64,000 nt of DNA from Acidobacteriota bacterium (lineage in GTDB: Bacteria; Acidobacteriota; Vicinamibacteria; Vicinamibacterales; UBA2999). The stretch covers positions 124,001-188,000 of the forward strand of contig VFZN01000005.1 in assembly GCA_016871195.1 (NCBI GenBank), given 5' to 3'. The notes beneath the pieces were generated by a model, which did not search any database, had not been told where the DNA came from, and saw only the letters and a list, made by a program, of their open reading frames with translations. The position numbers were made by a program, and so were the translations under genes. Below are positions 1 through 64,000 of this stretch, piece after piece (position 1 is the first letter of the stretch; the number at the start of each line of letters is the position of its first letter).

Positions 1-384
1 TAGCGGCGGCTCTTCAAGGGGACCGGCGTGCCGCTCGGCTGCCACCAGTACCCAGACCGTCGCCGCCTTGACGCCGAACATCAACACCGAACCGCCCAAC
101 GTGACAATGCCCAGCGCTATCACAAAGGCCACGAGGGCTGTCGGTTGGGCCAGTAAGGCGCCGATGAGCGCGGGAATCGCTTCGCCATATTCCATCTGCA
201 TCAGGGCCGTGGGGTCGGCCCCGACCAGCAGCATCACCAGCACCACACCCCCGACCACGGGCACAAGTAGCATGGCGTTAAAGATCGTGTCGGCCACGAA
301 CTGGATCAGCACGAGGGGCCAGTTGGCAATGGCCACCAGCGCGCCGCGCTTGAGGATCTGCTTGAGTCGCAGGTGAGCCGGCAT
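1..384 (-). CDS. Membrane protein of unknown function, N-terminal part only
   Basis: An open frame starts with ATG at 384 and continues off the left edge, giving 128 residues with no stop. After a basic N-terminus (MPAHLRLKQILKRG) there are two long hydrophobic stretches, about residues 34-54 and 79-103, consistent with an integral membrane protein. I do not recognise the family, and the missing C-terminal part may hold the identifying domain. It is divergent from the sensor kinase and the two starts are very close, so they probably share a promoter region. Confidence that this is a real gene rests on the hydrophobic pattern and the clean junction. Confidence 0.6.
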   Translation of the reverse strand, partial: MPAHLRLKQILKRGALVAIANWPLVLIQFVADTIFNAMLLVPVVGGVVLVMLLVGADPTALMQMEYGEAIPALIGALLAQPTALVAFVIALGIVTLGGSVLMFGVKAATVWVLVAAERHAGPLEEPPL

Positions 385-423
385 GCGATGAGACCCATGT
401 TACCCCGATACAATAGTCCTCCA

Positions 424-3400
424 GTGGCACGACCTCTTCGGCACACGGGTCTTCTCGTTCGCCTCGGTGTGTCGGGCCTGGCGGGCGCGGCCTTGTGCTG
501 GACGCTGGGTATCGCCTATGAGCAGTCGGCTCTCGGTCCCGACGACGACGCCGCACGCGCGCGGCTCGAATTCCGCGCCTCATCCCTGCTTCGCGCACAC
601 GCTGATGAATTGACCGCAGCACTGCGGGAACTGGCCGTGGCCTTGCCTCAGGGTGAGGCGTCCCGCGCAACGGACCGCGAGGTTGAACGCCCCCTGTTCG
701 AGGCTGCGGCGCGTGCCAGCCGCGTCGGAGCGGCGGCCCTTTCGGTCACCATCTTCGACGACGCCTGGCAGCCGCGCGCCTGGGCAGGTGCGCCGATGAT
801 CGATCCCCCGCGCATCGCGCTCGCACCAGGGCAGCCGCTATGGACGATGGCCACCCGGGGCAATGACACATTTCTGGCTGTGACACAGTCGCTCCCGCGT
901 CTAGGCGACTCGCCCGGTCGCCTCGCGGCGCTGATGGCTGAACAGAAGGTCGGTCGGGCCTCGCCTGGCAACCCGTCCGAGTATGTGCTCTCCGTCGACG
1001 GCATCGATGTGACGGGCGTCGTGACTGATCGCCCCCTTGTCGATGTGGCGTGGGGCATCGATGCCGCTGCAGTATCGCTGCAACGCACGCGCATCAGGCA
1101 GCGCAGCATGGCCGCTGCCCTCTCGTGGGCCGCGCTGATGCTGCTGCTCATGCTCGGACCGATGGTCAACTGGCGTCGCTCCAGTGAGTCGGTCGGGCAC
1201 GTCATCGGTGCCAGTGCCGGCATGATCGTGCTGCTGCTCGTCGTCTGGCAGATTCTGTCGTCCGCACTGACGACCGTCGCCATACCGGCCGCGCCCCTGC
1301 TGGTGACGGCGCTGGTGCTGGCCGGTATCGTCGCGACGGTGGCCAACGGCCTCACGCTGGTGAAGCGCCGCCATCAGACACCACGCGTGTCGTGGTCCGA
1401 AGGAACGCCGCTCGCATTCGCTCTCGTGCAGAGCGTCGCGGGACTGCTGAGTGCTGCGCTCGTCATCCGCTACGCCGAAGGACTGCGGAAGGAGGCTGCT
1501 GTCTGGCCTGTCGAGTGGCTGCATTTCGGTCTGCAGCCCTGGGAACCGGCGCGCATCGTGTCGCTGGCGGCGCTCATCATCCTCAATGTGACGGTGGTGG
1601 GCGCGGGTGTGATGCTCCTGCGTGCGGGCACGCTGCGATGGGCACTGACGCGCGTGTCAGCGGTCAGGCAGACACTGGTGCTGGTGCTGTGGGGTACCGG
1701 AACCCTGGGCGCGTGGTGCTCGCTGTCATCCTCGACCATGCGGTGGTCTGCGCTGCTGGTCGTGATGCTGATGTGGTGGCTGGCCCTGCGAATGACGCCG
1801 TTCACGCAGCAACTGCATCGCTCGTCACAAGCCACTCGCCTACTGGCACTGGCGCTCGGGCTGGTCCTACCCACACTGGCGTTCTATCCCGCCCTCATCA
1901 CGGCCGCCAACGAGGCGCGCCGCGAACACGTCATGGCCGTGCAGGGCCCTGCGGTGCTGCAGCAACGCGCCCGTATACAGGGCCTCGTCGGTGATGTACG
2001 TGCAGCCCTCGATGCCTCGCCCGAACTCGCGAGCGTGCTGGTCACCGCGCCTCCGTCGCCCGATGCCTCCGTCCGACCGGAGACCGCCTATCGCCTCTGG
2101 GCGGACACGCGCCTGGCCCAGGAGCAGGTCACATCGAACCTTGAACTCTATGACGCCTCCGGTGCGCTGATCAGCACGTTCGGCCTCGGCCTGCCCAACC
2201 TGACCTATGCCCCACCTGCATCGGATGCCGGATGCGACTGGCAGGTCTTCGAGGAAGTCTCGGGCTTCTTTGCAGAGGAACGTCGCCTGGCGCACGCCAG
2301 TCGCTGGGTGTGCCGCCCTGATGCTGACGGACGCGCGGAGCGCATCGGTGCGGTGGTCGTGCACGTGATGCTCGATTACGGGAACCTGTCGGTCGGTGGA
2401 AGGGCGCGGGCCGCCACCCGCCCCATCTCTCTGTCCGTCTACGGATGGAGCGGCCGGGCGCTCTACGCATCGGCGTCGCGTGGGTGGCCGCTACCGGCCA
2501 CCGTGCGGGCGCGCGCCCAGCAGTCGCGTACCCCATTCTGGGTCACCCTGCCGGCTGGTCCAGCGACGCAGGACGCCTACGTCATCAACGACCGTGCAGG
2601 CATCTACCTGCTGGGCATGCCGACGTTGTCGGCGCTTGACCACCTGTTGATCGTGTCTGAAGTGGTGGCGCTGGGACTGGTGGTGCTGCTCGCCGGCCTG
2701 CTGGGCATGTCCATCTTCGGCATGGCCGCCGGTCGCGCCCCGACGTCGGCGCGGCTGATTGTGCGCGAGGTGCGCGCGAGCTTCTATCGAAAACTGTTTC
2801 TCACCTTCGTTGCTGCCACGGTCGTGCCCGTCGTGGCGCTTGCCCTCGTCGTCCGCACCTACGTCAGCGGTGTGCTCCGTGCCGACATCGAACTCGAAGC
2901 CATTCACACCGTTACCTCCGCCGCACGCATCGTCGAGGACATCACCGCGCAGGCCGATCTGGCAGGCGCCGATGACGACGCGCTTGTGGTGTGGCTGAGT
3001 CGCGTTGTGGCACAGGATATTGATCTGTTTCAGGGCGCGACGCTGCTGGCCACCAGCGAGCGTGGCCGGTTCGCCTCGGGTGAGCGGCCACTGCGCACAC
3101 CGGCGGAGGTGTATCAGGCCGTCCAGCTGGACCAGGCCCCGGCCTATGTCTGGAACGACCGTGACGGCGGTCGCCCGGTCATGAGCGTGGCGGCCCCCGT
3201 GCGTCTCAAGGGGGTTGATGCCCTACTCATGGTGCCACAGACGGTACGGCAGCGCGAGATTGACGAGCAGGTGGCCGAACTCGACCGTCGTGTGCTGCTC
3301 GCCGCCATTCTGTTCATCATGCTGGGGGCCTCGCTGGGGTATCGGGCCGCTGAACGCGTGGCCGACCCGGTTGGTAGGCTGACCCGGGCGGCGCGGCGCA

Positions 3401-4236
3401 TCGCTCAGGGCGAGTTCGATGTGCGGGTGCTCGTCACGACCGCCGATGAACTGCGCCAGCTGGTGGAAGCCTTCAACGGCATGGTGGCTGACCTCGAGCG
3501 CCAGCGGACGGAACTCGAGCGCACCAATCGACTGGCTGCGTGGGCCGATATGGCACGCCAGATCGCGCACGACATCAAGAACCCGCTCACGCCGATTCAA
3601 CTGAGCGCCGAACACCTGCGGCGTGTGCACAACGATCAGGGACGCCCACTGGGGGACGTGGTCGACGAGTGCGTTGGAGGCATCCTCACCCAGGTGCGGC
3701 TGCTGCGTCAGATTTCCACCGAGTTTTCAAGCTTCGCCACCACGCCACGGATGACTCTGGCGCCAGCCTCGCTGCGTACGCTGGTCGATGCGGTGGTCGA
3801 TCCCTACCGCGCGGGTCTGTCACCTGCGCTGTCGCTGCTCGTCGATATTCCCGACACGTTACCGGCTGTCTCGACCGACCCCCTCCTCTTCGGGAGGGCG
3901 CTGAGCAACGTCGTCGAAAACGCACTGCATGCGATGCCCGAGGGTGGAACGCTGCGGTTCCAGGGCACCGTCACACCCGATGCGACGACGGTGGCGCTGG
4001 CCGTGTCTGATACGGGCGCCGGCATGCCGCCCGAGGTGGTCGCCCGTCTCTTTGAACCCTACTTTTCAACGAAGACCCGAGGCACCGGACTGGGACTGAC
4101 CATTGCCCGGCGCAATATCGACGCGTGCGGAGGTCGGGTGCTGGTCGAGTCGGCACCTGGCCGCGGCACGACGGTCACCCTCGTGCTGCCGGTGGCGACG
4201 CCCGCTGACGAAGGCGGGCGGGTGGCCGAGCGTTAG
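424..4236 (+). CDS. Large NtrY-like membrane sensor histidine kinase
   Basis: A sensor kinase of about 1270 residues. The N-terminal two thirds carry many hydrophobic segments: one just after the start, a cluster roughly 230-320, more near 340-500, and pairs near 780 and 970. These flank predicted extracytoplasmic regions. A HAMP-like linker (ADPVGRLTRAARRIAQGEFD) is followed by the dimerisation box with phospho-acceptor His in IAHDIKNPLTP (nt 3568-3570), an N box (NVVENALHAM), a G1 box (DTGAGM) and a G2 box (GTGLGLTIARR). The His box and HAMP resemble NtrY. No response regulator lies next to it, so the partner is unknown. The start is uncertain: GTG 424 sits 9 nt after TACAAT (409-414). In-frame starts at 373, 388 and 397 would crowd or overlap the divergent gene. 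Its stop interlocks with that of pssA. Confidence 0.85.
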   Translation: MARPLRHTGLLVRLGVSGLAGAALCWTLGIAYEQSALGPDDDAARARLEFRASSLLRAHADELTAALRELAVALPQGEASRATDREVERPLFEAAARASRVGAAALSVTIFDDAWQPRAWAGAPMIDPPRIALAPGQPLWTMATRGNDTFLAVTQSLPRLGDSPGRLAALMAEQKVGRASPGNPSEYVLSVDGIDVTGVVTDRPLVDVAWGIDAAAVSLQRTRIRQRSMAAALSWAALMLLLMLGPMVNWRRSSESVGHVIGASAGMIVLLLVVWQILSSALTTVAIPAAPLLVTALVLAGIVATVANGLTLVKRRHQTPRVSWSEGTPLAFALVQSVAGLLSAALVIRYAEGLRKEAAVWPVEWLHFGLQPWEPARIVSLAALIILNVTVVGAGVMLLRAGTLRWALTRVSAVRQTLVLVLWGTGTLGAWCSLSSSTMRWSALLVVMLMWWLALRMTPFTQQLHRSSQATRLLALALGLVLPTLAFYPALITAANEARREHVMAVQGPAVLQQRARIQGLVGDVRAALDASPELASVLVTAPPSPDASVRPETAYRLWADTRLAQEQVTSNLELYDASGALISTFGLGLPNLTYAPPASDAGCDWQVFEEVSGFFAEERRLAHASRWVCRPDADGRAERIGAVVVHVMLDYGNLSVGGRARAATRPISLSVYGWSGRALYASASRGWPLPATVRARAQQSRTPFWVTLPAGPATQDAYVINDRAGIYLLGMPTLSALDHLLIVSEVVALGLVVLLAGLLGMSIFGMAAGRAPTSARLIVREVRASFYRKLFLTFVAATVVPVVALALVVRTYVSGVLRADIELEAIHTVTSAARIVEDITAQADLAGADDDALVVWLSRVVAQDIDLFQGATLLATSERGRFASGERPLRTPAEVYQAVQLDQAPAYVWNDRDGGRPVMSVAAPVRLKGVDALLMVPQTVRQREIDEQVAELDRRVLLAAILFIMLGASLGYRAAERVADPVGRLTRAARRIAQGEFDVRVLVTTADELRQLVEAFNGMVADLERQRTELERTNRLAAWADMARQIAHDIKNPLTPIQLSAEHLRRVHNDQGRPLGDVVDECVGGILTQVRLLRQISTEFSSFATTPRMTLAPASLRTLVDAVVDPYRAGLSPALSLLVDIPDTLPAVSTDPLLFGRALSNVVENALHAMPEGGTLRFQGTVTPDATTVALAVSDTGAGMPPEVVARLFEPYFSTKTRGTGLGLTIARRNIDACGGRVLVESAPGRGTTVTLVLPVATPADEGGRVAER

Positions 4237-4997
4237 CTGGCCGTTGGCGTCGACCGTGCGCCGCGCATCCGTGTGATGGTGGCCTCAACAAACGCCGAGG
4301 CCATGTAGGTGTAGGCCATCGTGATCAGCACTTCGTGGGGCCGGGCTGCAATGGCGGCGAACACGGCCGCCATGGCGATGAGGCCCCGGTAGCTGCGCTT
4401 CTCGCCGAGATCGACCGACTTGAAGCTGCGGTACTTCATGGTGCTGACCATCAGCAGCGCCGGGATGATAACGACCGCGACAGCCGTCCAGGCGGGTAAG
4501 CCTTCCGGGAAAAAGAACACGGTCGACGCAGGCACGGCGGCGGCACTCGGGCTCGGAAGACCCACGAAATAGCGCTTGTCGACGTGTGTCTGAATGTTGA
4601 AGCGCGCTAGGCGCAGTGCGGCTGCGGTCACATACAGGAATCCCACGGCCCAGCCGACGCGGCCGGCGTCGTTGAGCGCCCACTGGAACGCCAGCACAGC
4701 CGGGGCCATGCCGAAGGAAATGAGATCGGCCAGCGAGTCGAGCTGCACGCCAAATGCACTGGCGGTGCCGGTCATGCGGGCAATGCGGCCGTCGAGCATG
4801 TCGAGAATGACGGCGAAGCCCACGAAGGGGGCCGCCGTGCTGAGGTCGCCGCGCATCGCGTAGACGACACAGGCCCATCCGCAGAAGAGGTTGGCCAGCG
4901 TGAACAGGCTCGGCAGCAGCGAGACGCCATGCCGGAAGCCCCGACGTTCGGGCGTGCGAGGCCCGGCAGGGCCAGAGCTCTGGTTGTGGCTCACCAT
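4233..4997 (-). CDS. pssA: CDP-diacylglycerol--serine O-phosphatidyltransferase
   Basis: Makes phosphatidylserine from CDP-diacylglycerol and serine at the membrane; the product feeds Psd, encoded just upstream. The 254-residue protein has the CDP-alcohol phosphotransferase signature DGxxAR...G...D...D, seen as DGRIARMTGTASAFG followed by VQLDSLAD, and about six hydrophobic helices. ATG 4997 is chosen over the longer upstream frame because GGAG lies 8 nt before it and because it leaves 13 nt after the psd stop instead of an overlap. Last gene of the tsaB-rimI-psd-pssA run; its TAA overlaps the TAG of the convergent kinase. Confidence 0.93.
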   Translation of the reverse strand: MVSHNQSSGPAGPRTPERRGFRHGVSLLPSLFTLANLFCGWACVVYAMRGDLSTAAPFVGFAVILDMLDGRIARMTGTASAFGVQLDSLADLISFGMAPAVLAFQWALNDAGRVGWAVGFLYVTAAALRLARFNIQTHVDKRYFVGLPSPSAAAVPASTVFFFPEGLPAWTAVAVVIIPALLMVSTMKYRSFKSVDLGEKRSYRGLIAMAAVFAAIAARPHEVLITMAYTYMASAFVEATITRMRGARSTPTAS

Positions 4998-5010
4998 GAT
5001 CGACTCCGCT

Positions 5011-5637
5011 TCAAGGTTCCCGCGCGAGCACAGTTTCGCCGGCGACCACCTTGTCACCAGGCGTGACGGCAATCACGAAGTCAGGGGGCACATAGAGATC
5101 GATGCGCGACCCGAACTTCATCACGCCGTAGCGTTGGCCACGCGTGACTTCGTCGCCCACCGTGAGGCGGTTGACCACGCGTCTGGCCAGCATGCCCACA
5201 ATCTGCCGGCACACAAAGGTCCGCGACCCGCGCACAAACCATGTTTCGCTCCACTCGTTCAGGTGGCCGGCCTCGATGCGATAGGCCGGCAGCCACTCGC
5301 CCGGGTGATATTCGATGTGCGTCACGCGGCCCTCCACAGGGGTGCGATTGACGTGGACGTCCATCGGCGACAGAAACAGGCTGATCTGCCGCCACTCGCC
5401 TGCCGGGGCGCCGGGGCCCGGGGCATCGCCCGCAATCATCACGCGTCCGTCACCGGGCGCGACCACCAGCCCCGGTGCCGTGGGCACGGTGCGATTGGGA
5501 TCGCGAAAGAAAAACACGAAGAAGGCGGCCATCACCACCATCGGCAGTGCCCACCAGCGACCTCCGAACCACAGGGCAATCAGGGCCAGCGCCAGGGCAC
5601 CGACGATGAACGGGAGGCCAGCTCGGTCGATAAACAT
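5011..5637 (-). CDS. psd: Phosphatidylserine decarboxylase (short archaeal/bacterial type)
   Basis: Converts phosphatidylserine to phosphatidylethanolamine. The 208-residue protein has two N-terminal hydrophobic helices (about 7-45) and the conserved stretches FFRDPNR and SPMDVHVNR. Near the C-terminus is the self-processing site KFGSRIDL, where cleavage before Ser generates the pyruvoyl cofactor. The length fits the short psd-like family, not the longer E. coli form. ATG at 5637 overlaps the rimI TGA by one base (TGATG), so translation is coupled. Adjacent pssA supplies the substrate, giving a two-step PE module. Confidence 0.93.
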   Translation of the reverse strand: MFIDRAGLPFIVGALALALIALWFGGRWWALPMVVMAAFFVFFFRDPNRTVPTAPGLVVAPGDGRVMIAGDAPGPGAPAGEWRQISLFLSPMDVHVNRTPVEGRVTHIEYHPGEWLPAYRIEAGHLNEWSETWFVRGSRTFVCRQIVGMLARRVVNRLTVGDEVTRGQRYGVMKFGSRIDLYVPPDFVIAVTPGDKVVAGETVLAREP

Positions 5638-6119
5638 CAGGCGTCGATTTTAGGCGAAAACGACAGGTGGCGTTCGAGCACCAGCGCATCTTCCTCCGGG
5701 TCGCTGTAATAGCGCCGGCGGATGCCTGTCTGCGAAAACCCGGCTCCCCGATACAGGGCCCGGGCGGCGACGTTCGACGCACGCACGTCGAGCAGCACCC
5801 GTTGCACCCCCTGATGCGCGGCCCAGTCGAGGGTGTCGGCCAGCAGCCGACGCCCGAGGCCAAGGCCCCTGTGCTCAGGGTGAATAGCCAGCGTGCTGAT
5901 CTCGAGCTCGTCGGCCACGTGCCACCCCGAGACAAATCCGGCGACGTCGTCACCCGGCAGTCGCAAGACCCGAAGCACGGTCACGTCAGGGCGTGCCAGT
6001 GCCTGTTCGTAGAAGGCCCGCGGCGTGGGATGCGCGAAACTGGCCGCATCGATGGCGAGGACGGCATCGAGATCGTCGGCCGTCGACAGCGCCTCGATGC
6101 ACGGGGCCGCATCGGTCAT
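5637..6119 (-). CDS. rimI: GNAT N-acetyltransferase, RimI family
   Basis: Likely the acetyltransferase acting on the N-terminus of ribosomal protein S18, or a related protein N-acetyltransferase. The 160-residue GNAT fold shows LEISTLAIHPEHRGLGLGRRL, with the acetyl-CoA P-loop in HRGLGLGRRL, then LDVRASNVAARALYRGAGF and the RimI-type ending RRRYYSDPEEDALVLER. ATG 6119 is chosen because it forms an ATGA overlap with the tsaB stop; a frame open further upstream only covers tsaB. tsaB-rimI adjacency is very common in bacteria and supports both names. Confidence 0.9.
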   Translation of the reverse strand: MTDAAPCIEALSTADDLDAVLAIDAASFAHPTPRAFYEQALARPDVTVLRVLRLPGDDVAGFVSGWHVADELEISTLAIHPEHRGLGLGRRLLADTLDWAAHQGVQRVLLDVRASNVAARALYRGAGFSQTGIRRRYYSDPEEDALVLERHLSFSPKIDA

Positions 6120-6829
6120 GACGGCATGCGGGCGTCGCGTGTGATTTCCACGTCGGGGCGGCGCACATAGAGAGGCTCGAGCGCCTCGGGTGTCCATCGG
6201 TGCACATCAGGATCCGAGTGCCACGCCATCTGCGCCAGCGCAGCCACGGCGGGCGCAAGCGGACCCAGATCGGGTGCGACCTGCCACGACGCCCCGAAGT
6301 GTGCGCCCAGTCGTGCGGCACCATCGCCGCACAACACGAGCGCACCATGGGTCTGACCGGGCTCCGGAGGAACGGCCATCTCGACCGTCAGCACCTCGGG
6401 CGAGGACCGAGGCACCATGCCCCACGGGCTGTCGGTCTCGCGCTGAAACCACTGCAGGAAGACCTCGCCGCGACCGGCCTCCATGCATACGCCGATCCAT
6501 GCCGGCACCTGCGTGCGACTGTGCGCGAAGGCCAGGGCCTCGAGGGCGGATACGCCCACAACGGGACGCCCGGTCGTCACTGCCAGTCCCTGCATGCAGG
6601 CCAGCCCGATGCGGATGCCCGTGAACGCGCCGGGCCCGTGGGCCACGGCCAGCAGGGCCACGTCCGAGAGCGGGCAGGCGGCGTCGTGCAGTGCCTGCGC
6701 GAGTTCCCCGGGCAGGCGTTCGCCGTGTGTACGCGCGGCGTTGCCGGGGACGACGGCGAGCACGGATGCGGTGTCACACAGTGCCGCGCTGCCGCCGCGG
6801 GTCGTGGTGTCGAGCGCCAGGGTCAGCAC
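6116..6829 (-). CDS. tsaB: tRNA threonylcarbamoyladenosine biosynthesis protein TsaB
   Basis: TsaB (YeaZ) is the non-catalytic partner of TsaD in forming t6A37 in ANN-decoding tRNAs. The 237-residue protein starts LTLALDTTTRGGSAALCD and contains HGPGAFTGIRIGLACMQGLA, both diagnostic of the ASKHA-like TsaB fold. Start is GTG 6829; no strong Shine-Dalgarno precedes it. A TACGAT hexamer on the minus strand (6853-6848) could be its -10. First gene of a coupled four-gene run. tsaD is not in the window. Confidence 0.93.
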   Translation of the reverse strand: MLTLALDTTTRGGSAALCDTASVLAVVPGNAARTHGERLPGELAQALHDAACPLSDVALLAVAHGPGAFTGIRIGLACMQGLAVTTGRPVVGVSALEALAFAHSRTQVPAWIGVCMEAGRGEVFLQWFQRETDSPWGMVPRSSPEVLTVEMAVPPEPGQTHGALVLCGDGAARLGAHFGASWQVAPDLGPLAPAVAALAQMAWHSDPDVHRWTPEALEPLYVRRPDVEITRDARMPS

Positions 6830-6886
6830 GTGGGGAATCCTGTGTCGATCGTATACTCGACTCGCCCGGTCATCCAGCCTTCCGTG

Positions 6887-9559
6887 TCACAGTCATCTTC
6901 TCTGCCCCCAGTCTCAGCACCCTCGGCCGGTACCGTCCTGACCCCGGCCATGAAGCAGTACTTCGATGCCAAGCGGCAGTACCGCCAGGCGCTGATGTTC
7001 TTCCGGATGGGCGACTTCTACGAGCTCTTCTACGAAGACGCACTGGTGGCGGCGCGCGCACTCGACCTGACGCTGACGTCGCGCTCGAAGGATTCGAGCG
7101 GCGCGCCCGTGCCGATGTGCGGCGTGCCCTATCATGCGGCCGACGCCTACATTGCCCGCCTCGTCAAGCGCGGCTACCGCGTGGCCATCTGCGAGCAGGT
7201 GGAAGACCCGCGCAAGGCCAAGGGGGTCGTCAAGCGCGAGGTGGTGCGGGTGGTGTCGCCCGGCACGCTCGCCGATGCCGGGTTTCTCGATGCCAGAGAG
7301 CCGTCGTTCCTGATGGCGGTCGCCGTCATCTCGGGCGCCCAGTCGCGCCCGACCGCCTACGGCGTCGCCCTTATCGACCTGTCGACCGGTGAATTTGACG
7401 TGGCCGAGTATGCGGGCCCCGAGGCCCTGCAGGCCTTGCAGGATGAAGTCCGCGTGCTGCGCCCCCGCGAGCTGGTCGTGCCCTCGGGTCTCGATGCCGC
7501 AGCGCTCTTCCCCGCCACCATTCGCGGCGAGGCCACCATCACCGAAGTCGACGGCTGGCATTTCGATCTCGAGAGTGCACGCCAGACCGTGCTCGAGCAG
7601 CTGCGCGTGGCCAGCCTCGACGGCTACGGCCTTGAACGCACCGCCGGCGCGGTGGCCGCGGCCGGGGCGCTGATTCGTCACCTTCGCGAGACACAGAAGG
7701 CCGAACTGGCCCACGTGCGCACGATCCGGCTCAAGACCAGCAGCGATGCGTTGCTCATCGACCCCATCACCCTCAAGCATCTCGAGGTGGTCGAGTCGAC
7801 GACCGGCACCCGCGAAGGCTCGCTGCTGCACGAGGTCGACCGTACGGTGACGGCGATGGGCGGGCGCATGATTCGCGCGTGGCTCCTGCGTCCGCTGGTC
7901 GTGATGGAACGCATCCGCGACCGCCACGACGCCGTCGAGGAACTGGCCAGCCGAACGACCGATCGGGCTAAGGTCCGCGAGACGCTCAAGCTGGTGCACG
8001 ACCTCGAACGCCTGTCGTCGCGCATTGCCCTGTCAACCGCTGGCCCGCGCGACCTGACGGCGCTGGCCTCGTCGCTTGGCGTCGTGCCCCGGCTGTCCCT
8101 GCTGCTCAGCGATGTCGAGGCGCCCCTCCTGACGAGCCTGCGCGGCGAACTCGACGATTTATCGGATGTGCGCGCCCTCATCGAGGCAGCCATCAGCGAC
8201 GAGCCGCCGGCACTCACGAGGGAAGGCGGCTTCATGCGCGACGGCTTCGACGCCGAGATCGACGAACTGCGCCGCATCAGCCGCTCGGGCAAGCAGGTCA
8301 TTGCCGAACTCGAAGAGACGGAACGCGCCCGCACCGGCATCGCGTCGCTCAAGGTGCGCTTCAACCGGGTCTTCGGCTACTACATCGAGATTTCCAAAGC
8401 GAACCTGCATGCGGTGCCGACCGACTATCTCCGGAAGCAGACGATTGCCGGCGGGGAACGCTTCATCACGCCGGCGCTGAAGGAATATGAAGAAAAAGTG
8501 CTCGGCGCCGACGAACGCATCATCGCACGCGAGGTCGAGCTCTTTGAGCAGGTGCGTCGACAGGTGTCTGAACAGGCCCCGCGCATTCTGGATACCGCGC
8601 GTGCCCTGGCGGCGATCGATGTGCTGGCGGGCTTTGCCGAAACGGCCAGCCTGTCAAACTACGCCAAGCCGCATATGAGTGACGGCACAGAGCTCGTTGC
8701 CACCGACCTCCGCCACCCGGTGGTCGAGCGCCTCGCGGGCGGCGCGTTCGTGGCCAACGACGTACGCCTCGACAGCGCCTCGCAGCAGCTGGTCATCATC
8801 ACCGGGCCCAACATGGGCGGCAAGTCGACCTACCTGCGGCAGGTTGCCCTGCTGGCGCTGCTCGCGCAGGCGGGGTCGTTTGTGCCGGCACGCGAGGCGA
8901 AGATTGGGCTGGTCGATCGCCTGTTCGCCAGGGTCGGCGCCTCGGACAACATTGCCCGTGGTCAGTCGACCTTCATGGTCGAGATGCAGGAAACGGCCCA
9001 GATTCTGAACGGAGCCACGTCACGCAGCCTGGTGGTGCTCGATGAGATAGGGCGAGGCACCGCCACGTTTGATGGTCTGTCGATTGCCTGGGCCGTGGCC
9101 GAGTACCTGGCCGCGCATGGTCCGTCGAGGCCCAAGACCCTGTTTGCCACGCACTACCACGAGCTCACCGACCTGGCCGACGCCTTCCCTGCAGTTACGA
9201 ATGCCCATGTTGCCGCCCGGGAATGGAAGGACGACATCGTCTTTCTGCACAAGATTCTGCCCGGCCGGTCAGACCGCAGCTATGGCATTCAGGTGGCGCG
9301 TCTGGCGGGGCTGCCGTCGCCGGTCATCGTGCGTGCACGCGAGATATTGCACGCCCTCGAGCAGGATGAGTTGAGCCGCGGGGGACGTCCGACGATCAGC
9401 GGCCAGCGGAATGCGCCGCAGGAACAGCTCGGGCTGTTCCAGGCGGCGCCGACGGTCGAAGAGAAATTGCGGGAGCGCCTCCGCGAGGTGGACATCAACC
9501 GGACCACCCCGCTCGACGCGCTGCAGTTGCTGCAGGAGCTGAAGCGCGAGGCCGACTAG
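6887..9559 (+). CDS. mutS: DNA mismatch repair protein MutS
   Basis: Recognises mismatches and recruits MutL. About 890 residues. The N-terminal mismatch-binding motif is in FFRMGDFYELFYEDA, the Walker A is GPNMGGKST (about residues 640-648 from GTG 6887), and the Walker B region is LVVLDEIGRGTATFDG. A C-terminal helix (LQLLQELKRE) serves tetramerisation. The start is not certain: GTG 6887 gives a normal N-terminal extension before TPAMKQYFDAKR, GTG 6842 would add 15 residues, and frames further upstream only run antisense to tsaB. TATACT at 6852-6857 is a plausible -10, which favours 6887. The stop shares CTAG with the convergent TPR gene. mutL is not in the window. Confidence 0.95.
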   Translation, partial: SQSSSLPPVSAPSAGTVLTPAMKQYFDAKRQYRQALMFFRMGDFYELFYEDALVAARALDLTLTSRSKDSSGAPVPMCGVPYHAADAYIARLVKRGYRVAICEQVEDPRKAKGVVKREVVRVVSPGTLADAGFLDAREPSFLMAVAVISGAQSRPTAYGVALIDLSTGEFDVAEYAGPEALQALQDEVRVLRPRELVVPSGLDAAALFPATIRGEATITEVDGWHFDLESARQTVLEQLRVASLDGYGLERTAGAVAAAGALIRHLRETQKAELAHVRTIRLKTSSDALLIDPITLKHLEVVESTTGTREGSLLHEVDRTVTAMGGRMIRAWLLRPLVVMERIRDRHDAVEELASRTTDRAKVRETLKLVHDLERLSSRIALSTAGPRDLTALASSLGVVPRLSLLLSDVEAPLLTSLRGELDDLSDVRALIEAAISDEPPALTREGGFMRDGFDAEIDELRRISRSGKQVIAELEETERARTGIASLKVRFNRVFGYYIEISKANLHAVPTDYLRKQTIAGGERFITPALKEYEEKVLGADERIIAREVELFEQVRRQVSEQAPRILDTARALAAIDVLAGFAETASLSNYAKPHMSDGTELVATDLRHPVVERLAGGAFVANDVRLDSASQQLVIITGPNMGGKSTYLRQVALLALLAQAGSFVPAREAKIGLVDRLFARVGASDNIARGQSTFMVEMQETAQILNGATSRSLVVLDEIGRGTATFDGLSIAWAVAEYLAAHGPSRPKTLFATHYHELTDLADAFPAVTNAHVAAREWKDDIVFLHKILPGRSDRSYGIQVARLAGLPSPVIVRAREILHALEQDELSRGGRPTISGQRNAPQEQLGLFQAAPTVEEKLRERLREVDINRTTPLDALQLLQELKREAD

Positions 9560-10302
9560 CTGGCCAGCTTGGCGAGTTCGGTCTTGGCTTCGGCCCCGAA
9601 CGGCGTGGTGCCGTGCTTGTCGACAATCTGCTGCAGGGTCTTGCGTGCGTCTTCCGTCTTGCCGGCGAGCGTATAGGCCCGGGCCAGCTCAAACAGCATC
9701 GCTTCAGCGGGCAACGTCGAGGTGGCCAGCTCTGACTCGGCCTTCAGCACCGCGATGGCCGCGTCATATTGCCCTGCTCGCAGCTGCGCCGAGGCCTTAC
9801 CGAGCCTTGCCGCGTTGACCATCAGCGTGTTCTTCGAGGCGGCCAGCAGGTCGAACTGCTTGACGGCCTCGTCGGTGCGGCCGAGCTGGGCCAGCGTGTC
9901 GGCCGCATGCAGCCGTGCGCTCTGGCCGGCCACCGTCGACGGATACGAGTCAGCGGCCTCCATGAACCTGGGCAGCTGCGCCTCGAGCTTGGCCTTCAGC
10001 GTGGGATAGGTGCCGGGCACCTGCCCGCCCGGGCTGTTGGCGTCGAGGGTGGTGCCGGCCGGGGGCTCGGGGGCCTGGATGCGGCTCTCTTCGATGACCA
10101 CACCTGCTGCCAGCAGCGCGCCCGCCTTGTTTTCGAGATTCGACTGCCAGGCGCGATACCCGCCGAAGCCGCCGCCCCCGATGACGAGGAGGGCGAGGAT
10201 GCCGAGAATGAGTCCCTTGTGCTGGGCGAACGACGACTGAGCGTCAGCCAGCACGTGGCCGAGCTCGTTGTCCTTGAGTTCGTGACGGTGTGATGCCTTC
10301 AT
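9556..10302 (-). CDS. Single-pass membrane protein with TPR-like periplasmic domain
   Basis: 248 residues: a polar N-terminus (MKASHRHELKDNELGHVL), one transmembrane helix near 30-50 (LILGILALLVIGGGGFGGY), then a helical domain with TPR-like pairs such as ARLHAADTLAQLGRTDEAVKQF and FELARAYTLAGKTEDARKTL. This layout matches the YfgM/TPR_21 group of membrane-anchored proteins, some of which assist SecYEG or envelope assembly. The specific job is not established. TAGAAT on the minus strand (10318-10313) lies 10 nt before ATG. The TAG stop interlocks with that of mutS in CTAG. Confidence 0.85.
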   Translation of the reverse strand: MKASHRHELKDNELGHVLADAQSSFAQHKGLILGILALLVIGGGGFGGYRAWQSNLENKAGALLAAGVVIEESRIQAPEPPAGTTLDANSPGGQVPGTYPTLKAKLEAQLPRFMEAADSYPSTVAGQSARLHAADTLAQLGRTDEAVKQFDLLAASKNTLMVNAARLGKASAQLRAGQYDAAIAVLKAESELATSTLPAEAMLFELARAYTLAGKTEDARKTLQQIVDKHGTTPFGAEAKTELAKLAS

Positions 10303-10341
10303 GACATTGGAAATTCTAGCGCGAAATCATGGCGTAACTGG

Positions 10342-10414
10342 TGCGCCCGGGCAGAATTGAACTGCCGACCCCCCGCTTAGGAGGCGGGTGCTCTATCCCC
10401 TGAGCTACGGGCGC
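10342..10414 (-). tRNA. tRNA-Arg (anticodon CCU)
   Basis: The minus strand folds into a complete 73-nt cloverleaf. The acceptor pairs GCGCCCG with CGGGCGC, the D arm is GCTC/GAGC, the anticodon stem CCCGC/GCGGG encloses loop CTCCTAA, and the T arm is GGCAG/CTGCC with TTCAATT. The anticodon CCT reads AGG. No CCA is encoded. The 5' ten bases overlap the end of apt: positions T8-A9-G10 of the tRNA are also the apt stop codon. Confidence 0.95.
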
Positions 10415-10986
10415 GCGTCGGCCTTTATTCTAGCGCCGATGCCGGGTGTCACGGCTGAGGCGTAACGCAGCACCGCGTGCACCTGCGCCCCTGGCAGCCG
10501 CTGCCGCCCCTGCAGAAACACGAGTTCAATCAGAAAGGCCAGCGCCACCAGGTCGCCGCCCACCGCCGTCACCAACCGCACCGCTGCCGCCGCCGTGCCC
10601 CCCGTCGCCAGCACATCGTCGACGATCAGCACACGCTGCCCCGGCGTGATGGCGTCGGTGTGCATTTCGAGCGTGTCGGTGCCGTATTCCAGTGCATACG
10701 ATTCGCGCAGCGTCGACGAGGGCAGCTTGCCCGGCTTCCGGATCGGCACGAATCCGCAGCCCAGCGCCTGCGCCACCGCAGCGCCCATGATGAAGCCACG
10801 ACTCTCGATGCCCACCACCACATCGATGCCCGCATCGCGATACGACGCCGCCAGCGCCTCGACCATCGCGGCAAAGCCCTCGCGGTCGCGCAACAGCGTC
10901 GTGATGTCGTAGAAGAGAATGCCGGGCTTCGGAAAATCGGGAATGTGGCGGATGCGGGCCTTGAGCTGTTCCATGTCGGGCGGCAT
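10405..10986 (-). CDS. apt: Adenine phosphoribosyltransferase
   Basis: Salvages adenine with PRPP to AMP. 193 residues with the type I PRTase PRPP loop VLIVDDVLATGGTA and the Apt-typical start IPDFPKPGILFYDITTLL and GIESRGFIMG. ATG 10986 is 4 nt after the stop of the upstream flippase-like gene; ATG 10974 is also possible. The frame ends ADARP followed by TAG, and that TAG lies inside the tRNA-Arg gene on the same strand, so 3' processing of a shared transcript would remove the apt stop codon. Confidence 0.94.
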   Translation of the reverse strand: MPPDMEQLKARIRHIPDFPKPGILFYDITTLLRDREGFAAMVEALAASYRDAGIDVVVGIESRGFIMGAAVAQALGCGFVPIRKPGKLPSSTLRESYALEYGTDTLEMHTDAITPGQRVLIVDDVLATGGTAAAAVRLVTAVGGDLVALAFLIELVFLQGRQRLPGAQVHAVLRYASAVTPGIGARIKADARP

Positions 10987-10990
10987 TCTA

Positions 10991-11995
10991 CTACTGCCCC
11001 CGCGCACTGCGCCGCGCCATCAGCGCTATGCCGACGCCGTTAATGAGCAGGATGCGCACGCGCCGTACAATCGCCAGGGCCACACCCACCGGCGCGCCGA
11101 GGCCCAGCACCTGAGCCACCGACCCTGAGCCCAGCTCATCGACGCCGAGCCGATACGGCACAAACTTGAAGGCCACCGTGATGAACCGCCCCGCCGCCTC
11201 GAGCACAAAGGCCTCGGCCAGCGAGACGCCCGTCACGCCCGGCATCGCCTGCAAGATGACCCAGACCTCGGCGACGGCCGCCACGTGGAAGGCCGCTTCC
11301 CATCCGGCAATCGCCAGCAGACGCGCCGACGGCCAGCGGACCACGTCATACAACTGACCCTCCAGGGCCGCCACGTCCTGCGCCGCCAGCCGCGACGCCG
11401 GTCCCCGAGCCAGACGAGCCGCCAGCCACGACAACACCGCCGGGCGCGCCCTGAACGCCCACACCGCCGCGAACCCCCCGGCCACACTCAAAAGCACGAC
11501 CGCCTCACCCATCCGCTCGAGCAGCGGCGGCATCTCGGCCCGCTGCAGCAGCACCCACACGCCGATGAGCAGCATGCCCAGCACCGAGGCGGTGTACAGC
11601 ACGTTTTCCACGGTCACCGAGATGAGACTGACGAGCGTAGGCACATGCCGGCGCGCCAGCACAATTTTGGTGGGCTCTGACGCCAGCAGGCCGAGCGGCG
11701 TGAGATTGCCCAGGGCATCAGAGATGATCGTCGCCTCGAAGGCCACCCCGAACGGCAACGCGTGCACCGAGTCGATCTGCCGGGCACACAGCACCCAGGC
11801 CCGCGAGCGCAGGGCCATCCGCAGCACCCCAAGCGCCACCACCGCCGCGAGCCACAGCCCGACCCCGCGCACGCTGGCCTCGATCGAGGCCCAGCCGACC
11901 TGCCGCACGCTGATGACAAACAGGCCCAGGCCCAGCAGACCGACCAGCAGGGTCGACCACGACAAGCGAACGCGGGACGAAGTGGGGGCTACCAC
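10991..11995 (-). CDS. Lysylphosphatidylglycerol synthase-type TM protein (flippase-like domain)
   Basis: 334 residues with about seven to eight hydrophobic helices. The pattern SRAWVLCARQI, then SDALGNLTPLGLLASEPTKI and, near the end, RFITVAFKFVPYRLGVDE, is that of the flippase-like transmembrane domain found in MprF and in many hopanoid or glycolipid gene clusters. No soluble aminoacyl-transferase domain is attached, so lysyl-PG synthesis is not implied; lipid movement is the usual guess. Start GTG 11995. It is followed 4 nt later by apt. Confidence 0.75.
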   Translation of the reverse strand: MVAPTSSRVRLSWSTLLVGLLGLGLFVISVRQVGWASIEASVRGVGLWLAAVVALGVLRMALRSRAWVLCARQIDSVHALPFGVAFEATIISDALGNLTPLGLLASEPTKIVLARRHVPTLVSLISVTVENVLYTASVLGMLLIGVWVLLQRAEMPPLLERMGEAVVLLSVAGGFAAVWAFRARPAVLSWLAARLARGPASRLAAQDVAALEGQLYDVVRWPSARLLAIAGWEAAFHVAAVAEVWVILQAMPGVTGVSLAEAFVLEAAGRFITVAFKFVPYRLGVDELGSGSVAQVLGLGAPVGVALAIVRRVRILLINGVGIALMARRSARGQ

Positions 11996-12020
11996 GCGAG
12001 TGAGGCACCGGCAGAAATGG

Positions 12021-12048
12021 AAAAAGCCCGCACGGTGTCGGGCTTTTT
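12021..12048 (-). terminator. Rho-independent terminator after tRNA-Pro
   Basis: Stem GCCCG/CGGGC (12026-12030 with 12039-12043) flanked by five A on one side and five T on the other, extending to a 10-bp symmetrical inverted repeat. Read on the minus strand it follows the tRNA-Pro CCA end by only 7 nt. The A and T tracts would make it work in both directions. Confidence 0.8.
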
Positions 12049-12055
12049 CAGGAAA

Positions 12056-12132
<77 letters not shown>

Positions 12133-12153
12133 AAGAACTGCGAGTGTAGCACA

Positions 12154-12903
12154 CTACCGCGTCGCCGGCGGCAGCAGGGTGCGCGCGGCGTCGAGCGCAT
12201 CATAGTCGGTCAGGTCGGCCTGCAGCGGCGTCACCGACACGTAGCCTTCCATCACCGCCTCATAGTCAGTATGCCCCCCTCCCGGGTGCCAGTCGTAGAG
12301 GCCTTCGTCGATCCAGTAGTAATCCTGCCCGCGCGGGTCAGTCCGACTGGAAATCTGGGTCACGTGATTGCGCCGCGCCTGCGTCGTGATACGGAAGCCC
12401 TTCGGCGCGCCCGTGTTGAGGTTGAGGTTCAGGAACGACCGCGCGGGCCACTGCTGCGCCAGCACCTGCTGCGCAATGGCGGCGGCCGCCTCAGCCGCAT
12501 GGCTGAAGTCGAAGACCTTCGTGCGGCGCAGCGACACGGCAATCGCCGGAATGCCCAGCAGCGCGGCCTCGAGCGCCCCGGCCACCGTTCCCGAATACGT
12601 CACATCGTCGCCGATGTTGAACCCCTTGTTGATGCCCGAGACCACCAGGTCAGGCTTCTGCTTGAGCACGATGTCGACGCCGATGTTCACGCAGTCGGTG
12701 GGCGTACCATCCACCCCGTACACATCAGGCCCCACGGTCTCGAGCCGCAGCGGACGCCGCAGCGTCAGCGCATGCCCGATGGCCGACGCTTCCTGCGTCG
12801 GGGCCACGACGATGACCGTGCCGAGGGGCTTGAGGGCGTCGGCGAGGGCATGAATGCCGGCCGAGGTGACTCCATCATCGTTGGTGACCAGAATGAGTGG
12901 CAT
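12154..12903 (-). CDS. surE: 5'/3'-nucleotidase SurE
   Basis: Metal-dependent nucleoside monophosphatase with stationary-phase roles. The 249-residue protein begins LILVTNDDGVTSAGIHAL, whose Asp pair binds the metal. It also contains GTPTDCVNIGV and SGINKGFNIGDDVTYSGTVAGA, all family hallmarks. On the minus strand TATGAT (12920-12915) lies 11 nt before ATG. Divergent from nfeD with 46 nt between them. Confidence 0.95.
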   Translation of the reverse strand: MPLILVTNDDGVTSAGIHALADALKPLGTVIVVAPTQEASAIGHALTLRRPLRLETVGPDVYGVDGTPTDCVNIGVDIVLKQKPDLVVSGINKGFNIGDDVTYSGTVAGALEAALLGIPAIAVSLRRTKVFDFSHAAEAAAAIAQQVLAQQWPARSFLNLNLNTGAPKGFRITTQARRNHVTQISSRTDPRGQDYYWIDEGLYDWHPGGGHTDYEAVMEGYVSVTPLQADLTDYDALDAARTLLPPATR

Positions 12904-12937
12904 ATGAGCTTCTGATCATACCGCCCCGCCGCGCACA

Positions 12938-12943
12938 TATAAT
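12938..12943 (+). promoter_or_regulatory. Consensus -10 box of nfeD, leaderless arrangement
   Basis: A perfect TATAAT is followed after 6 nt by the ATG of nfeD at 12950, so the expected transcription start coincides with the start codon. No Shine-Dalgarno sequence fits in between and no good -35 is seen. Confidence 0.6.
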
Positions 12944-12949
12944 CGCGAT

Positions 12950-13378
12950 ATGTCCTGGTGGATGTGGCTCGCCGGCGGTCTCGTGCTGATGGTGGCGGAG
13001 TTGGCCACCCCCAGCGGGTTCTACCTCCTCTTCTTCGGCCTCGGGGCCTTCGGCGTGGCGCTGCTGGCCGGCGCCGGCGTGCTGACCGCGACCGGGCCGC
13101 AACTGCTGGCCTTCACCGTGCTGTCGCTGACCTCGCTCGTCCTGTTCCGAGGACCCGTATTGCGGCGGTTTCAGCAGCCGCCCTCACCCGATCTCGACCC
13201 GCTGGTCGGCAGCCTCGCCACTCCCGCTGAATCGATTGCCCCCGGCAGCGTTGGCCGCGTCGAAGTGCGGGGCACCGCCTGGACCGCCCGCAACGTCGAT
13301 GCGTCACACGTCGCCGCCGGTCAGCGGTGCGTGGTGACGCACGTCGACGGCCTGCTGCTGTCGATTCGCCCCGAATAA
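12950..13378 (+). CDS. NfeD family membrane protein
   Basis: 142 residues: two to three hydrophobic helices (about 4-75) followed by an OB-fold-like domain (VGSLATPAESIAPGSVGRVEVRG ... VDGLLLSIRPE cut across two stretches), the layout of short NfeD/YbbK proteins. These partner SPFH/stomatin proteins in the membrane, and the next gene is indeed an SPFH protein 34 nt downstream. The start follows a TATAAT box with no ribosome binding site. Confidence 0.88.
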   Translation: MSWWMWLAGGLVLMVAELATPSGFYLLFFGLGAFGVALLAGAGVLTATGPQLLAFTVLSLTSLVLFRGPVLRRFQQPPSPDLDPLVGSLATPAESIAPGSVGRVEVRGTAWTARNVDASHVAAGQRCVVTHVDGLLLSIRPE

Positions 13379-13412
13379 CGTCCCGTCACTGTTTCCCCCG
13401 AGGAGGTTCCGC

Positions 13413-14333
13413 ATGGAAGGTGGACTCATTGTCGTGCTGCTTCTGGCACTGCTCGTCATCTTCATCCTGGCAAAGACCGCCATCGTGGTGCCGCAGCAAA
13501 GTGCCTTCGTGGTGGAACGGCTGGGCCGCTATGCCGGCACGCTCGATGCCGGCTTCCATGTGCTGGTGCCGTTTGTCGATGTCATCCGCTACCGGCACTC
13601 GCTGAAGGAATCGGCCATCGACATTCCCGCCCAGGTCTGCATCACCCGCGACAACGTGCAGGTCGGCGTCGACGGCGTGCTCTATCTGAAGGTCCTCAAT
13701 CCCGAGCGCGCGTCCTACGGGATTTCCGACTACCTGTTTGCCATCTCGCAGCTGGCGCAGACCACCCTGCGCAGCGAGGTCGGCAAGATCGATCTCGACC
13801 GCACCTTCGAAGAACGCACCAACATCAACACCGCTGTGGTCGCCGAGCTCGATAAGGCGACGGAACCCTGGGGCGTGAAGGTGCTGCGCTACGAAATCAA
13901 GAACATCACACCCCCATCCGACGTGCTGGCGGCCATGGAAAAACAGATGCGGGCCGAGCGCGAAAAGCGCGCCGTCATTCTCACGTCGGAAGGCCAGCGC
14001 GACGCGGCCATCAACAACGCCGAAGGCGCCAAGCAGGAAACCATCAAGGCCTCGGAAGCGCGCAAGACCCAGCAGATCAACGAGGCCGAGGGCCAGGCGG
14101 CCGCCATCCTCGCCGTGGCCACGGCAACCGCCGAAGGCATCAGGCAGGTGGCCGAGGCCACGCAGGCGGCCGGCGGTGCCGAGGCCGTGCAGCTGCGCGT
14201 GGCCGAGCAGTACATCGGCGAAATGGGCCGCATCGTCAACAGCGCCAACACGGTGATTCTGCCCGCCAACCTCACCGACGTCGCCAGCGTGCTGACGACG
14301 GCGATGCAGGTGATTCAGAATCCGAAGCGCTGA
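13413..14333 (+). CDS. SPFH/Band 7 (stomatin-QmcA type) membrane protein
   Basis: 306 residues. One N-terminal transmembrane helix (LIVVLLLALLVIFILAKTAI) is followed by the SPFH domain (VVPQQSAFVVERLGRYAGTL ... RSEVGKIDLDRTFEERTNIN) and a charged Ala/Glu-rich coiled-coil region typical of stomatin and QmcA. A clear AGGAGG precedes ATG 13413. It follows nfeD in an apparent two-gene operon; NfeD-SPFH pairs form membrane microdomain complexes. Contrast the strong Shine-Dalgarno here with the leaderless-looking first gene. Confidence 0.92.
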   Translation: MEGGLIVVLLLALLVIFILAKTAIVVPQQSAFVVERLGRYAGTLDAGFHVLVPFVDVIRYRHSLKESAIDIPAQVCITRDNVQVGVDGVLYLKVLNPERASYGISDYLFAISQLAQTTLRSEVGKIDLDRTFEERTNINTAVVAELDKATEPWGVKVLRYEIKNITPPSDVLAAMEKQMRAEREKRAVILTSEGQRDAAINNAEGAKQETIKASEARKTQQINEAEGQAAAILAVATATAEGIRQVAEATQAAGGAEAVQLRVAEQYIGEMGRIVNSANTVILPANLTDVASVLTTAMQVIQNPKR

Positions 14334-14335
14334 GG

Positions 14336-14365
14336 GCAGGCCGAGCGGTGGCGGGCGCGGCCTGC
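14336..14365. terminator. Weak hairpin between convergent SPFH and ridA genes
   Basis: GCAGGCCG (14336-14343) pairs with CGGCCTGC (14358-14365). There is no T tract on either side, so this may be a Rho-dependent end or only a stabilising hairpin. The rest of the 53-nt gap shows nothing else. Confidence 0.3.
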
Positions 14366-14386
14366 GTCCTCCACCGCACCCCGCCC

Positions 14387-14770
14387 CTAGGGCACGTAGG
14401 CGATGCAGTCGATTTCGACGCGCAGCCCTTCCCCGGGCAGGCCCGCCGCCTGAATCGTGGTCCGCGCCGGACGATGGTCGCCGAAGACGCGGGCGTAGAC
14501 GCCGTTCATCAGGGCAAACTCCTTCATGTCGAGCAGGAAGACGCCGCAGCGGAGCACATGCTGCAGGTCAGACCCGCCGGCCTGCAGGATGGCCCGCAGG
14601 TTGCGCAGGCACTGCTCGGTCTGCGCTTCGACATTGTCGCTGACGAGGCGACCGGTGGCGGGGTCGGTGGCTCCCTGGCCCGAGACGAAGATCAGGCGGT
14701 CGAAGCCCATTCCTGGGGAATATGGGCCGACGGGCGCGGGAAGATTGGCGGCATGAATGGGTCTGTGCAT
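14387..14770 (-). CDS. RidA family reactive intermediate deaminase
   Basis: 127 residues matching the YjgF/YER057c/UK114 fold: APVGPYSPGMGFDRLIFVSG, LRNLRAILQAGGSDLQHVL and the active-site segment ARTTIQAAGLPGEGLRVEID, with the Arg expected to bind the carboxylate of 2-aminoacrylate or similar imines. Which Rid subfamily it belongs to cannot be settled by eye. It is divergent from truA with 23 nt between the start codons. Confidence 0.9.
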   Translation of the reverse strand: MHRPIHAANLPAPVGPYSPGMGFDRLIFVSGQGATDPATGRLVSDNVEAQTEQCLRNLRAILQAGGSDLQHVLRCGVFLLDMKEFALMNGVYARVFGDHRPARTTIQAAGLPGEGLRVEIDCIAYVP

Positions 14771-14780
14771 GGCCCGATTG

Positions 14781-14786
14781 TAAGAT
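14781..14786 (+). promoter_or_regulatory. -10-like hexamer of truA, leaderless arrangement
   Basis: TAAGAT followed after 7 nt by GTG 14794. No Shine-Dalgarno lies in between. A -35 element is not convincing. Confidence 0.45.
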
Positions 14787-14793
14787 CAGTGGC

Positions 14794-15591
14794 GTGCCAC
14801 GGTTCCGATTGACACTTGAATACGCTGGAACGCGCTACAGCGGCTGGCAGAAACAGAAGAATGCCCGGACGGTGCAGGGAGAGCTCGAGCGCGCGATGAC
14901 CGAGGTGCTGGGGCATCCCCGCTTCGAGTTTCAGGGCTCGGGACGCACCGACGCCGGTGTGCATGCGCTGCATCAGGTGGCGCACCTCGACACGCCCTCG
15001 CCGCTCAAGCCCGAGCTCTTCCGGCGCCAGGTCAACGATGCCCTGCCGGCTGACATCGTCGTCGTGGCGGTGTCCCCTGCCCCACCCCGGTTCCACGCAC
15101 GGCATGCCGCGGTGGCCCGCAGCTACCTCTACCAGATTGCGCGGCGGCGCACGGCGTTTGCCAAGCCGTATGTCTGGTGGGTGAAAGACACGCTGGATGT
15201 GACGCGGATGCAGCGGGCGGCTGACCTGTTTCGCGGCTTCCATGACTTCCGTGCCTTCACCCATGATGATCCCGAGGAAAAGTCGACCGAGGTGCTGGTC
15301 GACACCATGACTGTGGCTGAGGCTGACGACCTGGTGTTGGTGCGGGTCGGCGGATCGCACTTCATCTGGAAGATGGTGCGGCGGATGGTCGGGGTGCTGG
15401 TCGAGGTCGGCACGGGGCGCCTGTCCATTGAGGCGGTGCCGGCGCTGCTGCAGTCAGACTCGCCCCTGCCGGCGACGCTGACGGCGCCGGGCTCAGGCCT
15501 CTTTCTCGAACGGGTGTTCTACCAGGGCGACGACCGGCACCTTCCGCTGGTGCCGGCCATTCCCGTGAGTAGCGTCAGCGTCCGCCGCTGA
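14794..15591 (+). CDS. truA: tRNA pseudouridine(38-40) synthase TruA
   Basis: 265 residues. The catalytic Asp lies in GSGRTDAGVHALHQVAH, after the family start RLTLEYAGTRYSGWQKQ. Also present are FHARHAAVARSYLYQI and KMVRRMVGVLVEVGTGRL. GTG 14794 is chosen because conserved sequence starts within a few residues, and the longer upstream frame would run antisense into ridA. The last 17 nt overlap the convergent cytochrome gene. Confidence 0.95.
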   Translation: MPRFRLTLEYAGTRYSGWQKQKNARTVQGELERAMTEVLGHPRFEFQGSGRTDAGVHALHQVAHLDTPSPLKPELFRRQVNDALPADIVVVAVSPAPPRFHARHAAVARSYLYQIARRRTAFAKPYVWWVKDTLDVTRMQRAADLFRGFHDFRAFTHDDPEEKSTEVLVDTMTVAEADDLVLVRVGGSHFIWKMVRRMVGVLVEVGTGRLSIEAVPALLQSDSPLPATLTAPGSGLFLERVFYQGDDRHLPLVPAIPVSSVSVRR

Positions 15592-16063
15592 TCAGGGCGT
15601 CGAGCAGCGCGTCGGTCCGCTGCCGCGCGCGGTCGAGCCGCTCCTTGAGATTGTCAAACACAAATTCGTGGCCGGCGTTGGCCGCCTCGATGATGGGCAC
15701 CTCGGCCTGCTTCCACTGCTCTTCGAAGCGGGTACGTGCCGCACGGTCCTTGACGCGACGAATCATATCCTGTGCCTCGGTGAGCCGATGCCGCACCTCG
15801 CGCACCTCGGTCATCATGAGCATCGCCTCACTGGCGCGACCCGGACGGGCCACCGGCCTGTCGGGGCCGTGGCACTGCGAGCACTGGTTGGCGAGGCCCA
15901 CCGGCGACAGCAGCTGCGCAGCCACCTCGCCGTGGCAGGTCGAGCACGTCGGCCCCCGGTCGTCGCCGTCCGTCAGCAACTTGTAGTGATGGCTCTTCTG
16001 GAATGACACGAAGGGACCGGTGTGGCACGTGCCGCAGGTCTTCGGCAGGTTGACGCGCGCCAA
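15575..16063 (-). CDS. Triheme cytochrome c-type protein, probably 5'-truncated
   Basis: 162 residues with three CxxCH heme-attachment motifs (CGTCH at 10-14, CSTCH at 40-44, CSQCH at 61-65) and then a long helical, charged domain (ALLDALISGGR at the end). Cytochromes c mature outside the membrane, yet no signal peptide is encoded. The only in-frame start is TTG 16063, and the frame is closed by TGA at 16099-16097. The codons between read SSPASPLARVNLPKTC, which looks like the interior of a larger multiheme cytochrome. Dropping one C from the CCCC run at about 16064-16067 would also join the frame to ATG 16100. I read it as a remnant or frameshifted gene. Confidence 0.6.
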   Translation of the reverse strand: MARVNLPKTCGTCHTGPFVSFQKSHHYKLLTDGDDRGPTCSTCHGEVAAQLLSPVGLANQCSQCHGPDRPVARPGRASEAMLMMTEVREVRHRLTEAQDMIRRVKDRAARTRFEEQWKQAEVPIIEAANAGHEFVFDNLKERLDRARQRTDALLDALISGGR

Positions 16064-16097
16064 GGGGCTGGCCGGACTCGAGCGAGCGCGTCGTGTT

Positions 16098-16131
16098 CAT
16101 GGGCGCCAGTGTAAGCGCACTGACGCCCATG
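16098..16131. repeat. 34-nt inverted repeat upstream of the cytochrome remnant
   Basis: Arms of 14 nt (CATGGGCGCCAGTG and CACTGACGCCCATG) match at 13 of 14 positions around a 6-nt loop TAAGCG. No T tract follows on either strand, so it is not a standard terminator. On the minus strand it contains TACACT followed after 7 nt by ATG 16100. Confidence 0.7.
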
Positions 16132-16160
16132 TTCAACCACGGGATTTCTGGTGTGGCATC

Positions 16161-16400
16161 CTAGGCGATAGCGCGCGCCGACGGGCGCGCGGCGACCGGC
16201 GACAGGTCGAACCACGGCATGGCGGCGATGGCCGTTCGGGTGCGGTCGACATGTTTCCGGTAACACTGGAAGCACAGCGTGTGATATCGGTCCCACTTGA
16301 CGATGCCCCGGTAACGAAAAAGGGCACGTCGGGATTCACATTCGCGGCAGGCATGCTTGACGGCCGCCGCAGGCCGTCCGGGTCGGAGTCGCATCATCAT
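16161..16400 (-). CDS. Small zinc-ribbon-like protein
   Basis: 79 residues with two CxxC pairs (C18-C21 and C43-C46) separated by a basic, aromatic stretch (RALFRYRGIVKWDRYHTL), suggesting one structural zinc site. The C-terminus is low in complexity. No enzyme motif is visible. Three ATG codons in a row (16400, 16397, 16394) begin the frame. TAGGCT on the minus strand (16412-16407) lies exactly 6 nt before the first. Divergent from the WYL regulator. I recognise the general pattern as a short conserved hypothetical but cannot name a function. Confidence 0.65.
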   Translation of the reverse strand: MMMRLRPGRPAAAVKHACRECESRRALFRYRGIVKWDRYHTLCFQCYRKHVDRTRTAIAAMPWFDLSPVAARPSARAIA

Positions 16401-16406
16401 GGCGAC

Positions 16407-16412
16407 AGCCTA
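16407..16412 (-). promoter_or_regulatory. -10-like hexamer of the zinc-ribbon gene
   Basis: TAGGCT on the minus strand, 6 nt before ATG 16400, with no Shine-Dalgarno between. It fits the leaderless pattern of several other genes here. Confidence 0.4.
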
Positions 16413-16440
16413 GCGGGCGACTGTGACAGATGAGGTCACG

Positions 16441-17421
16441 ATGGAACGCCACGGGGAAATTGTTCGGCAATGGCGCTTGATCCTGGCGCTCGAGACCAGT
16501 CGGCACGGCCTGACCCTCTCCGACCTGCGGAGGCAGGCGGATGCCGGTGTCTCGGAACGCACCATCCGGCGCGACCTTGATGCGCTCGGGCAGGCGGGGT
16601 TTGCGCTCGACCACGAACGCCGCGAGGGCCGCACCGTTTATCGTCTGAACCAGGACGTGTTCCGTGGCCTAGCACAGACAGGCCTGTCGCTGTCAGAGTT
16701 GTGCGCCCTGCACCTGAGCCGCAGCCTGCTCGATGCCCTCGCAGGCGGGCCATTCCAGGACCATCTGCGGTCGGCCTTCGACAAGCTGACCGATGCCCTG
16801 CCCCAGCCCCTCTGGGCCTTTGTCGACCGGCTGCCCACGGCGCTGGTAGCCACGGGCCCCGAACTGCGCACCGCCACCGGGGCACACCGACATGTCGATG
16901 ATCTGCTGCGGGCCGTGCTGTCGCACCAGCGGGTGCGCATGCGCTATCACTCGTTCTCGAGCGGGCAGACCCGCGACTATACCCTCGAGCCCTACCGGGT
17001 CGCCTACGCACAGGGCGCCCTTTACCTCTTTGCCTTCGTGCCCGACTACGGCGAGATGCGGACGTTCGCCCTGCAGCGGGTCGAAAGCGTTGCCCTCCTC
17101 GAAGAGCACTTCACACCCGAACACGCCGGCGACGCCATGCCGCGTCATTCGCTATCGGTGTTTTCAGGGGCACCGACGGCCGTGGCCGTCTGGTTTACCC
17201 CGACCGAGGCGCGGTATGTGCGCGAACGGGTCTGGCACCCGAGCCAGCGGCTCGATGACCACGCCGACGGCAGCCTGACGGCGCATCTCGATGTCGTCGC
17301 CGACTGGGGGCTCGAGGCCTGGATTCTCGGCTTTGGTCCCGGGGCGCGCGTCGTCGCCCCCGCATGGCTGGCTCAGCGGCTCGCCGAGCGGCTCAGCGCG
17401 GCCCGCAGGCACTACGACTGA
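16441..17421 (+). CDS. WYL-domain transcriptional regulator
   Basis: About 326 residues. An N-terminal winged helix of the HTH_11 type (ERTIRRDLDALGQAGFALDH) is followed by a WYL domain (RMRYHSFSSGQTRDYTLEPY, GALYLFAFVPDYGEMRTFAL) and a WCX-like C-terminus. WYL proteins bind nucleic acid or nucleotide ligands and often control stress, DNA-damage or defence genes. ATG 16441 is preferred because GAGG stands 5 nt before it; GTG 16423 is the alternative. Its target is unknown. The gene overlaps terC tail to tail by 10 nt. Confidence 0.85.
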   Translation: MERHGEIVRQWRLILALETSRHGLTLSDLRRQADAGVSERTIRRDLDALGQAGFALDHERREGRTVYRLNQDVFRGLAQTGLSLSELCALHLSRSLLDALAGGPFQDHLRSAFDKLTDALPQPLWAFVDRLPTALVATGPELRTATGAHRHVDDLLRAVLSHQRVRMRYHSFSSGQTRDYTLEPYRVAYAQGALYLFAFVPDYGEMRTFALQRVESVALLEEHFTPEHAGDAMPRHSLSVFSGAPTAVAVWFTPTEARYVRERVWHPSQRLDDHADGSLTAHLDVVADWGLEAWILGFGPGARVVAPAWLAQRLAERLSAARRHYD

Positions 17422-18155
17422 GGGCCACCCGACGCCCCGGCCTCTGCCGCGTCCTCGTCAAACGCGACCGGGCCCTTCTTCCGCGCATAGAAATACGAGG
17501 CGCCGAAGATGACCACAATCAGGCCGAGCGAAATCGGTTTGGGAATTTCGAGGTGAATCCACCCGAGGCCGTGGAAATACTCGACCAGCAGCTTGATGCC
17601 GACCCAGGCAATGATGACGAAGGCCCCGTCCACCAGCGGCGGATACCGCCGCACGAGGGTCAGCAGCTGCCCAATCACCAGCCGCATGGCGACGATGCCC
17701 AGCAGGCCGCCCGTGATGATGACCCACAGCTTGTTCGACATGGCCACGGCCACGAGAATCGAATCAATCGCAAACACGATGTCGGTCAGCTCGACCCTGA
17801 CCACCGTCGCCCAGAACGCCGACAGCCCCAGCATGGCCTGCGCCGGTTTGGCCACCTGGCCCGACTCGCCCGCTTCTCCGCCACCCCGGAAGTGCTGATA
17901 GGGCAGATAGAGCAGGTAGAGCCCGCCCAGCAGCCGCACCCACAGCAGGTTGATCATGTAGGCCGCCCCGGCCGTGGCCGCCGTGCGGAAGGCAAACGCC
18001 CCGAGAATGCCATAGCGCAGCGCCTTCTGCTGCTCGGCACGCGGCAGGCCCAGCACCAGAATGGCCAGCACCATCGCGTTGTCGGCGCTGAGCAGCCCTT
18101 CGAGGGCCACGAGCAGCGCAATGGTCACAAAGTCGGAGACGTGCACGTCGAACAC
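17412..18155 (-). CDS. TerC family membrane protein
   Basis: 247 residues with about seven helices. The two family-defining acidic motifs are present: LLSADNAMVLAILVLGLP and FAIDSILVAVAMS. TerC/Alx proteins are implicated in metal (notably Mn2+) export and in supporting metallation of exported proteins. No yybP-ykoY riboswitch is visible upstream; only 73 nt separate it from hspR. TATACT on the minus strand (18170-18165) lies 9 nt before GTG 18155. The shared upstream region contains TTGA half-sites, so HspR might act on terC too. Confidence 0.88.
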   Translation of the reverse strand: MFDVHVSDFVTIALLVALEGLLSADNAMVLAILVLGLPRAEQQKALRYGILGAFAFRTAATAGAAYMINLLWVRLLGGLYLLYLPYQHFRGGGEAGESGQVAKPAQAMLGLSAFWATVVRVELTDIVFAIDSILVAVAMSNKLWVIITGGLLGIVAMRLVIGQLLTLVRRYPPLVDGAFVIIAWVGIKLLVEYFHGLGWIHLEIPKPISLGLIVVIFGASYFYARKKGPVAFDEDAAEAGASGGPQS

Positions 18156-18161
18156 GATGCG

Positions 18162-18235
18162 TCAAGTATAGCTGCCCCAGGGGCCCTCCATACTTGACAC
18201 GATTCGTATCAATGCCTAGACTCGAATTGTGTCAA
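18162..18235. promoter_or_regulatory. Nested palindromes between terC and hspR (putative HspR operator)
   Basis: Two inverted repeats share a central TTGA. TCAAGTAT (18162-18169) pairs with ATACTTGA (18190-18197). TTGACACGATTCG (18194-18206) pairs with CGAATTGTGTCAA (18223-18235) at 12 of 13 positions. In addition CTTGACA-N7-TATCAAT (18193-18213) has the geometry of the HspR site known as HAIR (CTTGAGT-N7-ACTCAAG). The repeats bracket the hspR promoter and reach its start codon, as expected for autorepression. Confidence 0.65.
18194..18222 (+). promoter_or_regulatory. hspR promoter, -35 and -10
   Basis: TTGACA (18194-18199), 17 nt, TAGACT (18217-18222), then 6 nt to GTG 18229. This is the best sigma-70 promoter in the window. 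Its -35 lies in the left arm of the 13-nt inverted repeat, so a bound repressor would block RNA polymerase. The transcript should be leaderless. Confidence 0.75.
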
Positions 18236-18582
18236 TACCAGAGCTCATCTTCATCTCGATGGCCGCGCGCCTGCTCGACATGCATCCGCAGACGCTGCGG
18301 AAGTACGAGCGGCTCGGACTGGTGCGGCCCGCCCGCACCATCGGCAGCATGCGGCTCTACTCGGCCGAGGAAATCGAGCGCCTGCGGTTCATCAAGCGCC
18401 TCGTCGAAGACGAGGGCGTGAACCTCGCCGGGGTGCAGCGCCTGCTGTCGGTGGCCGAGGTGATGCAGCGCATCCGCCCCCTGCTCGACGAGCGGCTCGT
18501 GGTCAGCGATGCCCCGCGCCGGCGTCGCCTGCTGCGCGCGCTGCTGCAACTGCACGACGGCCTCGGCCTGGACGGACGGTAG
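18229..18582 (+). CDS. hspR: HspR-type MerR heat-shock repressor
   Basis: 117 residues. The MerR winged helix carries the HspR hallmark [17 protein letters not shown], then [17 protein letters not shown] and [13 protein letters not shown]. HspR represses chaperone operons and is released on heat shock, using DnaK as co-repressor in Streptomyces. GTG 18229 is preferred because the -10 hexamer ends 6 nt before it. The next gene starts 2 nt after its stop. First gene of the hspR-cbpA-clpB-ftsH run; the nested palindromes at the promoter fit autoregulation. Confidence 0.92.
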
Positions 18583-18584
18583 CC

Positions 18585-19559
18585 ATGGATTTCAAGGACT
18601 ACTACGCCACGCTCGGCGTGCCGCGCACCGCCAGCGACAAGGACATCAAGCAGGCCTTCCGCAAGCTGGCCCGGCAGTTTCACCCCGACGTCAATTCCGG
18701 GGATGCGAAGGCCGAGGCCCGCTTCAAGGAGGTGAACGAGGCGCACGAGGTGCTGAGCGACCCGGACAAGCGCCGCACCTACGACGAGGCCGGCAGCCAG
18801 TGGCGCGAGTATGCCCAGGCCCGTGAGGCACGTGCCGGCAGGCCCGGTAGCGCCGCCGGCGGGCGGACGACCTCACGCAGCATGACGCCCGAGGAGGTCG
18901 CCGAGATGTTCGGCGGGGCCGCCGAGGGCACCGGCGATTTCTCGGATTTCTTTGAAACCCTCTTCGGCGGCAACACCCGGTCGCGCAGCCGGCGCACCCG
19001 CCGCCCGGGGCCGCCCCCGACCAGGCGCGGCGACGATGTCGAGCACGAGTACGAGCTCGATGTCGAGTCGGCCGCCCGCGGCAGCGTGCACAAGCTCGTC
19101 ATGCGGCAGGGCGACGCCGAACCGCGCACGATCGATGTGCGCATTCCCCCGGGCGTCACAGACGGCTCGCGGGTCCGGGTGGCCGGCGAAGGGTCGCCCG
19201 GCACCGGAGGCGGATCACGCGGTGATTTGTTCCTGCGCATCCGTCTCAAGCCGCACCCGACGTTCACCGTGTCTGGGCGTGATGTCACCCGTCACGTGTC
19301 GGTGCCGGTGTCGCAGGCCGTGCTCGGCGGCGAACTGACGGTCGCCTCGCCCGACGGGCGGTCCATCACCGTGAGGGTGCCGGAAACCAGTCAGCCCGGC
19401 ACGCGGCTCCGTGTGCGCGGCTATGGCCTGCCGGCCCTCGGGGCGTCAGGCACACCGGGCGATCTCTATGTGGTGCTCGATGTGGCCCTGCCCCGCGAAC
19501 TGTCAGGCGCGGCCCGCAAGGCCTATGAACAGCTGGCCCGCATCGAGCGGGATGAGTAA
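18585..19559 (+). CDS. cbpA: DnaJ-family co-chaperone, CbpA type
   Basis: 324 residues. The N-terminal J domain (DYYATLGVPRTASDKDIKQA, HPD in RQFHPDVN) stimulates DnaK ATPase. A Gly/Ser/Arg-rich linker follows (about 75-150), then the two beta-sandwich substrate domains (IPPGVTDGSRVRVAGEG; AVLGGELTV). There is no CxxCxGxG zinc finger, which places it with CbpA and not DnaJ. It starts 2 nt after hspR. HspR-CbpA pairing is known from Helicobacter and Campylobacter. No dnaK or grpE is present in the window. Confidence 0.92.
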   Translation: MDFKDYYATLGVPRTASDKDIKQAFRKLARQFHPDVNSGDAKAEARFKEVNEAHEVLSDPDKRRTYDEAGSQWREYAQAREARAGRPGSAAGGRTTSRSMTPEEVAEMFGGAAEGTGDFSDFFETLFGGNTRSRSRRTRRPGPPPTRRGDDVEHEYELDVESAARGSVHKLVMRQGDAEPRTIDVRIPPGVTDGSRVRVAGEGSPGTGGGSRGDLFLRIRLKPHPTFTVSGRDVTRHVSVPVSQAVLGGELTVASPDGRSITVRVPETSQPGTRLRVRGYGLPALGASGTPGDLYVVLDVALPRELSGAARKAYEQLARIERDE

Positions 19560-19577
19560 GCGGGACAGGAGGACGAC

Positions 19578-22130
19578 ATGAATCTGCAGAAGTTCACCGA
19601 GAAGGCCCAGCAGGCCATCCTGGCCACCCCGGAGCTCGCGCGCGAGTACGGCCACGCCAGCGTCGAGCCCGAGCACCTGCTGGTGACGCTCTGCGAGCAG
19701 CCCGACGGCGTCGTGCCCTCGGTGCTGCGGGCCCTGTCGATTGATACCGACGGTCTGGCACGCGAAGCCCGCACCGGGCTCGAGCGCCTGCCGCGCGTCA
19801 GCGGCGGCAGCGAGCCGGGTCTGTCGCCCCGCCTCCGCACCGTGGTCGACACCGCCACCGCCGAGGCCCGCACGATGCAGGACGACTATGTGTCGACCGA
19901 GCACCTGCTGCTGGGCCTCGTCAAGGATACGGGACGCAGTGCCGCCGCGTCGCTGTTGAAGGGCAAGGGCATCACCCCCGAGCGCGTGCTCGAGGCCCTG
20001 ACCCGTGTGCGCGGCAGCCAGCGCGTCACTGATCCGACACCCGAGAACAAGTATCAGGCCCTCGAGAAATACGGGCGCGACCTCACCGATCTCGCTCGTC
20101 GCGGCAAGCTCGATCCCGTGATCGGCCGCGATGAAGAAGTGCGGCGCGTGATTCAGGTGCTGTCGCGGCGCACCAAGAACAACCCCGTGCTCATCGGCGA
20201 ACCTGGCGTCGGCAAAACCGCCATTGTCGAAGGCCTCGCGCAGCGCATCGTCCGCGGCGATGTCCCCGAGGGACTGAAGGACAAGCGGATCATGGCGCTC
20301 GACATGGGCGCGCTCGTGGCCGGAGCCAAATATCGCGGCGAGTTCGAGGAACGCCTGAAGGCGGTGTTGAGGGAAATCGTCGATGCCGGCGGGAAGTTTG
20401 TGCTGTTCATCGACGAGCTGCATACGGTGGTCGGCGCTGGCGCGGCCGAAGGCTCGCTCGATGCCTCGAATATGCTCAAGCCCATGCTGGCGCGCGGCGA
20501 ACTCCACACCATCGGCGCCACAACGCTCGACGAATATCGCAAGCACATCGAGAAGGACGCTGCCCTCGAGCGCCGCTTCCAGCCAGTGCTGGTCGGTGAG
20601 CCCAGTGTGGAAGACACCATCTCGATTCTGCGCGGCCTCCGCGAGCGTTACGAGATTCACCACGGCGTGCGCCTCAAGGACGGTGCGCTGGTGGCCGCAG
20701 CCGTCCTGTCGAACCGCTATATCGCGGACCGATTCCTGCCGGACAAGGCCATCGACCTGGTCGACGAAGCCGCCTCGCGGCTGCGCATGGAGATTGATTC
20801 CATGCCCGCCGAGCTCGACGAAGTCCGGCGCCGCGTGATGCAGCTGGAAATTGAGCGCGAAGCCCTGCGAAAGGAAACCGACAAGGCGTCGATCGAACGC
20901 TTGAGCCGGCTCGAGCGCGAATTGTCAGAGCTGAAGGCGGAGGACGAACGGCTACGCCAGCAGTGGGAGCGCGAGAAGAGCGCCATCCAGAAGACTCGCA
21001 GCCTCAAGGAGGAGCTCGAGCAGGTCAGGCTTGAGGCCGACCAGGCCCAGCGACGCGGCGACTATGGCCGCGCCTCCGAACTGCAGTACGGCCGCGTGCC
21101 CGAGCTCGAGCGGCAGATCGCGGCCGAGGCGGGGCTGCTGGCTGCTGACAGTCAGGCCCCCCGCATGCTCAAGGAGGAAGTAGACGAGGAAGACATCGCC
21201 GAAGTCGTGGGGCGCTGGACCGGCATTCCGGTGAGTCGGCTGATGGAAGGTGAAGTCCAGAAGCTCATGCAGATGGAAGAACGCCTGCATCGCCGCGTGG
21301 TGGGTCAGCACGATGCGGTCGTGGGCGTGTCGAACGCTATCCGCCGGGCCCGTGCAGGCCTGCAGGACCCCAGCCGTCCGCTCGGCAGCTTCATCTTCTT
21401 GGGCCCGACGGGTGTCGGGAAGACCGAACTGGCCCGGGCGCTCGCCGAGTTCCTCTTCGACGATGAGCAGGCCATGGTCCGTCTCGACATGTCCGAGTAC
21501 CAGGAGAAGCACACGGTGTCGCGCCTCATCGGTGCCCCGCCAGGATACGTGGGGTATGACGAGGCCGGGCAGTTGACCGAGGCGGTGCGACGCCGGCCCT
21601 ACGCAGTGGTGCTGTTCGATGAGGTCGAGAAGGCCCACCCCGACGTGCTGAACGTGTTGCTGCAGCTGCTCGATGATGGGCACCTGACCGACAGCAAGGG
21701 ACGGCGGGCCGACTTCAAGAACGTCGTGGTCATCATGACCTCGAACCTGCCGTCGCTCGATGCGCTTCGGGGACACTTCCGTCCTGAGTTCATCAACCGA
21801 ATCGACGAGATCGTGTTCTTCCACCCGCTGTCCGAGGTGCACACGGCCGCGATCATCGACATCCAGCTGCAGGGCCTGCTGCGGCGGCTGGCCGACCGCA
21901 AGATCACCGTCGAGCTCACGCCGGCGGCCAAGGCCCTGCTGGCGACAGAGGGGTATGATCCGGTCTATGGTGCGCGTCCGCTGAAGCGAGCAATTCAGCG
22001 ACTCGTGCTCGACCCGCTGGCCCTCCGCGTGCTGGCCGGTGACTTCGGCGAGGGCGATTCGGTCCTCGCCGATGAAGCGGACGACCGACTGGTCTTTTCC
22101 GCGCGTCATATGGAACAGGCGGGCCGGTAG
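19578..22130 (+). CDS. clpB: ClpB disaggregase
   Basis: 850-residue AAA+ disaggregase that works with DnaK to reactivate aggregates. It has two N-terminal Clp repeats, NBD1 Walker A GEPGVGKT (207-214) and Walker [10 protein letters not shown]. The coiled-coil M domain spans about 400-520, NBD2 Walker A is GPTGVGKT (609-616) and Walker B is [13 protein letters not shown]. The C-terminal ending [16 protein letters not shown] is typical. After TSNL only nine residues precede [11 protein letters not shown], against about 28 in E. coli, so a surface segment of NBD2 is missing. A Shine-Dalgarno (CAGGAGGACG) precedes ATG. Confidence 0.95.
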
Positions 22131-22139
22131 GCCCGCCTG
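22116..22139 (+). repeat. Intercistronic hairpin across the clpB stop codon
   Basis: CAGGCGGGCC (22116-22125) and GGCCCGCCTG (22130-22139) form a perfect 10-bp stem with a GGTA loop. The clpB TAG occupies loop and stem, and the ftsH Shine-Dalgarno AAGGAG starts right behind it. No T tract follows, so read-through into ftsH is expected; it may set the clpB:ftsH ratio or protect the mRNA. Confidence 0.7.
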
Positions 22140-22152
22140 AAGGAGACGTTCG

Positions 22153-24075
22153 TTGCCCCCGAGCCCGAAAACATCTGGTCCGATGAACCCGAAGCGGCCG
22201 GCTGCGCCAAAGCCCACGTTCCTGTGGTGGACACTCGGGCTGCTGCTGGTCATGGCCATCGCTCAGGCCTGGTTCATGCAGCCAGCCGGTCCCCCGCTGC
22301 CCTACAGCGAGTTCAAGGCCCTGGTTCGCAATGGCCAGATTGCCGAGCTGTCGATTGGCGACACCGACCTCCGGGGGACCCTGAAAAGTCCCGATGCGTC
22401 GGGACAGACGGCGTTTTCAACCGTGCGCATCGACGACCCGAAACTCGTTGAGGAGCTCGATGCCCGCGGCGTGAAATACACAGGTGAAGTAGTCAACCGC
22501 TGGCTGCCCGAGCTGCTGGGCTGGGTACTGCCGGTGCTGCTGCTGGTGGGCTTCTGGGCGTTCATGCTGCGTCGCATGGGCGGTGCCGAGGGCGGGGTAA
22601 TGTCGTTTGCGCGCAGCAAAGCCAAGATCTTCGCGGAAGACGACGTCAAGGTCAGCTTCCAGGATGTGGCCGGCGTGGACGAGGCGGCGCAGGAGCTGCG
22701 GGAAATCGTCGAGTTCCTCAAGACGCCCAAGAAGTATACGAACCTCGGCGGGAAGATTCCCAAAGGCGTCATGCTGGTGGGACCGCCGGGAACCGGAAAG
22801 ACACTCCTTGCGCGTGCCGTGGCCGGCGAGGCCAAGGTGCCCTTCTTCAGCCTGTCCGGGTCGGAATTTGTCGAGATGTTCGTCGGCGTCGGCGCGGCGC
22901 GCGTGCGCGACCTGTTCGCGCAGGCCGAAGCCAAGGCGCCGTGCATCGTATTCATCGATGAGCTGGATGCCCTCGGGAAGGCCCGCGTGCAGAGCCCTAT
23001 GGGTAGCCACGAGGAGCGCGAGCAGACGCTCAACCAGCTGCTCGCCGAGATGGACGGGTTCGATCCGCGGAAGGCCATTATCATCATGGCGGCGACTAAC
23101 CGGCCCGAGGTGCTCGACCCTGCCCTGCTGCGCCCCGGCCGCTTCGACCGTCAGGTGCTGGTCGACAAGCCCGACATTCGCGGACGCGAGGCCGTGCTGC
23201 GCATCCACGTGCGGCAGGTCACATTGTCGCCATCGGTCGACCTCGCGAAGATTGCAGCCCGCACGCCCGGGTTTGCCGGCGCCGATCTGGCGAATCTCGT
23301 GAACGAGTCCGCCTTGCTCGCGGCACGCCGCGACAAGACATCGGTGGAAATGAGCGACTTTGACGAAGCCATCGAGCGGCTCATTGCAGGACTCGAGAAG
23401 AAACGCGTCATCAACCCGAAAGAGCGCGAGATCATTGCCTACCACGAGTCGGGCCACGCCATCGTGGCCGAGGCCCTGAGCGGCATGGACCCGGTCCACA
23501 AGATCTCGATTGTGGCTCGTGGCTTCGGCGCCCTCGGGTACACAATGCAGCTGCCCGTGGAAGACCGCTATCTGATGCAGAAGCAGGACCTGCTCAACCA
23601 AATCACGGTGCTGCTGGGGGGGCGGTCGGCAGAAGAAGTGGCGCTCGGGGCCATTTCCACAGGCGCGCAGAATGATTTGCAGCGCGCCACCGACATGGCC
23701 AGGTCGATGGTGACTGAGTGGGGGATGAGCGAGAGCGTGGGGCTCGTGCACTTCGACCAGGGCAAGCGAAGCCGGTTCCTCGACGTGGCGATGCCGGCCC
23801 AGCGCGGACCCTATTCAGAAGAGACTGCGCAGGCCATCGACCACGAGGTGCGGCGCATCGTCTCCGAGTCGCACGACACGGCACGTCGCCTGCTGATCGA
23901 ACACCGCGATCTGCTCGAGCAGGTCACTCAGCGCCTGCTGAAGAAGGAAGTGATGGAGGGCGAGGAGTTGCGGGCCATGATGGCCCCGGCGGCTCCCCCC
24001 GTGTTGCCGCCCGTGGGGCCTGAAGCCGAGTCGGGCCCGCAGGGCAAAGCCGACAGGACGACCGCGTCGGCCTAG
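22153..24075 (+). CDS. ftsH: ATP-dependent zinc metalloprotease FtsH
   Basis: 640-residue membrane protease for misfolded membrane proteins and regulators. Two transmembrane helices (about 23-42 and 118-137) flank a small extracytoplasmic domain. The AAA Walker A is GPPGTGKT (210-217), the SRH region is [20 protein letters not shown], and the zinc site HESGH (431-435) is intact. A Pro/Ala-rich tail ends the protein. TTG 22153 is chosen as start because AAGGAG lies 7 nt upstream; ATG 22183 is the alternative. Being last in an HspR operon makes it a likely heat-induced protease. Its stop interlocks with the CDGSH gene. Confidence 0.95.
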
Positions 24076-24296
24076 GAGGCCGGCGCGGCGTTCGGGCCGG
24101 GGGCCGCTTCTTCGGCCTGGAAGCCGCAGGCCTTGTGAGCGCCGTCGCAGAAGGGCCGCTTCTGCGACTGTCCGCAGCGGCACAGCGCGAATGGCTTCTT
24201 GTTCAGCACGTATTCGTTGCCGTTCCAGTCGACCAGCTTCACATCCTCGCCTTCGACGAGAATCGACCCATTTGCGCGCACCTTCAGCGTGACCAT
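24072..24296 (-). CDS. CDGSH iron-sulfur domain protein
   Basis: 74 residues ending in one CDGSH motif, CRCGQSQKRPFCDGAH, whose three Cys and one His ligate a [2Fe-2S] cluster. The N-terminal part is a small beta-rich segment (LKVRANGSILVEGEDVKLVD), as in bacterial short CDGSH proteins. Redox or cluster-transfer roles are proposed for the family; nothing here narrows it. It lies 5 nt after rho's start-proximal neighbour in the minus direction, that is, downstream of rho, and may be cotranscribed with it. Confidence 0.88.
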   Translation of the reverse strand: MVTLKVRANGSILVEGEDVKLVDWNGNEYVLNKKPFALCRCGQSQKRPFCDGAHKACGFQAEEAAPGPNAAPAS

Positions 24297-24301
24297 CGGT
24301 C

Positions 24302-25696
24302 TTACCCTTTCTGCATGGCCGACAGAAAGTCGGCGTTACTGCGTGTCTTGCCCATCTTGTCGAGCAGCAGTTCCATGGCCTCCACGGGCGACAGCGGGTT
24401 GAGCACGCGCCGCAGCACATAGACCCGCTGCAGGTCTTCCTTCGGGATGAGCAGCTCTTCCTTGCGGGTGCCGCTCTTGAGGATATCGATGGCCGGGAAC
24501 ACGCGCTTGTCGGAAAGCTTCCGGTCGAGGTTGATCTCCATGTTGCCCGTGCCCTTGAACTCTTCAAAGATCACATCGTCCATTCGCGAGCCTGTGTCGA
24601 CAAGCGCGGTGGCGATGATGGTTAGTGACCCACCCTCCTCGACGTTGCGCGCCGCGCCGAAGAACCGCTTGGGCTTCTGCAGGGCGTTGCTGTCGAGGCC
24701 GCCCGACAGCACCTTACCCGACGGTGGAATGACGGTGTTGTAGGCGCGGGCCAGCCGGGTGATCGAATCGAGCAGGATGAGGACATCCTTTTTGTGCTCG
24801 ACTAGCCGCTTGGCCTTCTCGATCACCATTTCGGCCACCTGCACGTGTCGCTGAGCCGGCTCATCGAAGGTCGACGAGATAACTTCGCCGTCAACCGACC
24901 GCTGCATGTCGGTCACTTCTTCCGGGCGCTCGTCGATGAGCAGCACAATGAGATAGATCTCGGGATGATTGCGGACGACCGACTGCGCGATGCTCTGCAG
25001 CAGCATGGTCTTGCCCGTGCGGGGCGGCGCGACGATGAGGCCACGCTGTCCCTTGCCGATGGGCGTCATGAGATCCATGACGCGGCCCGACAGGTTGTCG
25101 GCATCGGTTTCGAGCACGAGGCGGCGCTGGGGGTAGAGCGGCGTCAGATTCTCAAAGAAGAGCTTGTCGCGTGCCTGATTGGGCGCCTCGAAGTTGACGG
25201 CCTCGACCTTGATGAGGGCAAAGTAGCGCTCACCTTCCTTCGGCGACCGGATCTGGCCTGAGATGGTATCGCCGGTCTGTAGGTCGAACTTCCGGATTTG
25301 CGACGGCGACACGTAGATGTCGTCGGGGCCCGGCAGGTAGTTGTAGTCGGGGGCGCGGAGAAACCCGAAGCCGTCCGGCAGCAGTTCGAGCACGCCTTCC
25401 GAGAAAATGAAACCACTCTGCTCGGTCTGCGCCTTGAGGATTTGGAAGATCAGCTCCTGCTTGCGCATGCCGGTGGCGCCGGCCACCTCGAGGTCCTTGG
25501 CGACCTGCGTGAGGTGCTGGATCGACATCTCCTTGAGGTCAGTGATGTTGAGGCCCTTCTTGCCCTCGCGGAGTTCAGCCTCCTGCAGTTCGAGCACTTC
25601 GTTGGCAACATCGGGCTGGGGCGGGGCCTGGGGCCCGCGATGTGATCCCTGGCGTTTGTGTCCCCGAGAGGGGCGGCGTTCTCTGGCTGCGGCCAT
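24302..25696 (-). CDS. rho: Transcription termination factor Rho
   Basis: 464 residues. A basic N-terminal extension ([20 protein letters not shown]) precedes the Rho N-domain ([20 protein letters not shown]), the RNA-binding cold-shock-like domain ([20 protein letters not shown]) and the RecA-like ATPase with P-loop [12 protein letters not shown] and Walker [17 protein letters not shown]. The hexameric helicase ends untranslated transcripts. That matters here, because many convergent gene pairs have no intrinsic terminator. TAGAAC (minus) lies 6 nt before ATG 25696. Confidence 0.96.
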
Positions 25697-25820
25697 AGTT
25701 CAGTTCTAAAATGGAGAGGAGTGGACGGCAGCCCCGGTGCAGCAGGCACGCGCGCCGCCGGAAGGTCTATCGGCGTAATACAAACGAACCGGCGCAGTAT
25801 ACCAGAACGCCCCTGGGGGC

Positions 25821-25826
25821 TAGAAT
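25821..25826 (+). promoter_or_regulatory. -10-like hexamer of the glycosyltransferase gene
   Basis: TAGAAT followed after 8 nt by GTG 25835. There is no Shine-Dalgarno and no convincing -35. Confidence 0.45.
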
Positions 25827-25834
25827 GGGAAGCC

Positions 25835-27502
25835 GTGCGCCGCCTGTATCTGCCACTCACCCTGCTGGCGCTGCTGACGTTTGGCGCCGGACTCGGCCGT
25901 GGTGCCATGACCGATGCCGACGAGGCGTTCTACGCCGAGGCCGCCCGCGAAATGGTCGCCTCCGGCGACTATGTCACGCCGTTTTTCAACTACGAGCACC
26001 GATTCCAGAAGCCCGTCCTTTACTACTGGGTGACCGCGCTGGTCTACCGAACCACCGGTCCCACCGAGGCGGCCGCCCGCTTCGGGTCGGCCCTCTCGGG
26101 CATCGGCATCGTGCTGCTGACGGCGGCGTGTGCGCGCCGCTGGCGCGGCCACGAGCATGCGCTCCTCGCAGGCGCGATGGTCGCGACGGCGTTCGGGTGT
26201 TATTCGATCGGCCGCATGGCCCTGCCCGACCTTCCCCTGGCCTTCTTCATCACCCTCGCCATCTGGGCCGGGCTGACCGGTACGCTGCACCTGTCGCCCC
26301 ATCCTCGAGGGTGGCTGATGCTCTCGGCACTGGCCATGGCCCTGGGATTCCTGACGAAAGGTCCGGTCGCCGTGATTCTTCCGGCGCTCGTCGTCCTTCC
26401 GGTCACGCTCATCGAACGTCGTCGTCTGGGCCTGTCCGTGACCGATCTGCTGCTCGGCACCCTGGTCTTCGTGCTGATTGGCGTGCCCTGGTATGTGGTC
26501 ATGTGGGAACGCCACGGCCTGGCCTATCTCGAAGGCTTCTTCCTCGGCGACAATCTCGAGCGATTTGCCACAGACCGGTTCAATGATCCACGGCCATGGT
26601 GGTTCTACCTGCCGGTGGTCGTCGGGGGCCTGCTCCCCTGGTCGCCGCTGCTGGGCACGTGGTGGCCTGAACTACGGGCCACCGTGCAGCGACGGCGGCG
26701 ACCCTCGGCGGCCACACTGCGGCTAATCATCTGGGCAGCGGCACCGCTGCTCTTCTACTCGCTCTCGGTCGGCAAGCAACCCCGTTATGTGCTGCCGGTG
26801 CTGCCCCCGATCGCGATGCTGCTGGCCGATGGCGTGCGACGGGCGATTACCGAGAGGCCCCCGCACGGGGGCGCTGCGCGGGACGATCGCGGCCCGGTCA
26901 CTCTCGTGGTCGGCGGCGCCGTCACAGGCGTCGTGCTGGTGACCATCGGCGTTCTGATCTGGCGAGCAAAGCCGCTGCTGATTCACGTATCCGACACCAC
27001 GACGCTGGTGGCCAGCGCCTCATTGGCGCTCGCCGGTCTGGGGGTGGTGGTCACGAGTATGTCTCGATCGTGGCGCCAACTGCCGATGGCGTTAACCGTC
27101 GCGGGCACCGTCTGTGTGCTCGCTCTGCAGTTCGGTCCACTGGCCAGTGCGGGCGACAGCGCCGTCGAGCAGGTGGCCCGTGAAGTCGTGCGTCAGCACA
27201 CGCCCGAGCACGTGGTGGGTACCCATCAGGTCTTTGTGCGCAACCTGGTCTTCTACGCGCACCTGCCCACGCGTGATCTGCCCAATGACGAGTCACTCGC
27301 AAGCTTCTTTGCGGGACAGGGGCCGCGCCTGCTGGTCACCACCGCTGATCGGTTCCCGGCCATTGAGCGCATCGCCGGCCAGCCGCTGATCCAGCGGCTC
27401 GCGGTGTCGTATTTCAACGAGGCCGGCATCCGGCTGCGGACGCTGCTCACCCCGGAGCCCGCGCACGACCTCACTCGGGTCGTTGTCGTCGAGCGTCGTT
27501 GA
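25835..27502 (+). CDS. ArnT/PMT-like membrane glycosyltransferase
   Basis: 555 residues with roughly eleven hydrophobic helices. The first extracytoplasmic loop holds the acidic motif DADEAFYAEAAREMV and then FNYEHRFQKPVLYYWVTAL, typical of polyprenyl-phosphate-sugar-dependent transferases of the GT83/PMT_2 group (ArnT relatives). These use an undecaprenyl-phosphate sugar to modify lipid A, glycans or proteins; the acceptor cannot be told from sequence. GTG 25835 is chosen because hydrophobic sequence starts at once and a -10 box lies 8 nt before it. Divergent from rho. Confidence 0.85.
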   Translation: MRRLYLPLTLLALLTFGAGLGRGAMTDADEAFYAEAAREMVASGDYVTPFFNYEHRFQKPVLYYWVTALVYRTTGPTEAAARFGSALSGIGIVLLTAACARRWRGHEHALLAGAMVATAFGCYSIGRMALPDLPLAFFITLAIWAGLTGTLHLSPHPRGWLMLSALAMALGFLTKGPVAVILPALVVLPVTLIERRRLGLSVTDLLLGTLVFVLIGVPWYVVMWERHGLAYLEGFFLGDNLERFATDRFNDPRPWWFYLPVVVGGLLPWSPLLGTWWPELRATVQRRRRPSAATLRLIIWAAAPLLFYSLSVGKQPRYVLPVLPPIAMLLADGVRRAITERPPHGGAARDDRGPVTLVVGGAVTGVVLVTIGVLIWRAKPLLIHVSDTTTLVASASLALAGLGVVVTSMSRSWRQLPMALTVAGTVCVLALQFGPLASAGDSAVEQVAREVVRQHTPEHVVGTHQVFVRNLVFYAHLPTRDLPNDESLASFFAGQGPRLLVTTADRFPAIERIAGQPLIQRLAVSYFNEAGIRLRTLLTPEPAHDLTRVVVVERR

Positions 27503-27505
27503 GGC

Positions 27506-28909
27506 TCAGACCCTCGGCAACGGGGCGTCGGGCCAGATTTTTCCTGGATTAAGACGCCCGTCGGGATCGAAGGCGGCCTTGACCCGCTGCATGAGGGCAA
27601 CCACGTCCGGTGCCAGTTCAATCGGCAGGTAGCGTGCCTTCGAGAACCCGATGCCGTGCTCGCCGCTGATCGATCCCTGCATCGAGACGACGGCCTCGAA
27701 CAAGTCGGACGTCGCGCGCTCGGCCCGAGCGACAGCATCAGCGTCATCGGGGTCGATCATGATGTTCACGTGGATATTGCCGTCACCCGCATGGCCGAAG
27801 CTGGGGATCCAGAGGCCGTGTGCCTGTTCGAGGGCGGCGATGCACCGATAGAGTTCGCCGAGGCGGCCACGGGGCACTGAGACATCGTGGTTGATCTTAC
27901 GCGGTGCACTCGCACGCAAGGCATACGACATCGAGCGCCGTGTCTCCCATAAAGCATCGCGGGTGGCAGGGTCGTGCGCCACGTCGACGCCCAGCACGGG
28001 TCCCAGACGCGCCGCCTCAACGATGACCCGAGCCTCGTCGCGGATGCCACCTTCCGTGCCATCGACTTCAATAATGAGCAGGGCCCCCGTGCCCGACGGG
28101 GCCAGTGTCCGGCCGGCATAGCGTTCGGCCGCGGCCAGTGACCCGGCGTCCACGACCTCAATGGTCGACGGCGTGATGCCGGCTGCGGTGATTCGGTCGA
28201 CCACCGCCACGGCGGCGTCGATGCCGTCCGTAAACACCTGCAGCGTCGCCACGTGCGCCGGCCGCGGCACCAGCCGCATCGTGGCCTCGGTGATGATACC
28301 GAGCGTGCCCTCAGAGCCGACCATCAGCTGCGTGAGGTCGTAGCCGACGACATTTTTGACGGCACGCGAACCGGTGCGAATGACAGTACCACTGGCCAGC
28401 ACCACTTCCAGCCCAAGCACATAACGGCGTGTTGTGCCGTACTTGACCGCGCGAGGGCCTCCGGCACCTTCCGCGATGTTGCCTCCGATGCTGGACCGGT
28501 GCAGGCTGGCGGGGTCTGGCGGATACCACAGGCCGGCAGCCTCGGCGGCGCGCTGCAGGTCAGCCGTAATGACACCCGGCTGCACGACGGCCACCTGATT
28601 CCGGACATCGAGTTCGAGGATGCGGTTCATCCGCTCGACGCAGACCACCATCCCCCCCGAGGTCGGCACGGCCCCGCCGGTGTAACCTGTCCCGGCGCCG
28701 CGGGTCACCACGGGCATCCCGGCCTCCGTCGCCTGCCGCATAATCCACTGAACGTCGCCCGTCGAAGACGGCCACACCACGAGGTCTGCGTCGGCCCCTC
28801 TCAGCAGGGCATCGGTACCGTAGTCGCGCCGCACCTGCGGGTCGATGGAGACCGCCGTCTCACCGAGATACGACGCACAAGCCTTGCGCAGGCGATCGAC
28901 GATACTCAC
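27506..28909 (-). CDS. FAD-linked oxidase, GlcD / D-2-hydroxyacid dehydrogenase type
   Basis: 467 residues. The PCMH-type FAD domain shows PVVTRGAGTGYTGGAVP and SSIGGNIAEGAGGPRAVKYG. The C-terminal cap carries the His-rich substrate motif FGHAGDGNIHVNIM and SISGEHGIGFSKARYL. This fits glycolate or D-lactate/D-2-hydroxyglutarate dehydrogenases; the electron-accepting GlcE/GlcF subunits are not nearby. Its ATG overlaps the preceding aminotransferase stop (ATGA), so the two are coupled. Confidence 0.88.
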   Translation of the reverse strand: MSIVDRLRKACASYLGETAVSIDPQVRRDYGTDALLRGADADLVVWPSSTGDVQWIMRQATEAGMPVVTRGAGTGYTGGAVPTSGGMVVCVERMNRILELDVRNQVAVVQPGVITADLQRAAEAAGLWYPPDPASLHRSSIGGNIAEGAGGPRAVKYGTTRRYVLGLEVVLASGTVIRTGSRAVKNVVGYDLTQLMVGSEGTLGIITEATMRLVPRPAHVATLQVFTDGIDAAVAVVDRITAAGITPSTIEVVDAGSLAAAERYAGRTLAPSGTGALLIIEVDGTEGGIRDEARVIVEAARLGPVLGVDVAHDPATRDALWETRRSMSYALRASAPRKINHDVSVPRGRLGELYRCIAALEQAHGLWIPSFGHAGDGNIHVNIMIDPDDADAVARAERATSDLFEAVVSMQGSISGEHGIGFSKARYLPIELAPDVVALMQRVKAAFDPDGRLNPGKIWPDAPLPRV

Positions 28910-30090
28910 TGGCTGCGACGGGTGATGAAGGCATGCAACCGGCGCATGCCTTCCTCAAGACGTTCCATCGACGTGGCATAGGACAGGCGGAAGAATCCTG
29001 GGGCGTCGAAGCCCTCGCCGGCCGTAACGGCCACATGCGCCTCGGCCAGCAGTGACTCCGCAAACTCCGATGTAGTTCGGAACCCGGTCGCCTCCAAAAC
29101 ATCGGCGACATAGGGAAACAGATAAAACGCGCCCTGCGGCTTCACGCACGTGATGCGGGGGTCGGCCGCCAGCAGTGCGGTGACGGCATCGCGACGCCGG
29201 CGATACTCGTCGAGCATCACGGTCACACTCTCTTGCGGCCCGGTGAGAGCGGCCACGGCGGCTCGCTGCGTAATCGAGTTGATGTTCGACGTGGCGTGCC
29301 CCTGCAGGGCATTGCATTGTGCGATAAACGCCTTGGGACCGATGGTCCAGCCGCAGCGCCAGCCGGTCATGGCATACGCCTTCGATGCCGCACTACAAAT
29401 GGCGAACTGGTCGGGTATCACTTCAGCCAGAATGGCCGGCAGGTTGTGCGCAACGGGGTCGTAGATGAGCTTCTCGTATGTCAGGTCGGCGATGACCCAG
29501 ATGCCTCGGCGCGCGGCTTCCTCGGCGATGGCGCGTAGATTGGTCTCGCTGATCAGGGCACCCGCCGGATTACTCGGGGAATTGACAATGACGGCACGTG
29601 TGCACGGCGTCATGGCCGCAATCATCGCGTCGGCGTGAATGGCGAAGCCGTCCTCGGGTGAAGTCTGCACGATGACCGGCGTGGCGCCGGCCAGCTTGAC
29701 CTGCTCGGGGATCGTGGGCCAGTAGGGCGCATGGGTGACCACCTCGTCACCCGGATCGAACAGCACAAACGCCGTGTTGAACAGCGCCTGTTTGCCGCCG
29801 GCCGTCATGATGACCTGGTCGGGTGCTATCGTCACGCCGTAATCGATGGCATAACGCTGGCACACAGCCTGCCGCACCTCGACGATGCCGGCCGAGGGCG
29901 TGTACTTGGTGAAGTTCTGGTCGAGGGCGAGGTGCGCCGCCGCCTTCACGTGCTCGGGTGTCGGGAAATCGGGCTCGCCGGCGCCGAGGTCAACGACGTC
30001 GATCCCCTGCCGCCTCAGGCGATCGGCCTCGGCCGTGACCTTCAGCGTGGGTGATGGAGCAATCTGGGCCATGCGGCTTGCGAAGTTCAT
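28906..30090 (-). CDS. Pyridoxal-phosphate aminotransferase, aspartate aminotransferase type
   Basis: 394 residues of fold-type I subgroup I-gamma. The N-terminus has the substrate-loop motif DLGAGEPDFPTPEHV, the middle has NSPSNPAGALIS and DLTYEKL, and the PLP lysine is in SAASKAYAMTGWRCGW. A conserved Arg for the substrate carboxylate is in GFFRLSYATS. Aspartate is the usual substrate, with prephenate also possible in this subgroup. It is coupled by ATGA to coaD upstream and to the FAD oxidase downstream. Confidence 0.9.
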   Translation of the reverse strand: MNFASRMAQIAPSPTLKVTAEADRLRRQGIDVVDLGAGEPDFPTPEHVKAAAHLALDQNFTKYTPSAGIVEVRQAVCQRYAIDYGVTIAPDQVIMTAGGKQALFNTAFVLFDPGDEVVTHAPYWPTIPEQVKLAGATPVIVQTSPEDGFAIHADAMIAAMTPCTRAVIVNSPSNPAGALISETNLRAIAEEAARRGIWVIADLTYEKLIYDPVAHNLPAILAEVIPDQFAICSAASKAYAMTGWRCGWTIGPKAFIAQCNALQGHATSNINSITQRAAVAALTGPQESVTVMLDEYRRRRDAVTALLAADPRITCVKPQGAFYLFPYVADVLEATGFRTTSEFAESLLAEAHVAVTAGEGFDAPGFFRLSYATSMERLEEGMRRLHAFITRRSQ

Positions 30091-30605
30091 ATCTGCCTTG
30101 CCTCGGGAAGAACAGTGCGGCGTCTCTCAGCCAGCCAGCGCGCCACTGGCGGCGGCACCAGCTCGTCGACCGGACCGCCGAAACGATAGGCCTCGCGCAC
30201 CAGCGTTGATGAAATGAAGGCGCGCGCAGGATCGGGGGCGAGGAAGACCGTCTCAATGTCGGGGGCTAGGTGTCGATTCATCTGGGCCAGCTGCGATTCG
30301 AATTCCCAGTCGTGGACACCCCGCACACCGCGCACCACGGTCGAGGCACCCCACTCGCGTGCTGCATCGACCAGCAGCCCCGAGAACGTGCGCACATCAA
30401 TCGTCGGGTGGTCAGCAAACACTTCCGCGATGACGGCCACTCGGTCGTCGAGGCTCATGAGCGGCGACTTCGCAGGATTGATGAGCACCCCGACGATGAC
30501 CCGATCGGCCAATGCGGTGGCCCGGGAGATGACGTCGACGTGGCCCAGGGTGAGCGGGTCGAAGGAGCCGGCGCAGAGGGCGACACGAATGGGATGCGCA
30601 GTCAT
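30087..30605 (-). CDS. coaD: Pantetheine-phosphate adenylyltransferase
   Basis: Penultimate step of coenzyme A synthesis. 172 residues with the nucleotidyltransferase motif GSFDPLTLGHVDVI near the start and the second motif ISSTLVREAYRFGG. The middle motif VVRGVRGVHDWEFESQLAQMN is also characteristic. The tail beyond residue 150 is somewhat longer than in E. coli. It follows rsmD by an ATGA overlap, the common rsmD-coaD pairing. Confidence 0.95.
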   Translation of the reverse strand: MTAHPIRVALCAGSFDPLTLGHVDVISRATALADRVIVGVLINPAKSPLMSLDDRVAVIAEVFADHPTIDVRTFSGLLVDAAREWGASTVVRGVRGVHDWEFESQLAQMNRHLAPDIETVFLAPDPARAFISSTLVREAYRFGGPVDELVPPPVARWLAERRRTVLPEARQI

Positions 30606-31135
30606 GAGTAGAACGCCAGTGTGCTGTCTCCGGCCCGCACCGTGCGGGTCGGCGGGTGTCCGTTCCGCAGGGGCGAGGCCCGTCGCGAGGCATGTTCGAC
30701 CACGAGCATGCCCTCGGGGGCGAGATGCCGTGAGGCCGCGTCGACCAGTTCGTCGAGCGCGGCGAGGTCATACGGCGGGTCGAGAAAGATCACATCGAAC
30801 GGCCCGCCGGTCAGTGTGCCCTGCAGCACCCGCAGCGCATCACCGGGCATGATCATACATCGGGCGTCCTCGCCAACCGCGTCGCGATTTGTCGCGATCA
30901 ATGCCTGCGCGCGGCGGTTCGATTCGATGCACTGCGCTGATGCAGCACCGCGGCTGAGGGCCTCGAGCGCGACGGCTCCGGTGCCAGCGCACACATCCAG
31001 CACGCGAGCGCCTGGGAGCCGTGCGGCCAGAATATTGAACAGCGTTTCGCGCAGGCGATCGGAGGTGGGCCTGAGTCCCGGCCATGTGGGCGATGTCAGC
31101 ACGCGCCCGCGATGGCGCCCCGCGATGATGCGCAT
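30602..31135 (-). CDS. rsmD: 16S rRNA (guanine966-N2)-methyltransferase RsmD
   Basis: 177 residues. The start MRIIAGRHRGRVL is followed by RPTSDRLRETLFNIL, the SAM-binding motif VLDVCAGTGAVALEALSRGA and the catalytic DPPY in VIFLDPPYDL. It lies between recG (6 nt gap) and coaD (ATGA overlap) in a tight operon. Confidence 0.95.
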   Translation of the reverse strand: MRIIAGRHRGRVLTSPTWPGLRPTSDRLRETLFNILAARLPGARVLDVCAGTGAVALEALSRGAASAQCIESNRRAQALIATNRDAVGEDARCMIMPGDALRVLQGTLTGGPFDVIFLDPPYDLAALDELVDAASRHLAPEGMLVVEHASRRASPLRNGHPPTRTVRAGDSTLAFYS

Positions 31136-31141
31136 CGTGCC

Positions 31142-33277
31142 TTACCCGACCGCAATGAGCCCGAACTGGCGGTCCCACACCTGCAGCACGTACTGCTCGA
31201 TGGCCGGGACCAGGTGCCCGGTCTCGATGCGCACACGGGCTTCGGTGTGTGCGAGCTCCAGCAGGTCGGCATCGCGCAACAAATCTCCCGCCCGCAGCTG
31301 CGGCAGCCCAGACTGACGGGTGCCAAAAAAATCGCCCGGACCGCGAATCTGCAGGTCGCGCTCGGCAAGCACGAACCCGTCCTGGGTCGAGGCCATCGCC
31401 GAGAGGCGCTGCTGGGCATCGGGCGACCAGGGTGACTGATACACGAGGACGCAGGTGGACGGATGCACGCCGCGCCCGACGCGGCCGCGTAGCTGGTGCA
31501 GTTGTGACAACCCGAACCGTTCGGCATGCTCGACCACCATCAGCGTCGCGTTGGGCACATCGACGCCGACCTCGACGACCGAGGTCGAGACGAGCAACGG
31601 CACCTCGCCGGACGAAAAGGCCCGCATCACGGCATCTTTCTCATCGCCCTTCATGCGCCCGTGCAGTAGCGCTGCCCGGAACGGGGCGCACACCTGTGCG
31701 AGTTCCTCGTACATCGCCGTGGCGGCCCGCAGGTCGACCTTCTCTGACTCTTCCACCAGCGGATAGACCACATAGGCCTGCCGCCCTTCCGTCAGCGCAT
31801 CGCGCAGCAGCCGGTAGACTTCGTCGCGCCGGGCATCGGGCGTGACCAGCGTCCGGATGGGCTGGCGCCCCGGGGGCAGCCCTGTGATGACCGACACTTC
31901 CATGTCACCGCACGCGGTCAGCGCCAGCGTCCGTGGAATCGGCGTGGCGGTCATCATCAGCACGTCGGGGTGCAGGCCCTTCGCCGCGAGCTCTCCGCGC
32001 TGCATCACGCCGAAGCGATGCTGTTCGTCGATGACCACGAGGGTGAGCGCCCGGAAGGTGACCTGCTCCTGCACCAGCGCGTGCGTGCCAATGACGAGGT
32101 CAACCTCGCCGCGTGCAATGGCCGGTAGCAGGGTTCTTCGGGCGGCCGCGCCGACGCGACCGCTCAGCAGCGCGACACGGTATCGGGTGCCATCGAGCAT
32201 GCGCGTGATCGACCGCATGTGCTGTTCGGCAAGAATTTCGGTGGGGGCCATCAGGGCCACCTGTCCCCCGTCCTCAATGGCGACCACGGCGGCCAGTAGC
32301 GCGACGATAGTCTTGCCTGCGCCGACATCGCCTTGCAGCAGGCGCTGCATCGGCCACGGCCGCTGCTGGTCGGCCACGATTTCCCGCAGGGCCTCGCGCT
32401 GCCCCGTCGTCAGGGGAAACGGCAGCACGGCACGTGCGGCAGTGCGCGTGGCCTCAGACACGACCACTGGCTTTGCCTTGCGAATCTGCAGATTACGGTG
32501 CCGACGCAGCGCCAGGCCCGACTGGAAGACAAAGAACTCTTCGAACACAAGCCGTCGCTGCGCCGGTGTGGCGAAGGCATTGAGGTCGTCCACCGTGGCC
32601 GACGGCTGGGGGAAATGCGTGGCCCTGAGCGCGTCGGTGCGCCCGGGCCACTGGTGCCGGCGCAGAAGTTCCTCGGGCACGGGGTCGAACATGTCGTCGG
32701 GCAGCATCTGCAGGGCCTGCCAGACCAGCCGGCGCTGCACATTGCCACTTACCGTGCCGATGCGCTCGTAGACCGGCACGATACGTCCGGTGTGCAGGGG
32801 GGCAGGGGCCTCGGGGGCCGCAGGCGCGGTGTCGACGACCTCGAACTCCGGATCCGTCAATTGCAGTCCACGAGTGCCCCAGAGTTCGGCGCGCCCGTAT
32901 AGCACGACGTGCTGATGTGGACGGATGACATCTTTCAGAAACGCCTGATTGGGCCAGACCACCTGCACCTGCCCGCTGGCGTCCTGCACGAGCGCGGTGA
33001 ACAGCCGGAAGTTCGACCGGCGGGTGTGCTGGAGGTGGCACTGCAGAACCTCGCCCGAGATGGCCACCGTCTGCCCCGGCCGCACGCTGATGATGGGCTG
33101 CAGGCGACTGCGATCTTCGTAGCGCAGGGGAAACCGGTACAGCAGGTCTTGCAGCATATGGAGACCGGCCTTCCGGAGGTCGGCCGCTTTTCGCGGCCCC
33201 ACGCCCTTCAGGAACTGCAGGGGTGTCTGCAGCGGATCGCGCCCCTCGTGCTCCGCGCGCGACGGAAGGTCTGCCAT
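31142..33277 (-). CDS. recG: ATP-dependent DNA helicase RecG
   Basis: Reverses stalled forks and branch-migrates Holliday junctions. 711 residues. The N-terminal wedge/OB domain covers about 60-170, the Walker A is LLQGDVGAGKTIVALLA near residue 310, and the DEAD-like box is VVIDEQHRFG. Motif III is MMTATPIPRTLAL and motif VI is QLRGRVGRGVHPS. ATG 33277 follows the exported-protein gene by 8 nt. Confidence 0.96.
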   Translation of the reverse strand: MADLPSRAEHEGRDPLQTPLQFLKGVGPRKAADLRKAGLHMLQDLLYRFPLRYEDRSRLQPIISVRPGQTVAISGEVLQCHLQHTRRSNFRLFTALVQDASGQVQVVWPNQAFLKDVIRPHQHVVLYGRAELWGTRGLQLTDPEFEVVDTAPAAPEAPAPLHTGRIVPVYERIGTVSGNVQRRLVWQALQMLPDDMFDPVPEELLRRHQWPGRTDALRATHFPQPSATVDDLNAFATPAQRRLVFEEFFVFQSGLALRRHRNLQIRKAKPVVVSEATRTAARAVLPFPLTTGQREALREIVADQQRPWPMQRLLQGDVGAGKTIVALLAAVVAIEDGGQVALMAPTEILAEQHMRSITRMLDGTRYRVALLSGRVGAAARRTLLPAIARGEVDLVIGTHALVQEQVTFRALTLVVIDEQHRFGVMQRGELAAKGLHPDVLMMTATPIPRTLALTACGDMEVSVITGLPPGRQPIRTLVTPDARRDEVYRLLRDALTEGRQAYVVYPLVEESEKVDLRAATAMYEELAQVCAPFRAALLHGRMKGDEKDAVMRAFSSGEVPLLVSTSVVEVGVDVPNATLMVVEHAERFGLSQLHQLRGRVGRGVHPSTCVLVYQSPWSPDAQQRLSAMASTQDGFVLAERDLQIRGPGDFFGTRQSGLPQLRAGDLLRDADLLELAHTEARVRIETGHLVPAIEQYVLQVWDRQFGLIAVG

Positions 33278-33285
33278 GCGTGGGT

Positions 33286-33876
33286 CTACTGCGTGACGAT
33301 GACTCGACCGGCGACGATCGTGACGGTGCGGATGCCGTAAGGCATCGGCAGCGGGTCGTCGAGCTTCATGCCCTGCGGGGCGTCCGGGGTGGCGGTGTAC
33401 GTCGACAGCAGTTGCTGAAGCAGCGGCGGCGGAATCTCGAACCCGGCCAGTTCCGCACGCTCGAGACGGAACCGTGCCTGCCCCTCGGCGGCGGCGAAGG
33501 TACCCCGCGCGTTGACGGGCACCTGCCCCTTCAGCAGCGCCAGCGGAACGAAGGGGCCTGACGCCGAGCGACGACCCGCAAGACGATCGAGGTCGGCGAC
33601 CAGTGTGATGTCGACGATCCCCCCATCGCGCAACGTGACGGCGGGTGACGACAGGCCGTGCGGCAGTTCCGAGGCGTAGCTGAGGGCGAGATAGGCGTTC
33701 AGTTCGTCGTTCGAAAATATGGTGAAGTGCGTGCCGGCGGTCTGGGGTCCCCGGGCAATGATCTGGCCCAGCTTGGTGTCGAACGCGGCCGCGGCCCCGG
33801 GATCCTGCGGGCCGCGAGCCAACACGGCCGAGGCAGGCAGGGTTATGAGGAGCAGTGCTGCGGCCAGCGCGCGCAT
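33286..33876 (-). CDS. Exported protein of unknown function
   Basis: 196 residues. A clear signal peptide (MRALAAALLLITLPASAVLA, cleavage probably after the Ala-Arg region) is followed by a beta-rich domain (FTIFSNDELNAYLALSY, GGIVDITLVADLDRLAG, VPVNARGTFAAAEGQARFRL) ending YGIRTVTIVAGRVIVTQ. The alternating pattern resembles lipid- or ligand-binding beta barrels such as the LmeA/DUF2993 type, but I cannot assign it. ATG 33876 is 6 nt after TACACT on the minus strand. It heads the recG-rsmD-coaD run and is divergent from lexA. Confidence 0.7.
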   Translation of the reverse strand: MRALAAALLLITLPASAVLARGPQDPGAAAAFDTKLGQIIARGPQTAGTHFTIFSNDELNAYLALSYASELPHGLSSPAVTLRDGGIVDITLVADLDRLAGRRSASGPFVPLALLKGQVPVNARGTFAAAEGQARFRLERAELAGFEIPPPLLQQLLSTYTATPDAPQGMKLDDPLPMPYGIRTVTIVAGRVIVTQ

Positions 33877-33882
33877 GACGGA

Positions 33883-33888
33883 AGTGTA
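33883..33888 (-). promoter_or_regulatory. -10-like hexamer of the exported-protein/recG operon
   Basis: TACACT on the minus strand, exactly 6 nt before ATG 33876, with no Shine-Dalgarno. The same hexamer stands before the tRNA-Pro gene and the small membrane protein gene at 42708. Confidence 0.45.
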
Positions 33889-33915
33889 GCGCACGAAAGG
33901 ACCACGAAGGACCTG

Positions 33916-33957
33916 TTGATTTTCGCCTTTTCTTTGGTTACGCTTCCGAAGCGAAAC
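33916..33957 (+). promoter_or_regulatory. lexA promoter with overlapping palindrome (putative LexA box)
   Basis: TTGATT (33916-33921), a 17-nt spacer and TACGCT (33939-33944) form a plausible promoter. A 21-nt near-palindrome at 33937-33957, with arms GTTACGCTTC and GAAGCGAAAC around a central C, covers the -10. Placement over the -10 of lexA suggests the SOS operator. It does not match the enterobacterial CTGT-N8-ACAG or the alphaproteobacterial GTTC-N7-GTTC site. Confidence 0.55.
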
Positions 33958-33992
33958 CTGACCGTCTGACACCACTGCCCTCTGGAGGTCCC

Positions 33993-34601
33993 GTGCAGCC
34001 ACTGACCAAGCGCCAGCGAGAGATTCTTGATTATTTGAACGACTTCATCCAGCAGCACGGCTATGCGCCGAGCCTCGAAGAGATCGGGCGGCGATTCAAT
34101 CTGTCGTCACTGGCCACGGTGCACAAGCACCTCAGCAACCTGCAGGAGAAAGGGTTTATCCGGCGCTCGTGGAACCGCAGCCGGTCGGTCGAACTGCTGG
34201 CGGCGCGCACCGGGCAGCGTGCGGTCGAACTGCCGATGCTCGGGTATGTCGCAGCAGGGCATCCGATCGAAGCGGTCATCGGGGGCGACACCATCGCCGT
34301 ACCCGAGGCTCTCGTGTCAGGCCGCCGCGACACCTACGTGCTCCGCGTCAAGGGCGAGTCGATGATTGACGAGCAGATTCGCGACGGCGACTGGGTGGTC
34401 GTCGAAGACCGCCACTCTGCCGACAACGGCGAAATGGTCATTGCGCTCGTCGGGGGCGACGATGTGACTCTCAAGAAGTTCTACCGCGAGAGCGGTCGCG
34501 TCCGCCTGCAGCCGGCCAACGCGACGATGGCTCCCATCTATGTCGAACCAGATCGGGTGCAGATTCAGGGGGTGGTGGTGGGCGTGATGCGCAAGTACTG
34601 A
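33993..34601 (+). CDS. lexA: SOS repressor LexA
   Basis: 202 residues. Winged HTH (APSLEEIGRRFNLSSLATVH), self-cleavage site Ala88-Gly89 in VAAGHPIEA, catalytic Ser123 in KGESMIDEQI and general base Lys161 in DDVTLKKFY. All residues for RecA-stimulated autoproteolysis are present. GGAGG lies just before GTG 33993, a proper ribosome binding site. It begins a plus-strand run of repair, rRNA and division genes, some of which may be SOS-controlled through the palindrome upstream. Confidence 0.96.
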   Translation: MQPLTKRQREILDYLNDFIQQHGYAPSLEEIGRRFNLSSLATVHKHLSNLQEKGFIRRSWNRSRSVELLAARTGQRAVELPMLGYVAAGHPIEAVIGGDTIAVPEALVSGRRDTYVLRVKGESMIDEQIRDGDWVVVEDRHSADNGEMVIALVGGDDVTLKKFYRESGRVRLQPANATMAPIYVEPDRVQIQGVVVGVMRKY

Positions 34602-34629
34602 CCCCGTAGTACGATGCCGCCGAGGCCCC

Positions 34630-34950
34630 ATGAGTGACCGCAAGCACATCAATTTCACCATCGTTCCGGGCGAGGCCCCGGAGACCCGTGTCTATTCGAA
34701 CTTCTGCGCAGTTAGTCACACGCCTTTTGATGTGACGCTGAGCTTCTGCGAAGTGCTGCCGCTCTCCGACCACGACCTGCAGACGGCAGAGGCCAACCAT
34801 GTGGTCAAGGCGCCAGTGCGCGTTAGTGTCGCGTTGCCGCTGGCGCTGGTGCCCACGCTGATTGCCGCCCTCCAGGACAACATGCGGGCGTTCGCCGACG
34901 CCCAGCCAGCCCAGAGCCCGACGGCCGGTGGCCAGGGCCCGGTCCACTAG
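34630..34950 (+). CDS. DUF3467 domain protein
   Basis: 106 residues. The core ETRVYSNFCAVSHTPFDVTL followed by FCEVLPLS and VALPLALVPTLIAALQDNMR matches the DUF3467 pattern: a short beta-rich protein whose role is unknown. The Gln/Pro/Gly-rich tail looks disordered. It lies 28 nt after lexA and 5 nt before nth, so it is probably cotranscribed with DNA repair genes. Confidence 0.8.
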   Translation: MSDRKHINFTIVPGEAPETRVYSNFCAVSHTPFDVTLSFCEVLPLSDHDLQTAEANHVVKAPVRVSVALPLALVPTLIAALQDNMRAFADAQPAQSPTAGGQGPVH

Positions 34951-34955
34951 ACCGC

Positions 34956-35582
34956 ATGACGACGCCTGCGCACGCCCGCACCATCCTGAAGGCGCTGACG
35001 CGCCACCATCCGAACGCCGACACTGAGCTTCACTACCGCACGCCCTTCGAGTTGCTGGTCGCCACGATCCTGGCGGCCCAGTCGACGGACGTCGGCATCA
35101 ACAAGCTCACCCCAGCACTCTTCGCCCGCTTCCCCGACGCGCGTGCCATGGCGCAGGCGGACCTGTCCGAGCTCGAAACTTTAGTACACGCCTCCGGCTT
35201 CTTCCGCCAGAAGGCGCGAGCCCTGCTGGCCATGTCTCAGGCTCTGGTCGAACAGTTCGGGGGCGAGGTGCCAGCCGACATCGATGCGCTGACCACGCTG
35301 CCCGGCGTCGGTCGGAAGACAGCCAATGTGGTGCTGGGGCATGCGCTCGGGGTGCCGGGCTTCCCCGTCGACCGGCATGTGCTGCGCGTGGCCCATCGTC
35401 TCGGCCTCGTGCAGGGCGACGACCCGGTGCGCGTTGAGAATGCGCTCTGCGCACTCTTTCCGAAGAAAGACTGGACGCGCGCATCCGACACGCTGATTCT
35501 GCACGGGCGGCGCATCTGCAAGCCCAGGCCCCAGTGCCGACTCTGCCATGCCCGTGCGCTGTGCCCCTCGGCGGCCGAATGA
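34956..35582 (+). CDS. nth: Endonuclease III
   Basis: Base-excision repair glycosylase/AP lyase for oxidised pyrimidines. 208 residues. The HhH motif is LTTLPGVGRKTANVVLG with catalytic Lys121, and the catalytic Asp139 is in FPVDRHVLRVAHRLGL. The C-terminal iron-sulfur ligands are C188, C194, C197 and C203. The spacing C-x5-C-x2-C-x5-C is one residue shorter in the first gap than the usual C-x6. The stop overlaps rsmA by ATGA. Confidence 0.95.
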   Translation: MTTPAHARTILKALTRHHPNADTELHYRTPFELLVATILAAQSTDVGINKLTPALFARFPDARAMAQADLSELETLVHASGFFRQKARALLAMSQALVEQFGGEVPADIDALTTLPGVGRKTANVVLGHALGVPGFPVDRHVLRVAHRLGLVQGDDPVRVENALCALFPKKDWTRASDTLILHGRRICKPRPQCRLCHARALCPSAAE

Positions 35583-36397
35583 AGGTCCGGAAGCGATTCG
35601 GCCAGCATTTTCTCGAGGCAGCCTGGGTGCACAAGCTAGTGGCCGCCCTGCAGGCGCGCCCCGATGACCGCTTTGTCGAGATTGGCCCGGGCCGCGGCGC
35701 CATCACGAGCCCCCTGGCCCAGCAGGTGACGCACCTGCTCGCCATCGAGGTCGACCGCGACCTCGCGGCACAGTTGCGCGCGTGGGAGGCTCCCTCCCTG
35801 AGCGTGATTGCAGGCGACGTCCTTGAGGTCGATCTCGCCGCCGTCGTGGCGTCATGGCAAGGTGCCCCGCTCGACGCGCAGCATCCGGTCCGCGTGGTCG
35901 GCAACCTGCCGTACAACATTTCGTCGCCCATCCTCTTCCAGTTGCTGGAGGTCGCCGCCCGGACCCAGGGCCTCACCGACGCCACACTGATGCTGCAGAA
36001 AGAAGTGGCCGACCGCCTCGCCGCTCCCGTCGGCACGGGCGAGTACGGCGTCCTGACGCTGCAGACCGGGCTGCATGCCGATGTCACACGGCTCTTGACG
36101 CTGCCTCCCGGGGCCTTTCGTCCGGCTCCCAAGGTGTCGTCCGCCGTGGTCCGCCTGGCCTTCCATCCCCCGCGGGTGCCCCTGCCTGACCCGCGGCTGT
36201 TCTCCCGCGTGGTGCGCACGGTCTTCCAGCAGCGACGCAAGATGTTGTCGAACGCACTGCAGCCGGTGGCCGAGGCGCTCGGCCAGTCGGCCGCGGCCGT
36301 GTTGACCGCGGCCGACGTCGACCCCCGCCGCCGGCCCGAAACGCTGACACTCACCGACCTCTCCCGCATCGTCGCCGAGCTCTCCGGTCGCCCGTGA
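35579..36397 (+). CDS. rsmA: 16S rRNA (A1518/A1519) dimethyltransferase RsmA
   Basis: 272 residues. Start KVRKRFGQHFLEA, SAM site FVEIGPGRGAIT, catalytic NLPYNISSPILF and the C-terminal rRNA-binding part with FQQRRKMLSNAL. It dimethylates two adenosines in the 3' end of 16S rRNA (KsgA). ATG 35579 overlaps the nth stop; a longer in-frame extension would only cover nth. Confidence 0.96.
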   Translation: MKVRKRFGQHFLEAAWVHKLVAALQARPDDRFVEIGPGRGAITSPLAQQVTHLLAIEVDRDLAAQLRAWEAPSLSVIAGDVLEVDLAAVVASWQGAPLDAQHPVRVVGNLPYNISSPILFQLLEVAARTQGLTDATLMLQKEVADRLAAPVGTGEYGVLTLQTGLHADVTRLLTLPPGAFRPAPKVSSAVVRLAFHPPRVPLPDPRLFSRVVRTVFQQRRKMLSNALQPVAEALGQSAAAVLTAADVDPRRRPETLTLTDLSRIVAELSGRP

Positions 36398-36407
36398 CAG
36401 GCCATGC

Positions 36408-36514
36408 TATAGTGTGCAGGTTCGTCCTGCCGCGTCTTGTCGGGTGTCCCAGCGCCTGACGGCTAGTGTTGCGGGCCATCGCCGTCTGCCCGGACGACGA
36501 GCCGCACGAGATTG
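36408..36514 (+). promoter_or_regulatory. Promoter and structured leader of the RNase J gene
   Basis: TATAGT (36408-36413) is a good -10 directly after rsmA. The roughly 95-nt leader contains GCAGG/CCTGC (36416-36430) and GACGGC/GCCGTC (36458-36463 with 36481-36486), so it should fold. It is one of the few long leaders in the window. Confidence 0.45.
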
Positions 36515-38221
36515 ATGTTCATGCACGGTGTGTCTGACGCAGCTGCGGCTGCGCGCGATCTTCCAGTCGAACTGGTACCGCTTGGCGGCCTGGGCGAGTT
36601 TGGCCTCAACATGATGGCCGTCTCGTGCGGGGAGACGACCATCGTCATCGATGCCGGTGCCATGTTCCCTGACAGTGATCTGCCGGGCGTCGACGTCATC
36701 GTTCAGGACCTGGCGTATCTCGAGGCGAAGCGAGGACAGATCAGGGCCCTCGTGCTTACGCACGGACACGAAGACCACATTGGCGCGGTGCCATACGTCC
36801 TGCCCCACGTGCAGGGTCCGGTCTACGGACCGCCCCTCGCGCTGGCCATGGTCGAACCCAAGCTCGAGGAACATCGGGTGACCCACACGCCGGGTCTGGA
36901 GGGCGTGAGGCCCGGACAGCGGGTAACGGTGGGCCCGTTCACGCTGGAATTCCTGCGCGTGACCCACAGCATGCCCGACTGCCTGGCGGTGGCGATTCAC
37001 ACGCCCCAGGGTGTGATTCTCCACACGGGTGACTTCAAGATCGACCAGACCCCACTCGACCGCGAGATGTTCGACCTGCCGCGGTTTGCCGAACTGGGCC
37101 GCGAGGGCGTCCTGGCCCTGCTGGCCGACAGCACGAACGTGGACCGCCCCGGCATCACGGGGTCGGAACGCGAGGTGCACGACGCCTTCGAGGAACTGTT
37201 CACCAGCACGGAAGGCCGCCTCGTCGTGGCCACCTTCTCGTCGAGCCTCTATCGTGTGCAGCTGCTCGTCGATCTGGCCGCGGCGTACGACCGCAAGGCC
37301 GTGTTCCTCGGGCGCAGCATGGAACGCAACACGCAGATTGCACAGAGGACGGGCCACCTGCACCTGCCCACCGGCGTCGTGGTGCGCGATGTCGACATCG
37401 CCTCGGTGGCCGCGCGCGACCTGCTGTGCATCACGACGGGGTCACAGGGCGAGCCGAACGCCACGCTCTCACGCGTCGCCATCGACGACCATCGCCACCT
37501 CACGCTTGGCGCGGATGACCGCGTGGTGCTGTCGGCCCGCGCCATTCCGGGTAACGAAAAGGCCATCGGCCGCGTCATGAACCACCTGGCGAGACGCGGC
37601 GTTGAGGTTGTCACGGAAGGCGACCGCCGTGTGCACGTGTCGGGGCATGCCTCCAGCGAGGAACTCAAGCTGATTCTGTCGCTGGTGCGCCCGAAGTACT
37701 TTGTACCCATCCACGGCGAGTACCGCCAGCTGGCGCGCCATGCGCGCATCGCCGAGCTGGTGACCAGCGGCCTGCCCACTCGAGTGCAGGTGCTGCTCGC
37801 GCAGGACGGGGACCGCTTGCGGTTTGACGCCGAGGGGGCGTGCGTCACCGAGCGCGTGCCCGTGGGCCGCGTCTACATCGACAGCACCCGTGTCGGCGAA
37901 GTCAATGACGAGGTGCTGCGCGACCGGCGTCACATCGCCTCTGATGGCATTGTCGTGCCCGTGGTGGCCATCAACGCGAACAGCGGGCAGGTCGAGGGCG
38001 TGCCCGAACTGGTGGGCCGCGGCTTTGTCACCGATAACGACGACGGCGACCTGCTGGCTGATGGTGCAGCCGCACTCAACGACATGCTCGCCCGCTGCAG
38101 CGCCGAAGAGCGCGGCGACCCTGGCCTCATTCAGGAACGCGTGCGCCAAGAAGTACGCCGGTATCTGCGGAAGCACACGGGTCGTCGTCCGCTGGTGCTG
38201 CCTGTGGTGATGGAGATCTGA
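36515..38221 (+). CDS. rnj: Ribonuclease J
   Basis: 568-residue metallo-beta-lactamase ribonuclease with endo- and 5'-3' exonuclease activity. It has VPLGGLGEFGLNMMAV, the metal motif HGHEDHIG (83-90), further ligands in HTGDFKIDQTP, the beta-CASP segment (VVATFSSSLYRVQ) and the C-terminal HASSEELKLIL and IHGEYRQLARHARI. ATG 36515 or 36521 is the likely start; the Shine-Dalgarno is weak (GAG). Confidence 0.95.
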   Translation: MFMHGVSDAAAAARDLPVELVPLGGLGEFGLNMMAVSCGETTIVIDAGAMFPDSDLPGVDVIVQDLAYLEAKRGQIRALVLTHGHEDHIGAVPYVLPHVQGPVYGPPLALAMVEPKLEEHRVTHTPGLEGVRPGQRVTVGPFTLEFLRVTHSMPDCLAVAIHTPQGVILHTGDFKIDQTPLDREMFDLPRFAELGREGVLALLADSTNVDRPGITGSEREVHDAFEELFTSTEGRLVVATFSSSLYRVQLLVDLAAAYDRKAVFLGRSMERNTQIAQRTGHLHLPTGVVVRDVDIASVAARDLLCITTGSQGEPNATLSRVAIDDHRHLTLGADDRVVLSARAIPGNEKAIGRVMNHLARRGVEVVTEGDRRVHVSGHASSEELKLILSLVRPKYFVPIHGEYRQLARHARIAELVTSGLPTRVQVLLAQDGDRLRFDAEGACVTERVPVGRVYIDSTRVGEVNDEVLRDRRHIASDGIVVPVVAINANSGQVEGVPELVGRGFVTDNDDGDLLADGAAALNDMLARCSAEERGDPGLIQERVRQEVRRYLRKHTGRRPLVLPVVMEI

Positions 38222-38222
38222 G

Positions 38223-40550
38223 ATGGGTGCTGTCAGTACACGTGCGTCGTCTGCGTCCCGGCGCGTCAGCGAAGCCGCCGGTCTTGCACTGTTCACCCTC
38301 GCGCTCATCTGGCTGATGGGCCTGGCGAGCCATAACGTGCACGACCCGGCCTGGCTGCTGAACCTGCCGTCTGCACCACAGGACACGAGCAACCTCGTCG
38401 GTCCGTTCGGGGCATTCCTGTCGGGCTGGACCTTTCAGTTTTTCGGCTATGGTGCCTGGCTGCTGCCGTTGTCGATGGCCGTCGCGGCATGGCATTTTTT
38501 CTGGTGCCGGCCGCTGGCTGCAGGCTACACCAGATTGCTGGGCGGCGCGTTGCTGCTTGTGTGCAGCAGTGCGTTTCTCTCGCTGACGTTCGATCGCCTG
38601 TCGTCTGCGGTGTCGTGCGGCGCACTCGCGGCCGCTGACGTGGCCGCGTGGAACACCCTGGGATGCAGTGTCAGCAGCCTGATGAGCGCGTATCTGAACC
38701 GCACAGGGTCGGTGATTGTGCTGCTGGCCCTCATGGGCGTGGCCATCGTCGTCTCAACGCAGTTTTCGCTCGGGGACGCGGCTGAGCAGATGGGGTCGGG
38801 AGTCTCCGGCGGCATTCGCGCCCTCTGGCTGCGCCTGCAGCAGTGGCACGCCGCGCGCCAACAGAAGGCGGCCTCCCAGAAATCCAGACCGGGGCCTTCT
38901 ACCGGCACCGTGCCTGCCACTGGGGACGCACCGGCCACACGAAGCCTACGTGGCATCGCCGGCGCTGTTGCTGGGGCCGCAGACAGCGCCTCGGCACGCA
39001 CGCCTTCGGTTGTCGTGCCTGCCAAGCCGGAGACCGTCCCCACCACGCAGAAGCTCCCGCTCCCCGAACCCGGCCCCGCCACCGAACGCCGTGCGGGCGG
39101 ATTCATGCTGCCGCCGCTGACCTTGCTCGACAATGCCCGCGCGGAAACGAAGATCGATGAGCGCGAGCTGCTCGAGTCGGCACGCCATCTCGCAGAGAAA
39201 TGCCGCGAGTTTTCGGTTGAGGGCAGCGTGGTGCAGATTCATCCCGGTCCCGTCGTGACCACGTTCGAGTTCAAACCCGACGCCGGTGTCAGGTTCTCGA
39301 AGGTCACGAGCCTCTCGGATGACCTATGCCTGGCCATGCAGGCCGAGTCGGTGCTCATTGACCGCATTCCCGGCAAGTCGACGGTGGGCATCCAGATTCC
39401 GAATCCGAACCGCGAGGCCATTTCGCTCCGCGAACTACTCGAGTCGGACACGTATACCAAGTCGCCGTCGAAACTCTCCGTCGTACTAGGCAAGACCATT
39501 CACGGCGAGCCATACGTCGCTGATCTGGCGACAATGCCGCACCTGCTGATTGCCGGCTCGACGGGCATGGGCAAGTCGGTCGGACTCAATGCGATGCTCG
39601 CCAGCATTCTCTTCCGGGCCACTCCGGACGATGTGCGACTGATCATGGTCGACCCGAAGCGCCTCGAGCTCGGGATGTATGAGGAAATTCCCCACCTGCT
39701 GACGCCCGTCGTCGTCGAACCCAAGAAGGCGGCGAACGCGCTGCGCTGGGCCGTGCGCGAGATGGAAGAGCGCTATAAGACGCTGGCAGCGGTGGGCGTG
39801 CGGAACATCGAGCAATACAACCGGAACATCCGCGCGCAGATGGCCGACGCCGGCGCCGATGCCGAGTCGCAACCGCGGCCTCTGCCCTTCATCGTTGTGG
39901 TGGTGGATGAGCTCGCTGACCTGATGATGGTGGCCGGCAACGAGGTGGAAGAGTCGATCTGCCGACTGGCGCAGATGGCGCGCGCCGTGGGCATTCACCT
40001 GATTCTGGCGACGCAGCGGCCATCGGTCGATGTGATCACCGGCCTCATCAAGGCCAATCTGCCCTCGCGCATTTCGTTCAAGGTGATGTCGAAGATCGAT
40101 TCGCGCACCATCCTCGACAGCAATGGCGCCGAACAGCTGCTGGGCAAGGGCGACATGCTGTTCCTGCCGCCGGCCTCGTCGCGCTATCTGCGGCTGCACG
40201 GGCCGTATATTTCCGAGCAGGAGTCGGCGCGTCTGGCGAGCTTCCTCCGCAAGCAAGGACGCCCGATCTTCAACACCGCCATCACGGCAGACGACAAGAA
40301 GGAAGGTCCTGACGGCGTCGAATACGAGAGAGACGACCTCTACGACGAGGCCGCGCGCCTCGTGGTGCAGTCGGGGCAGGCCTCGATTTCACATCTGCAG
40401 CGGAAGTTCCGCATCGGCTTCAGTCGTGCCGCCCGCCTGGTCGACATGATGGAAGCCGAAGGGCTGGTGTCGGCTGCCGACGGCAGCAAGGCCCGCGAGG
40501 TCACGGTGCCCCGTAACTACTTCGACGAGGTCGACGCGCAACTGCGATGA
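38223..40550 (+). CDS. ftsK: DNA translocase FtsK/SpoIIIE
   Basis: 775 residues. Four N-terminal transmembrane helices (within 1-190) anchor it at the septum. A proline/alanine-rich linker spans about 210-300, then comes the RecA-like motor with Walker A GSTGMGKS (445-452) and Walker B VVVVDELADLMM. The C-terminal winged-helix gamma domain (LQRKFRIGFSRAARLVDMME) reads KOPS-like polar sequences. It clears chromosome DNA from the division septum. It starts 1 nt after the rnj stop; its own stop overlaps the amidase start by ATGA. Confidence 0.95.
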   Translation: MGAVSTRASSASRRVSEAAGLALFTLALIWLMGLASHNVHDPAWLLNLPSAPQDTSNLVGPFGAFLSGWTFQFFGYGAWLLPLSMAVAAWHFFWCRPLAAGYTRLLGGALLLVCSSAFLSLTFDRLSSAVSCGALAAADVAAWNTLGCSVSSLMSAYLNRTGSVIVLLALMGVAIVVSTQFSLGDAAEQMGSGVSGGIRALWLRLQQWHAARQQKAASQKSRPGPSTGTVPATGDAPATRSLRGIAGAVAGAADSASARTPSVVVPAKPETVPTTQKLPLPEPGPATERRAGGFMLPPLTLLDNARAETKIDERELLESARHLAEKCREFSVEGSVVQIHPGPVVTTFEFKPDAGVRFSKVTSLSDDLCLAMQAESVLIDRIPGKSTVGIQIPNPNREAISLRELLESDTYTKSPSKLSVVLGKTIHGEPYVADLATMPHLLIAGSTGMGKSVGLNAMLASILFRATPDDVRLIMVDPKRLELGMYEEIPHLLTPVVVEPKKAANALRWAVREMEERYKTLAAVGVRNIEQYNRNIRAQMADAGADAESQPRPLPFIVVVVDELADLMMVAGNEVEESICRLAQMARAVGIHLILATQRPSVDVITGLIKANLPSRISFKVMSKIDSRTILDSNGAEQLLGKGDMLFLPPASSRYLRLHGPYISEQESARLASFLRKQGRPIFNTAITADDKKEGPDGVEYERDDLYDEAARLVVQSGQASISHLQRKFRIGFSRAARLVDMMEAEGLVSAADGSKAREVTVPRNYFDEVDAQLR

Positions 40551-42436
40551 CGATGCGGCGCATGCACCGGTGGCTCGTGACGGCGGTCTCGCTGTGGTCA
40601 CTCGCGTGGCCCGGGGCCGTGGCTGCCCGTCAGCAGGACGCGGCGACCCTGATGTCTGCCGCGATGACGAAGGCTGCTGATGTGTCCGCAATGCTCAAGC
40701 GCGAGGAACCGCTGAGCACGTCGGCACGGCGTGACTTGCTCGCGTCACTCGACCGGGTGCTGGTGCGCCTTGAGCATGTACCCCGCCGCTACCCACGGAG
40801 CCGACAGGCCAACCTGGCCCTGCACGAAGCGGCGTCGCTTGCCGACGCGGCGTTTCAGCGGTTTGCACGTGAGAGCGACCGCGCCACGGCGCTTCGGCTG
40901 TACCGGTGGCTCATCAGGGAGTATCCGGGCAGCGTGCATGTGCGCAACGCCATGCGTCGCACAACCGCGCTCGCCGAGCGCGCCCGCGTGGCTCAAACCG
41001 TGAGCGCCGGTGCGCCCGTCGCCCCCTCAGAGTCCCGGGGGACCACCACAGGCACGGCGGCCGCGCCCCCCGCACCGTCGACGCCCCCAGCCTCGACTCC
41101 GCCATCAATGAGCGCCGCGATGCCGTCGCGCGTCACCCCGACGCTGGCATCGGCCACCCGGGCCCGGCTGACGTCAATCACGCAGCAGATCATCTCCGGT
41201 GGACAGCGCGTGGTGCTGACCCTCGACCGTGAGGTCGCGTTCACCGAGCAGTGGGTCAGCGACCCCGATCGCCTCTACATCGATCTCCGCACCGTGCGGC
41301 TCGACGAACCGGTCGCCGTGCCGTCCCTGCCCGCTGAGGCTGCCATCAGCGACATCCGCACGGGCATGCCCACGCCTGACACGGCTCGCGTGGTGTTGCA
41401 CACTCGGGCACCGGCCAGGGCGAGTCTCTACACGCTGTACACACCGTTCCGGGTCGTGATCGAAGTCACTGCACCAGTCACGACGGCCGCAGAGATGGTC
41501 GTCCGCCCACCCGTCACCGCACCGCCCGCTCCACCTCCGGTCACCGCGCCATCGGTCCCCGCGCCCGCCGCTCAGACCACGCCTGCTGCGCCTGCTTCTG
41601 CTCCGGTACCAGCAGTCACTCAGGTTTCGGCGTCGAGAACGCCCGCGGTCGCCGACCCGGGGGGGCCGCCCGCAGAACCCGCACCCGGTGCCCAGGGCTA
41701 TTCACTGTCGCGGCAACTCGGCCTCGGCGTCTCGCACATCGTCATCGACCCCGGGCACGGAGGGAAGGATCCCGGTGCAATCGGGCACGGCGTGCAGGAG
41801 TCGCTGCTCACCCTCGACGTGGCCCTGCGGCTTGAGCGACTCCTGACGAAGGCTCCGGGCATCGAGGTGACGCTCACGAGGCGGACTGATGAGTTTGTGG
41901 CCCTGGAAGAGCGCACGGCGATCGCCAACCGGGCGCATGCCGATCTCTTCCTCTCGATTCACGCCAATGCGAGTCGCAACCCCGCGGCCAACGGCGTGGA
42001 AACCTACTTCCTGAGTTTTGCGGCGAATCCCGATGCCGAGGCGGTGGCTGCGCGCGAAAATGCGGCGTCAGATGGAGCGATGCGCCAGCTGCCCGACATG
42101 ATTCGGGCAATCGCACTGAACGACAAGCTCGACGAGTCGCGTGAGCTGGCGGCCGTGGTACAGGAATCGATGGTGACGCGCCTCAGGCGGCAGCACAAGT
42201 CGGTCCGCAACCTCGGTGTGAAGAAGGCGCCGTTTGTGGTGCTGATCGGGGCCCGGATGCCCAGTGTGCTGGCCGAAATCTCGTTTGTCACCAACAAGGC
42301 CGAGGCGCAGCGTCTGAAGACTGATGCCTACAAGCAGCGACTCGCCGAGTCGCTGTATGACGCTGTGATGCGCTATCGCCGGGCGCTCAAGCAGACTGGC
42401 ACGCCCGCAGAGACCCGGAACGATCGAGGGCGCTGA
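40547..42436 (+). CDS. N-acetylmuramoyl-L-alanine amidase with AMIN domain (AmiC type)
   Basis: 629 residues. Signal-like N-terminus (WLVTAVSLWSLAWPGAVAAR), a helical TPR-like region (30-145), a Pro/Ala-rich linker, an AMIN domain (about 200-310: ISGGQRVVLTLDREVAFTEQ) for peptidoglycan targeting and a second Pro/Ala linker. The zinc amidase_3 domain follows: HIVIDPGHGGKDPGAIG, ADLFLSIHANASRNP, catalytic Glu in VLAEISFVTN. It splits septal peptidoglycan during daughter cell separation, consistent with coupling to ftsK. The extra N-terminal helical region is unusual for AmiC. Confidence 0.9.
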   Translation: MTMRRMHRWLVTAVSLWSLAWPGAVAARQQDAATLMSAAMTKAADVSAMLKREEPLSTSARRDLLASLDRVLVRLEHVPRRYPRSRQANLALHEAASLADAAFQRFARESDRATALRLYRWLIREYPGSVHVRNAMRRTTALAERARVAQTVSAGAPVAPSESRGTTTGTAAAPPAPSTPPASTPPSMSAAMPSRVTPTLASATRARLTSITQQIISGGQRVVLTLDREVAFTEQWVSDPDRLYIDLRTVRLDEPVAVPSLPAEAAISDIRTGMPTPDTARVVLHTRAPARASLYTLYTPFRVVIEVTAPVTTAAEMVVRPPVTAPPAPPPVTAPSVPAPAAQTTPAAPASAPVPAVTQVSASRTPAVADPGGPPAEPAPGAQGYSLSRQLGLGVSHIVIDPGHGGKDPGAIGHGVQESLLTLDVALRLERLLTKAPGIEVTLTRRTDEFVALEERTAIANRAHADLFLSIHANASRNPAANGVETYFLSFAANPDAEAVAARENAASDGAMRQLPDMIRAIALNDKLDESRELAAVVQESMVTRLRRQHKSVRNLGVKKAPFVVLIGARMPSVLAEISFVTNKAEAQRLKTDAYKQRLAESLYDAVMRYRRALKQTGTPAETRNDRGR

Positions 42437-42447
42437 CGCATGTGGCG

Positions 42448-42708
42448 CTAGACCTTGAAGAGGTCGTGCTTGCCGCCGCGGGCTTCGATAATTGAAACAG
42501 GCCCACGCGACCGGAACCACACATACAGGGCACCCGCCAGCACGCCTGCGATCGCCGCCGCAATGATGATGAGACTCGTGAAGCCCACCGCGCCGATGGC
42601 GACATCGATGGTGCTCATCTTCGGCAGCGGCTGGCCGATGCGTTCAACGATGGTGACGGTCGGGTAACCGGCGTCTGGCGGCGGAGGTGTCGCAGGAGCC
42701 TGAAACAT
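42448..42708 (-). CDS. Small single-pass membrane protein
   Basis: 86 residues: a Pro-rich N-terminus (MFQAPATPPPPDAGYP), a short polar region, one strong transmembrane helix (VGFTSLIIIAAAIAGVLAGA) and a short basic tail (FRSRGPVSIIEARGGKH). No family recognised. ATG 42708 lies 9 nt after TACACT on the minus strand and 23 nt after the pepA stop, so it may have its own promoter. It faces the amidase gene tail to tail with 11 nt between. Confidence 0.6.
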   Translation of the reverse strand: MFQAPATPPPPDAGYPTVTIVERIGQPLPKMSTIDVAIGAVGFTSLIIIAAAIAGVLAGALYVWFRSRGPVSIIEARGGKHDLFKV

Positions 42709-42731
42709 CACCCCGCCAGTGTAGCAGAGCC

Positions 42732-44234
42732 CTACGGCAGGGGCTGATGCGCCAGTTCGACCAGCGTCCGCACAATCGCGCCGGTCGCGCCGCGCGGCAT
42801 CCACGGTTTGGCGTCTTCGGCCCAGACGGTGCCGGCGATATCGAGGTGTGCCCAGGGCCCCGTGCCGGCAAATTCCTTGAGGAACAGCGCGGCGGTGATG
42901 GCGCCACCGGGACGACCGGCGCTGTTGACGAGATCGGCGATGTCGCTCTTCAGGCCGTCTTTGTAATCGTCGAACAGCGGCAGCGGCCACACCTTCTCGC
43001 CACCGCGCGCTGCCGCCGCGCGCACGGCATCGACCCACGGTTGCGGGGTGCCGAAGAGCCCGGTCGTGACCTTGCCGAGCGCCACGATGCAGGCCCCGGT
43101 CAGCGTCGCCACGTCGACGAGATGTGTCGCGCCGAGCTGGCGCGCGTACCACAGGGCATCGCCGAGAATGAGGCGGCCTTCGGCGTCGGTGTTGTTGATT
43201 TCCACCGTAAGGCCGGCGGCGCTCTTGAGCACATCACCCGGCTTGAGCGCACGGCTGCCCGGCATGTTCTCGGCGGCCGGCACAACCGCCAGCGCACGCA
43301 CGGGCGCCTTGAGCAGCGCGAGCGTCCGCAGGGCGGCGGTCACGCTGGCGCCGCCCCCCATGTCGTCCTTCATGCGGTCCATGCCGTCGGCTGGTTTGAG
43401 CGAGATGCCACCGGTGTCGAATGTCACGCCTTTGCCGATCAACCCCAGCACGGGCCCTGTCGTCATGCCGTCGGGCTCGTAGCGGGCCACGAGCATGTGC
43501 GGCGGATGGGCACTGCCCTGCCCGACGCCGAGCAGCATGCCCATGCCGAGATCCTTGAGTCGGGCCGGTCCGAGCACGTCGACCGTGATGCCCGGCACAG
43601 ACGCGAGCGTGCCGGCGGCTTCCATCAACCGCTCAGGCCACAGATAGTTGCCGGGTTCGTTGATGAGCACACGTGCCGAGTTGGCTGACTCGCCGACGAT
43701 GCGGCCGCGCCGGAGGGCGGCATCGGCATCAGGTGCCGATGTGAGCACGGTGATTTCCGTCAGGAACGGCGTGCGTTCATCGCGGGTCTTGTAGAAGCCC
43801 CCGTCGAAGTTCGCGAGGGCGATGCCCTCGGCTAGAATGTCGAGGCGCTGCGCATCGCTCATGGCGCCGAGCGCTGCGTCGACCCACGCTACGCGCGACG
43901 CCCGGTGTCGGCGACACGCGTGCGCCGCAACGGCGGCCAGTCGCCGCACGCGTTCGGCATCGACATCGGCGGCCGGCCCTGCGCCGACACACACCACGTG
44001 CGTCACGTGCCAGTCGGCCCTCACACATGGGAACACGGCTACATCGCAGGCCTTCCCTGAAAATGCCCCGCTGGCCACGGCCGCACGCAGGCCACCGCCT
44101 GTGGCATCACCGTACTGGGCAACGGCCTCGGTCAGCTGGTCAGACGGCACCCACACCACGAGGGCATCGGCCTCGGGCATCGGACCGGATGAGACAGCAC
44201 ACACAACCTCGGGCACATGGAAGGACTGCGACAT
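42732..44234 (-). CDS. pepA: Leucyl aminopeptidase (M17)
   Basis: 500 residues. The C-terminal catalytic domain contains KGVTFDTGGISLKPADGMD, DMGGGASVTAAL and the family signature NTDAEGRLIL, which supplies the two-zinc site and bicarbonate-binding Arg. The N-terminal domain is the less conserved M17 cap. A cytosolic peptidase for protein turnover; some PepA proteins also bind DNA, which cannot be judged here. It starts 42 nt after atoE. Confidence 0.95.
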   Translation of the reverse strand: MSQSFHVPEVVCAVSSGPMPEADALVVWVPSDQLTEAVAQYGDATGGGLRAAVASGAFSGKACDVAVFPCVRADWHVTHVVCVGAGPAADVDAERVRRLAAVAAHACRRHRASRVAWVDAALGAMSDAQRLDILAEGIALANFDGGFYKTRDERTPFLTEITVLTSAPDADAALRRGRIVGESANSARVLINEPGNYLWPERLMEAAGTLASVPGITVDVLGPARLKDLGMGMLLGVGQGSAHPPHMLVARYEPDGMTTGPVLGLIGKGVTFDTGGISLKPADGMDRMKDDMGGGASVTAALRTLALLKAPVRALAVVPAAENMPGSRALKPGDVLKSAAGLTVEINNTDAEGRLILGDALWYARQLGATHLVDVATLTGACIVALGKVTTGLFGTPQPWVDAVRAAAARGGEKVWPLPLFDDYKDGLKSDIADLVNSAGRPGGAITAALFLKEFAGTGPWAHLDIAGTVWAEDAKPWMPRGATGAIVRTLVELAHQPLP

Positions 44235-44276
44235 AGAACAACCTGTGAGTGTGAAAATCGGGAACGTCCCGTCGAC

Positions 44277-45614
44277 TTACATCAGTCGTGGCCACAACCA
44301 GAACGCCACACTGACGACGAGAGTGTACGCGACAAAGACGAGCGAAGCGTATCCGAGAATGTCCCGGAAATCTATGCGGGCGGCTGCCAGCAGCGGCAAG
44401 GCCCAGAAGGGCTGAATGAGGTCGGTGGCCATATCGCCCCACGCATACGACAGCACCACCTGCGGCAGCGGCACACCAAGGCGGAGCGCAGCATCCACAA
44501 GGTAGGGGGCCTCGATGGCCCACTTCGAGCCACCGGATGGCACGAGATAGTTCACGAGCCCCGAATACCAGTACAACAGCAGCGGCAGCGACTCGGCCGA
44601 TGCCGACTGGGCGATAGCCTCACCCATGAGTGTGGCGAGGCCCGTCCCCTGAATGACGCCGTACATGCCGGCGTAGAAGGGAAACTGCAGGATCACGCCG
44701 GCGGCGAGCGGTGCCCCCTGTTCCGCTGCTGCCATCAGGCTCGCGACCGACGGGTGCAGCCCGACCGCCAGCATCAGGAACGCGAAGTTGAGCACATCGA
44801 GCGTCAGCCCGCCACTGCCCCGCACTGCGTACGTGCCAAGCCACACGGCGCCGCAGAGGGCGATGACCAGCGGCAAGGCGCGATGATGGTCGAGTCGCGC
44901 GGCGAGTGCATTGCCCACCTGTGCAGGCGGCGTGAAGCGCGCCAGCTGATCCACCGTACCCGGTGGCGCGGGTCTCGTGTGTTCAGGTGCAGGATGCAAC
45001 CCCCACACCAGGCCGAGCAGCAGCATCACGACGATCGCAGTCAGCGAAAGGTTGAACGCGCTGAACACCGTGTCGCGCATCGGCACCACACCCATCGTCT
45101 GCTCGAGAAAGTGGCCCGGCGTGGCCACAAGCAGCGGTGCCGAGGCCGACAGTCCCGCGTGCCACGTGGCGCCCATCCCGAAGTACGCCGCGCACACCAG
45201 CAGTCGATAGTCGACCGAGGGCACCGCCCTCACCATGTGCCGTACCAGCATGGCGCAGCCCACGAGGCTGAGTCCCCAGTGCACCCACGCGAGCGCCATC
45301 GACACCGCTGCCATCAGTACGACGGCGCCTCGCGGGGAACGGGCACGCGCAGCCAGGCGCGCCATGAGGCGATCGACAGGCGGAGCCGAGGCCACGAGAA
45401 AGCCCGACACGACCACCAGCACCATCTGCATGGCAAACGGCACCAGTGCCCAGAAGCCATCACCCCAGGCCTGCACGACTTTCAGCGGTGATGTGTCCGT
45501 CGCCACGCTGGCACCGACCATCGTCAGCAGCGTGAGGACGACGGCGATGGTCATGGCGCCCGGAATGCAGCGCTCGGCCCAGACGGTCAGGCGAATGGCG
45601 AGTCGGCCCAGCAT
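44277..45614 (-). CDS. atoE: Short-chain fatty acid transporter, AtoE family
   Basis: 445 residues with about twelve hydrophobic helices. The sequence shows the family segments AWVHWGLSLVGCAMLVRHM, FPFYAGMYGVIQGTGLA, SGLVNYLVPSGGSKWAIEAP and YAWGDMATDLIQPFWALPLL. It probably imports acetoacetate or butyrate for the CoA-transferase encoded immediately upstream. ATG 45614 leaves a 22-nt gap after scoB; the longer frame would overlap scoB and starts with a non-hydrophobic tract. Confidence 0.9.
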   Translation of the reverse strand: MLGRLAIRLTVWAERCIPGAMTIAVVLTLLTMVGASVATDTSPLKVVQAWGDGFWALVPFAMQMVLVVVSGFLVASAPPVDRLMARLAARARSPRGAVVLMAAVSMALAWVHWGLSLVGCAMLVRHMVRAVPSVDYRLLVCAAYFGMGATWHAGLSASAPLLVATPGHFLEQTMGVVPMRDTVFSAFNLSLTAIVVMLLLGLVWGLHPAPEHTRPAPPGTVDQLARFTPPAQVGNALAARLDHHRALPLVIALCGAVWLGTYAVRGSGGLTLDVLNFAFLMLAVGLHPSVASLMAAAEQGAPLAAGVILQFPFYAGMYGVIQGTGLATLMGEAIAQSASAESLPLLLYWYSGLVNYLVPSGGSKWAIEAPYLVDAALRLGVPLPQVVLSYAWGDMATDLIQPFWALPLLAAARIDFRDILGYASLVFVAYTLVVSVAFWLWPRLM

Positions 45615-45636
45615 GGGGTGCCGTGGAGTGTTCGCC

Positions 45637-46284
45637 CTAGAAGCGCCCGACCGGCTGCCGCACCAGCAGCGGGGCCCCGGTGGCGGCCCTGACCTCGGCT
45701 TCGGTAGTGTCGTCGGCAATCTCGCGCAGCACGAGACCATCGGGTGTGACATCGATGACCGCCATCTCGGTCACGATGACGCTCACCACGTGCTGCCCCG
45801 TGAGTGGCAGCGTGCAGCGGGCGAGAATCTTGGGCGCGCCTTCGCGGGTCGTGTGTTCCATCGCGACGATGACTTTGCGTGCGCCGGCGACCAGGTCCAT
45901 CGCACCGCCCATGCCCTTGACCATCTTGCCGGGAATCATCCAGTTGGCCAGATTCCCGTGACGATCGACCTCGAGGGCCCCCAGCACCGTGACATCGACA
46001 TGCCCGCCGCGAATCATGGCAAACGATTCGGCGCTGCTGAAGTACGACGCGCCGGACAGCTCGGTCACGGTCTCTTTTCCAGCGTTAATCAGATCGGGAT
46101 CGATCTGGTCTTCCGCCGGATAGGGGCCGACGCCGAGCATGCCGTTTTCCGAGTGCAGGGTGATTTCCACACCCGGCGGCACGAAGTTGGCCACGAGGGT
46201 CGGCATGCCGATGCCGAGGTTGACGTAGTCGCCATCCTTCAGCTCGCGGGCAATGCGCGAGACGATACGTTCACGCTTATCCAC
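45637..46284 (-). CDS. scoB: 3-oxoacid CoA-transferase subunit B
   Basis: 215 residues. The catalytic Glu that forms the CoA thioester is in [14 protein letters not shown]. Also present are [16 protein letters not shown] and [15 protein letters not shown]. With subunit A it moves CoA between succinyl-CoA (or acetyl-CoA) and acetoacetate. GTG 46284 overlaps the end of scoA by 8 nt. Confidence 0.94.
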
Positions 46285-46987
46285 GGCTCACCGTCCGTTT
46301 CTCGATGCGCTTCTCGTAAGGGCCGCCCTGCAGAACATGGCGCACGTAGATGCCCGGAGTATGCACGACATCGGGGTCGATGTCGCCCGGCTCGACCAGA
46401 TGCTCAACCTCGGCGATGGTGACGCGTGCCGCCGTGGCCATCATCGGACTGAAATTTCTGGCGGTCTTGCGGAACACCAGGTTGCCTGCGGTGTCGCCCT
46501 TCCAGGCCTTGATGAACGCAAAGTCGGCCTTCAGCGGACGTTCGAGCACATAGAGGCGTCCGTCGAACTCGCGTACCTCCTTACCCTCGGCCACGACCGT
46601 GCCGACCCCAGTCGGCGTATAGAAGCCGCCGATGCCCGCGCCCCCCGCCCTGATGCGTTCGGAAAACGTGCCCTGCGGCACCAGCTCGACGTCGATTTCC
46701 TTCTGCAGGAACTGCCGCTCGAATTCCTTGTTCTCGCCGACGTAGGTGGAAATCATCTTCCGCACCTGCCGGGACTTCAGCAGGCTGCCGACACCGAAGT
46801 CATCGACACCCGCGTTGTTGCTGACGATGATGAGGCCCGACGTGCCGCGACGGCGGAGCGCGGCCAGCAGGGTTTCCGGAATGCCGGCCAGGCCGAAGCC
46901 TCCCATCATGATGGTGGCGCCGTGGTGGACCAGCGCCACGGCGTCATCTGCGCTGTTCAGACGTTTGTTCATAGGCCTCTCGGGCAC
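46277..46987 (-). CDS. scoA: 3-oxoacid CoA-transferase subunit A
   Basis: 236 residues with [18 protein letters not shown], the glycine-rich [16 protein letters not shown] and the ending [10 protein letters not shown] typical of subunit A. First gene of scoA-scoB-atoE, a ketone-body or short-chain fatty acid uptake and activation module. GTG 46987 has GAGG 5 nt upstream; ATG 46972 is possible. The 73-nt gap to trpA holds CACAAT on the minus strand as a weak -10 and no clear terminator for the trp operon. Confidence 0.93.
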
Positions 46988-47060
46988 CGCAGCCTCATCG
47001 CCTCACTGGTGCCGCACCATTGTGACGCACCCGGCCCCCCTTCGGGATTCCCCGATGGAG

Positions 47061-47846
47061 TTAGCCTCGGAGCCAGCGCACGTAGGTCGCCGCGGCTGCG
47101 GCCGGGTCGCCATCGGTGCCCTGCTCGGCGATGACCTGCACAAGCGCACTGCCCACCACCGCCGCGTCGGCCATGCGGCCCAGCGCCTGCATGTGTTCGG
47201 GCGTCGAAACGCCGAAGCCGAGCACCAGCGGGAGATCAGTGACCTCCCTGACCCGTCGGGCGAGCTCGGCCGCCGCATCACTGATGTCGGTGCGGGCGCC
47301 TGTGACACCGAGCCGCGATATGCCATAGAGGAAGCCGCGCCCCAGATGGGCCGCCTTCCGCATCCGTTCGGTCGAGGTCGTCGGGCTCAGCAGGAAGATC
47401 ATGTCGATGCCCGCCTGGGTGAACGCCTGGTGCCACTCTCGCCCCTCTTCGGGGGGCACATCCAGCGTGAGCACCCCGTCGACGCCTGCCTCTGCGGCCC
47501 GCGCCGTAAACTGCGCGAGCCCCATGCGCATGATCGGGTTGGCGTACGAGAACAGGACGATGGGCGCGGCGATGTCAGGCCTGATGTCGGCCACCATCTG
47601 GAGGACGCCGTCGAGGGTCGTGCCCGAGGCCAGGGCCCGCTCGGTGGCGCGCTGAATGACGGGACCGTCGGCGAGCGGATCCGAGAATGGCACACCCACC
47701 TCCAGCACATCGACACCGGTGGCATCGAGCGTCTTGAGAATAGCGGCGCTCTGCGCCAGCGACGGATCTCCCGCCGTAATGTAGGTCACCAGGCCTGTCC
47801 GCCGGTCGCGGCGGAGACGGTCGAAGCGGTCACTGATGCGCGACAT
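47061..47846 (-). CDS. trpA: Tryptophan synthase alpha subunit
   Basis: 261 residues. Cleaves indole-3-glycerol phosphate to indole, which is channelled to TrpB. The catalytic Glu is in [19 protein letters not shown] and the Asp in [11 protein letters not shown]; the end [14 protein letters not shown] binds the phosphate. ATG 47846 has GGAGGG 6 nt upstream and overlaps the trpB end by 17 nt. Last gene of the trp operon. Confidence 0.96.
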
Positions 47847-49056
47847 GATGTCCCTCCGGCAGCAGGGCCGCCACGCTCTGCACGTCCTTGTCACCACGTC
47901 CGGACAGATTGACCAGCACCGTCGTCCCTGGGGCCAGGCCGTGCGCTCCCTTCAACAGGTACGCGAACGCGTGCGCCGACTCGAGCGCCGGAATGATGCC
48001 TTCGGTCCGCGCCAGCGTCTGGAACGCCTCGAGCGCATCACTGTCGCCCGCGTACTCGTAGCGGGCCCGCCCGCTGGCGTGCAGCGACGCATGCTCGGGG
48101 CCGATCGCGGCATAGTCGAGACCCGCCGACACTGAATGCGTGGCCTCGACGTTGCCGTGTGCGTCCTGCAGCACCCATGTGCGTGTGCCCTGCAGAATGC
48201 CCGCAGCGCCTCCGGCAAACCGCGCTGCATGGCGCCCGGCGGCAATCGTTTCCCCTCCGGCTTCCACGCCGACCAGCTGCACCTGCGCATCATCGATGAA
48301 CGCATCAAAGATGCCCATCGCGTTGCTGCCGCCGCCGACACAGGCCACCACCACGTCGGGCAACTGGCCCGTCTGGTCGAGGCACTGCTGGCGCGCCTCG
48401 CGGCCAATGACGCTCTGGAATTCCCGCACCATCAGCGGATAGGGATGCGGCCCGAGCGCCGACCCCAGCAGGTAATGCGTGTCGTGCGGTCTGGCGACCC
48501 AGTCGCGCATCGCCTCGTTGATGGCGTCCTTCAGCGTGCAGCTGCCCGAGTCGACGCCGACGACCGTAGCGCCCAGCAGACGCATGCGGAAGACATTGAG
48601 CGCCTGACGGCGCATGTCTTCGGTGCCCATGTAGACCACGCACTCGAGGCCGAGCAGCGCGCAGGCCGTCGCCGATGCGACCCCGTGCTGCCCCGCTCCG
48701 GTTTCGGCCACAATGCGGCCCTTGCCCATGCGCACCGCGAGCAGGGCCTGTCCGAGGGCGTTGTTGATCTTGTGCGCCCCGGTGTGGGTGAGATCTTCGC
48801 GCTTGAGCAGCACGCGCAGCTGTCCGCAGGGGTCGCCGAAACGACGGGCGTCCCAGAGCGGCGTCGGACGCCCCACGTAGTGCCGGAACAACCGATCGAG
48901 TTCGGCCGCGAAGGCCGGATCGCGACGGGCCTCGAAATACTCGGCCTCCAGTGATTCGATGGGAGCCACCAGCGTCTCTGGAACAAACCGCCCGCCAAAG
49001 TCGCCAAAGTAGCCCCGCGCATCGGGGTCGCGTCGACCAAACCACACCGCACTCAT
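47830..49056 (-). CDS. trpB: Tryptophan synthase beta subunit
   Basis: 408 residues. PLP-dependent condensation of indole with serine. The start [16 protein letters not shown], the PLP lysine in [15 protein letters not shown], the phosphate-binding [12 protein letters not shown] and the end [12 protein letters not shown] are canonical for TrpB1. ATG 49056 overlaps the trpF stop by ATGA. Confidence 0.97.
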
Positions 49057-49652
49057 GCTTGCCGCCTTGCTGCAGCCACGAAGGCCGCGATACGCGCCGC
49101 GCTCTTGATGCCCGGCGCTTCTTCCACTCCTGATGACACATCCACGGCCCAGGGCCGCACGGCCCGCACCGCCTCGCCCACCGTGTCGGCCGTGAGTCCC
49201 CCGGCCAGCACCACGGCGCGCCGCGCCGCCAGCGCTGCCGCACGCGACCAGTCGGCCGTGCGCCCGGTTCCTCCGTGTTTCACCGGATCGTGCGCATCGA
49301 CCAGCACCGCCGCCTCGCCTCCGTCGTCCGGGTGCCAGGCGCCCAGCCCGTCATTCCAACTGATGGCGCGCAGCAGCCGGCAACCCTCGGGAAACGCGGG
49401 CACCGCGCCGTACACTTGCACCCAGCCGCACCCGGCATCATGCAGGCTCCGCACCTCGTCTGCCGAAGGACTGACAGTGACGGCCACGGTGGCAATGAAG
49501 GGCGGCACGGCCCGCATCAGTGATGACAGCTGCGCGCGTGTGACCGCGCGCGGACTGTGCGGCCACACGACAAACCCCAGTGCGTCGACGCCTGCCGCGA
49601 CGGCGGCCTTGACATCGTGCGCGCGTGTCAGTCCGCAGACCTTAATGCGCAT
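49053..49652 (-). CDS. trpF: Phosphoribosylanthranilate isomerase
   Basis: 199 residues, (beta/alpha)8 barrel. Catalytic Cys in [13 protein letters not shown], general acid Asp in VLVDAHDP, and ending [10 protein letters not shown] and [17 protein letters not shown] 49652 is chosen because MRIKVCGLT is the usual N-terminus; it overlaps the end of trpC by 11 nt. Confidence 0.95.
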
Positions 49653-50460
49653 CGGTCCGTGCCTCATCGAGGAATGCCCTCAGCGCCGCTCCGGGATCAG
49701 GCGTCGTCATGAAGCGTTCGCCCATCAGGAACGCACGGTAGCCGAGGGCTCGCAGGCGATGCACCTCGGCAGGGTGGCGCAGTCCGCTTTCGCTGACCGC
49801 GATGACTGAGGCCGGCAGCCACGACGCCACGCGCGCAGATAGCTCGACGTCGACCTCGAGCGTGCGCAGGTTCCGGTTATTGACACCGACCAGGGTGGCG
49901 CCGGTGTCGATCGCGCGACGCACCTCGTCCTCGGCATGCGTTTCCACCAGCACGGCCAAGTCCAGCGCCTCGGCCTGCTCGCGCAGTGCTCTGAGTGCGG
50001 CATCATCGAGTGCGGCCACGATCAGCAGCACCGCGTCGGCTCCGTGAGCGACGGCCTCGTGCAGCTGATAGGTATCGACGATGAAGTCCTTGCGGAGAAG
50101 GGGTGTGCTGACGGCATCACGCACCGCGCGCAGGTGTCGGAGATCGCCGTCAAAGAAGCCGGGCTCGGTCAGTACCGATATCGCTGCCGCGCTGGCGTCA
50201 GCATAGCCGCGGGCGATCGCGACCGGGTCATAGGCAGCCCGCAGCACACCGCGCGACGGCGATCGCCGCTTGCACTCCGCGATGATGGGCAGCCGGGTGT
50301 CACTCGTGAGCGCCGTGATGAACGCAGCCCCGCGAGGGCGCCACCACTCGCCTGCACGCTGCAGTTGGTCGAGCGTCGTGCTCAGGCGCGCCTCATGGAC
50401 GCGCGTTCGTGTCGCGGCCACTATGGCGGCGAGCACATCAGGCTGTGCCACATGCGTCAC
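49642..50460 (-). CDS. trpC: Indole-3-glycerol phosphate synthase
   Basis: 272 residues. IIAECKRRSPSRGVLR with the catalytic Glu-Cys-Lys cluster, PLLRKDFIVDTYQLHEAVAHG, VGVNNRNLRTLEVD and SESGLRHPAEVH mark the family. It is a separate gene here, not fused to trpF. The start overlaps the trpD stop by ATGA. Confidence 0.96.
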   Translation of the reverse strand: MTHVAQPDVLAAIVAATRTRVHEARLSTTLDQLQRAGEWWRPRGAAFITALTSDTRLPIIAECKRRSPSRGVLRAAYDPVAIARGYADASAAAISVLTEPGFFDGDLRHLRAVRDAVSTPLLRKDFIVDTYQLHEAVAHGADAVLLIVAALDDAALRALREQAEALDLAVLVETHAEDEVRRAIDTGATLVGVNNRNLRTLEVDVELSARVASWLPASVIAVSESGLRHPAEVHRLRALGYRAFLMGERFMTTPDPGAALRAFLDEARTDAH

Positions 50461-51476
50461 GCGGGATCTCCGTGCGACGCCAGCGCCACGCGCTGCAGCA
50501 GCGCGAGCGCACGACCCGAGTCGATGGCCTCGGCGCCCTGCGCGATGCCGTCGGCGACGGTCAGGGCGTATCCACTGAGCATCAGGGCGGCCCCGGCATT
50601 GAACAGCACCACATCACGTACCGCCCCGTGCGCGCCGCCAAGCAGTGCACGGATGATCGCGGCGTTGTCGGCCGCATCGCCGCCGCGCAGGGCGTCGACG
50701 GGTGACACCGGCAGACCGAAGTCGCCCGGGTGCACATAGAACGACCGCACGGTGCCGTGCAGCACTTCCGACACCTTCGTATGTCCCGACGTCGACAGTT
50801 CGTCGAGGCCATCGGCGCTGTGCACGACCCAGGCGCGCGTCGAACCCAGGGCCAGCAGCGTCCGCGCCATCACTTCCGTGAGTTCGGCCTGCGGCACACC
50901 CACGATCTGGCGCGCGGGTCGCGCCGGATTGGTGAGAGGCCCCAACAGATTGAAGGCGGTGCGGACCCCGAGGTCGCGTCTTGCGGGGCCCGCGTGGCGC
51001 ATGGCCGGGTGAAACGTGGGCGCAAACAGGAATGTGAACCCCTCTGCGTCAAGCAACCGCGCGGCGGTATCGGGGGTCATGGCCACCTGCATGCCCAACG
51101 CTTCCAGAACGTCGGCACTGCCGCATCGGCTCGAGACGGACCGATTCCCATGCTTGGCCACCGGCACACCAGCAGCGGCCACGACGATCGCCGCCGCCGT
51201 CGAGATGTTCACGGTGTTCGCGCCGTCGCCTCCGGTGCCGCACGTGTCGAACACGTCGCCGTCGCGTCGTTCCAGCGGGGTGGCGTAGGCCCTCATCGTC
51301 GTGGCCAGCCCCACGAGTTCGGCCGGGCGCTCGCCCTTCATGGCCAGCGCGATCAGCAGGCCGGCGATCTGCGCGGGGGGAATCTGCCCCGACATGATCG
51401 CTTCCATCGCGGCGGCCGCCTGTGCGGTCGACAGATCACCATGCCGACGCAACTGGTCAATCAGCTGAGGAATCAT
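50457..51476 (-). CDS. trpD: Anthranilate phosphoribosyltransferase
   Basis: 339 residues. The PRPP-binding DTCGTGGDGANTVNIST and the anthranilate site AKHGNRSVSSRCGSADVLE are exact family motifs, with NLLGPLTNPA later. ATG 51476 forms an ATGA with the trpG stop; the frame is open further upstream but only across trpG. Confidence 0.96.
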   Translation of the reverse strand: MIPQLIDQLRRHGDLSTAQAAAAMEAIMSGQIPPAQIAGLLIALAMKGERPAELVGLATTMRAYATPLERRDGDVFDTCGTGGDGANTVNISTAAAIVVAAAGVPVAKHGNRSVSSRCGSADVLEALGMQVAMTPDTAARLLDAEGFTFLFAPTFHPAMRHAGPARRDLGVRTAFNLLGPLTNPARPARQIVGVPQAELTEVMARTLLALGSTRAWVVHSADGLDELSTSGHTKVSEVLHGTVRSFYVHPGDFGLPVSPVDALRGGDAADNAAIIRALLGGAHGAVRDVVLFNAGAALMLSGYALTVADGIAQGAEAIDSGRALALLQRVALASHGDPA

Positions 51477-52045
51477 GCTGACACCTCGAGAAAATTCCGA
51501 AGCAACTGCAGCCCATCGGAGGTCAGCACCGACTCGGGATGAAACTGCACACCGAAGATCGGGCGCGTGCGGTGCCGCAGGCCCATCACCAGCCCGTCGG
51601 CCTTCGTGCGAGCCGTGATCTCCAGATCGGCGGGCATCGACTCGGCCTCGACGATCAGCGAGTGATAGCGCCCGACCTGCGCCTCCGTCGGCCATCCTCG
51701 GAAGATCGTCTGGCCGTCGTGCACGATCACCGATGTCTTTCCGTGAATGGGCATCGGCGCCCGGATCACCTGTCCGCCAAAGGCCAGGCCGATGGCCTGG
51801 TGCCCGAGACACACGCCCAGCACCGGCGTCTGCGGCGAGATCGACTTCAGAATGTCGAGCATGGCGCCTGCCTCTTCGGGGCGTCCCGGTCCTGGTGACA
51901 TCACCACGTGCGACGGCGCAAGGTTGACGACATCAGCCGGAGTGACTTCGTTATTGCGGCGCACACGCACGTCGACTCCGAGCATGCCGAGGTACTGCAC
52001 CAGGTTGTAGGTGAACGAGTCGAAGTTGTCGATGACAAGCACCAT
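51473..52045 (-). CDS. trpG: Anthranilate synthase glutamine amidotransferase subunit
   Basis: 190 residues, class I amidotransferase. DNFDSFTYNLVQYL, the oxyanion strand MSPGPGRPEEAG, nucleophile Cys in LGVCLGHQAIG and the His-Glu pair in FGVQFHPESVLTSDG are all present. In many bacteria this subunit also serves PabB. It lies 9 nt after trpE. Confidence 0.95.
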   Translation of the reverse strand: MVLVIDNFDSFTYNLVQYLGMLGVDVRVRRNNEVTPADVVNLAPSHVVMSPGPGRPEEAGAMLDILKSISPQTPVLGVCLGHQAIGLAFGGQVIRAPMPIHGKTSVIVHDGQTIFRGWPTEAQVGRYHSLIVEAESMPADLEITARTKADGLVMGLRHRTRPIFGVQFHPESVLTSDGLQLLRNFLEVSA

Positions 52046-52054
52046 GGCGATGTC

Positions 52055-53527
52055 CTAGAGTCCGGCCTGCGCCAGTTCGAGGGCGCGCATCATAGCGCGC
52101 GCCTTGTCACGGGTTTCCTGATACTCGGCCGTGGCATCGGAATCGGCCACGACCCCGGCACCCGCCTGCACCCGGGCGCGGCGCCCGTCCATCAGCACGG
52201 TGCGGATGGCGATGCAAAAATCAAGATTGCCGGCGAAGTCGAGGTAGCCGATCGCCCCGGCGTAGAGGCCCCGCCGATCGGGTTCGAGGTCGGCGATGAT
52301 CTGCATCGCCCGCACCTTGGGCGCGCCAGAGACGGTGCCTGCCGGGAAGCAGGCCATCAGCGCATCGAGCCGGTCGCGCCCCTCTGCAAGCGTACCGTTG
52401 ACCACCGACACGAGATGCATGACATGCGAATAGCGCTCGAGGGCCATGTACCTGGCGACGTCCACCGTACCGTACGTCGACACGCGGCCCAGATCGTTGC
52501 GGCCCAGGTCGACGAGCATCACATGCTCTGACTTCTCTTTTTCGCTCGCCCGCAGCTCATCGGCCAGCCGCTGATCCTCACGTTCAGTGGCACCACGAGG
52601 CCGTGTTCCTGCGATGGGATGCGTGACCGACTGACGGCCTTCGACGCGCACCAGCATCTCTGGCGACGACCCCACGATGGTACGGCCGCCCATGCGGATG
52701 AAGAACATGTAGGGCGACGGGTTCACGTGCCGAAGCGCGCGATACACCGTGAAGGCATCGGCGTCGACCTCGGCCTCGAACCTCTGCGACAGCACGACCT
52801 GATAAATATCGCCGGCCGCAATGTGTTCCTTGGCCGTGCGGACCATGGTCTCGAAGCGTTCGCGCGTCAGGTTCGAGTTGAACGTGACAGGCGGATGTGC
52901 GACGGGTGTCGGCACCGCCAGCGCCCGTTCGAGCTCGGCTTGAAGAAAGCCGATGCGTGTGCAGGCAAAGTCGTAGAGCGCCCGCAGGTCATCGTGACCC
53001 GATACCCGGGCATTGGCGATGATGAGGATGCGATGCTGCACGTGGTCGAACGCCAGCACCGTGTCGAACAGCATGAAGCCGGCCTGTTCCGTGGCATCGT
53101 CCACTGCGGTGGTCACCGGTAGCGCCGGTTCGAACCACTGGGCCGTGTCGTACCCGAAGTAGCCGACGGCCCCGCCTGTCAGGCGCGGAAGACCGGGGAC
53201 GTAGGGGGCCTGGAACTGGTTCATCAGCCGACGCAGCGTGTCGATGAACGGACCGGGCACGACGGTCGTGACACCGGCCTCCTCGATGGTGGTGCGATCG
53301 TGGTGACCGCGCAGCAGCAGGAAGGGGTCTTTGCCTAGGAACGAATAGCGGCCGACATGCTCGCCGCCTTCCACACTCTCGAGCAGGAAGGCATAGTCGG
53401 AATGCTCGGCGATGCGCAGGAACGCCGAGACCGGCGTCAGCAAATCGGCCATGATTTCCTTGCACACCGGCACAAAGGTGCCCTGCTGCGCCAGTGCCAC
53501 AAACTCTTCGTAGGTCGTCAGCTTCAT
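52055..53527 (-). CDS. trpE: Anthranilate synthase component I
   Basis: 490 residues. Converts chorismate to anthranilate with ammonia from TrpG. The N-terminal LLES (48-51) is the classical tryptophan feedback site. The catalytic half has GDIYQVVLSQRFE, PSPYMFFIRMG, GTRPRGATEREDQ, ELRASEKEKSEHVMLVDLGR and GTVSGAPKVRAMQII. ATG 53527 overlaps the aroDE TGA by one base (TGATG), so both control layers, feedback inhibition and attenuation, are visible. Confidence 0.96.
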   Translation of the reverse strand: MKLTTYEEFVALAQQGTFVPVCKEIMADLLTPVSAFLRIAEHSDYAFLLESVEGGEHVGRYSFLGKDPFLLLRGHHDRTTIEEAGVTTVVPGPFIDTLRRLMNQFQAPYVPGLPRLTGGAVGYFGYDTAQWFEPALPVTTAVDDATEQAGFMLFDTVLAFDHVQHRILIIANARVSGHDDLRALYDFACTRIGFLQAELERALAVPTPVAHPPVTFNSNLTRERFETMVRTAKEHIAAGDIYQVVLSQRFEAEVDADAFTVYRALRHVNPSPYMFFIRMGGRTIVGSSPEMLVRVEGRQSVTHPIAGTRPRGATEREDQRLADELRASEKEKSEHVMLVDLGRNDLGRVSTYGTVDVARYMALERYSHVMHLVSVVNGTLAEGRDRLDALMACFPAGTVSGAPKVRAMQIIADLEPDRRGLYAGAIGYLDFAGNLDFCIAIRTVLMDGRRARVQAGAGVVADSDATAEYQETRDKARAMMRALELAQAGL

Positions 53528-54975
53528 CACTGCCTGCTTTCGAAACGCGCCGCCTCGGCGGCCGCGCGCATCACACCCTGCGGTGCCGTCATGCCCGTCC
53601 AGACACGGCACTGCGCCTCGGCCTGCGCCACCAGCATGTCGAGTCCCCCGATGGTGCGACACCCGGCGGCTGCCGCATCGCGGAGCAGCTGCGTGTCGGC
53701 GGGGTTGTAGACGAGGTCGTAGACGAGCCCCACGCGCTCGAGCCATGAGGCCGGCACGGGTGATGTGTGCACGTCAGGGGTCGTGCCCACTGGCGTGGCA
53801 TTGACCAGCACATCGCATCTCATGCCGTCGACGCCGGTCACCACAGTCCCGTGAACCATGTCGGCCAGCCGCTGCGCGGCATCACTGCGCCTGGCGTGGA
53901 TGGCGACCTCTGCATCTGCGTGACGCAGGGCTACCGCCACGGCCCTCGCGGCTCCGCCAGCCCCGAGGATGACGGCACGGCGCCCGCGCAGGTCGATCTG
54001 CGAGGTCAGCGGACTCAGGAATCCTTCCACGTCGGTATTGCCGCCATGCCACCCGGCCGACGTGCGCACCATCGTATTGACGGCACCGGTCGCGACCGCC
54101 CATTCGTCGCGTGTGACACACGCCTGCCACGCATCGCCCTTGAAGGGCGCCGTGACACTGGCCCCCCGCAGTTCAAACGCCGGCGCCACCTCGAGCACAT
54201 CGTCGAAGGACGGCGCGGTGATCGGCACGTAGACGGCATCGCGCCCGAGTGCGGCGAATGCCGCGTTGTGCATCGCCGGTGACCACGAGTGGCGCACCGG
54301 GCGTCCGATCACGCCGTAGACCTCGGTCGCCTGTGAAATATGCGCCACGCGATAGTGATCGCGCATGACACGCGCCGTCAGCTGCCCCGCCGCGACGGCC
54401 TGATCGTCGGACGCATACGTCCAGCGCGAGTGCATCCGCGTGAACAGCACGCGCGAGATGACGCCGATGTCGCCCATGCCAAGCAGCACGGCGCGACCGT
54501 CGTGGGCACGTCCGATGTCTCGCAATACCAGGAGTTGTACCAGCCGGTCCGGTGTGACCGCCAGCTTGATGGTGCCGGCCCCGGTCGCAGCCATCGCGCG
54601 CGCCAGTGCCCCGCAGTCGGCGGGCATTCCGTCAAAGTCGTGATGCGATAACACGACGCGTGCGCGATCGGCAGGGGCACACCAGTCGAGGCTGCCCGTG
54701 TCGAACTCGACATCGACAGCGTCGGCGCCGAGGGCCAGCGCCTGCCGCAGCAGGGCGAGGCGCTCGGCTTCGTCGCCCTCGAACCAGCCGCCCTGACGAC
54801 GGGGACGGCAGGTCACCAGCACCGGCCCGCGACGGCCCTCGAGCGCACCGGCAACATCGGGACGGTCGACCGCATCGAGCCGCAGTTCGGTGAATGTGCC
54901 GGCCGGCCAGGCGTCGCGCCTGGCACGCAGGGCCTCCATGGTGGGGGCGGCGATGGTGATGCAGAGTCCGTGCAT
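53527..54975 (-). CDS. aroDE: Bifunctional 3-dehydroquinate dehydratase / shikimate dehydrogenase
   Basis: 482 residues, two enzymes in one chain. Residues 1-215 form a type I dehydroquinase with active-site His in VVLSHHDFDG (111-112) and Schiff-base Lys137 in GAGTIKLAVT. Residues 218-482 form AroE: YGVIGRPVRHSWSPAMHN, catalytic Lys279 in ASVTAPFKGDA, GGNTDVEGFL, the NADP fold AVILGAGGAARAVAVAL and the end GGLDMLVAQAEAQ. The usual VTIPxK reads VTAPFK here. The same order is known from plants and some bacteria. It is the first structural gene behind the trp attenuator and makes shikimate for all aromatic amino acids. Confidence 0.95.
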   Translation of the reverse strand: MHGLCITIAAPTMEALRARRDAWPAGTFTELRLDAVDRPDVAGALEGRRGPVLVTCRPRRQGGWFEGDEAERLALLRQALALGADAVDVEFDTGSLDWCAPADRARVVLSHHDFDGMPADCGALARAMAATGAGTIKLAVTPDRLVQLLVLRDIGRAHDGRAVLLGMGDIGVISRVLFTRMHSRWTYASDDQAVAAGQLTARVMRDHYRVAHISQATEVYGVIGRPVRHSWSPAMHNAAFAALGRDAVYVPITAPSFDDVLEVAPAFELRGASVTAPFKGDAWQACVTRDEWAVATGAVNTMVRTSAGWHGGNTDVEGFLSPLTSQIDLRGRRAVILGAGGAARAVAVALRHADAEVAIHARRSDAAQRLADMVHGTVVTGVDGMRCDVLVNATPVGTTPDVHTSPVPASWLERVGLVYDLVYNPADTQLLRDAAAAGCRTIGGLDMLVAQAEAQCRVWTGMTAPQGVMRAAAEAARFESRQ

Positions 54976-54990
54976 GAACAGTGTGAAACG

Positions 54991-55025
54991 AAAAACGCCT
55001 CTTCAACCGGGGGGATGAAGAGGCG
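54991..55025 (-). terminator. trp attenuator: Rho-independent terminator in the leader
   Basis: On the minus strand TGAAGAGGCG... reads as a perfect 10-bp stem: + strand CGCCTCTTCA (54996-55005) with TGAAGAGGCG (55016-55025) and a 10-nt loop. It is followed on the minus strand by five U (54995-54991). It lies 39 nt after the leader peptide stop and 16 nt before aroDE. A competing pairing of AGAGGCCGC in the leader (minus, 55078-55070) with GCGCCTCT of the 5' arm of this stem would act as antiterminator. Confidence 0.9.
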
Positions 55026-55064
55026 CAGAACCTTGGTGTGCCAGTGGTCGATTCGGGTCGACGG

Positions 55065-55175
55065 TCAGGCGGCCTCTCTGTGGAAGCACCACCACCACCA
55101 TCCACGCACGAGGCGACCCGGCCGGATCACTCCGGTCGACGCGGCGTGCGAAACAGTCGTGACACTGACAGCCAT
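55065..55175 (-). CDS. trpL: trp operon leader peptide with four tandem Trp codons
   Basis: A 36-codon frame from ATG 55175 to TGA 55065, beginning MAVSVTTVSHAASTG and ending RGWWWWCFHREAA. Four consecutive TGG codons (55100-55089) lie 12 codons... more exactly, seven sense codons before the stop. Tryptophan is the rarest residue and its operon follows, so this is the classical arrangement of a ribosome-sensing attenuator. Stalling at the Trp codons would leave the AGAGGCCGC segment free to pair with the 5' arm of the terminator; translation to the stop would cover that segment and allow termination. The start lacks a Shine-Dalgarno. The four-Trp run explains the CCA repeat seen on the plus strand. 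Confidence 0.9.
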   Translation of the reverse strand: MAVSVTTVSHAASTGVIRPGRLVRGWWWWCFHREAA

Positions 55176-55188
55176 GGGAACGAGGTGG

Positions 55189-55218
55189 AGACTACCACAT
55201 CGCGTAGTATGGGAACAA
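55189..55218 (-). promoter_or_regulatory. Probable trp operon promoter
   Basis: On the minus strand TTGTTC (55218-55213), 18 nt, TAGTCT (55194-55189). Transcription would start about 55182, giving only about 7 nt before the trpL ATG. A plus-strand TAGTAT (55205-55210) overlaps it and may serve the divergent S55 gene. Confidence 0.5.
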
Positions 55219-55227
55219 CCTTCCGTC

Positions 55228-57045
55228 ATGCGCGCCTCACGCTGTTCCCTGCCCATCGCTGCCACGGCTGTGCTGCTGGCGCTGGCGAGCCTCACGCCGG
55301 TGCCGCAGGCCCAGACACGGTTCATGGCCGTCTCCGAGATTCGCCCGGGCATGGTGGCCACAGGACGCACCGTCTTCAGCGGCACGCAACTGGAGGAATT
55401 CCGCGCACACATTCTCGGCGTGCTCCGCAACGTGCTGGCTCCAGGCCGCGACCTGATTCTCGCGCGGCTCGAGGGCGGGCCTCTGGCCAGGACGGGGGTC
55501 ATTGCCGGCATGAGCGGCAGTCCCCTCACCATCGATGGCCGCCTCATTGGCGCTGTGTCGTATTCACTCGGGCAGTTTGCCATCGAGCCGATTGCCGGCA
55601 TCACACCGATTGCCGAAATGACTGATGCCGCGCAGATGGGCGCCGCGGCCCCGCGTCTGGCGCCGGTCGCGCTGGCCTGGCCCTATCAGCACGACGCACT
55701 CACCTCCGCATGGGCGCAGGCCCTGTCGGCCGGACGCCCACGTCCCGTCCAGGCGCAGGTGGCCTCAGGCAGCGCCGCGCTGTTGCGACCGATGGCGCTG
55801 CCGCTGTCAGCGGCCGGATTTGATCCGTCACTGCTCTCGGCACTGTCACCAGTCTTTGATGCGGCCGGCCTGCTGCCGCTCACGGCACAGCCCGCCAGCG
55901 TCAGCCCTGATGCGCCCTCGCGGCTGGAACCGGGCGGTGCGGTTGGCGTCTCGCTGATGTCAGGCGACTTTGAGATGGGAGCCACCGGCACGGTGACGCA
56001 CATCGACGGTCCACGCGTCTACGCCTTCGGCCATCCGATGTACAACCTCGGGCCGACCCGCTTTCCGATGACCACGGCGTATGTGCACGTGGTGCTGCCG
56101 AGCCTGATGCAGTCGAGCAAGCTGGCCAGCGTCGGCGCTGTGGTCGGTACCCTCACGCAGGACCGTGCGACGGCCGTCGCTGGGGAACTCGGCGCCGGTC
56201 CCAGCCTGATTCCCATGACCGTGCAGCTCAAATCGGGCCGCCTGGGTGACCGCGCGTTTTCCTTCCAGCTGGTGCGCGATACGACGTTCACTCCGCTGCT
56301 GGCCTATCTGGCCCTCGCCAATGTGCTGACATCGTATGAGCGTGCAAATGGCCCGGCGTCGTTCCGTGTCGCGGGCACCGCCGAGGTCATCGGTGCGGGC
56401 ACCCTCGCCTTCGATGACACGTTCGTCGGTGATCAGGCCATCGGGCCTGCGTCGCTCTACATCGCCGGTCCGCTCACCCAGCTCACTCGCAATGCAGCAG
56501 CCCCGGTCGACATTTCAAAGATCACGCTGACCGTGACGGCGTCTGAACAGACCCGCCACGCGCGCATCGAGCGCGTCTGGCTCGACGCGCCGCGCCCCCG
56601 TGCCGGGCAGCGCACGCGTGTCCTGGTGGCCCTCCGCACCCCCATGGGCGAGGAACGTATCGAACGGATTCCAGTGACGCTGCCCACGGATATCACCGGT
56701 CCGGTCGAGCTGCTCGTGGCCGATGCCGCGCGCATCGCCGCTGACGACCGGCGCACCCGTCCCTCAACCGACTGGCAGCCGGCGGCCGAGCTGGTGCGGC
56801 AGTTCAACCGTCTGCCGCCCAGTCACCAGCTCTATGTGCGACTGCAGCAGGCGCGTGCAGGAGCCGTGGTCAGTGGCGAGCCCATGCCCTCACTTCCTCC
56901 TTCCGTCGTCTCGGTGCTCGAGGCCGGTGACGATGAAGGTCGCATCACGTCGCTTCCCTTTGCGATTCGCGCGAAGTGGGAGCACCCTGTGGGAATCGCC
57001 GTCTCCGGCTCCCGCCAGCTCTCCCTCATCGTCGAGCATCCCTGA
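55228..57045 (+). CDS. Secreted SpoIVB-type (S55) serine peptidase domain protein
   Basis: 605 residues with a signal peptide (MRASRCSLPIAATAVLLALA). GMSGSP (94-99) with the candidate nucleophile Ser96, followed by LTIDGRLIGAVSYSL, matches the S55 active-site segment. RVYAFGHPMYNLG supplies the candidate His269. In SpoIVB the GH segment precedes GMSGSP; here the order is reversed. The C-terminal half (about 400-605) looks like beta-sandwich material. The host shows no sporulation genes in this window, so the substrate is unknown. ATG 55228 is preferred because a signal peptide follows. The next gene starts 3 nt after its stop. Confidence 0.8.
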   Translation: MRASRCSLPIAATAVLLALASLTPVPQAQTRFMAVSEIRPGMVATGRTVFSGTQLEEFRAHILGVLRNVLAPGRDLILARLEGGPLARTGVIAGMSGSPLTIDGRLIGAVSYSLGQFAIEPIAGITPIAEMTDAAQMGAAAPRLAPVALAWPYQHDALTSAWAQALSAGRPRPVQAQVASGSAALLRPMALPLSAAGFDPSLLSALSPVFDAAGLLPLTAQPASVSPDAPSRLEPGGAVGVSLMSGDFEMGATGTVTHIDGPRVYAFGHPMYNLGPTRFPMTTAYVHVVLPSLMQSSKLASVGAVVGTLTQDRATAVAGELGAGPSLIPMTVQLKSGRLGDRAFSFQLVRDTTFTPLLAYLALANVLTSYERANGPASFRVAGTAEVIGAGTLAFDDTFVGDQAIGPASLYIAGPLTQLTRNAAAPVDISKITLTVTASEQTRHARIERVWLDAPRPRAGQRTRVLVALRTPMGEERIERIPVTLPTDITGPVELLVADAARIAADDRRTRPSTDWQPAAELVRQFNRLPPSHQLYVRLQQARAGAVVSGEPMPSLPPSVVSVLEAGDDEGRITSLPFAIRAKWEHPVGIAVSGSRQLSLIVEHP

Positions 57046-57048
57046 ATC

Positions 57049-59280
57049 ATGCGCGCACGCGTCGTTTCATCTCTCGCCGCCGGTCTGGTGATCGCGGCGA
57101 CCCTCGGGCTGGCTCTGCAGGCCGCTCCTTCCTTCTGGGTGACGGCCACGCAGGCCGAATGGCTGAAGGGCCGGGTTGAGCAGGTTGCGGTCGATGCCTT
57201 TGGCCGCGCCATGCTCGGCCCATCGTTGACGACGCTGGCCGATCCGGCGACTGCGGTGGTGTGGAGCCTGGCGACCGACGCCGGGGGCACCGTGTACGCG
57301 GGGACCGGGCACGATGGCCGTGTCTACAGGCTGTCGGCCACCGGCACGCCCACGGTGTTTTTCGACAGCAGTGAGGCCGAGGTCCATGCGATGACTGCGG
57401 CACCGGGCGGCGGGCTCTTCGTGGCGACGTCGCCAGAGGGACGCATCTACCGCGTCTCAGCCACTGGCGACGCCACGACATTCTTCGACCCCGAGGAACG
57501 CTATATCTGGGCACTGGCGACCGACACTGCCGGACGCCTCTATGCGGCGACGGGTGACCGCGGCGTCGTATATCGCATCTCGACGATAGGTCAGGGCGAG
57601 GCTCTCTTCACACCGAAGGCCGACCACGTCACCGGACTGCTGATGCGGGCCGACGGCACCCTGCTCGCCACCACCGCAGGACCGGGCCGGTTGTTTTCAA
57701 TCGGCACGGATGGTCGCGGCTTCCTCATGCTCGACTCGGGCTTCACGGAAGTGCGCCAGCCGGTGGTCGACCGCACCGGGCAGGTGTTCGTGGCCGCGCT
57801 CAACGGCACTCCGGGGAGCTCGACGTCAGCGTCACCCGAACCCACGCCCTCCGTCGCGGCGGCTCCCTCGACGGGCGGCGTCTCGGTCGATGTGGTGTCG
57901 GTGACGATCGCGGGCACCGCGAGCGCCACTGTCTCGACCGGCGCGGGCTCGGCGGGTGCGTCGGGAGGGTCGGGGGCCATCTTCCGCGTGATGCCCGACG
58001 GGCTGTGGGACCGCCTCTGGTCATCAGATGACGCCTCGCCACTGATGCTGGCCATTGACGAGGCTCGCGGTCTGGTGGTCGCCACCTCGCACGAAGGACA
58101 GCTGCTGTCGATCGACCGCACCACAGCCGTGGCGACCGTGCTCGGCCAGCTGCCGTCGGCGCAAGGCACGGCCGCCCTCGTGCAGCCGAACCGGTTGCTC
58201 GTGGCCACCGCCAACCCTGGTCGGGTGTCGGCCCTGACATCGGCCCGCGCACTAAGTGGACAGGTGGAATCAAAGGTGTACGACAGCGGCCGCCTCGCGA
58301 CGTGGGGCGCGATCAGCTGGCGTGCCGAGACGCCCGGCGGCACGGCCGTGGCCATCAGCACCCGCAGCGGCAACAGCAGCGCGCCCGATGACACGTGGAG
58401 TGCGTGGTCGTCGCCGTATGCCGTCGCCGACGGCACCACGGTCACCAGCCCGCCCGCGCGTTATCTCCAGTGGCGTGCTGCATTCACGGGCACCGCGGCG
58501 GCCACGCCGACCCTCACGTCGGTCACGGTCGCGTCACGCGGCCGGAACCAGCGGCCGCGCGTGGACTCAATCACCGTGCATCCACCTGGTGTGGTCTTCC
58601 AGAAACCCTACTCGACGGGCGAGACCGAGATCGCCGGCTTTCCCGAGGAACCACATGAGCGGCGTCTGGCCGCGGCTGGGTCGAGCTCCGGAGGCGCGCC
58701 CGCGCTGGGCAAGCGTGTGCTGCAACCGGGCCTGCAGACCTTTCAGTGGAAGGCCGAAGACCCAGACGGTGATGTGCTGCATTTCGACGTGTGGATCAGG
58801 CGTGAAGGCGACACCCGATGGCAGCCCATCGGTCGTGAGCTGAGCGAACCGTTGCTCGTGTGGGACACCACCACAGTACCCGGCGGCCGCTACGTGGCCC
58901 GGGTCGACGCCCGCGATACGGCGTCACAGACCGTTGACGCTGCGCTGACAGGGACGCTCGAGAGCACGCCGGTACCGGTGGACCATGCCCCGCCGACCGT
59001 ACGGGTCGTGTCGGCGACCCGCCGCGGCACGGGGGTGGTCATCACGCTCGACGTGACGGATGCCGAGTCGGTGGTGGCATCGGTGGATGTCAGCATTGAC
59101 GGCACGCGGTGGCGTACCGTCACCGCAGCCGACATGTTGTTCGATACGCGCACGGAGCGCGTCGTGATCGAGGTGACCGAGCCGGGTCAGGCCACACAGG
59201 CGATGGTCCGGGCTACCGATCAGGTCGGCAACTCGACGGCGGTCGCCGTTCCCCTGCCACCCGCTGCCCCGCAGCGCTGA
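57049..59280 (+). CDS. Secreted beta-propeller-like protein
   Basis: 743 residues. A signal peptide (VVSSLAAGLVIAATLGLALQA) is followed by at least four repeats of the type GTVYAGTGHDGRVYRLSATG, FVATSPEGRIYRVSATG, YAATGDRGVVYRISTIG and a later ISVDRTT-like blade, forming a propeller to about residue 400. A low-complexity Ser/Thr/Gly insert occupies about 255-310. The C-terminal part (450-740) has Ig/fibronectin-like strands (FQWKAEDPDGDVLHFDVWI, VDVSIDGTRWRTV). No catalytic motif is seen; binding or scaffolding is likely. Three nt after the S55 gene, so the two are probably made together. Confidence 0.75.
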   Translation: MRARVVSSLAAGLVIAATLGLALQAAPSFWVTATQAEWLKGRVEQVAVDAFGRAMLGPSLTTLADPATAVVWSLATDAGGTVYAGTGHDGRVYRLSATGTPTVFFDSSEAEVHAMTAAPGGGLFVATSPEGRIYRVSATGDATTFFDPEERYIWALATDTAGRLYAATGDRGVVYRISTIGQGEALFTPKADHVTGLLMRADGTLLATTAGPGRLFSIGTDGRGFLMLDSGFTEVRQPVVDRTGQVFVAALNGTPGSSTSASPEPTPSVAAAPSTGGVSVDVVSVTIAGTASATVSTGAGSAGASGGSGAIFRVMPDGLWDRLWSSDDASPLMLAIDEARGLVVATSHEGQLLSIDRTTAVATVLGQLPSAQGTAALVQPNRLLVATANPGRVSALTSARALSGQVESKVYDSGRLATWGAISWRAETPGGTAVAISTRSGNSSAPDDTWSAWSSPYAVADGTTVTSPPARYLQWRAAFTGTAAATPTLTSVTVASRGRNQRPRVDSITVHPPGVVFQKPYSTGETEIAGFPEEPHERRLAAAGSSSGGAPALGKRVLQPGLQTFQWKAEDPDGDVLHFDVWIRREGDTRWQPIGRELSEPLLVWDTTTVPGGRYVARVDARDTASQTVDAALTGTLESTPVPVDHAPPTVRVVSATRRGTGVVITLDVTDAESVVASVDVSIDGTRWRTVTAADMLFDTRTERVVIEVTEPGQATQAMVRATDQVGNSTAVAVPLPPAAPQR

Positions 59281-59286
59281 TGCCCG

Positions 59287-60093
59287 TCAGTGCGAGGAGC
59301 CAGCGCCCGCTGCGCCAAGTTCATCACTGGGCAGCGCGCCGGTCACCGTGGTGTGTGCCAGCACCCACACCATGCTGACGGCGACCGGTGCGCCCGTCGA
59401 CACGGTGGCCGGCCTGAACTCGGTGTGCGCGGCCGCTTTCAGCACGGCCGACAGGGCCCGTCCGTTGAGGCGATCGGCCGGCCGTCCCCTGCCGTTGATG
59501 ACCGACAGGTGCCGCACGCGGCCCTCGCGTGTGACGACCGCCGACAGGGCCACGGTGGCGTCCTGCCCGGGCAACTGTGCCACCGGAAGGAAGGCCGACA
59601 GATCGGGCTTCGACTCGGGCGCCTTCATCCACTCGTCGAGACGCACCGGATTGTCGTTCGACCCCGGATTGGCCAGCACATCAATCAGCGCCGCCAGCGA
59701 GCCGGGCTGCCACTGCTGGGTCAGGCGCAGCGTCAGAGCCCCGGCAATCAGACAGGCCAGCAGGGCGAGGGTGGCCCCGGTGGCGGCCCAGCGCAGCGGC
59801 GGTGCCTGCACCCCCTCCTGAATGAATGTCGACCACGCCTGATCACGTTCGACGCTGCGGCGCAGGGCCACCTGTGACGGCAGCGACTGACGCTGCTCGG
59901 GCGACAGCTGGCCGCGGGCGCGCAGGGTCATGTGCAGCAGCGCCCCGAGTGTGCGATGGGTCTCGACCTCGCGCCGACATCGGGCGCACGTGTCAAGATG
60001 GCGCCTGACCCGGGCGCGGTCGCGCGGGTCGAGCTCACCGTCATTGAACGCCTCGAGCAGAGGGCCGATGGTGCGGCAGGTCGTGGCGCTCAT
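59287..60093 (-). CDS. Anti-sigma factor with zinc finger and TonB-C-like domain
   Basis: 268 residues. The N-terminal zf-HC2 motif (HLDTCARC, plus an upstream Cys in TTCRTIGPLL) is the ZAS anti-sigma fold. One transmembrane helix lies at about 102-124 (ATGATLALLACLIAGALTLR). The extracytoplasmic part ends in a TonB C-terminal-like domain (VVTREGRVRHLSVINGRGRP, AAAHTEFRPATVSTGAPVAV). It should hold the sigma factor encoded just upstream until an envelope signal arrives. Its ATG overlaps the sigma stop (ATGA). Confidence 0.85.
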   Translation of the reverse strand: MSATTCRTIGPLLEAFNDGELDPRDRARVRRHLDTCARCRREVETHRTLGALLHMTLRARGQLSPEQRQSLPSQVALRRSVERDQAWSTFIQEGVQAPPLRWAATGATLALLACLIAGALTLRLTQQWQPGSLAALIDVLANPGSNDNPVRLDEWMKAPESKPDLSAFLPVAQLPGQDATVALSAVVTREGRVRHLSVINGRGRPADRLNGRALSAVLKAAAHTEFRPATVSTGAPVAVSMVWVLAHTTVTGALPSDELGAAGAGSSH

Positions 60094-60743
60094 GACCGCA
60101 CCTCGCCCAGCCGCGCACGCAGCGACCGGCGCCCGCGCGTTAGACGCGACTTGACCGTGCCGATGGCGATGTCGAGGGCCTGGGCGATCTCGTCGTAGGC
60201 CAGACCTTCTACTTCCCGCAGGATGATGACCGTGCGCTGATCGAATGGCAGGGCGTCGAGCGCGCCGGCGAGATGCTCGACCAGTTCCTTGCTCGCCAGG
60301 ATGCGGTGCGGCGATGAGGCCTCGCTCGGTGCCGTGGGCTCACCGTGAACTTCGGTGTGGGCATCGAGCGACACCTGGGCCACGCGGTTCCTGCGGCTCC
60401 AGAACCGGCGACGATTGCTCGCCTGGTTAATCGTGATGCGGTAGATCCAGGTCTTGAGGGACGCATCGGCACGGAACCGGTCGATGGTGCGAAAGACCCT
60501 CAGGAACACTTCCTGCGAGAGGTCGTAGGCCTCGTCGCGGTTGCCGAGGAGATGGCATCCCAGCTGGAACACCATGGCCTGATGCTCGGCCACCAGTTGT
60601 TCACAGGCAGCTTGATCGCCGGCCCGGCAGCGGGCGATGAACGCGGCCTCTGAGGTCTCGAGTTGGGACCAGTCAAGCGTGGTCCGTCGCTCTATGGTGC
60701 ACCTTCTCTGAACGCCAGTGTATCGGATAACGGCCGGGGACAC
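60090..60743 (-). CDS. ECF RNA polymerase sigma factor
   Basis: 217 residues. Region 2: CRAGDQAACEQLVAEHQAMV, DEAYDLSQEVFLRVFRTID, SLKTWIYRITINQASNRRR. Region 4: LPFDQRTVIILREVEGLAYD and IAIGTVKSRLTRGRRSLRAR. The gene is coupled to its anti-sigma partner. GTG 60743 is the only ordinary start in frame. TACACT at 60722-60717 (minus) and AGAAGG six nt before an in-frame ATA hint at a shorter product; this is unresolved. Divergent from the TPR gene. Confidence 0.9.
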   Translation of the reverse strand: MSPAVIRYTGVQRRCTIERRTTLDWSQLETSEAAFIARCRAGDQAACEQLVAEHQAMVFQLGCHLLGNRDEAYDLSQEVFLRVFRTIDRFRADASLKTWIYRITINQASNRRRFWSRRNRVAQVSLDAHTEVHGEPTAPSEASSPHRILASKELVEHLAGALDALPFDQRTVIILREVEGLAYDEIAQALDIAIGTVKSRLTRGRRSLRARLGEVRS

Positions 60744-60767
60744 GACACGGAATCATCGGCCCACTGG

Positions 60768-60773
60768 TAGGAT
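60768..60773 (+). promoter_or_regulatory. -10-like hexamer of the TPR gene
   Basis: TAGGAT followed after exactly 6 nt by GTG 60780, with no Shine-Dalgarno between. Same geometry as nfeD and hspR. Confidence 0.45.
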
Positions 60774-60779
60774 GGTCGC

Positions 60780-62084
60780 GTGCGACGCTATGCCACTCCC
60801 CTGCTGGTGGGGCTGAGTCTGCTGCTGGCCCTCGCCGTGGCGTATAGCACCATCACCGCCGATCGCGCGTTCGTGCGGTTGGTGGCGGCGGGCGACGACG
60901 CCGTTCAGCGTGGAGAACAGGCCGAGGCTCTCGAGGCCTACAGCGGGGCGCTGGCCCTGCTGCCCGAGGCGGTGGCACCGTACCTCAAGCGGGCCCGCCT
61001 CTATCAGTCCACGGGACAAGCCGACCTTGCGCTGCGCGATCTGCGACGCGCCGCCGAACTCGACCCCCTGGCGACACGCCCGGTCGAGTGGCTTGGCGAC
61101 TGGCACCTGGCCAACGAACGTGCCGTCCGTGCCGTCGACTATTACCGCAAGGCCACCGCGATCGAGGACCGCAATGAGCGCCTGTACATCAAGCTGGCCT
61201 CGGCGCATCTGCAGTCCGAGCGGCCCGACGAGGCCCTCGCGGCCATCGACCGGGCGCTGGCCCTGCAGCCGGCATCGGCTGAGGCCCGCTACGTCAAGAC
61301 GCTCGTGCTGCTGGCGCGCGGCCAGGACCTCGACGCTCTCGCCGCCCTCGAAGATCTGGCGAGCGTGCAGCCCGGTCACACCCCGACCCGAGAGGCGCTG
61401 GCCGCCGTGTCCGAATCGCTCGGCGACTATCGCCGCGCCGTCGACGAGTTGTCGGCCCTGAGCGTGCTTGAACCCGAACGGCCTTCGCGCGCTGTGGCCG
61501 TCGCCCTCGCCATGACGCGGGTCGGTCGCGAGGCCGACGCCCTCGACGTGCTCGAGCGCGCCCGCGACCGGTTTCCGTCCGACGCCGACGTGCTGACGAC
61601 GCTCGGCCACGCCTGGCTCGTCCGCGCCGAGCGCACGGCTGACCGGGAGGCCCTGCAGAAGGCCTCAACGTTTGTCGCCCTGGCCACGACCCAGCCATCG
61701 CCCTCAAGTGTGGCGCTGAGTGATCTGGGGCGCATCCGTCAGTTGCAGGGGGACCTCGATGGAGCCGCGGCTTCGTTGGAGCGCGCCATCGCCACGTCGC
61801 CGGTAACCCCGGACGCCTACCTGCGGCTGGCCACCGTGCGCGAGCGCCAGAAAGAATCGGCCGCGGCGCGCGGCGCCCTTGAGGCGTATGCCGCCCTGGT
61901 CGGCGACCGCGCCCCCCTCGTGCAGGTATCACTTCGGCTGACGGAACTCTGCCTCGCCCTCGGTGACCTGCCAGGGGCACGCAAGTGGTTTGACCGGGCC
62001 CAGTCCGAGTCGGCGGCGTCCCCCTCAACCGAGACCGACGCACGACTTACGAGTCTTCGATCCCGCGTGGCCCTCGCACCTTGA
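60780..62084 (+). CDS. Membrane-anchored or exported TPR protein
   Basis: 434 residues. A hydrophobic N-terminus (TPLLVGLSLLLALAVAYSTI) is followed by a string of TPR units through the whole chain, for example AVAPYLKRARLYQSTGQADL, LYIKLASAHLQSERPDEALA and AVAVALAMTRVGREADALDV. TPR arrays bind partner proteins; no enzyme domain is attached. GTG 60780 sits 6 nt after TAGGAT. The last 38 nt overlap the convergent regulator gene. Confidence 0.85.
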   Translation: MRRYATPLLVGLSLLLALAVAYSTITADRAFVRLVAAGDDAVQRGEQAEALEAYSGALALLPEAVAPYLKRARLYQSTGQADLALRDLRRAAELDPLATRPVEWLGDWHLANERAVRAVDYYRKATAIEDRNERLYIKLASAHLQSERPDEALAAIDRALALQPASAEARYVKTLVLLARGQDLDALAALEDLASVQPGHTPTREALAAVSESLGDYRRAVDELSALSVLEPERPSRAVAVALAMTRVGREADALDVLERARDRFPSDADVLTTLGHAWLVRAERTADREALQKASTFVALATTQPSPSSVALSDLGRIRQLQGDLDGAAASLERAIATSPVTPDAYLRLATVRERQKESAAARGALEAYAALVGDRAPLVQVSLRLTELCLALGDLPGARKWFDRAQSESAASPSTETDARLTSLRSRVALAP

Positions 62085-64000
62085 GCCGAATCATCATCTT
62101 CGCTAGGCCCTGACGCGTGATGCCCAGTTCGCTGGCCGCCTGACTGATGCGCCCGTCGGCGCGCATCAGCGCCGCCTCAATCCAGCGGCGCTCAAACGCA
62201 GCACGGGCCTCGACCAGCCCAGTCTGACCTGCGGCCCCCCCTGCGATCGGATCGCCAAGCGCCGGCGGTAGACACTCGGGCCCCACCAGTGTCACGCCGT
62301 CGGCCACCACCATGGTCATGGCCAGCACGTTCTGCAGTTCGCGGATGTTGCCCGGCCAGTGATACTGCTGCAGCGTCGCGATCGTCGCCGGCGCCAGCAC
62401 GCTTCTCGATCCGGTACGTTTCAGCAGCGCCGCCCATAGATGTTCCACCAGCAGGGGCAGGTCGTTGAGCCGCTCGCGCAGCGGCGGCATCGGCAGGTGA
62501 ATCACCTCGAGCCTGAAGCGCAGGTCGGCCCTGAACCGGCCGGCCGCCACGGCATCACGCAGGGGGCGGTTGCAGGCCGCCACGATGCGGACATCGACTT
62601 TCCGCACCTGCGACTCGCCGACCCTGCGCACTTCGTGTTCCTGCAGCACCCGCAGGAGCGTGGCCTGCACGCGCAACGACAGCTCGCTCACCTCATCGAG
62701 GAAGACCGTGCCGCCGTTTGCCGATTCGAAGATGCCTGCCCGGTCGGCCTGCGCCCCTGTGTATGCGCCACGCACACAACCGAACAGCTCGCTCTCCGCG
62801 AGTTCGTCGGTGAGCCCGGCACAATTGACGGCGACGAACCGTCGGTCGCGACGCGCACTCTGCCGATGCAGCGCCCGCGCCACCAGTTCCTTGCCCGTGC
62901 CGCTTTCGCCCTCGATCAGCACAGGGAACGGCGAGACCGCTGCCTGCGCGATGGCCAGGCGCACCCGTCGCATGGCGGCACTGTCGCCCACCAGGTCGTC
63001 GGCGCCCGACACCGGTCCGGTCGCCCCTGCCGCCACGGCCACCAGGGGCGCCAGCACCAGCCCACCGGCCTCGAGCAGGGCCTCTGCATCGGCGATGCGT
63101 ACGTCGGGATCCACATCCCAACACGCCGCGAGGATGCCGACCAGCGCCTCGCCCACGTGGAGCGGCAGGCAGCACTCGACCGCGATGCCGTGCCGTCCGC
63201 GATAACGCACCCGACTGCGCACGGCCTCTCGCAACCGCACCGACGGAGCCCACGCCCGCCCCCCCTCAGCACCGATCGGCGACGCCTCTCGACTCAGGCT
63301 GACGGGAATGACCCAGGCGGCATCGGCACGCAGCCGCTCGCACAGGAAGCACAACTGCCTCGCAATGCCTTCCACCGGGTCGGACACCAGGTGACTCATC
63401 CGCAGCATGCCCAGCACATCATCGGCCACGAGGCGCGGCACCTCGTCAGGCGGCGCCGACGCCTCGACGGCCCGGGCTTCCCAGACACGGCCCCGCCGCC
63501 GCAAGACGTCACCGAGCGCGCGCAGCGCAGGCTGTGCGGCTCCCGGCGAGGGCGCCAGCATGTGCTCCCAACGTGCGACGGCTTCGGCCACTTCGAGCGC
63601 GACGACCGACGATGACTCGGCAGAGGGCGAGGGAGGCTTCGAGGCCGCGCCTTCGGCCACCGCGAGGGGCAGAGAAACGAGCGGCACAGCAGCCTGATAG
63701 GGTCCATCGACGAGGGAAATGATCAGGTGCGGCAGTGCACTGCCCGAGGCCAGCCACTGCAGCCCTGCGGCCACGGCCGCCGAGACGGGACGAGTACGGA
63801 CGAGCACCGCCAGCGTGGGAATGCCGGCGTCGCGCACAGCGGGCCGGCGATGGCGCTCGACGAACCCGGCAAACTGCGCGTCGGTCTGCACGACATACCC
63901 GAAGTCGACCAGCACCCGCGTCGCCGTACGGATCAGCGCACGGTGGGCCTGCGGCCCCGGACACGGCAGCAGCACCTCGCGCGGGGCACCCGATCGCGCA
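62047..64000 (-). CDS. Sigma-54-dependent transcriptional activator, N-terminus cut by window edge
   Basis: At least 643 residues to GTG 63975, and the frame stays open to the window end, so the true start may lie outside. An N-terminal region of unknown type (about 1-180) is followed by a GAF-like domain (about 200-310). The AAA+ domain comes next: Walker A LIEGESGTGKELVARAL, Walker B GGTVFLDEVSEL and sensor ACNRPLRDAVAAGRFRADL. The sigma-54 contact loop reads GAYTGA instead of GAFTGA. A Fis-type HTH (GRISQAASELGITRQGLAKM) ends the protein. It has no receiver domain, so it probably senses a ligand through GAF. Confidence 0.9.
   Translation of the reverse strand, partial: ARSGAPREVLLPCPGPQAHRALIRTATRVLVDFGYVVQTDAQFAGFVERHRRPAVRDAGIPTLAVLVRTRPVSAAVAAGLQWLASGSALPHLIISLVDGPYQAAVPLVSLPLAVAEGAASKPPSPSAESSSVVALEVAEAVARWEHMLAPSPGAAQPALRALGDVLRRRGRVWEARAVEASAPPDEVPRLVADDVLGMLRMSHLVSDPVEGIARQLCFLCERLRADAAWVIPVSLSREASPIGAEGGRAWAPSVRLREAVRSRVRYRGRHGIAVECCLPLHVGEALVGILAACWDVDPDVRIADAEALLEAGGLVLAPLVAVAAGATGPVSGADDLVGDSAAMRRVRLAIAQAAVSPFPVLIEGESGTGKELVARALHRQSARRDRRFVAVNCAGLTDELAESELFGCVRGAYTGAQADRAGIFESANGGTVFLDEVSELSLRVQATLLRVLQEHEVRRVGESQVRKVDVRIVAACNRPLRDAVAAGRFRADLRFRLEVIHLPMPPLRERLNDLPLLVEHLWAALLKRTGSRSVLAPATIATLQQYHWPGNIRELQNVLAMTMVVADGVTLVGPECLPPALGDPIAGGAAGQTGLVEARAAFERRWIEAALMRADGRISQAASELGITRQGLAKMMIRLKVRGPRGIEDS

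Follow-up and report, generated by a model that had tools for sequence, protein, structure and literature searches.

Repressors of the HspR type use DnaK as a co-repressor and are released from DNA in a heat-dependent manner. In Streptomyces, the HAIR operator places TTGA and TCAA half-sites 11 nt apart at chaperone promoters, including that of clpB, according to the available portion of PMC6102357. The same portion describes the Helicobacter pylori Pcbp operator, in which the promoter that HspR itself is expressed from, ahead of cbpA, is overlaid by a HAIR-like repeat; the central repeat is required for HspR, flanking DNA is bound cooperatively and the adjoining DNA matters. The HspR regulon of Deinococcus radiodurans includes clpB and ftsH, as described in the available part of PMC2687793, a source that also covers S. 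coelicolor and other HspR regulons. In Bacillus subtilis, a YkoY-type TerC protein and FtsH are functionally linked, meeY is controlled by a Mn riboswitch, and HspR control is not reported in the accessible part of PMC10550928. Literature searches for HspR with Acidobacteria, or for HspR with regulon, comparative genomics, HrcA or CIRCE, returned no title on an operator such as the one analysed here, and no article naming hspR and terC together was found in a search that most subscription journals lay outside.

The locus lies in a 64-kb stretch of acidobacterial DNA (hereafter the window); among named genomes, those closest to it are MAGs of Acidobacteria and Vicinamibacterales, along with a few under other labels. 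Its hspR gene (18229..18582, plus strand) encodes a 117-aa MerR-family repressor of the HspR type that clears the NCBIfam cut-off only narrowly (NF047375 HeatShock_HspR, 105.8 bits against 105). Linked chaperone genes follow on the same strand: a cbpA/dnaJ-type co-chaperone (18585..19559; Pfam DnaJ and DnaJ_C) and the clpB disaggregase (19578..22130; TIGR03346, 1316.9 bits), with the ftsH membrane protease (22153..24075; TIGR01241) closing what is probably a co-transcribed operon. The divergent neighbour is terC (17412..18155, minus strand), which encodes a YkoY-type TerC family membrane protein (TIGR03716, 215.1 bits, cut-off 138.5). Elsewhere, ftsH stands close behind clpB in 15 of 20 relatives, and none was found there in the other five (four g21 genomes and one g2). 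In the PDB, the homologues are limited to other members of the MerR family, GlnR, CarH and CadR among them, which leaves no HspR-DNA structure as a guide.

Upstream of hspR lies the dyad TTGACACG-ATT-CGTATCAA (18194..18212), a predicted HspR operator whose TTGA-N11-TCAA core occurs once in the window, at 18194. It overlaps a plus-strand promoter (18194..18222) composed of the -35 hexamer TTGACA (18194-18199), a 17-nt spacer and the -10 hexamer TAGACT (18217-18222); this sigma-70-like arrangement is the sole match of the promoter scan in 18100-18300. The transcription start predicted from the position of the -10 (+1 = 18229) coincides with the GTG codon itself, and the hspR message may therefore be leaderless in the window. 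A downstream half-site, GTGTCAA (18229..18235, plus strand), covers both the predicted start and the GTG codon. The preliminary description of this DNA had placed a probable HspR operator at the hspR promoter and pointed to its HAIR spacing, and both points are supported: the core with dyad symmetry is present at 18194-18212 and again in the consensus of 81 loci, TTGAYACG-N3-CGTATCAA, and the dyad is strongly conserved upstream of hspR. The resemblance to Streptomyces extends to the half-sites and their spacing, whereas the full consensus CTTGAGT-N7-ACTCAAG is absent: the inner GT and AC are replaced by CA and TA in the window dyad, a CG..CG pair is conserved, and the flanking bases are not (outer C in 34% and G in 44% of loci).

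Conservation was scored out of 16 in two sets. The first comprised the window and 80 relatives, with 320 nt (or all that was available) upstream of hspR. All 81 loci reach at least 12 (35 score 16, 34 score 15, seven score 14, three score 13 and two score 12), a level attained by 14 of 5000 pieces of 320 nt taken at random from these loci. As some of the relatives had supplied the consensus, the 81-locus count is in part circular. The second set consisted of the 110 genomes of the order Vicinamibacterales, among 162 searched, that carry this hspR at E ≤ 1e-26; the dyad reaches at least 12 in 110 of 110, including 29 genomes with sequences outside the first set, which also score 12 to 16. In the 81-locus alignment, TTGA and TCAA are nearly invariant and the three central bases (columns 8-10) vary freely, a pattern expected where a dimer binds. 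The right half, CGTATCAA, occupies columns 11-18, and columns 15-17 are invariant. The -10 columns read TAYACT and begin 4 nt past the dyad, the predicted start (column 35, equivalent to 18229) is G in 82% of loci, and the downstream half-site at columns 38-41 reads TCAA in 23 of the 81 and GCAA in another 29, with a CAAG-like sequence at columns 39-42. Since the dyad overlaps a near-consensus promoter, some of the conservation, that of TTGACA and TAYACT, reflects the promoter as well.

Two inverted repeats had been reported in this region, one bracketing the hspR promoter and a second sharing its TTGA with the first. Both are present exactly as placed. In the 13-nt repeat, TTGACACGATTCG (18194-18206) is complementary to CGAATTGTGTCAA (18223-18235) at 12 of 13 positions, with the -35 in the first arm and the GTG in the second; in the 8-nt repeat (18162..18197), TCAAGTAT (18162-18169) is complementary to ATACTTGA (18190-18197) at all eight. 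Dinucleotide shuffling of the 111-nt region produced a repeat of at least 12/13 with a loop of at most 40 once in 2000 trials, and 14 of 2000 pieces of that length drawn at random from the window held one, indicating that the longer repeat is unusual, whereas 8/8 repeats appeared in 87 shuffles and 217 random pieces, placing the shorter one at chance level. Across the 81 loci, the 13-nt arms of one locus pair with each other no better than with the arms of other loci. The additional inner pairing is therefore peculiar to the window genome and a few others, and a single long palindrome was rejected; the arms bring together the left half of the dyad and the downstream half-site. The 8-nt repeat depends on an ATAC preceding TTGA that is found in the window only (1/81 loci), and 2/81 have TCAAGTAT in the 120 nt upstream. 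Being at chance level and unconserved, this repeat was discarded as a terC operator. The comparison with relatives that the preliminary description had recommended thus retains the 19-bp dyad but neither repeat, and the proposed nested palindromes do not stand as one unit: the conserved parts in the 81 loci are the dyad, the -10 and the downstream half-site only.

Within the window's own genome, the dyad occurs with up to two mismatches at one place only, upstream of hspR. With a single strong site, the window HspR is likely to act chiefly on one promoter. In contrast, H. pylori HspR also acts with HrcA on groESL and hrcA-grpE-dnaK, and D. radiodurans HspR controls several genes, including dnaK and lonB. 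No CIRCE element was found in the window's genome at up to three mismatches, though HrcA is present. Among 59 relatives, 38 carry a site with at most one mismatch, all 38 at hspR, and the reversed-pattern controls were all 0; five further sites at this level occur in three genomes. In one relative, near-copies of it (ATGACACGGGKCGTATCAA) occur at three more places away from hspR (G017:C2:26965-26983, G017:C24:20543-20561 and G017:C82:5729-5747). When three mismatches are allowed in the window's genome, 14 strand-wise matches appear at 11 other places, against three in the reversed control. Long open frames enclose most of the 11, which were rejected as further targets on that ground; weak extra targets may lie among them. 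One three-mismatch site (L114 1501-1519; G000:C1:253910-253928), which is nearly palindromic and lies where a frame with the look of a CobW-type GTPase begins, possibly belongs to another regulator.

A second HspR-type gene was found in the same genome (G000:C7:155829-156095; L288 1480-1926; L309 4309-4752), directly after dnaJ and before a sigma-factor-like gene. Its product shares about 50% identity with the window HspR in the DNA-binding part. Of 149 genomes of the phylum, 124 contain matches to the HspR model at E ≤ 1e-15, with dnaJ alongside in most loci checked, and the window type was seen in these samples in the order only. Since the second gene sits in the dnaK-dnaJ operon, the window HspR has the appearance of a paralogue at the level of the order that serves one main target.

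Taken together, these sequence-based data lead us to propose, with a probability of about 85%, that an hspR-cbpA-clpB-ftsH operon has its autoregulatory operator-promoter here. In the proposed model, an HspR dimer most likely binds the dyad at 18194-18212. Bound there, it would lie over the -35 hexamer together with 13 of the 17 spacer bases and block RNA polymerase, while the conserved downstream half-site, from +1 to +7, probably stabilises binding. On heating, the accumulation of unfolded proteins would lead to release of HspR and expression of the operon, which the newly made repressor would then turn off again. Any effect on terC would be local and incidental.

Could the conserved repeats simply be the by-product of a near-consensus sigma-70 promoter that has no regulator site? 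The left half of the dyad does coincide with the -35 hexamer, but the right half lies in the spacer, where the promoter imposes no sequence need, and yet columns 15-17 are invariant in the 81 loci. Plain promoter conservation is disfavoured by this and is, in our estimate, extremely improbable. The identity of the repressor is a separate matter. The dnaK-operon paralogue scores slightly higher than the window HspR in the same scan with the HspR model (107.8 versus 105.6 bits), so that it, or both proteins, could bind the dyad; as both match the family model, the model alone cannot separate them, and it is the clpB linkage and the dyad that do. TTGA-N11-TCAA is absent from 9.5 kb around the dnaK operon of the window's genome, and a HAIR core at dnaK was accordingly rejected. 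In a sample of 197 genomes of the phylum, 19 carry a site, 13 of them in the order; although HspR-model matches are phylum-wide, the seven sites in the six genomes outside the order adjoin no relative of the window HspR (E ≤ 1e-8). Binding of the dyad by the paralogue, instead of or alongside the clpB-linked HspR, is very unlikely on this evidence.

The alternative with most in its favour is that suggested by the preliminary description, in which HspR bound to the dyad also represses terC and thereby draws it into the heat-shock response. Divergent terC lies within 350 nt of the dyad in 68 of the 110 genomes and further off in seven; one genome has a distant terC homologue on the same strand, and in the other 34 the stretch read contains no terC (four of these with less than 1 kb of flank). 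In the window, the promoter scan gives no minus-strand promoter for terC, while a -10 scan finds a probable TATACT (18165..18170, minus strand), 23 nt from the dyad and without a recognisable -35. The dyad would then span about -36 to -54 of the predicted terC start, beside the -10 and at the expected place of the -35, making local interference possible. Binding at a distance has a precedent in H. pylori, where HspR binds far upstream of two promoters under its control (PMC6102357, in part), and a functional rationale comes from B. subtilis, which depends on FtsH for life when two TerC proteins are missing (PMC10550928, in part), given that ftsH belongs to the present operon. The Mn riboswitch known from meeY was rejected for terC, as no yybP-ykoY match to Rfam was found upstream of it (17300-18700, E ≤ 1). 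Against shared control, the dyad does not travel with terC: seven of seven non-adjacent terC copies with full upstream sequence and more than 70% identity lack it, reaching only 9-10/16 over 330 nt, and a strong site is likewise absent at two terC genes with cut upstream sequence (L133, L134) and at two distant homologues (L136, L137). Conversely, terC of this type (E ≤ 1e-20) is missing in 16 of 30 genomes, picked mainly because terC was unseen beside hspR, and hspR retains its dyad there. Even in the window's own genus, terC lies about 2.6 kb from hspR in three mates, the flank of the fourth being too short to tell. One of these mates (L032 1507-3953) has an acyltransferase-like membrane protein gene, MBOAT-type by appearance, and a second gene between terC and hspR.

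The position of the terC -10 bears on the same question. A strong -10-like hexamer was found on the terC side in 56 of the 68 adjacent loci, at 0 to 220 nt from the dyad: under 10 nt in five, 10-13 nt in 13, 14-19 nt in one, 20-23 nt in 11, 24-30 nt in none, 31-40 nt in two and more than 40 nt in 24. The two short bands, at 10-13 and 20-23 nt, are one helical turn apart and hold 24 of the 56 loci, as against one in the intervals of 14-19 and 24-30 nt. This pattern was recognised post hoc, and the band loci come from few families (11 from f1, 11 from f5 and one each from f6 and f9), 19 of the 24, from f1 and f5, being expected to be related; the bands, resting mostly on two families, are suggestive. 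Helical phasing was striking in the first 49 adjacent loci; the new usable loci were too few to confirm it, and only two of 15 new loci with a strong -10 fall inside the bands. Of the proposal that one repressor governs both genes, the frequent divergent adjacency therefore stands, while the absence of the site at non-adjacent terC, its persistence where terC is lacking, the distance in the genus mates and the widely varying -10 spacing weaken the case, and we regard HspR control of terC as doubtful. A broader scheme, in which a phylum-wide HspR serves dnaK-dnaJ, an order-level HspR reads a recoded HAIR at a single main target, hspR-cbpA-clpB-ftsH, and the operator also joins terC where that gene abuts in the right helical phase, seems to us quite unlikely.

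On the autoregulatory reading, the site represents a known operator in a variant that is specific to the order and well conserved; its kind is ordinary, and its details are useful. It provides a concrete HspR operator consensus for a little-studied phylum, and the pair of HspR proteins offers a clean case for the divergence of repressor and operator following duplication. The link between heat shock and TerC, attractive yet weakly supported, is toned down. Were the scheme of two divided paralogues true, the operator would, where terC abuts it in phase, couple the metalation of exported proteins that depends on TerC to the clearing of the translocon by FtsH.

Follow-up and report, generated by a model that had tools for sequence, protein, structure and literature searches.

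Operon and leader region

The DNA analysed here (the window, 64,000 nucleotides) belongs to a genome assembly from the phylum Acidobacteriota, with 3.08 Mb in 51 contigs. Eight genes lie on its minus strand in the order aroDE-trpE-trpG-trpD-trpC-trpF-trpB-trpA (Table 1), in agreement with the first-pass annotation, which had described an eight-gene aromatic/tryptophan operon. Upstream of aroDE we found an open reading frame of 36 codons, from an ATG at 55175 to a TGA at 55067-55065, with the product MAVSVTTVSHAASTGVIRPGRLVRGWWWWCFHREAA. Its four adjacent Trp codons (TGGTGGTGGTGG, UGGx4) are unique within the window, and no such run appeared in 100 shuffles. An intrinsic terminator begins 38 nt past the UGA, at 55026, and ends 16 nt before aroDE. 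Frame, Trp run, stop codon and the 16-nt distance were all as the annotation had given them. It had also reported a 10-bp stem followed by five U. The U tract, which extends to 54991, was borne out, and the stem proved to be longer, with 11 pairs (GCGCCUCUUCA / UGAAGAGGCGU, 55026-55016 with 55005-54995, a G.U pair being outermost) and 2 further inner pairs (-21.6 kcal/mol). A strict terminator scan missed this hairpin owing to the loop limit of the scan, and absence is not implied.

Table 1. Operon and leader features in the window, numbered by window position
Feature	Positions	Strand	Basis or remark
Predicted promoter: -35 TTGTTC (55218-55213), 18-nt spacer, -10 TAGTCT (55194-55189)	55189..55218	-	weak alone; counterpart in most of 50 relatives
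trpL-like leader peptide ORF	55065..55175	-	ATG 13 nt past -10, short 5' UTR; Trp-codon frame open in relatives
Sensor, four adjacent Trp codons (UGGx4)	55089..55100	-	sequence; shuffle test; in-frame UGG in relatives
Segment A, antiterminator 5' strand in ORF tail (ACAGAGAGGCCGC)	55069..55081	-	A:B covariation; shuffle tests; duplex energy
Segment B, serving both as terminator 5' arm and as antiterminator 3' strand	55013..55026	-	alignment; A:B and B:C covariation
Segment C, terminator 3' arm	54995..55008	-	B:C pairing and changes on both sides
U tract of intrinsic terminator	54991..54995	-	sequence; T-rich tail in relatives
aroDE, 3-dehydroquinate dehydratase / shikimate dehydrogenase fusion	53527..54975	-	first structural gene, ATG 54975
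trpE	52055..53527	-	probable ATG overlapping aroDE stop; long ORF from 53746
trpG, glutamine amidotransferase	51473..52045	-	
trpD	50457..51812	-	true start probably within listed ORF
trpC	49642..50460	-	
trpF	49053..49667	-	
trpB	47830..49056	-	
trpA	47061..47897	-	

The leader frame stays open farther upstream, giving 179 aa when read from a GTG; we prefer the ATG at 55175 because the promoter position is conserved. In most of the 50 aligned loci of relatives, TTGACA/TTGACG-17/18-TAnnnT stands at the matching place relative to the leader start, and in most loci the start codon lies 8-23 nt past the predicted -10. A few loci (e.g. L004, L007, L049) gave no clear promoter box in the scan of relatives. 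A strict scan of the window called no promoter, a result limited by its hexamer threshold that does not imply absence. If transcription is assumed to start about 7 nt past the -10, the 5' UTR would measure about 1-16 nt. No Shine-Dalgarno sequence was visible before the leader ORF, and judging from the predicted promoter and 5' end, its translation is probably leaderless or nearly so. On the plus strand, the longest ORF (window 54970-57045) overlaps the leader in antisense and has a weak match to SpoIVB peptidase. The actual start of this ORF probably lies around 55228, nearly touching the trp leader promoter, so that the two genes would share a divergent promoter region.

Conservation within the order

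AroDE was present in 57 of the 59 relatives searched; an AroDE search of genome contigs gave distant matches only and was left out of the results. At every one of the 50 same-order loci examined that have an intact upstream region, aroDE was preceded by a terminator and, ahead of that, by an open frame containing clustered UGG codons. Each of these leaders has 2-4 in-frame UGG codons (mean 3) in patterns such as WWWW, WWYW, WYWYW, WRYW and similar, and the distance from the Trp-codon cluster to the terminator is near-constant at 67-93 nt. Terminators in the relatives follow the pattern GCCUCUUCAGCC...GGUUGAAGAGGC-U(n), with a T-rich tail. Trp codons rank among the most conserved alignment columns, and peptide residues outside the Trp cluster are highly variable. 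Where the Trp run is interrupted, the interruptions come in whole codons, which is what selection on the peptide, and not on the RNA alone, would predict.

At an E threshold of 0.01, a covariance model of the leader region had a match in 121 of the 129 same-order genomes, and 118 of these matches lay below 1e-8; 43 of the matched genomes are inside the alignment and 78 outside it. In the eight genomes that were missed, the assembly has either no aroDE or only part of it, and because the operon start is missing there, they are not counterexamples. No genome among the 129 had an intact operon start without the leader. Relatives with the operon and without Trp run and terminator, which the first-pass annotation had named as evidence against its reading, were thus not found in the order, and the attempt at refutation failed. 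Two same-order genomes (G108 and G116, 97-98% complete) had no aroDE or trpE match, which points to either an assembly gap or Trp auxotrophy.

Competing helices

The consensus of segment A, CUGAAGRGGC, lies directly 3' of the Trp codons and is a near-copy of terminator arm C. In the alignment, 91.2% of cells were paired in the A:B helix and 94.3% in the B:C helix. Covariation was 0.225 for A:B against 0.173+-0.010 in shuffled controls (0/500), and 0.252 for B:C against 0.147+-0.010 (0/500). These counts are inflated by sequence kinship, and the slid controls, which reached at most 0.096 (A:B) and 0.098 (B:C), weigh most. Changes on both sides were seen in 8 of the 13 B:C pairs. Moreover, the B variants CCUCUUC, CCCCUUC and CCCCCUC were matched by changes in both A and C, and this is the signature of mutually exclusive pairing. 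Covariation in both stems and conservation of the Trp run, which had been put forward as checks, were therefore both found across the 50 loci. The covariation of A:B also upholds the pairing proposed earlier between an AGAGGC-(C)-GC element and the terminator 5' arm, with the position of the element corrected by one base to 55077-55069 (minus).

A:B outperformed dinucleotide shuffles in 48 of the 50 loci, and mean energies over the set were -18.4 kcal/mol for A:B and -22.9 kcal/mol for the terminator. Few members of the set have a weaker A:B duplex than the window (-11.8 to -13.5 kcal/mol), where the comparison with dinucleotide shuffles gave a p of about 0.03 only. An antiterminator is hence found across the set, though it is weak in the window itself.

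Segment A starts at a median of 11 nt past the last UGG and 22 nt ahead of the stop codon. With this spacing, a ribosome at the Trp codons is predicted to leave A largely free, and one at the stop codon to cover much of it. We folded the RNA as it stands before C is made, masked by a 29-nt ribosome footprint. Mean A:B pairing was 0.43 with no ribosome; it was 0.51-0.53 when the ribosome occupied the Trp codons and fell to 0.07 when it stood at the stop. For the window, A:B was 0.53 if the ribosome occupied the first UGG and 0.02 if it occupied the last. Ribosome-constrained folding, also suggested by the first-pass annotation, thus gave the geometry of a classical attenuator as a set average and a mixed picture for the window. 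Once the RNA is complete, B:C outcompetes A:B in every case; like other attenuators, this one must therefore switch kinetically. Since A:B averages 0.43 even on ribosome-free RNA, termination would be unreliable if the leader went untranslated. A protector of the E. coli 1:2 kind was also sought, and before C is made segment A paired with upstream sequence at a mean of only 0.29.

Attenuation model and alternatives

A leader ORF with a Trp run, an intrinsic terminator between it and the structural genes, and an antiterminator that shares the terminator 5' arm characterize classical amino-acid attenuators, and all are present here. We consider it very probable (roughly 90%) that transcription at this locus is attenuated by a ribosome-mediated mechanism that senses charged tRNA-Trp, and we infer its response to Trp from sequence. 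The leader ORF would be translated while emerging from RNA polymerase. A ribosome well supplied with Trp would reach the stop codon and mask A directly; B:C would then form and RNA polymerase would stop ahead of aroDE. When Trp-tRNA is scarce, the ribosome would stall on the UGG run, upstream of A, and the exposed A would pair with B before C exists. No terminator would form, and the eight genes would be transcribed.

The terminated RNA or the leader peptide might in addition act in trans, like rnTrpL/peTrpL of Sinorhizobium meliloti, a role compatible with attenuation. Such a role would be in keeping with the predicted near-leaderless ORF and the short terminated RNA, both of which recall that species (PMC7298713), but the wide variation of peptide residues outside the Trp cluster argues against it, and we think it improbable. 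Somewhat less probable still is that stalling acts through Rho-dependent termination or by regulating how aroDE is translated, the hairpin being secondary. Leader peptides without obvious terminators in Actinobacteria have been proposed to act through Rho (PMC1262725), and the terminator lies close to the aroDE start. However, the strong stem and the U tract are conserved and covarying, as expected for an intrinsic terminator.

A terminator under another sensor, such as a TRAP-like protein, a T-box or a small-molecule riboswitch, with the Trp-rich ORF incidental, has a precedent: in Bacillus and relatives, intrinsic terminators before trp operons are controlled by such sensors. Against it, neither TRAP (mtrB) nor a T-box was detected in 40 relatives, in a search that detected its positive controls. 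No Rfam family fell on the window leader, a region in which the trp operon leader RF00513 went unmatched even with E values as high as 5 allowed, and on 20 related loci no Rfam family reached gathering score, weaker matches being chance. The rank of the Trp codons among the most conserved columns also speaks against an incidental ORF, and we judge this explanation highly unlikely. TrpR was not found in this genome. Hairpins arise easily in high-GC DNA, but the notion that this one merely parts the operon from the divergent gene, with a coincidental UGGx4, is already refuted by the 50/50 conservation, the compensatory changes, the absence of UGGx4 from shuffles and the operon-matched codons in other lineages described below.

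Comparison with known attenuators

As an attenuator, the leader shares with E. coli trpL the adjacent Trp codons in a leader peptide, the mutually exclusive antiterminator and intrinsic terminator, and the position ahead of trp genes. In E. coli, segment 2 lies past the leader stop, whereas here the ORF itself holds A, downstream of the Trp codons and ahead of the stop. In further contrast, aroDE is the first gene, TrpR was not found, the start is probably near-leaderless and there is no Rfam match. The logic of the E. coli trp operon, invoked in the first-pass annotation, therefore held as regards a Trp attenuator with conserved codons, terminator and alternative pairing; the predicted layout is simpler, with three segments and A in the tail of the leader ORF. 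Read at the sequence level, this has the features of a classical ribosome-mediated attenuator outside the Rfam Trp leader family, and its three-segment and near-leaderless features may make it a variant of known attenuators.

Actinobacterial trp attenuators (Corynebacterium, Streptomyces) likewise have UGG runs, there double or triple, a GC-rich terminator and three complementary segments, gGCC-rGCy-GGCC (PMC1262725). Here the core is GARRGGC-GCCUCUUC-GAAGAGGC, and the first gene and the phylum differ. The attenuator RNA of S. meliloti begins at the trpL AUG (PMC7298713). Trp attenuation and a short 5' end, both predicted for the window leader, are common to trpL-trpE(G) of that species and the locus described here, which differs in its aroDE-trp operon and in a predicted start that leaves a few nt of 5' UTR.

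Attenuators have been described in Proteobacteria and Actinobacteria (PMC1262725, PMC4833913), and in one survey almost no predicted attenuators of Acidobacteria have an assigned function (PMC2965389). In the portion of the literature available on Acidobacteria, leader peptides and attenuation, no trp attenuator is described; the multi-phylum survey of Lopatovskaya et al. 2010 (Mol Biol 44:128) or Merino et al. 2008 may list related cases, and we claim no priority. The main interest of the locus is that it would extend ribosome-mediated attenuation at the level of the phylum, with a function that can be read from the sequence. It also suggests a mode of pathway control in an abundant, hard-to-culture soil phylum; the genomes searched here yielded none of the usual Trp regulators.

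Related leaders elsewhere in the phylum

The expectation that an instance in this lineage would extend attenuation to it was supported, and the instance is not a lone one: it recurs throughout the order and has counterparts of related design in other parts of the phylum. Within the class, aroDE of a sister order (family f16) is preceded by a leader with one or two Trp codons and a His cluster (VRRWRPVFRHHRYHP, VWRGSVHHHRHHS, VRRWRATVHHHRYHA), followed by a similar terminator. The genes downstream in one such genome (G062) are aroDE, a ThiF protein, hisZ, hisG, hisC, hisB, hisH, hisA, a hisI/E protein and trpE, and three further sister-order genomes have the same gene order as far as covered. 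His codons thus appear where his genes follow aroDE, so that the sensor codons track operon content, and the shift between the two orders amounts to a natural experiment.

In families f85 and f21, a WWWC or WWWY leader stands before a TrpB-like gene (L089, L090, L091), with the A/B/C segments CCGGAGGGC / GCCCUCCGG / CCGGAGGGC and an A:B p of 0.005-0.010. Upstream of trpE in other families, a short ORF with a Trp run and a terminator was found in 14 of 40 regions, against 1 on the reverse strand. A:B was significant in 6 of the 12 such leaders tested (p up to 0.015), and their sequence is unrelated. Mixed Tyr/Trp runs before trpE (YYTYYWWF, YYYWWY, YYFWWYY and RYYWWWC at L209, L213, L215 and L216) may make such leaders responsive to several of the aromatic amino acids. 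In certain same-family genera, pheA is preceded by a Phe-rich leader, e.g. MTTTRRATVRSFTGFFFTGRVTV, and a terminator (L093/L116 in G024, L118-L121); the A:B helix of these leaders was not significant, and no Phe-rich leader was seen upstream of pheA in the window genome (L145). Many weak matches to the model across the phylum were set aside as ordinary terminators.

Conservation throughout the order, together with the analogues in the phylum, fits either an old origin or a repeated invention of ribosome-mediated attenuation. As a tentative and rather doubtful generalization, there could be a phylum-wide class of leaderless or near-leaderless three-segment attenuators with A in the ORF tail. 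In such a class the sensed amino acid would be recoded with operon content (Trp at aroDE-trp, trpE and trpB-like genes, Trp and His at aroDE-his-trp, Phe at pheA), and the untranslated default would lean to read-through. In sister-order leaders (L109 in G062, L110 in G067, L111 in G060, L112 in G063, and L151-L161) the stop codon is followed by a hairpin, and an antiterminator strand resembling GGUUUCCUGGAGAG is present; the layout of the Trp and His leaders in that order is possibly one of four segments.
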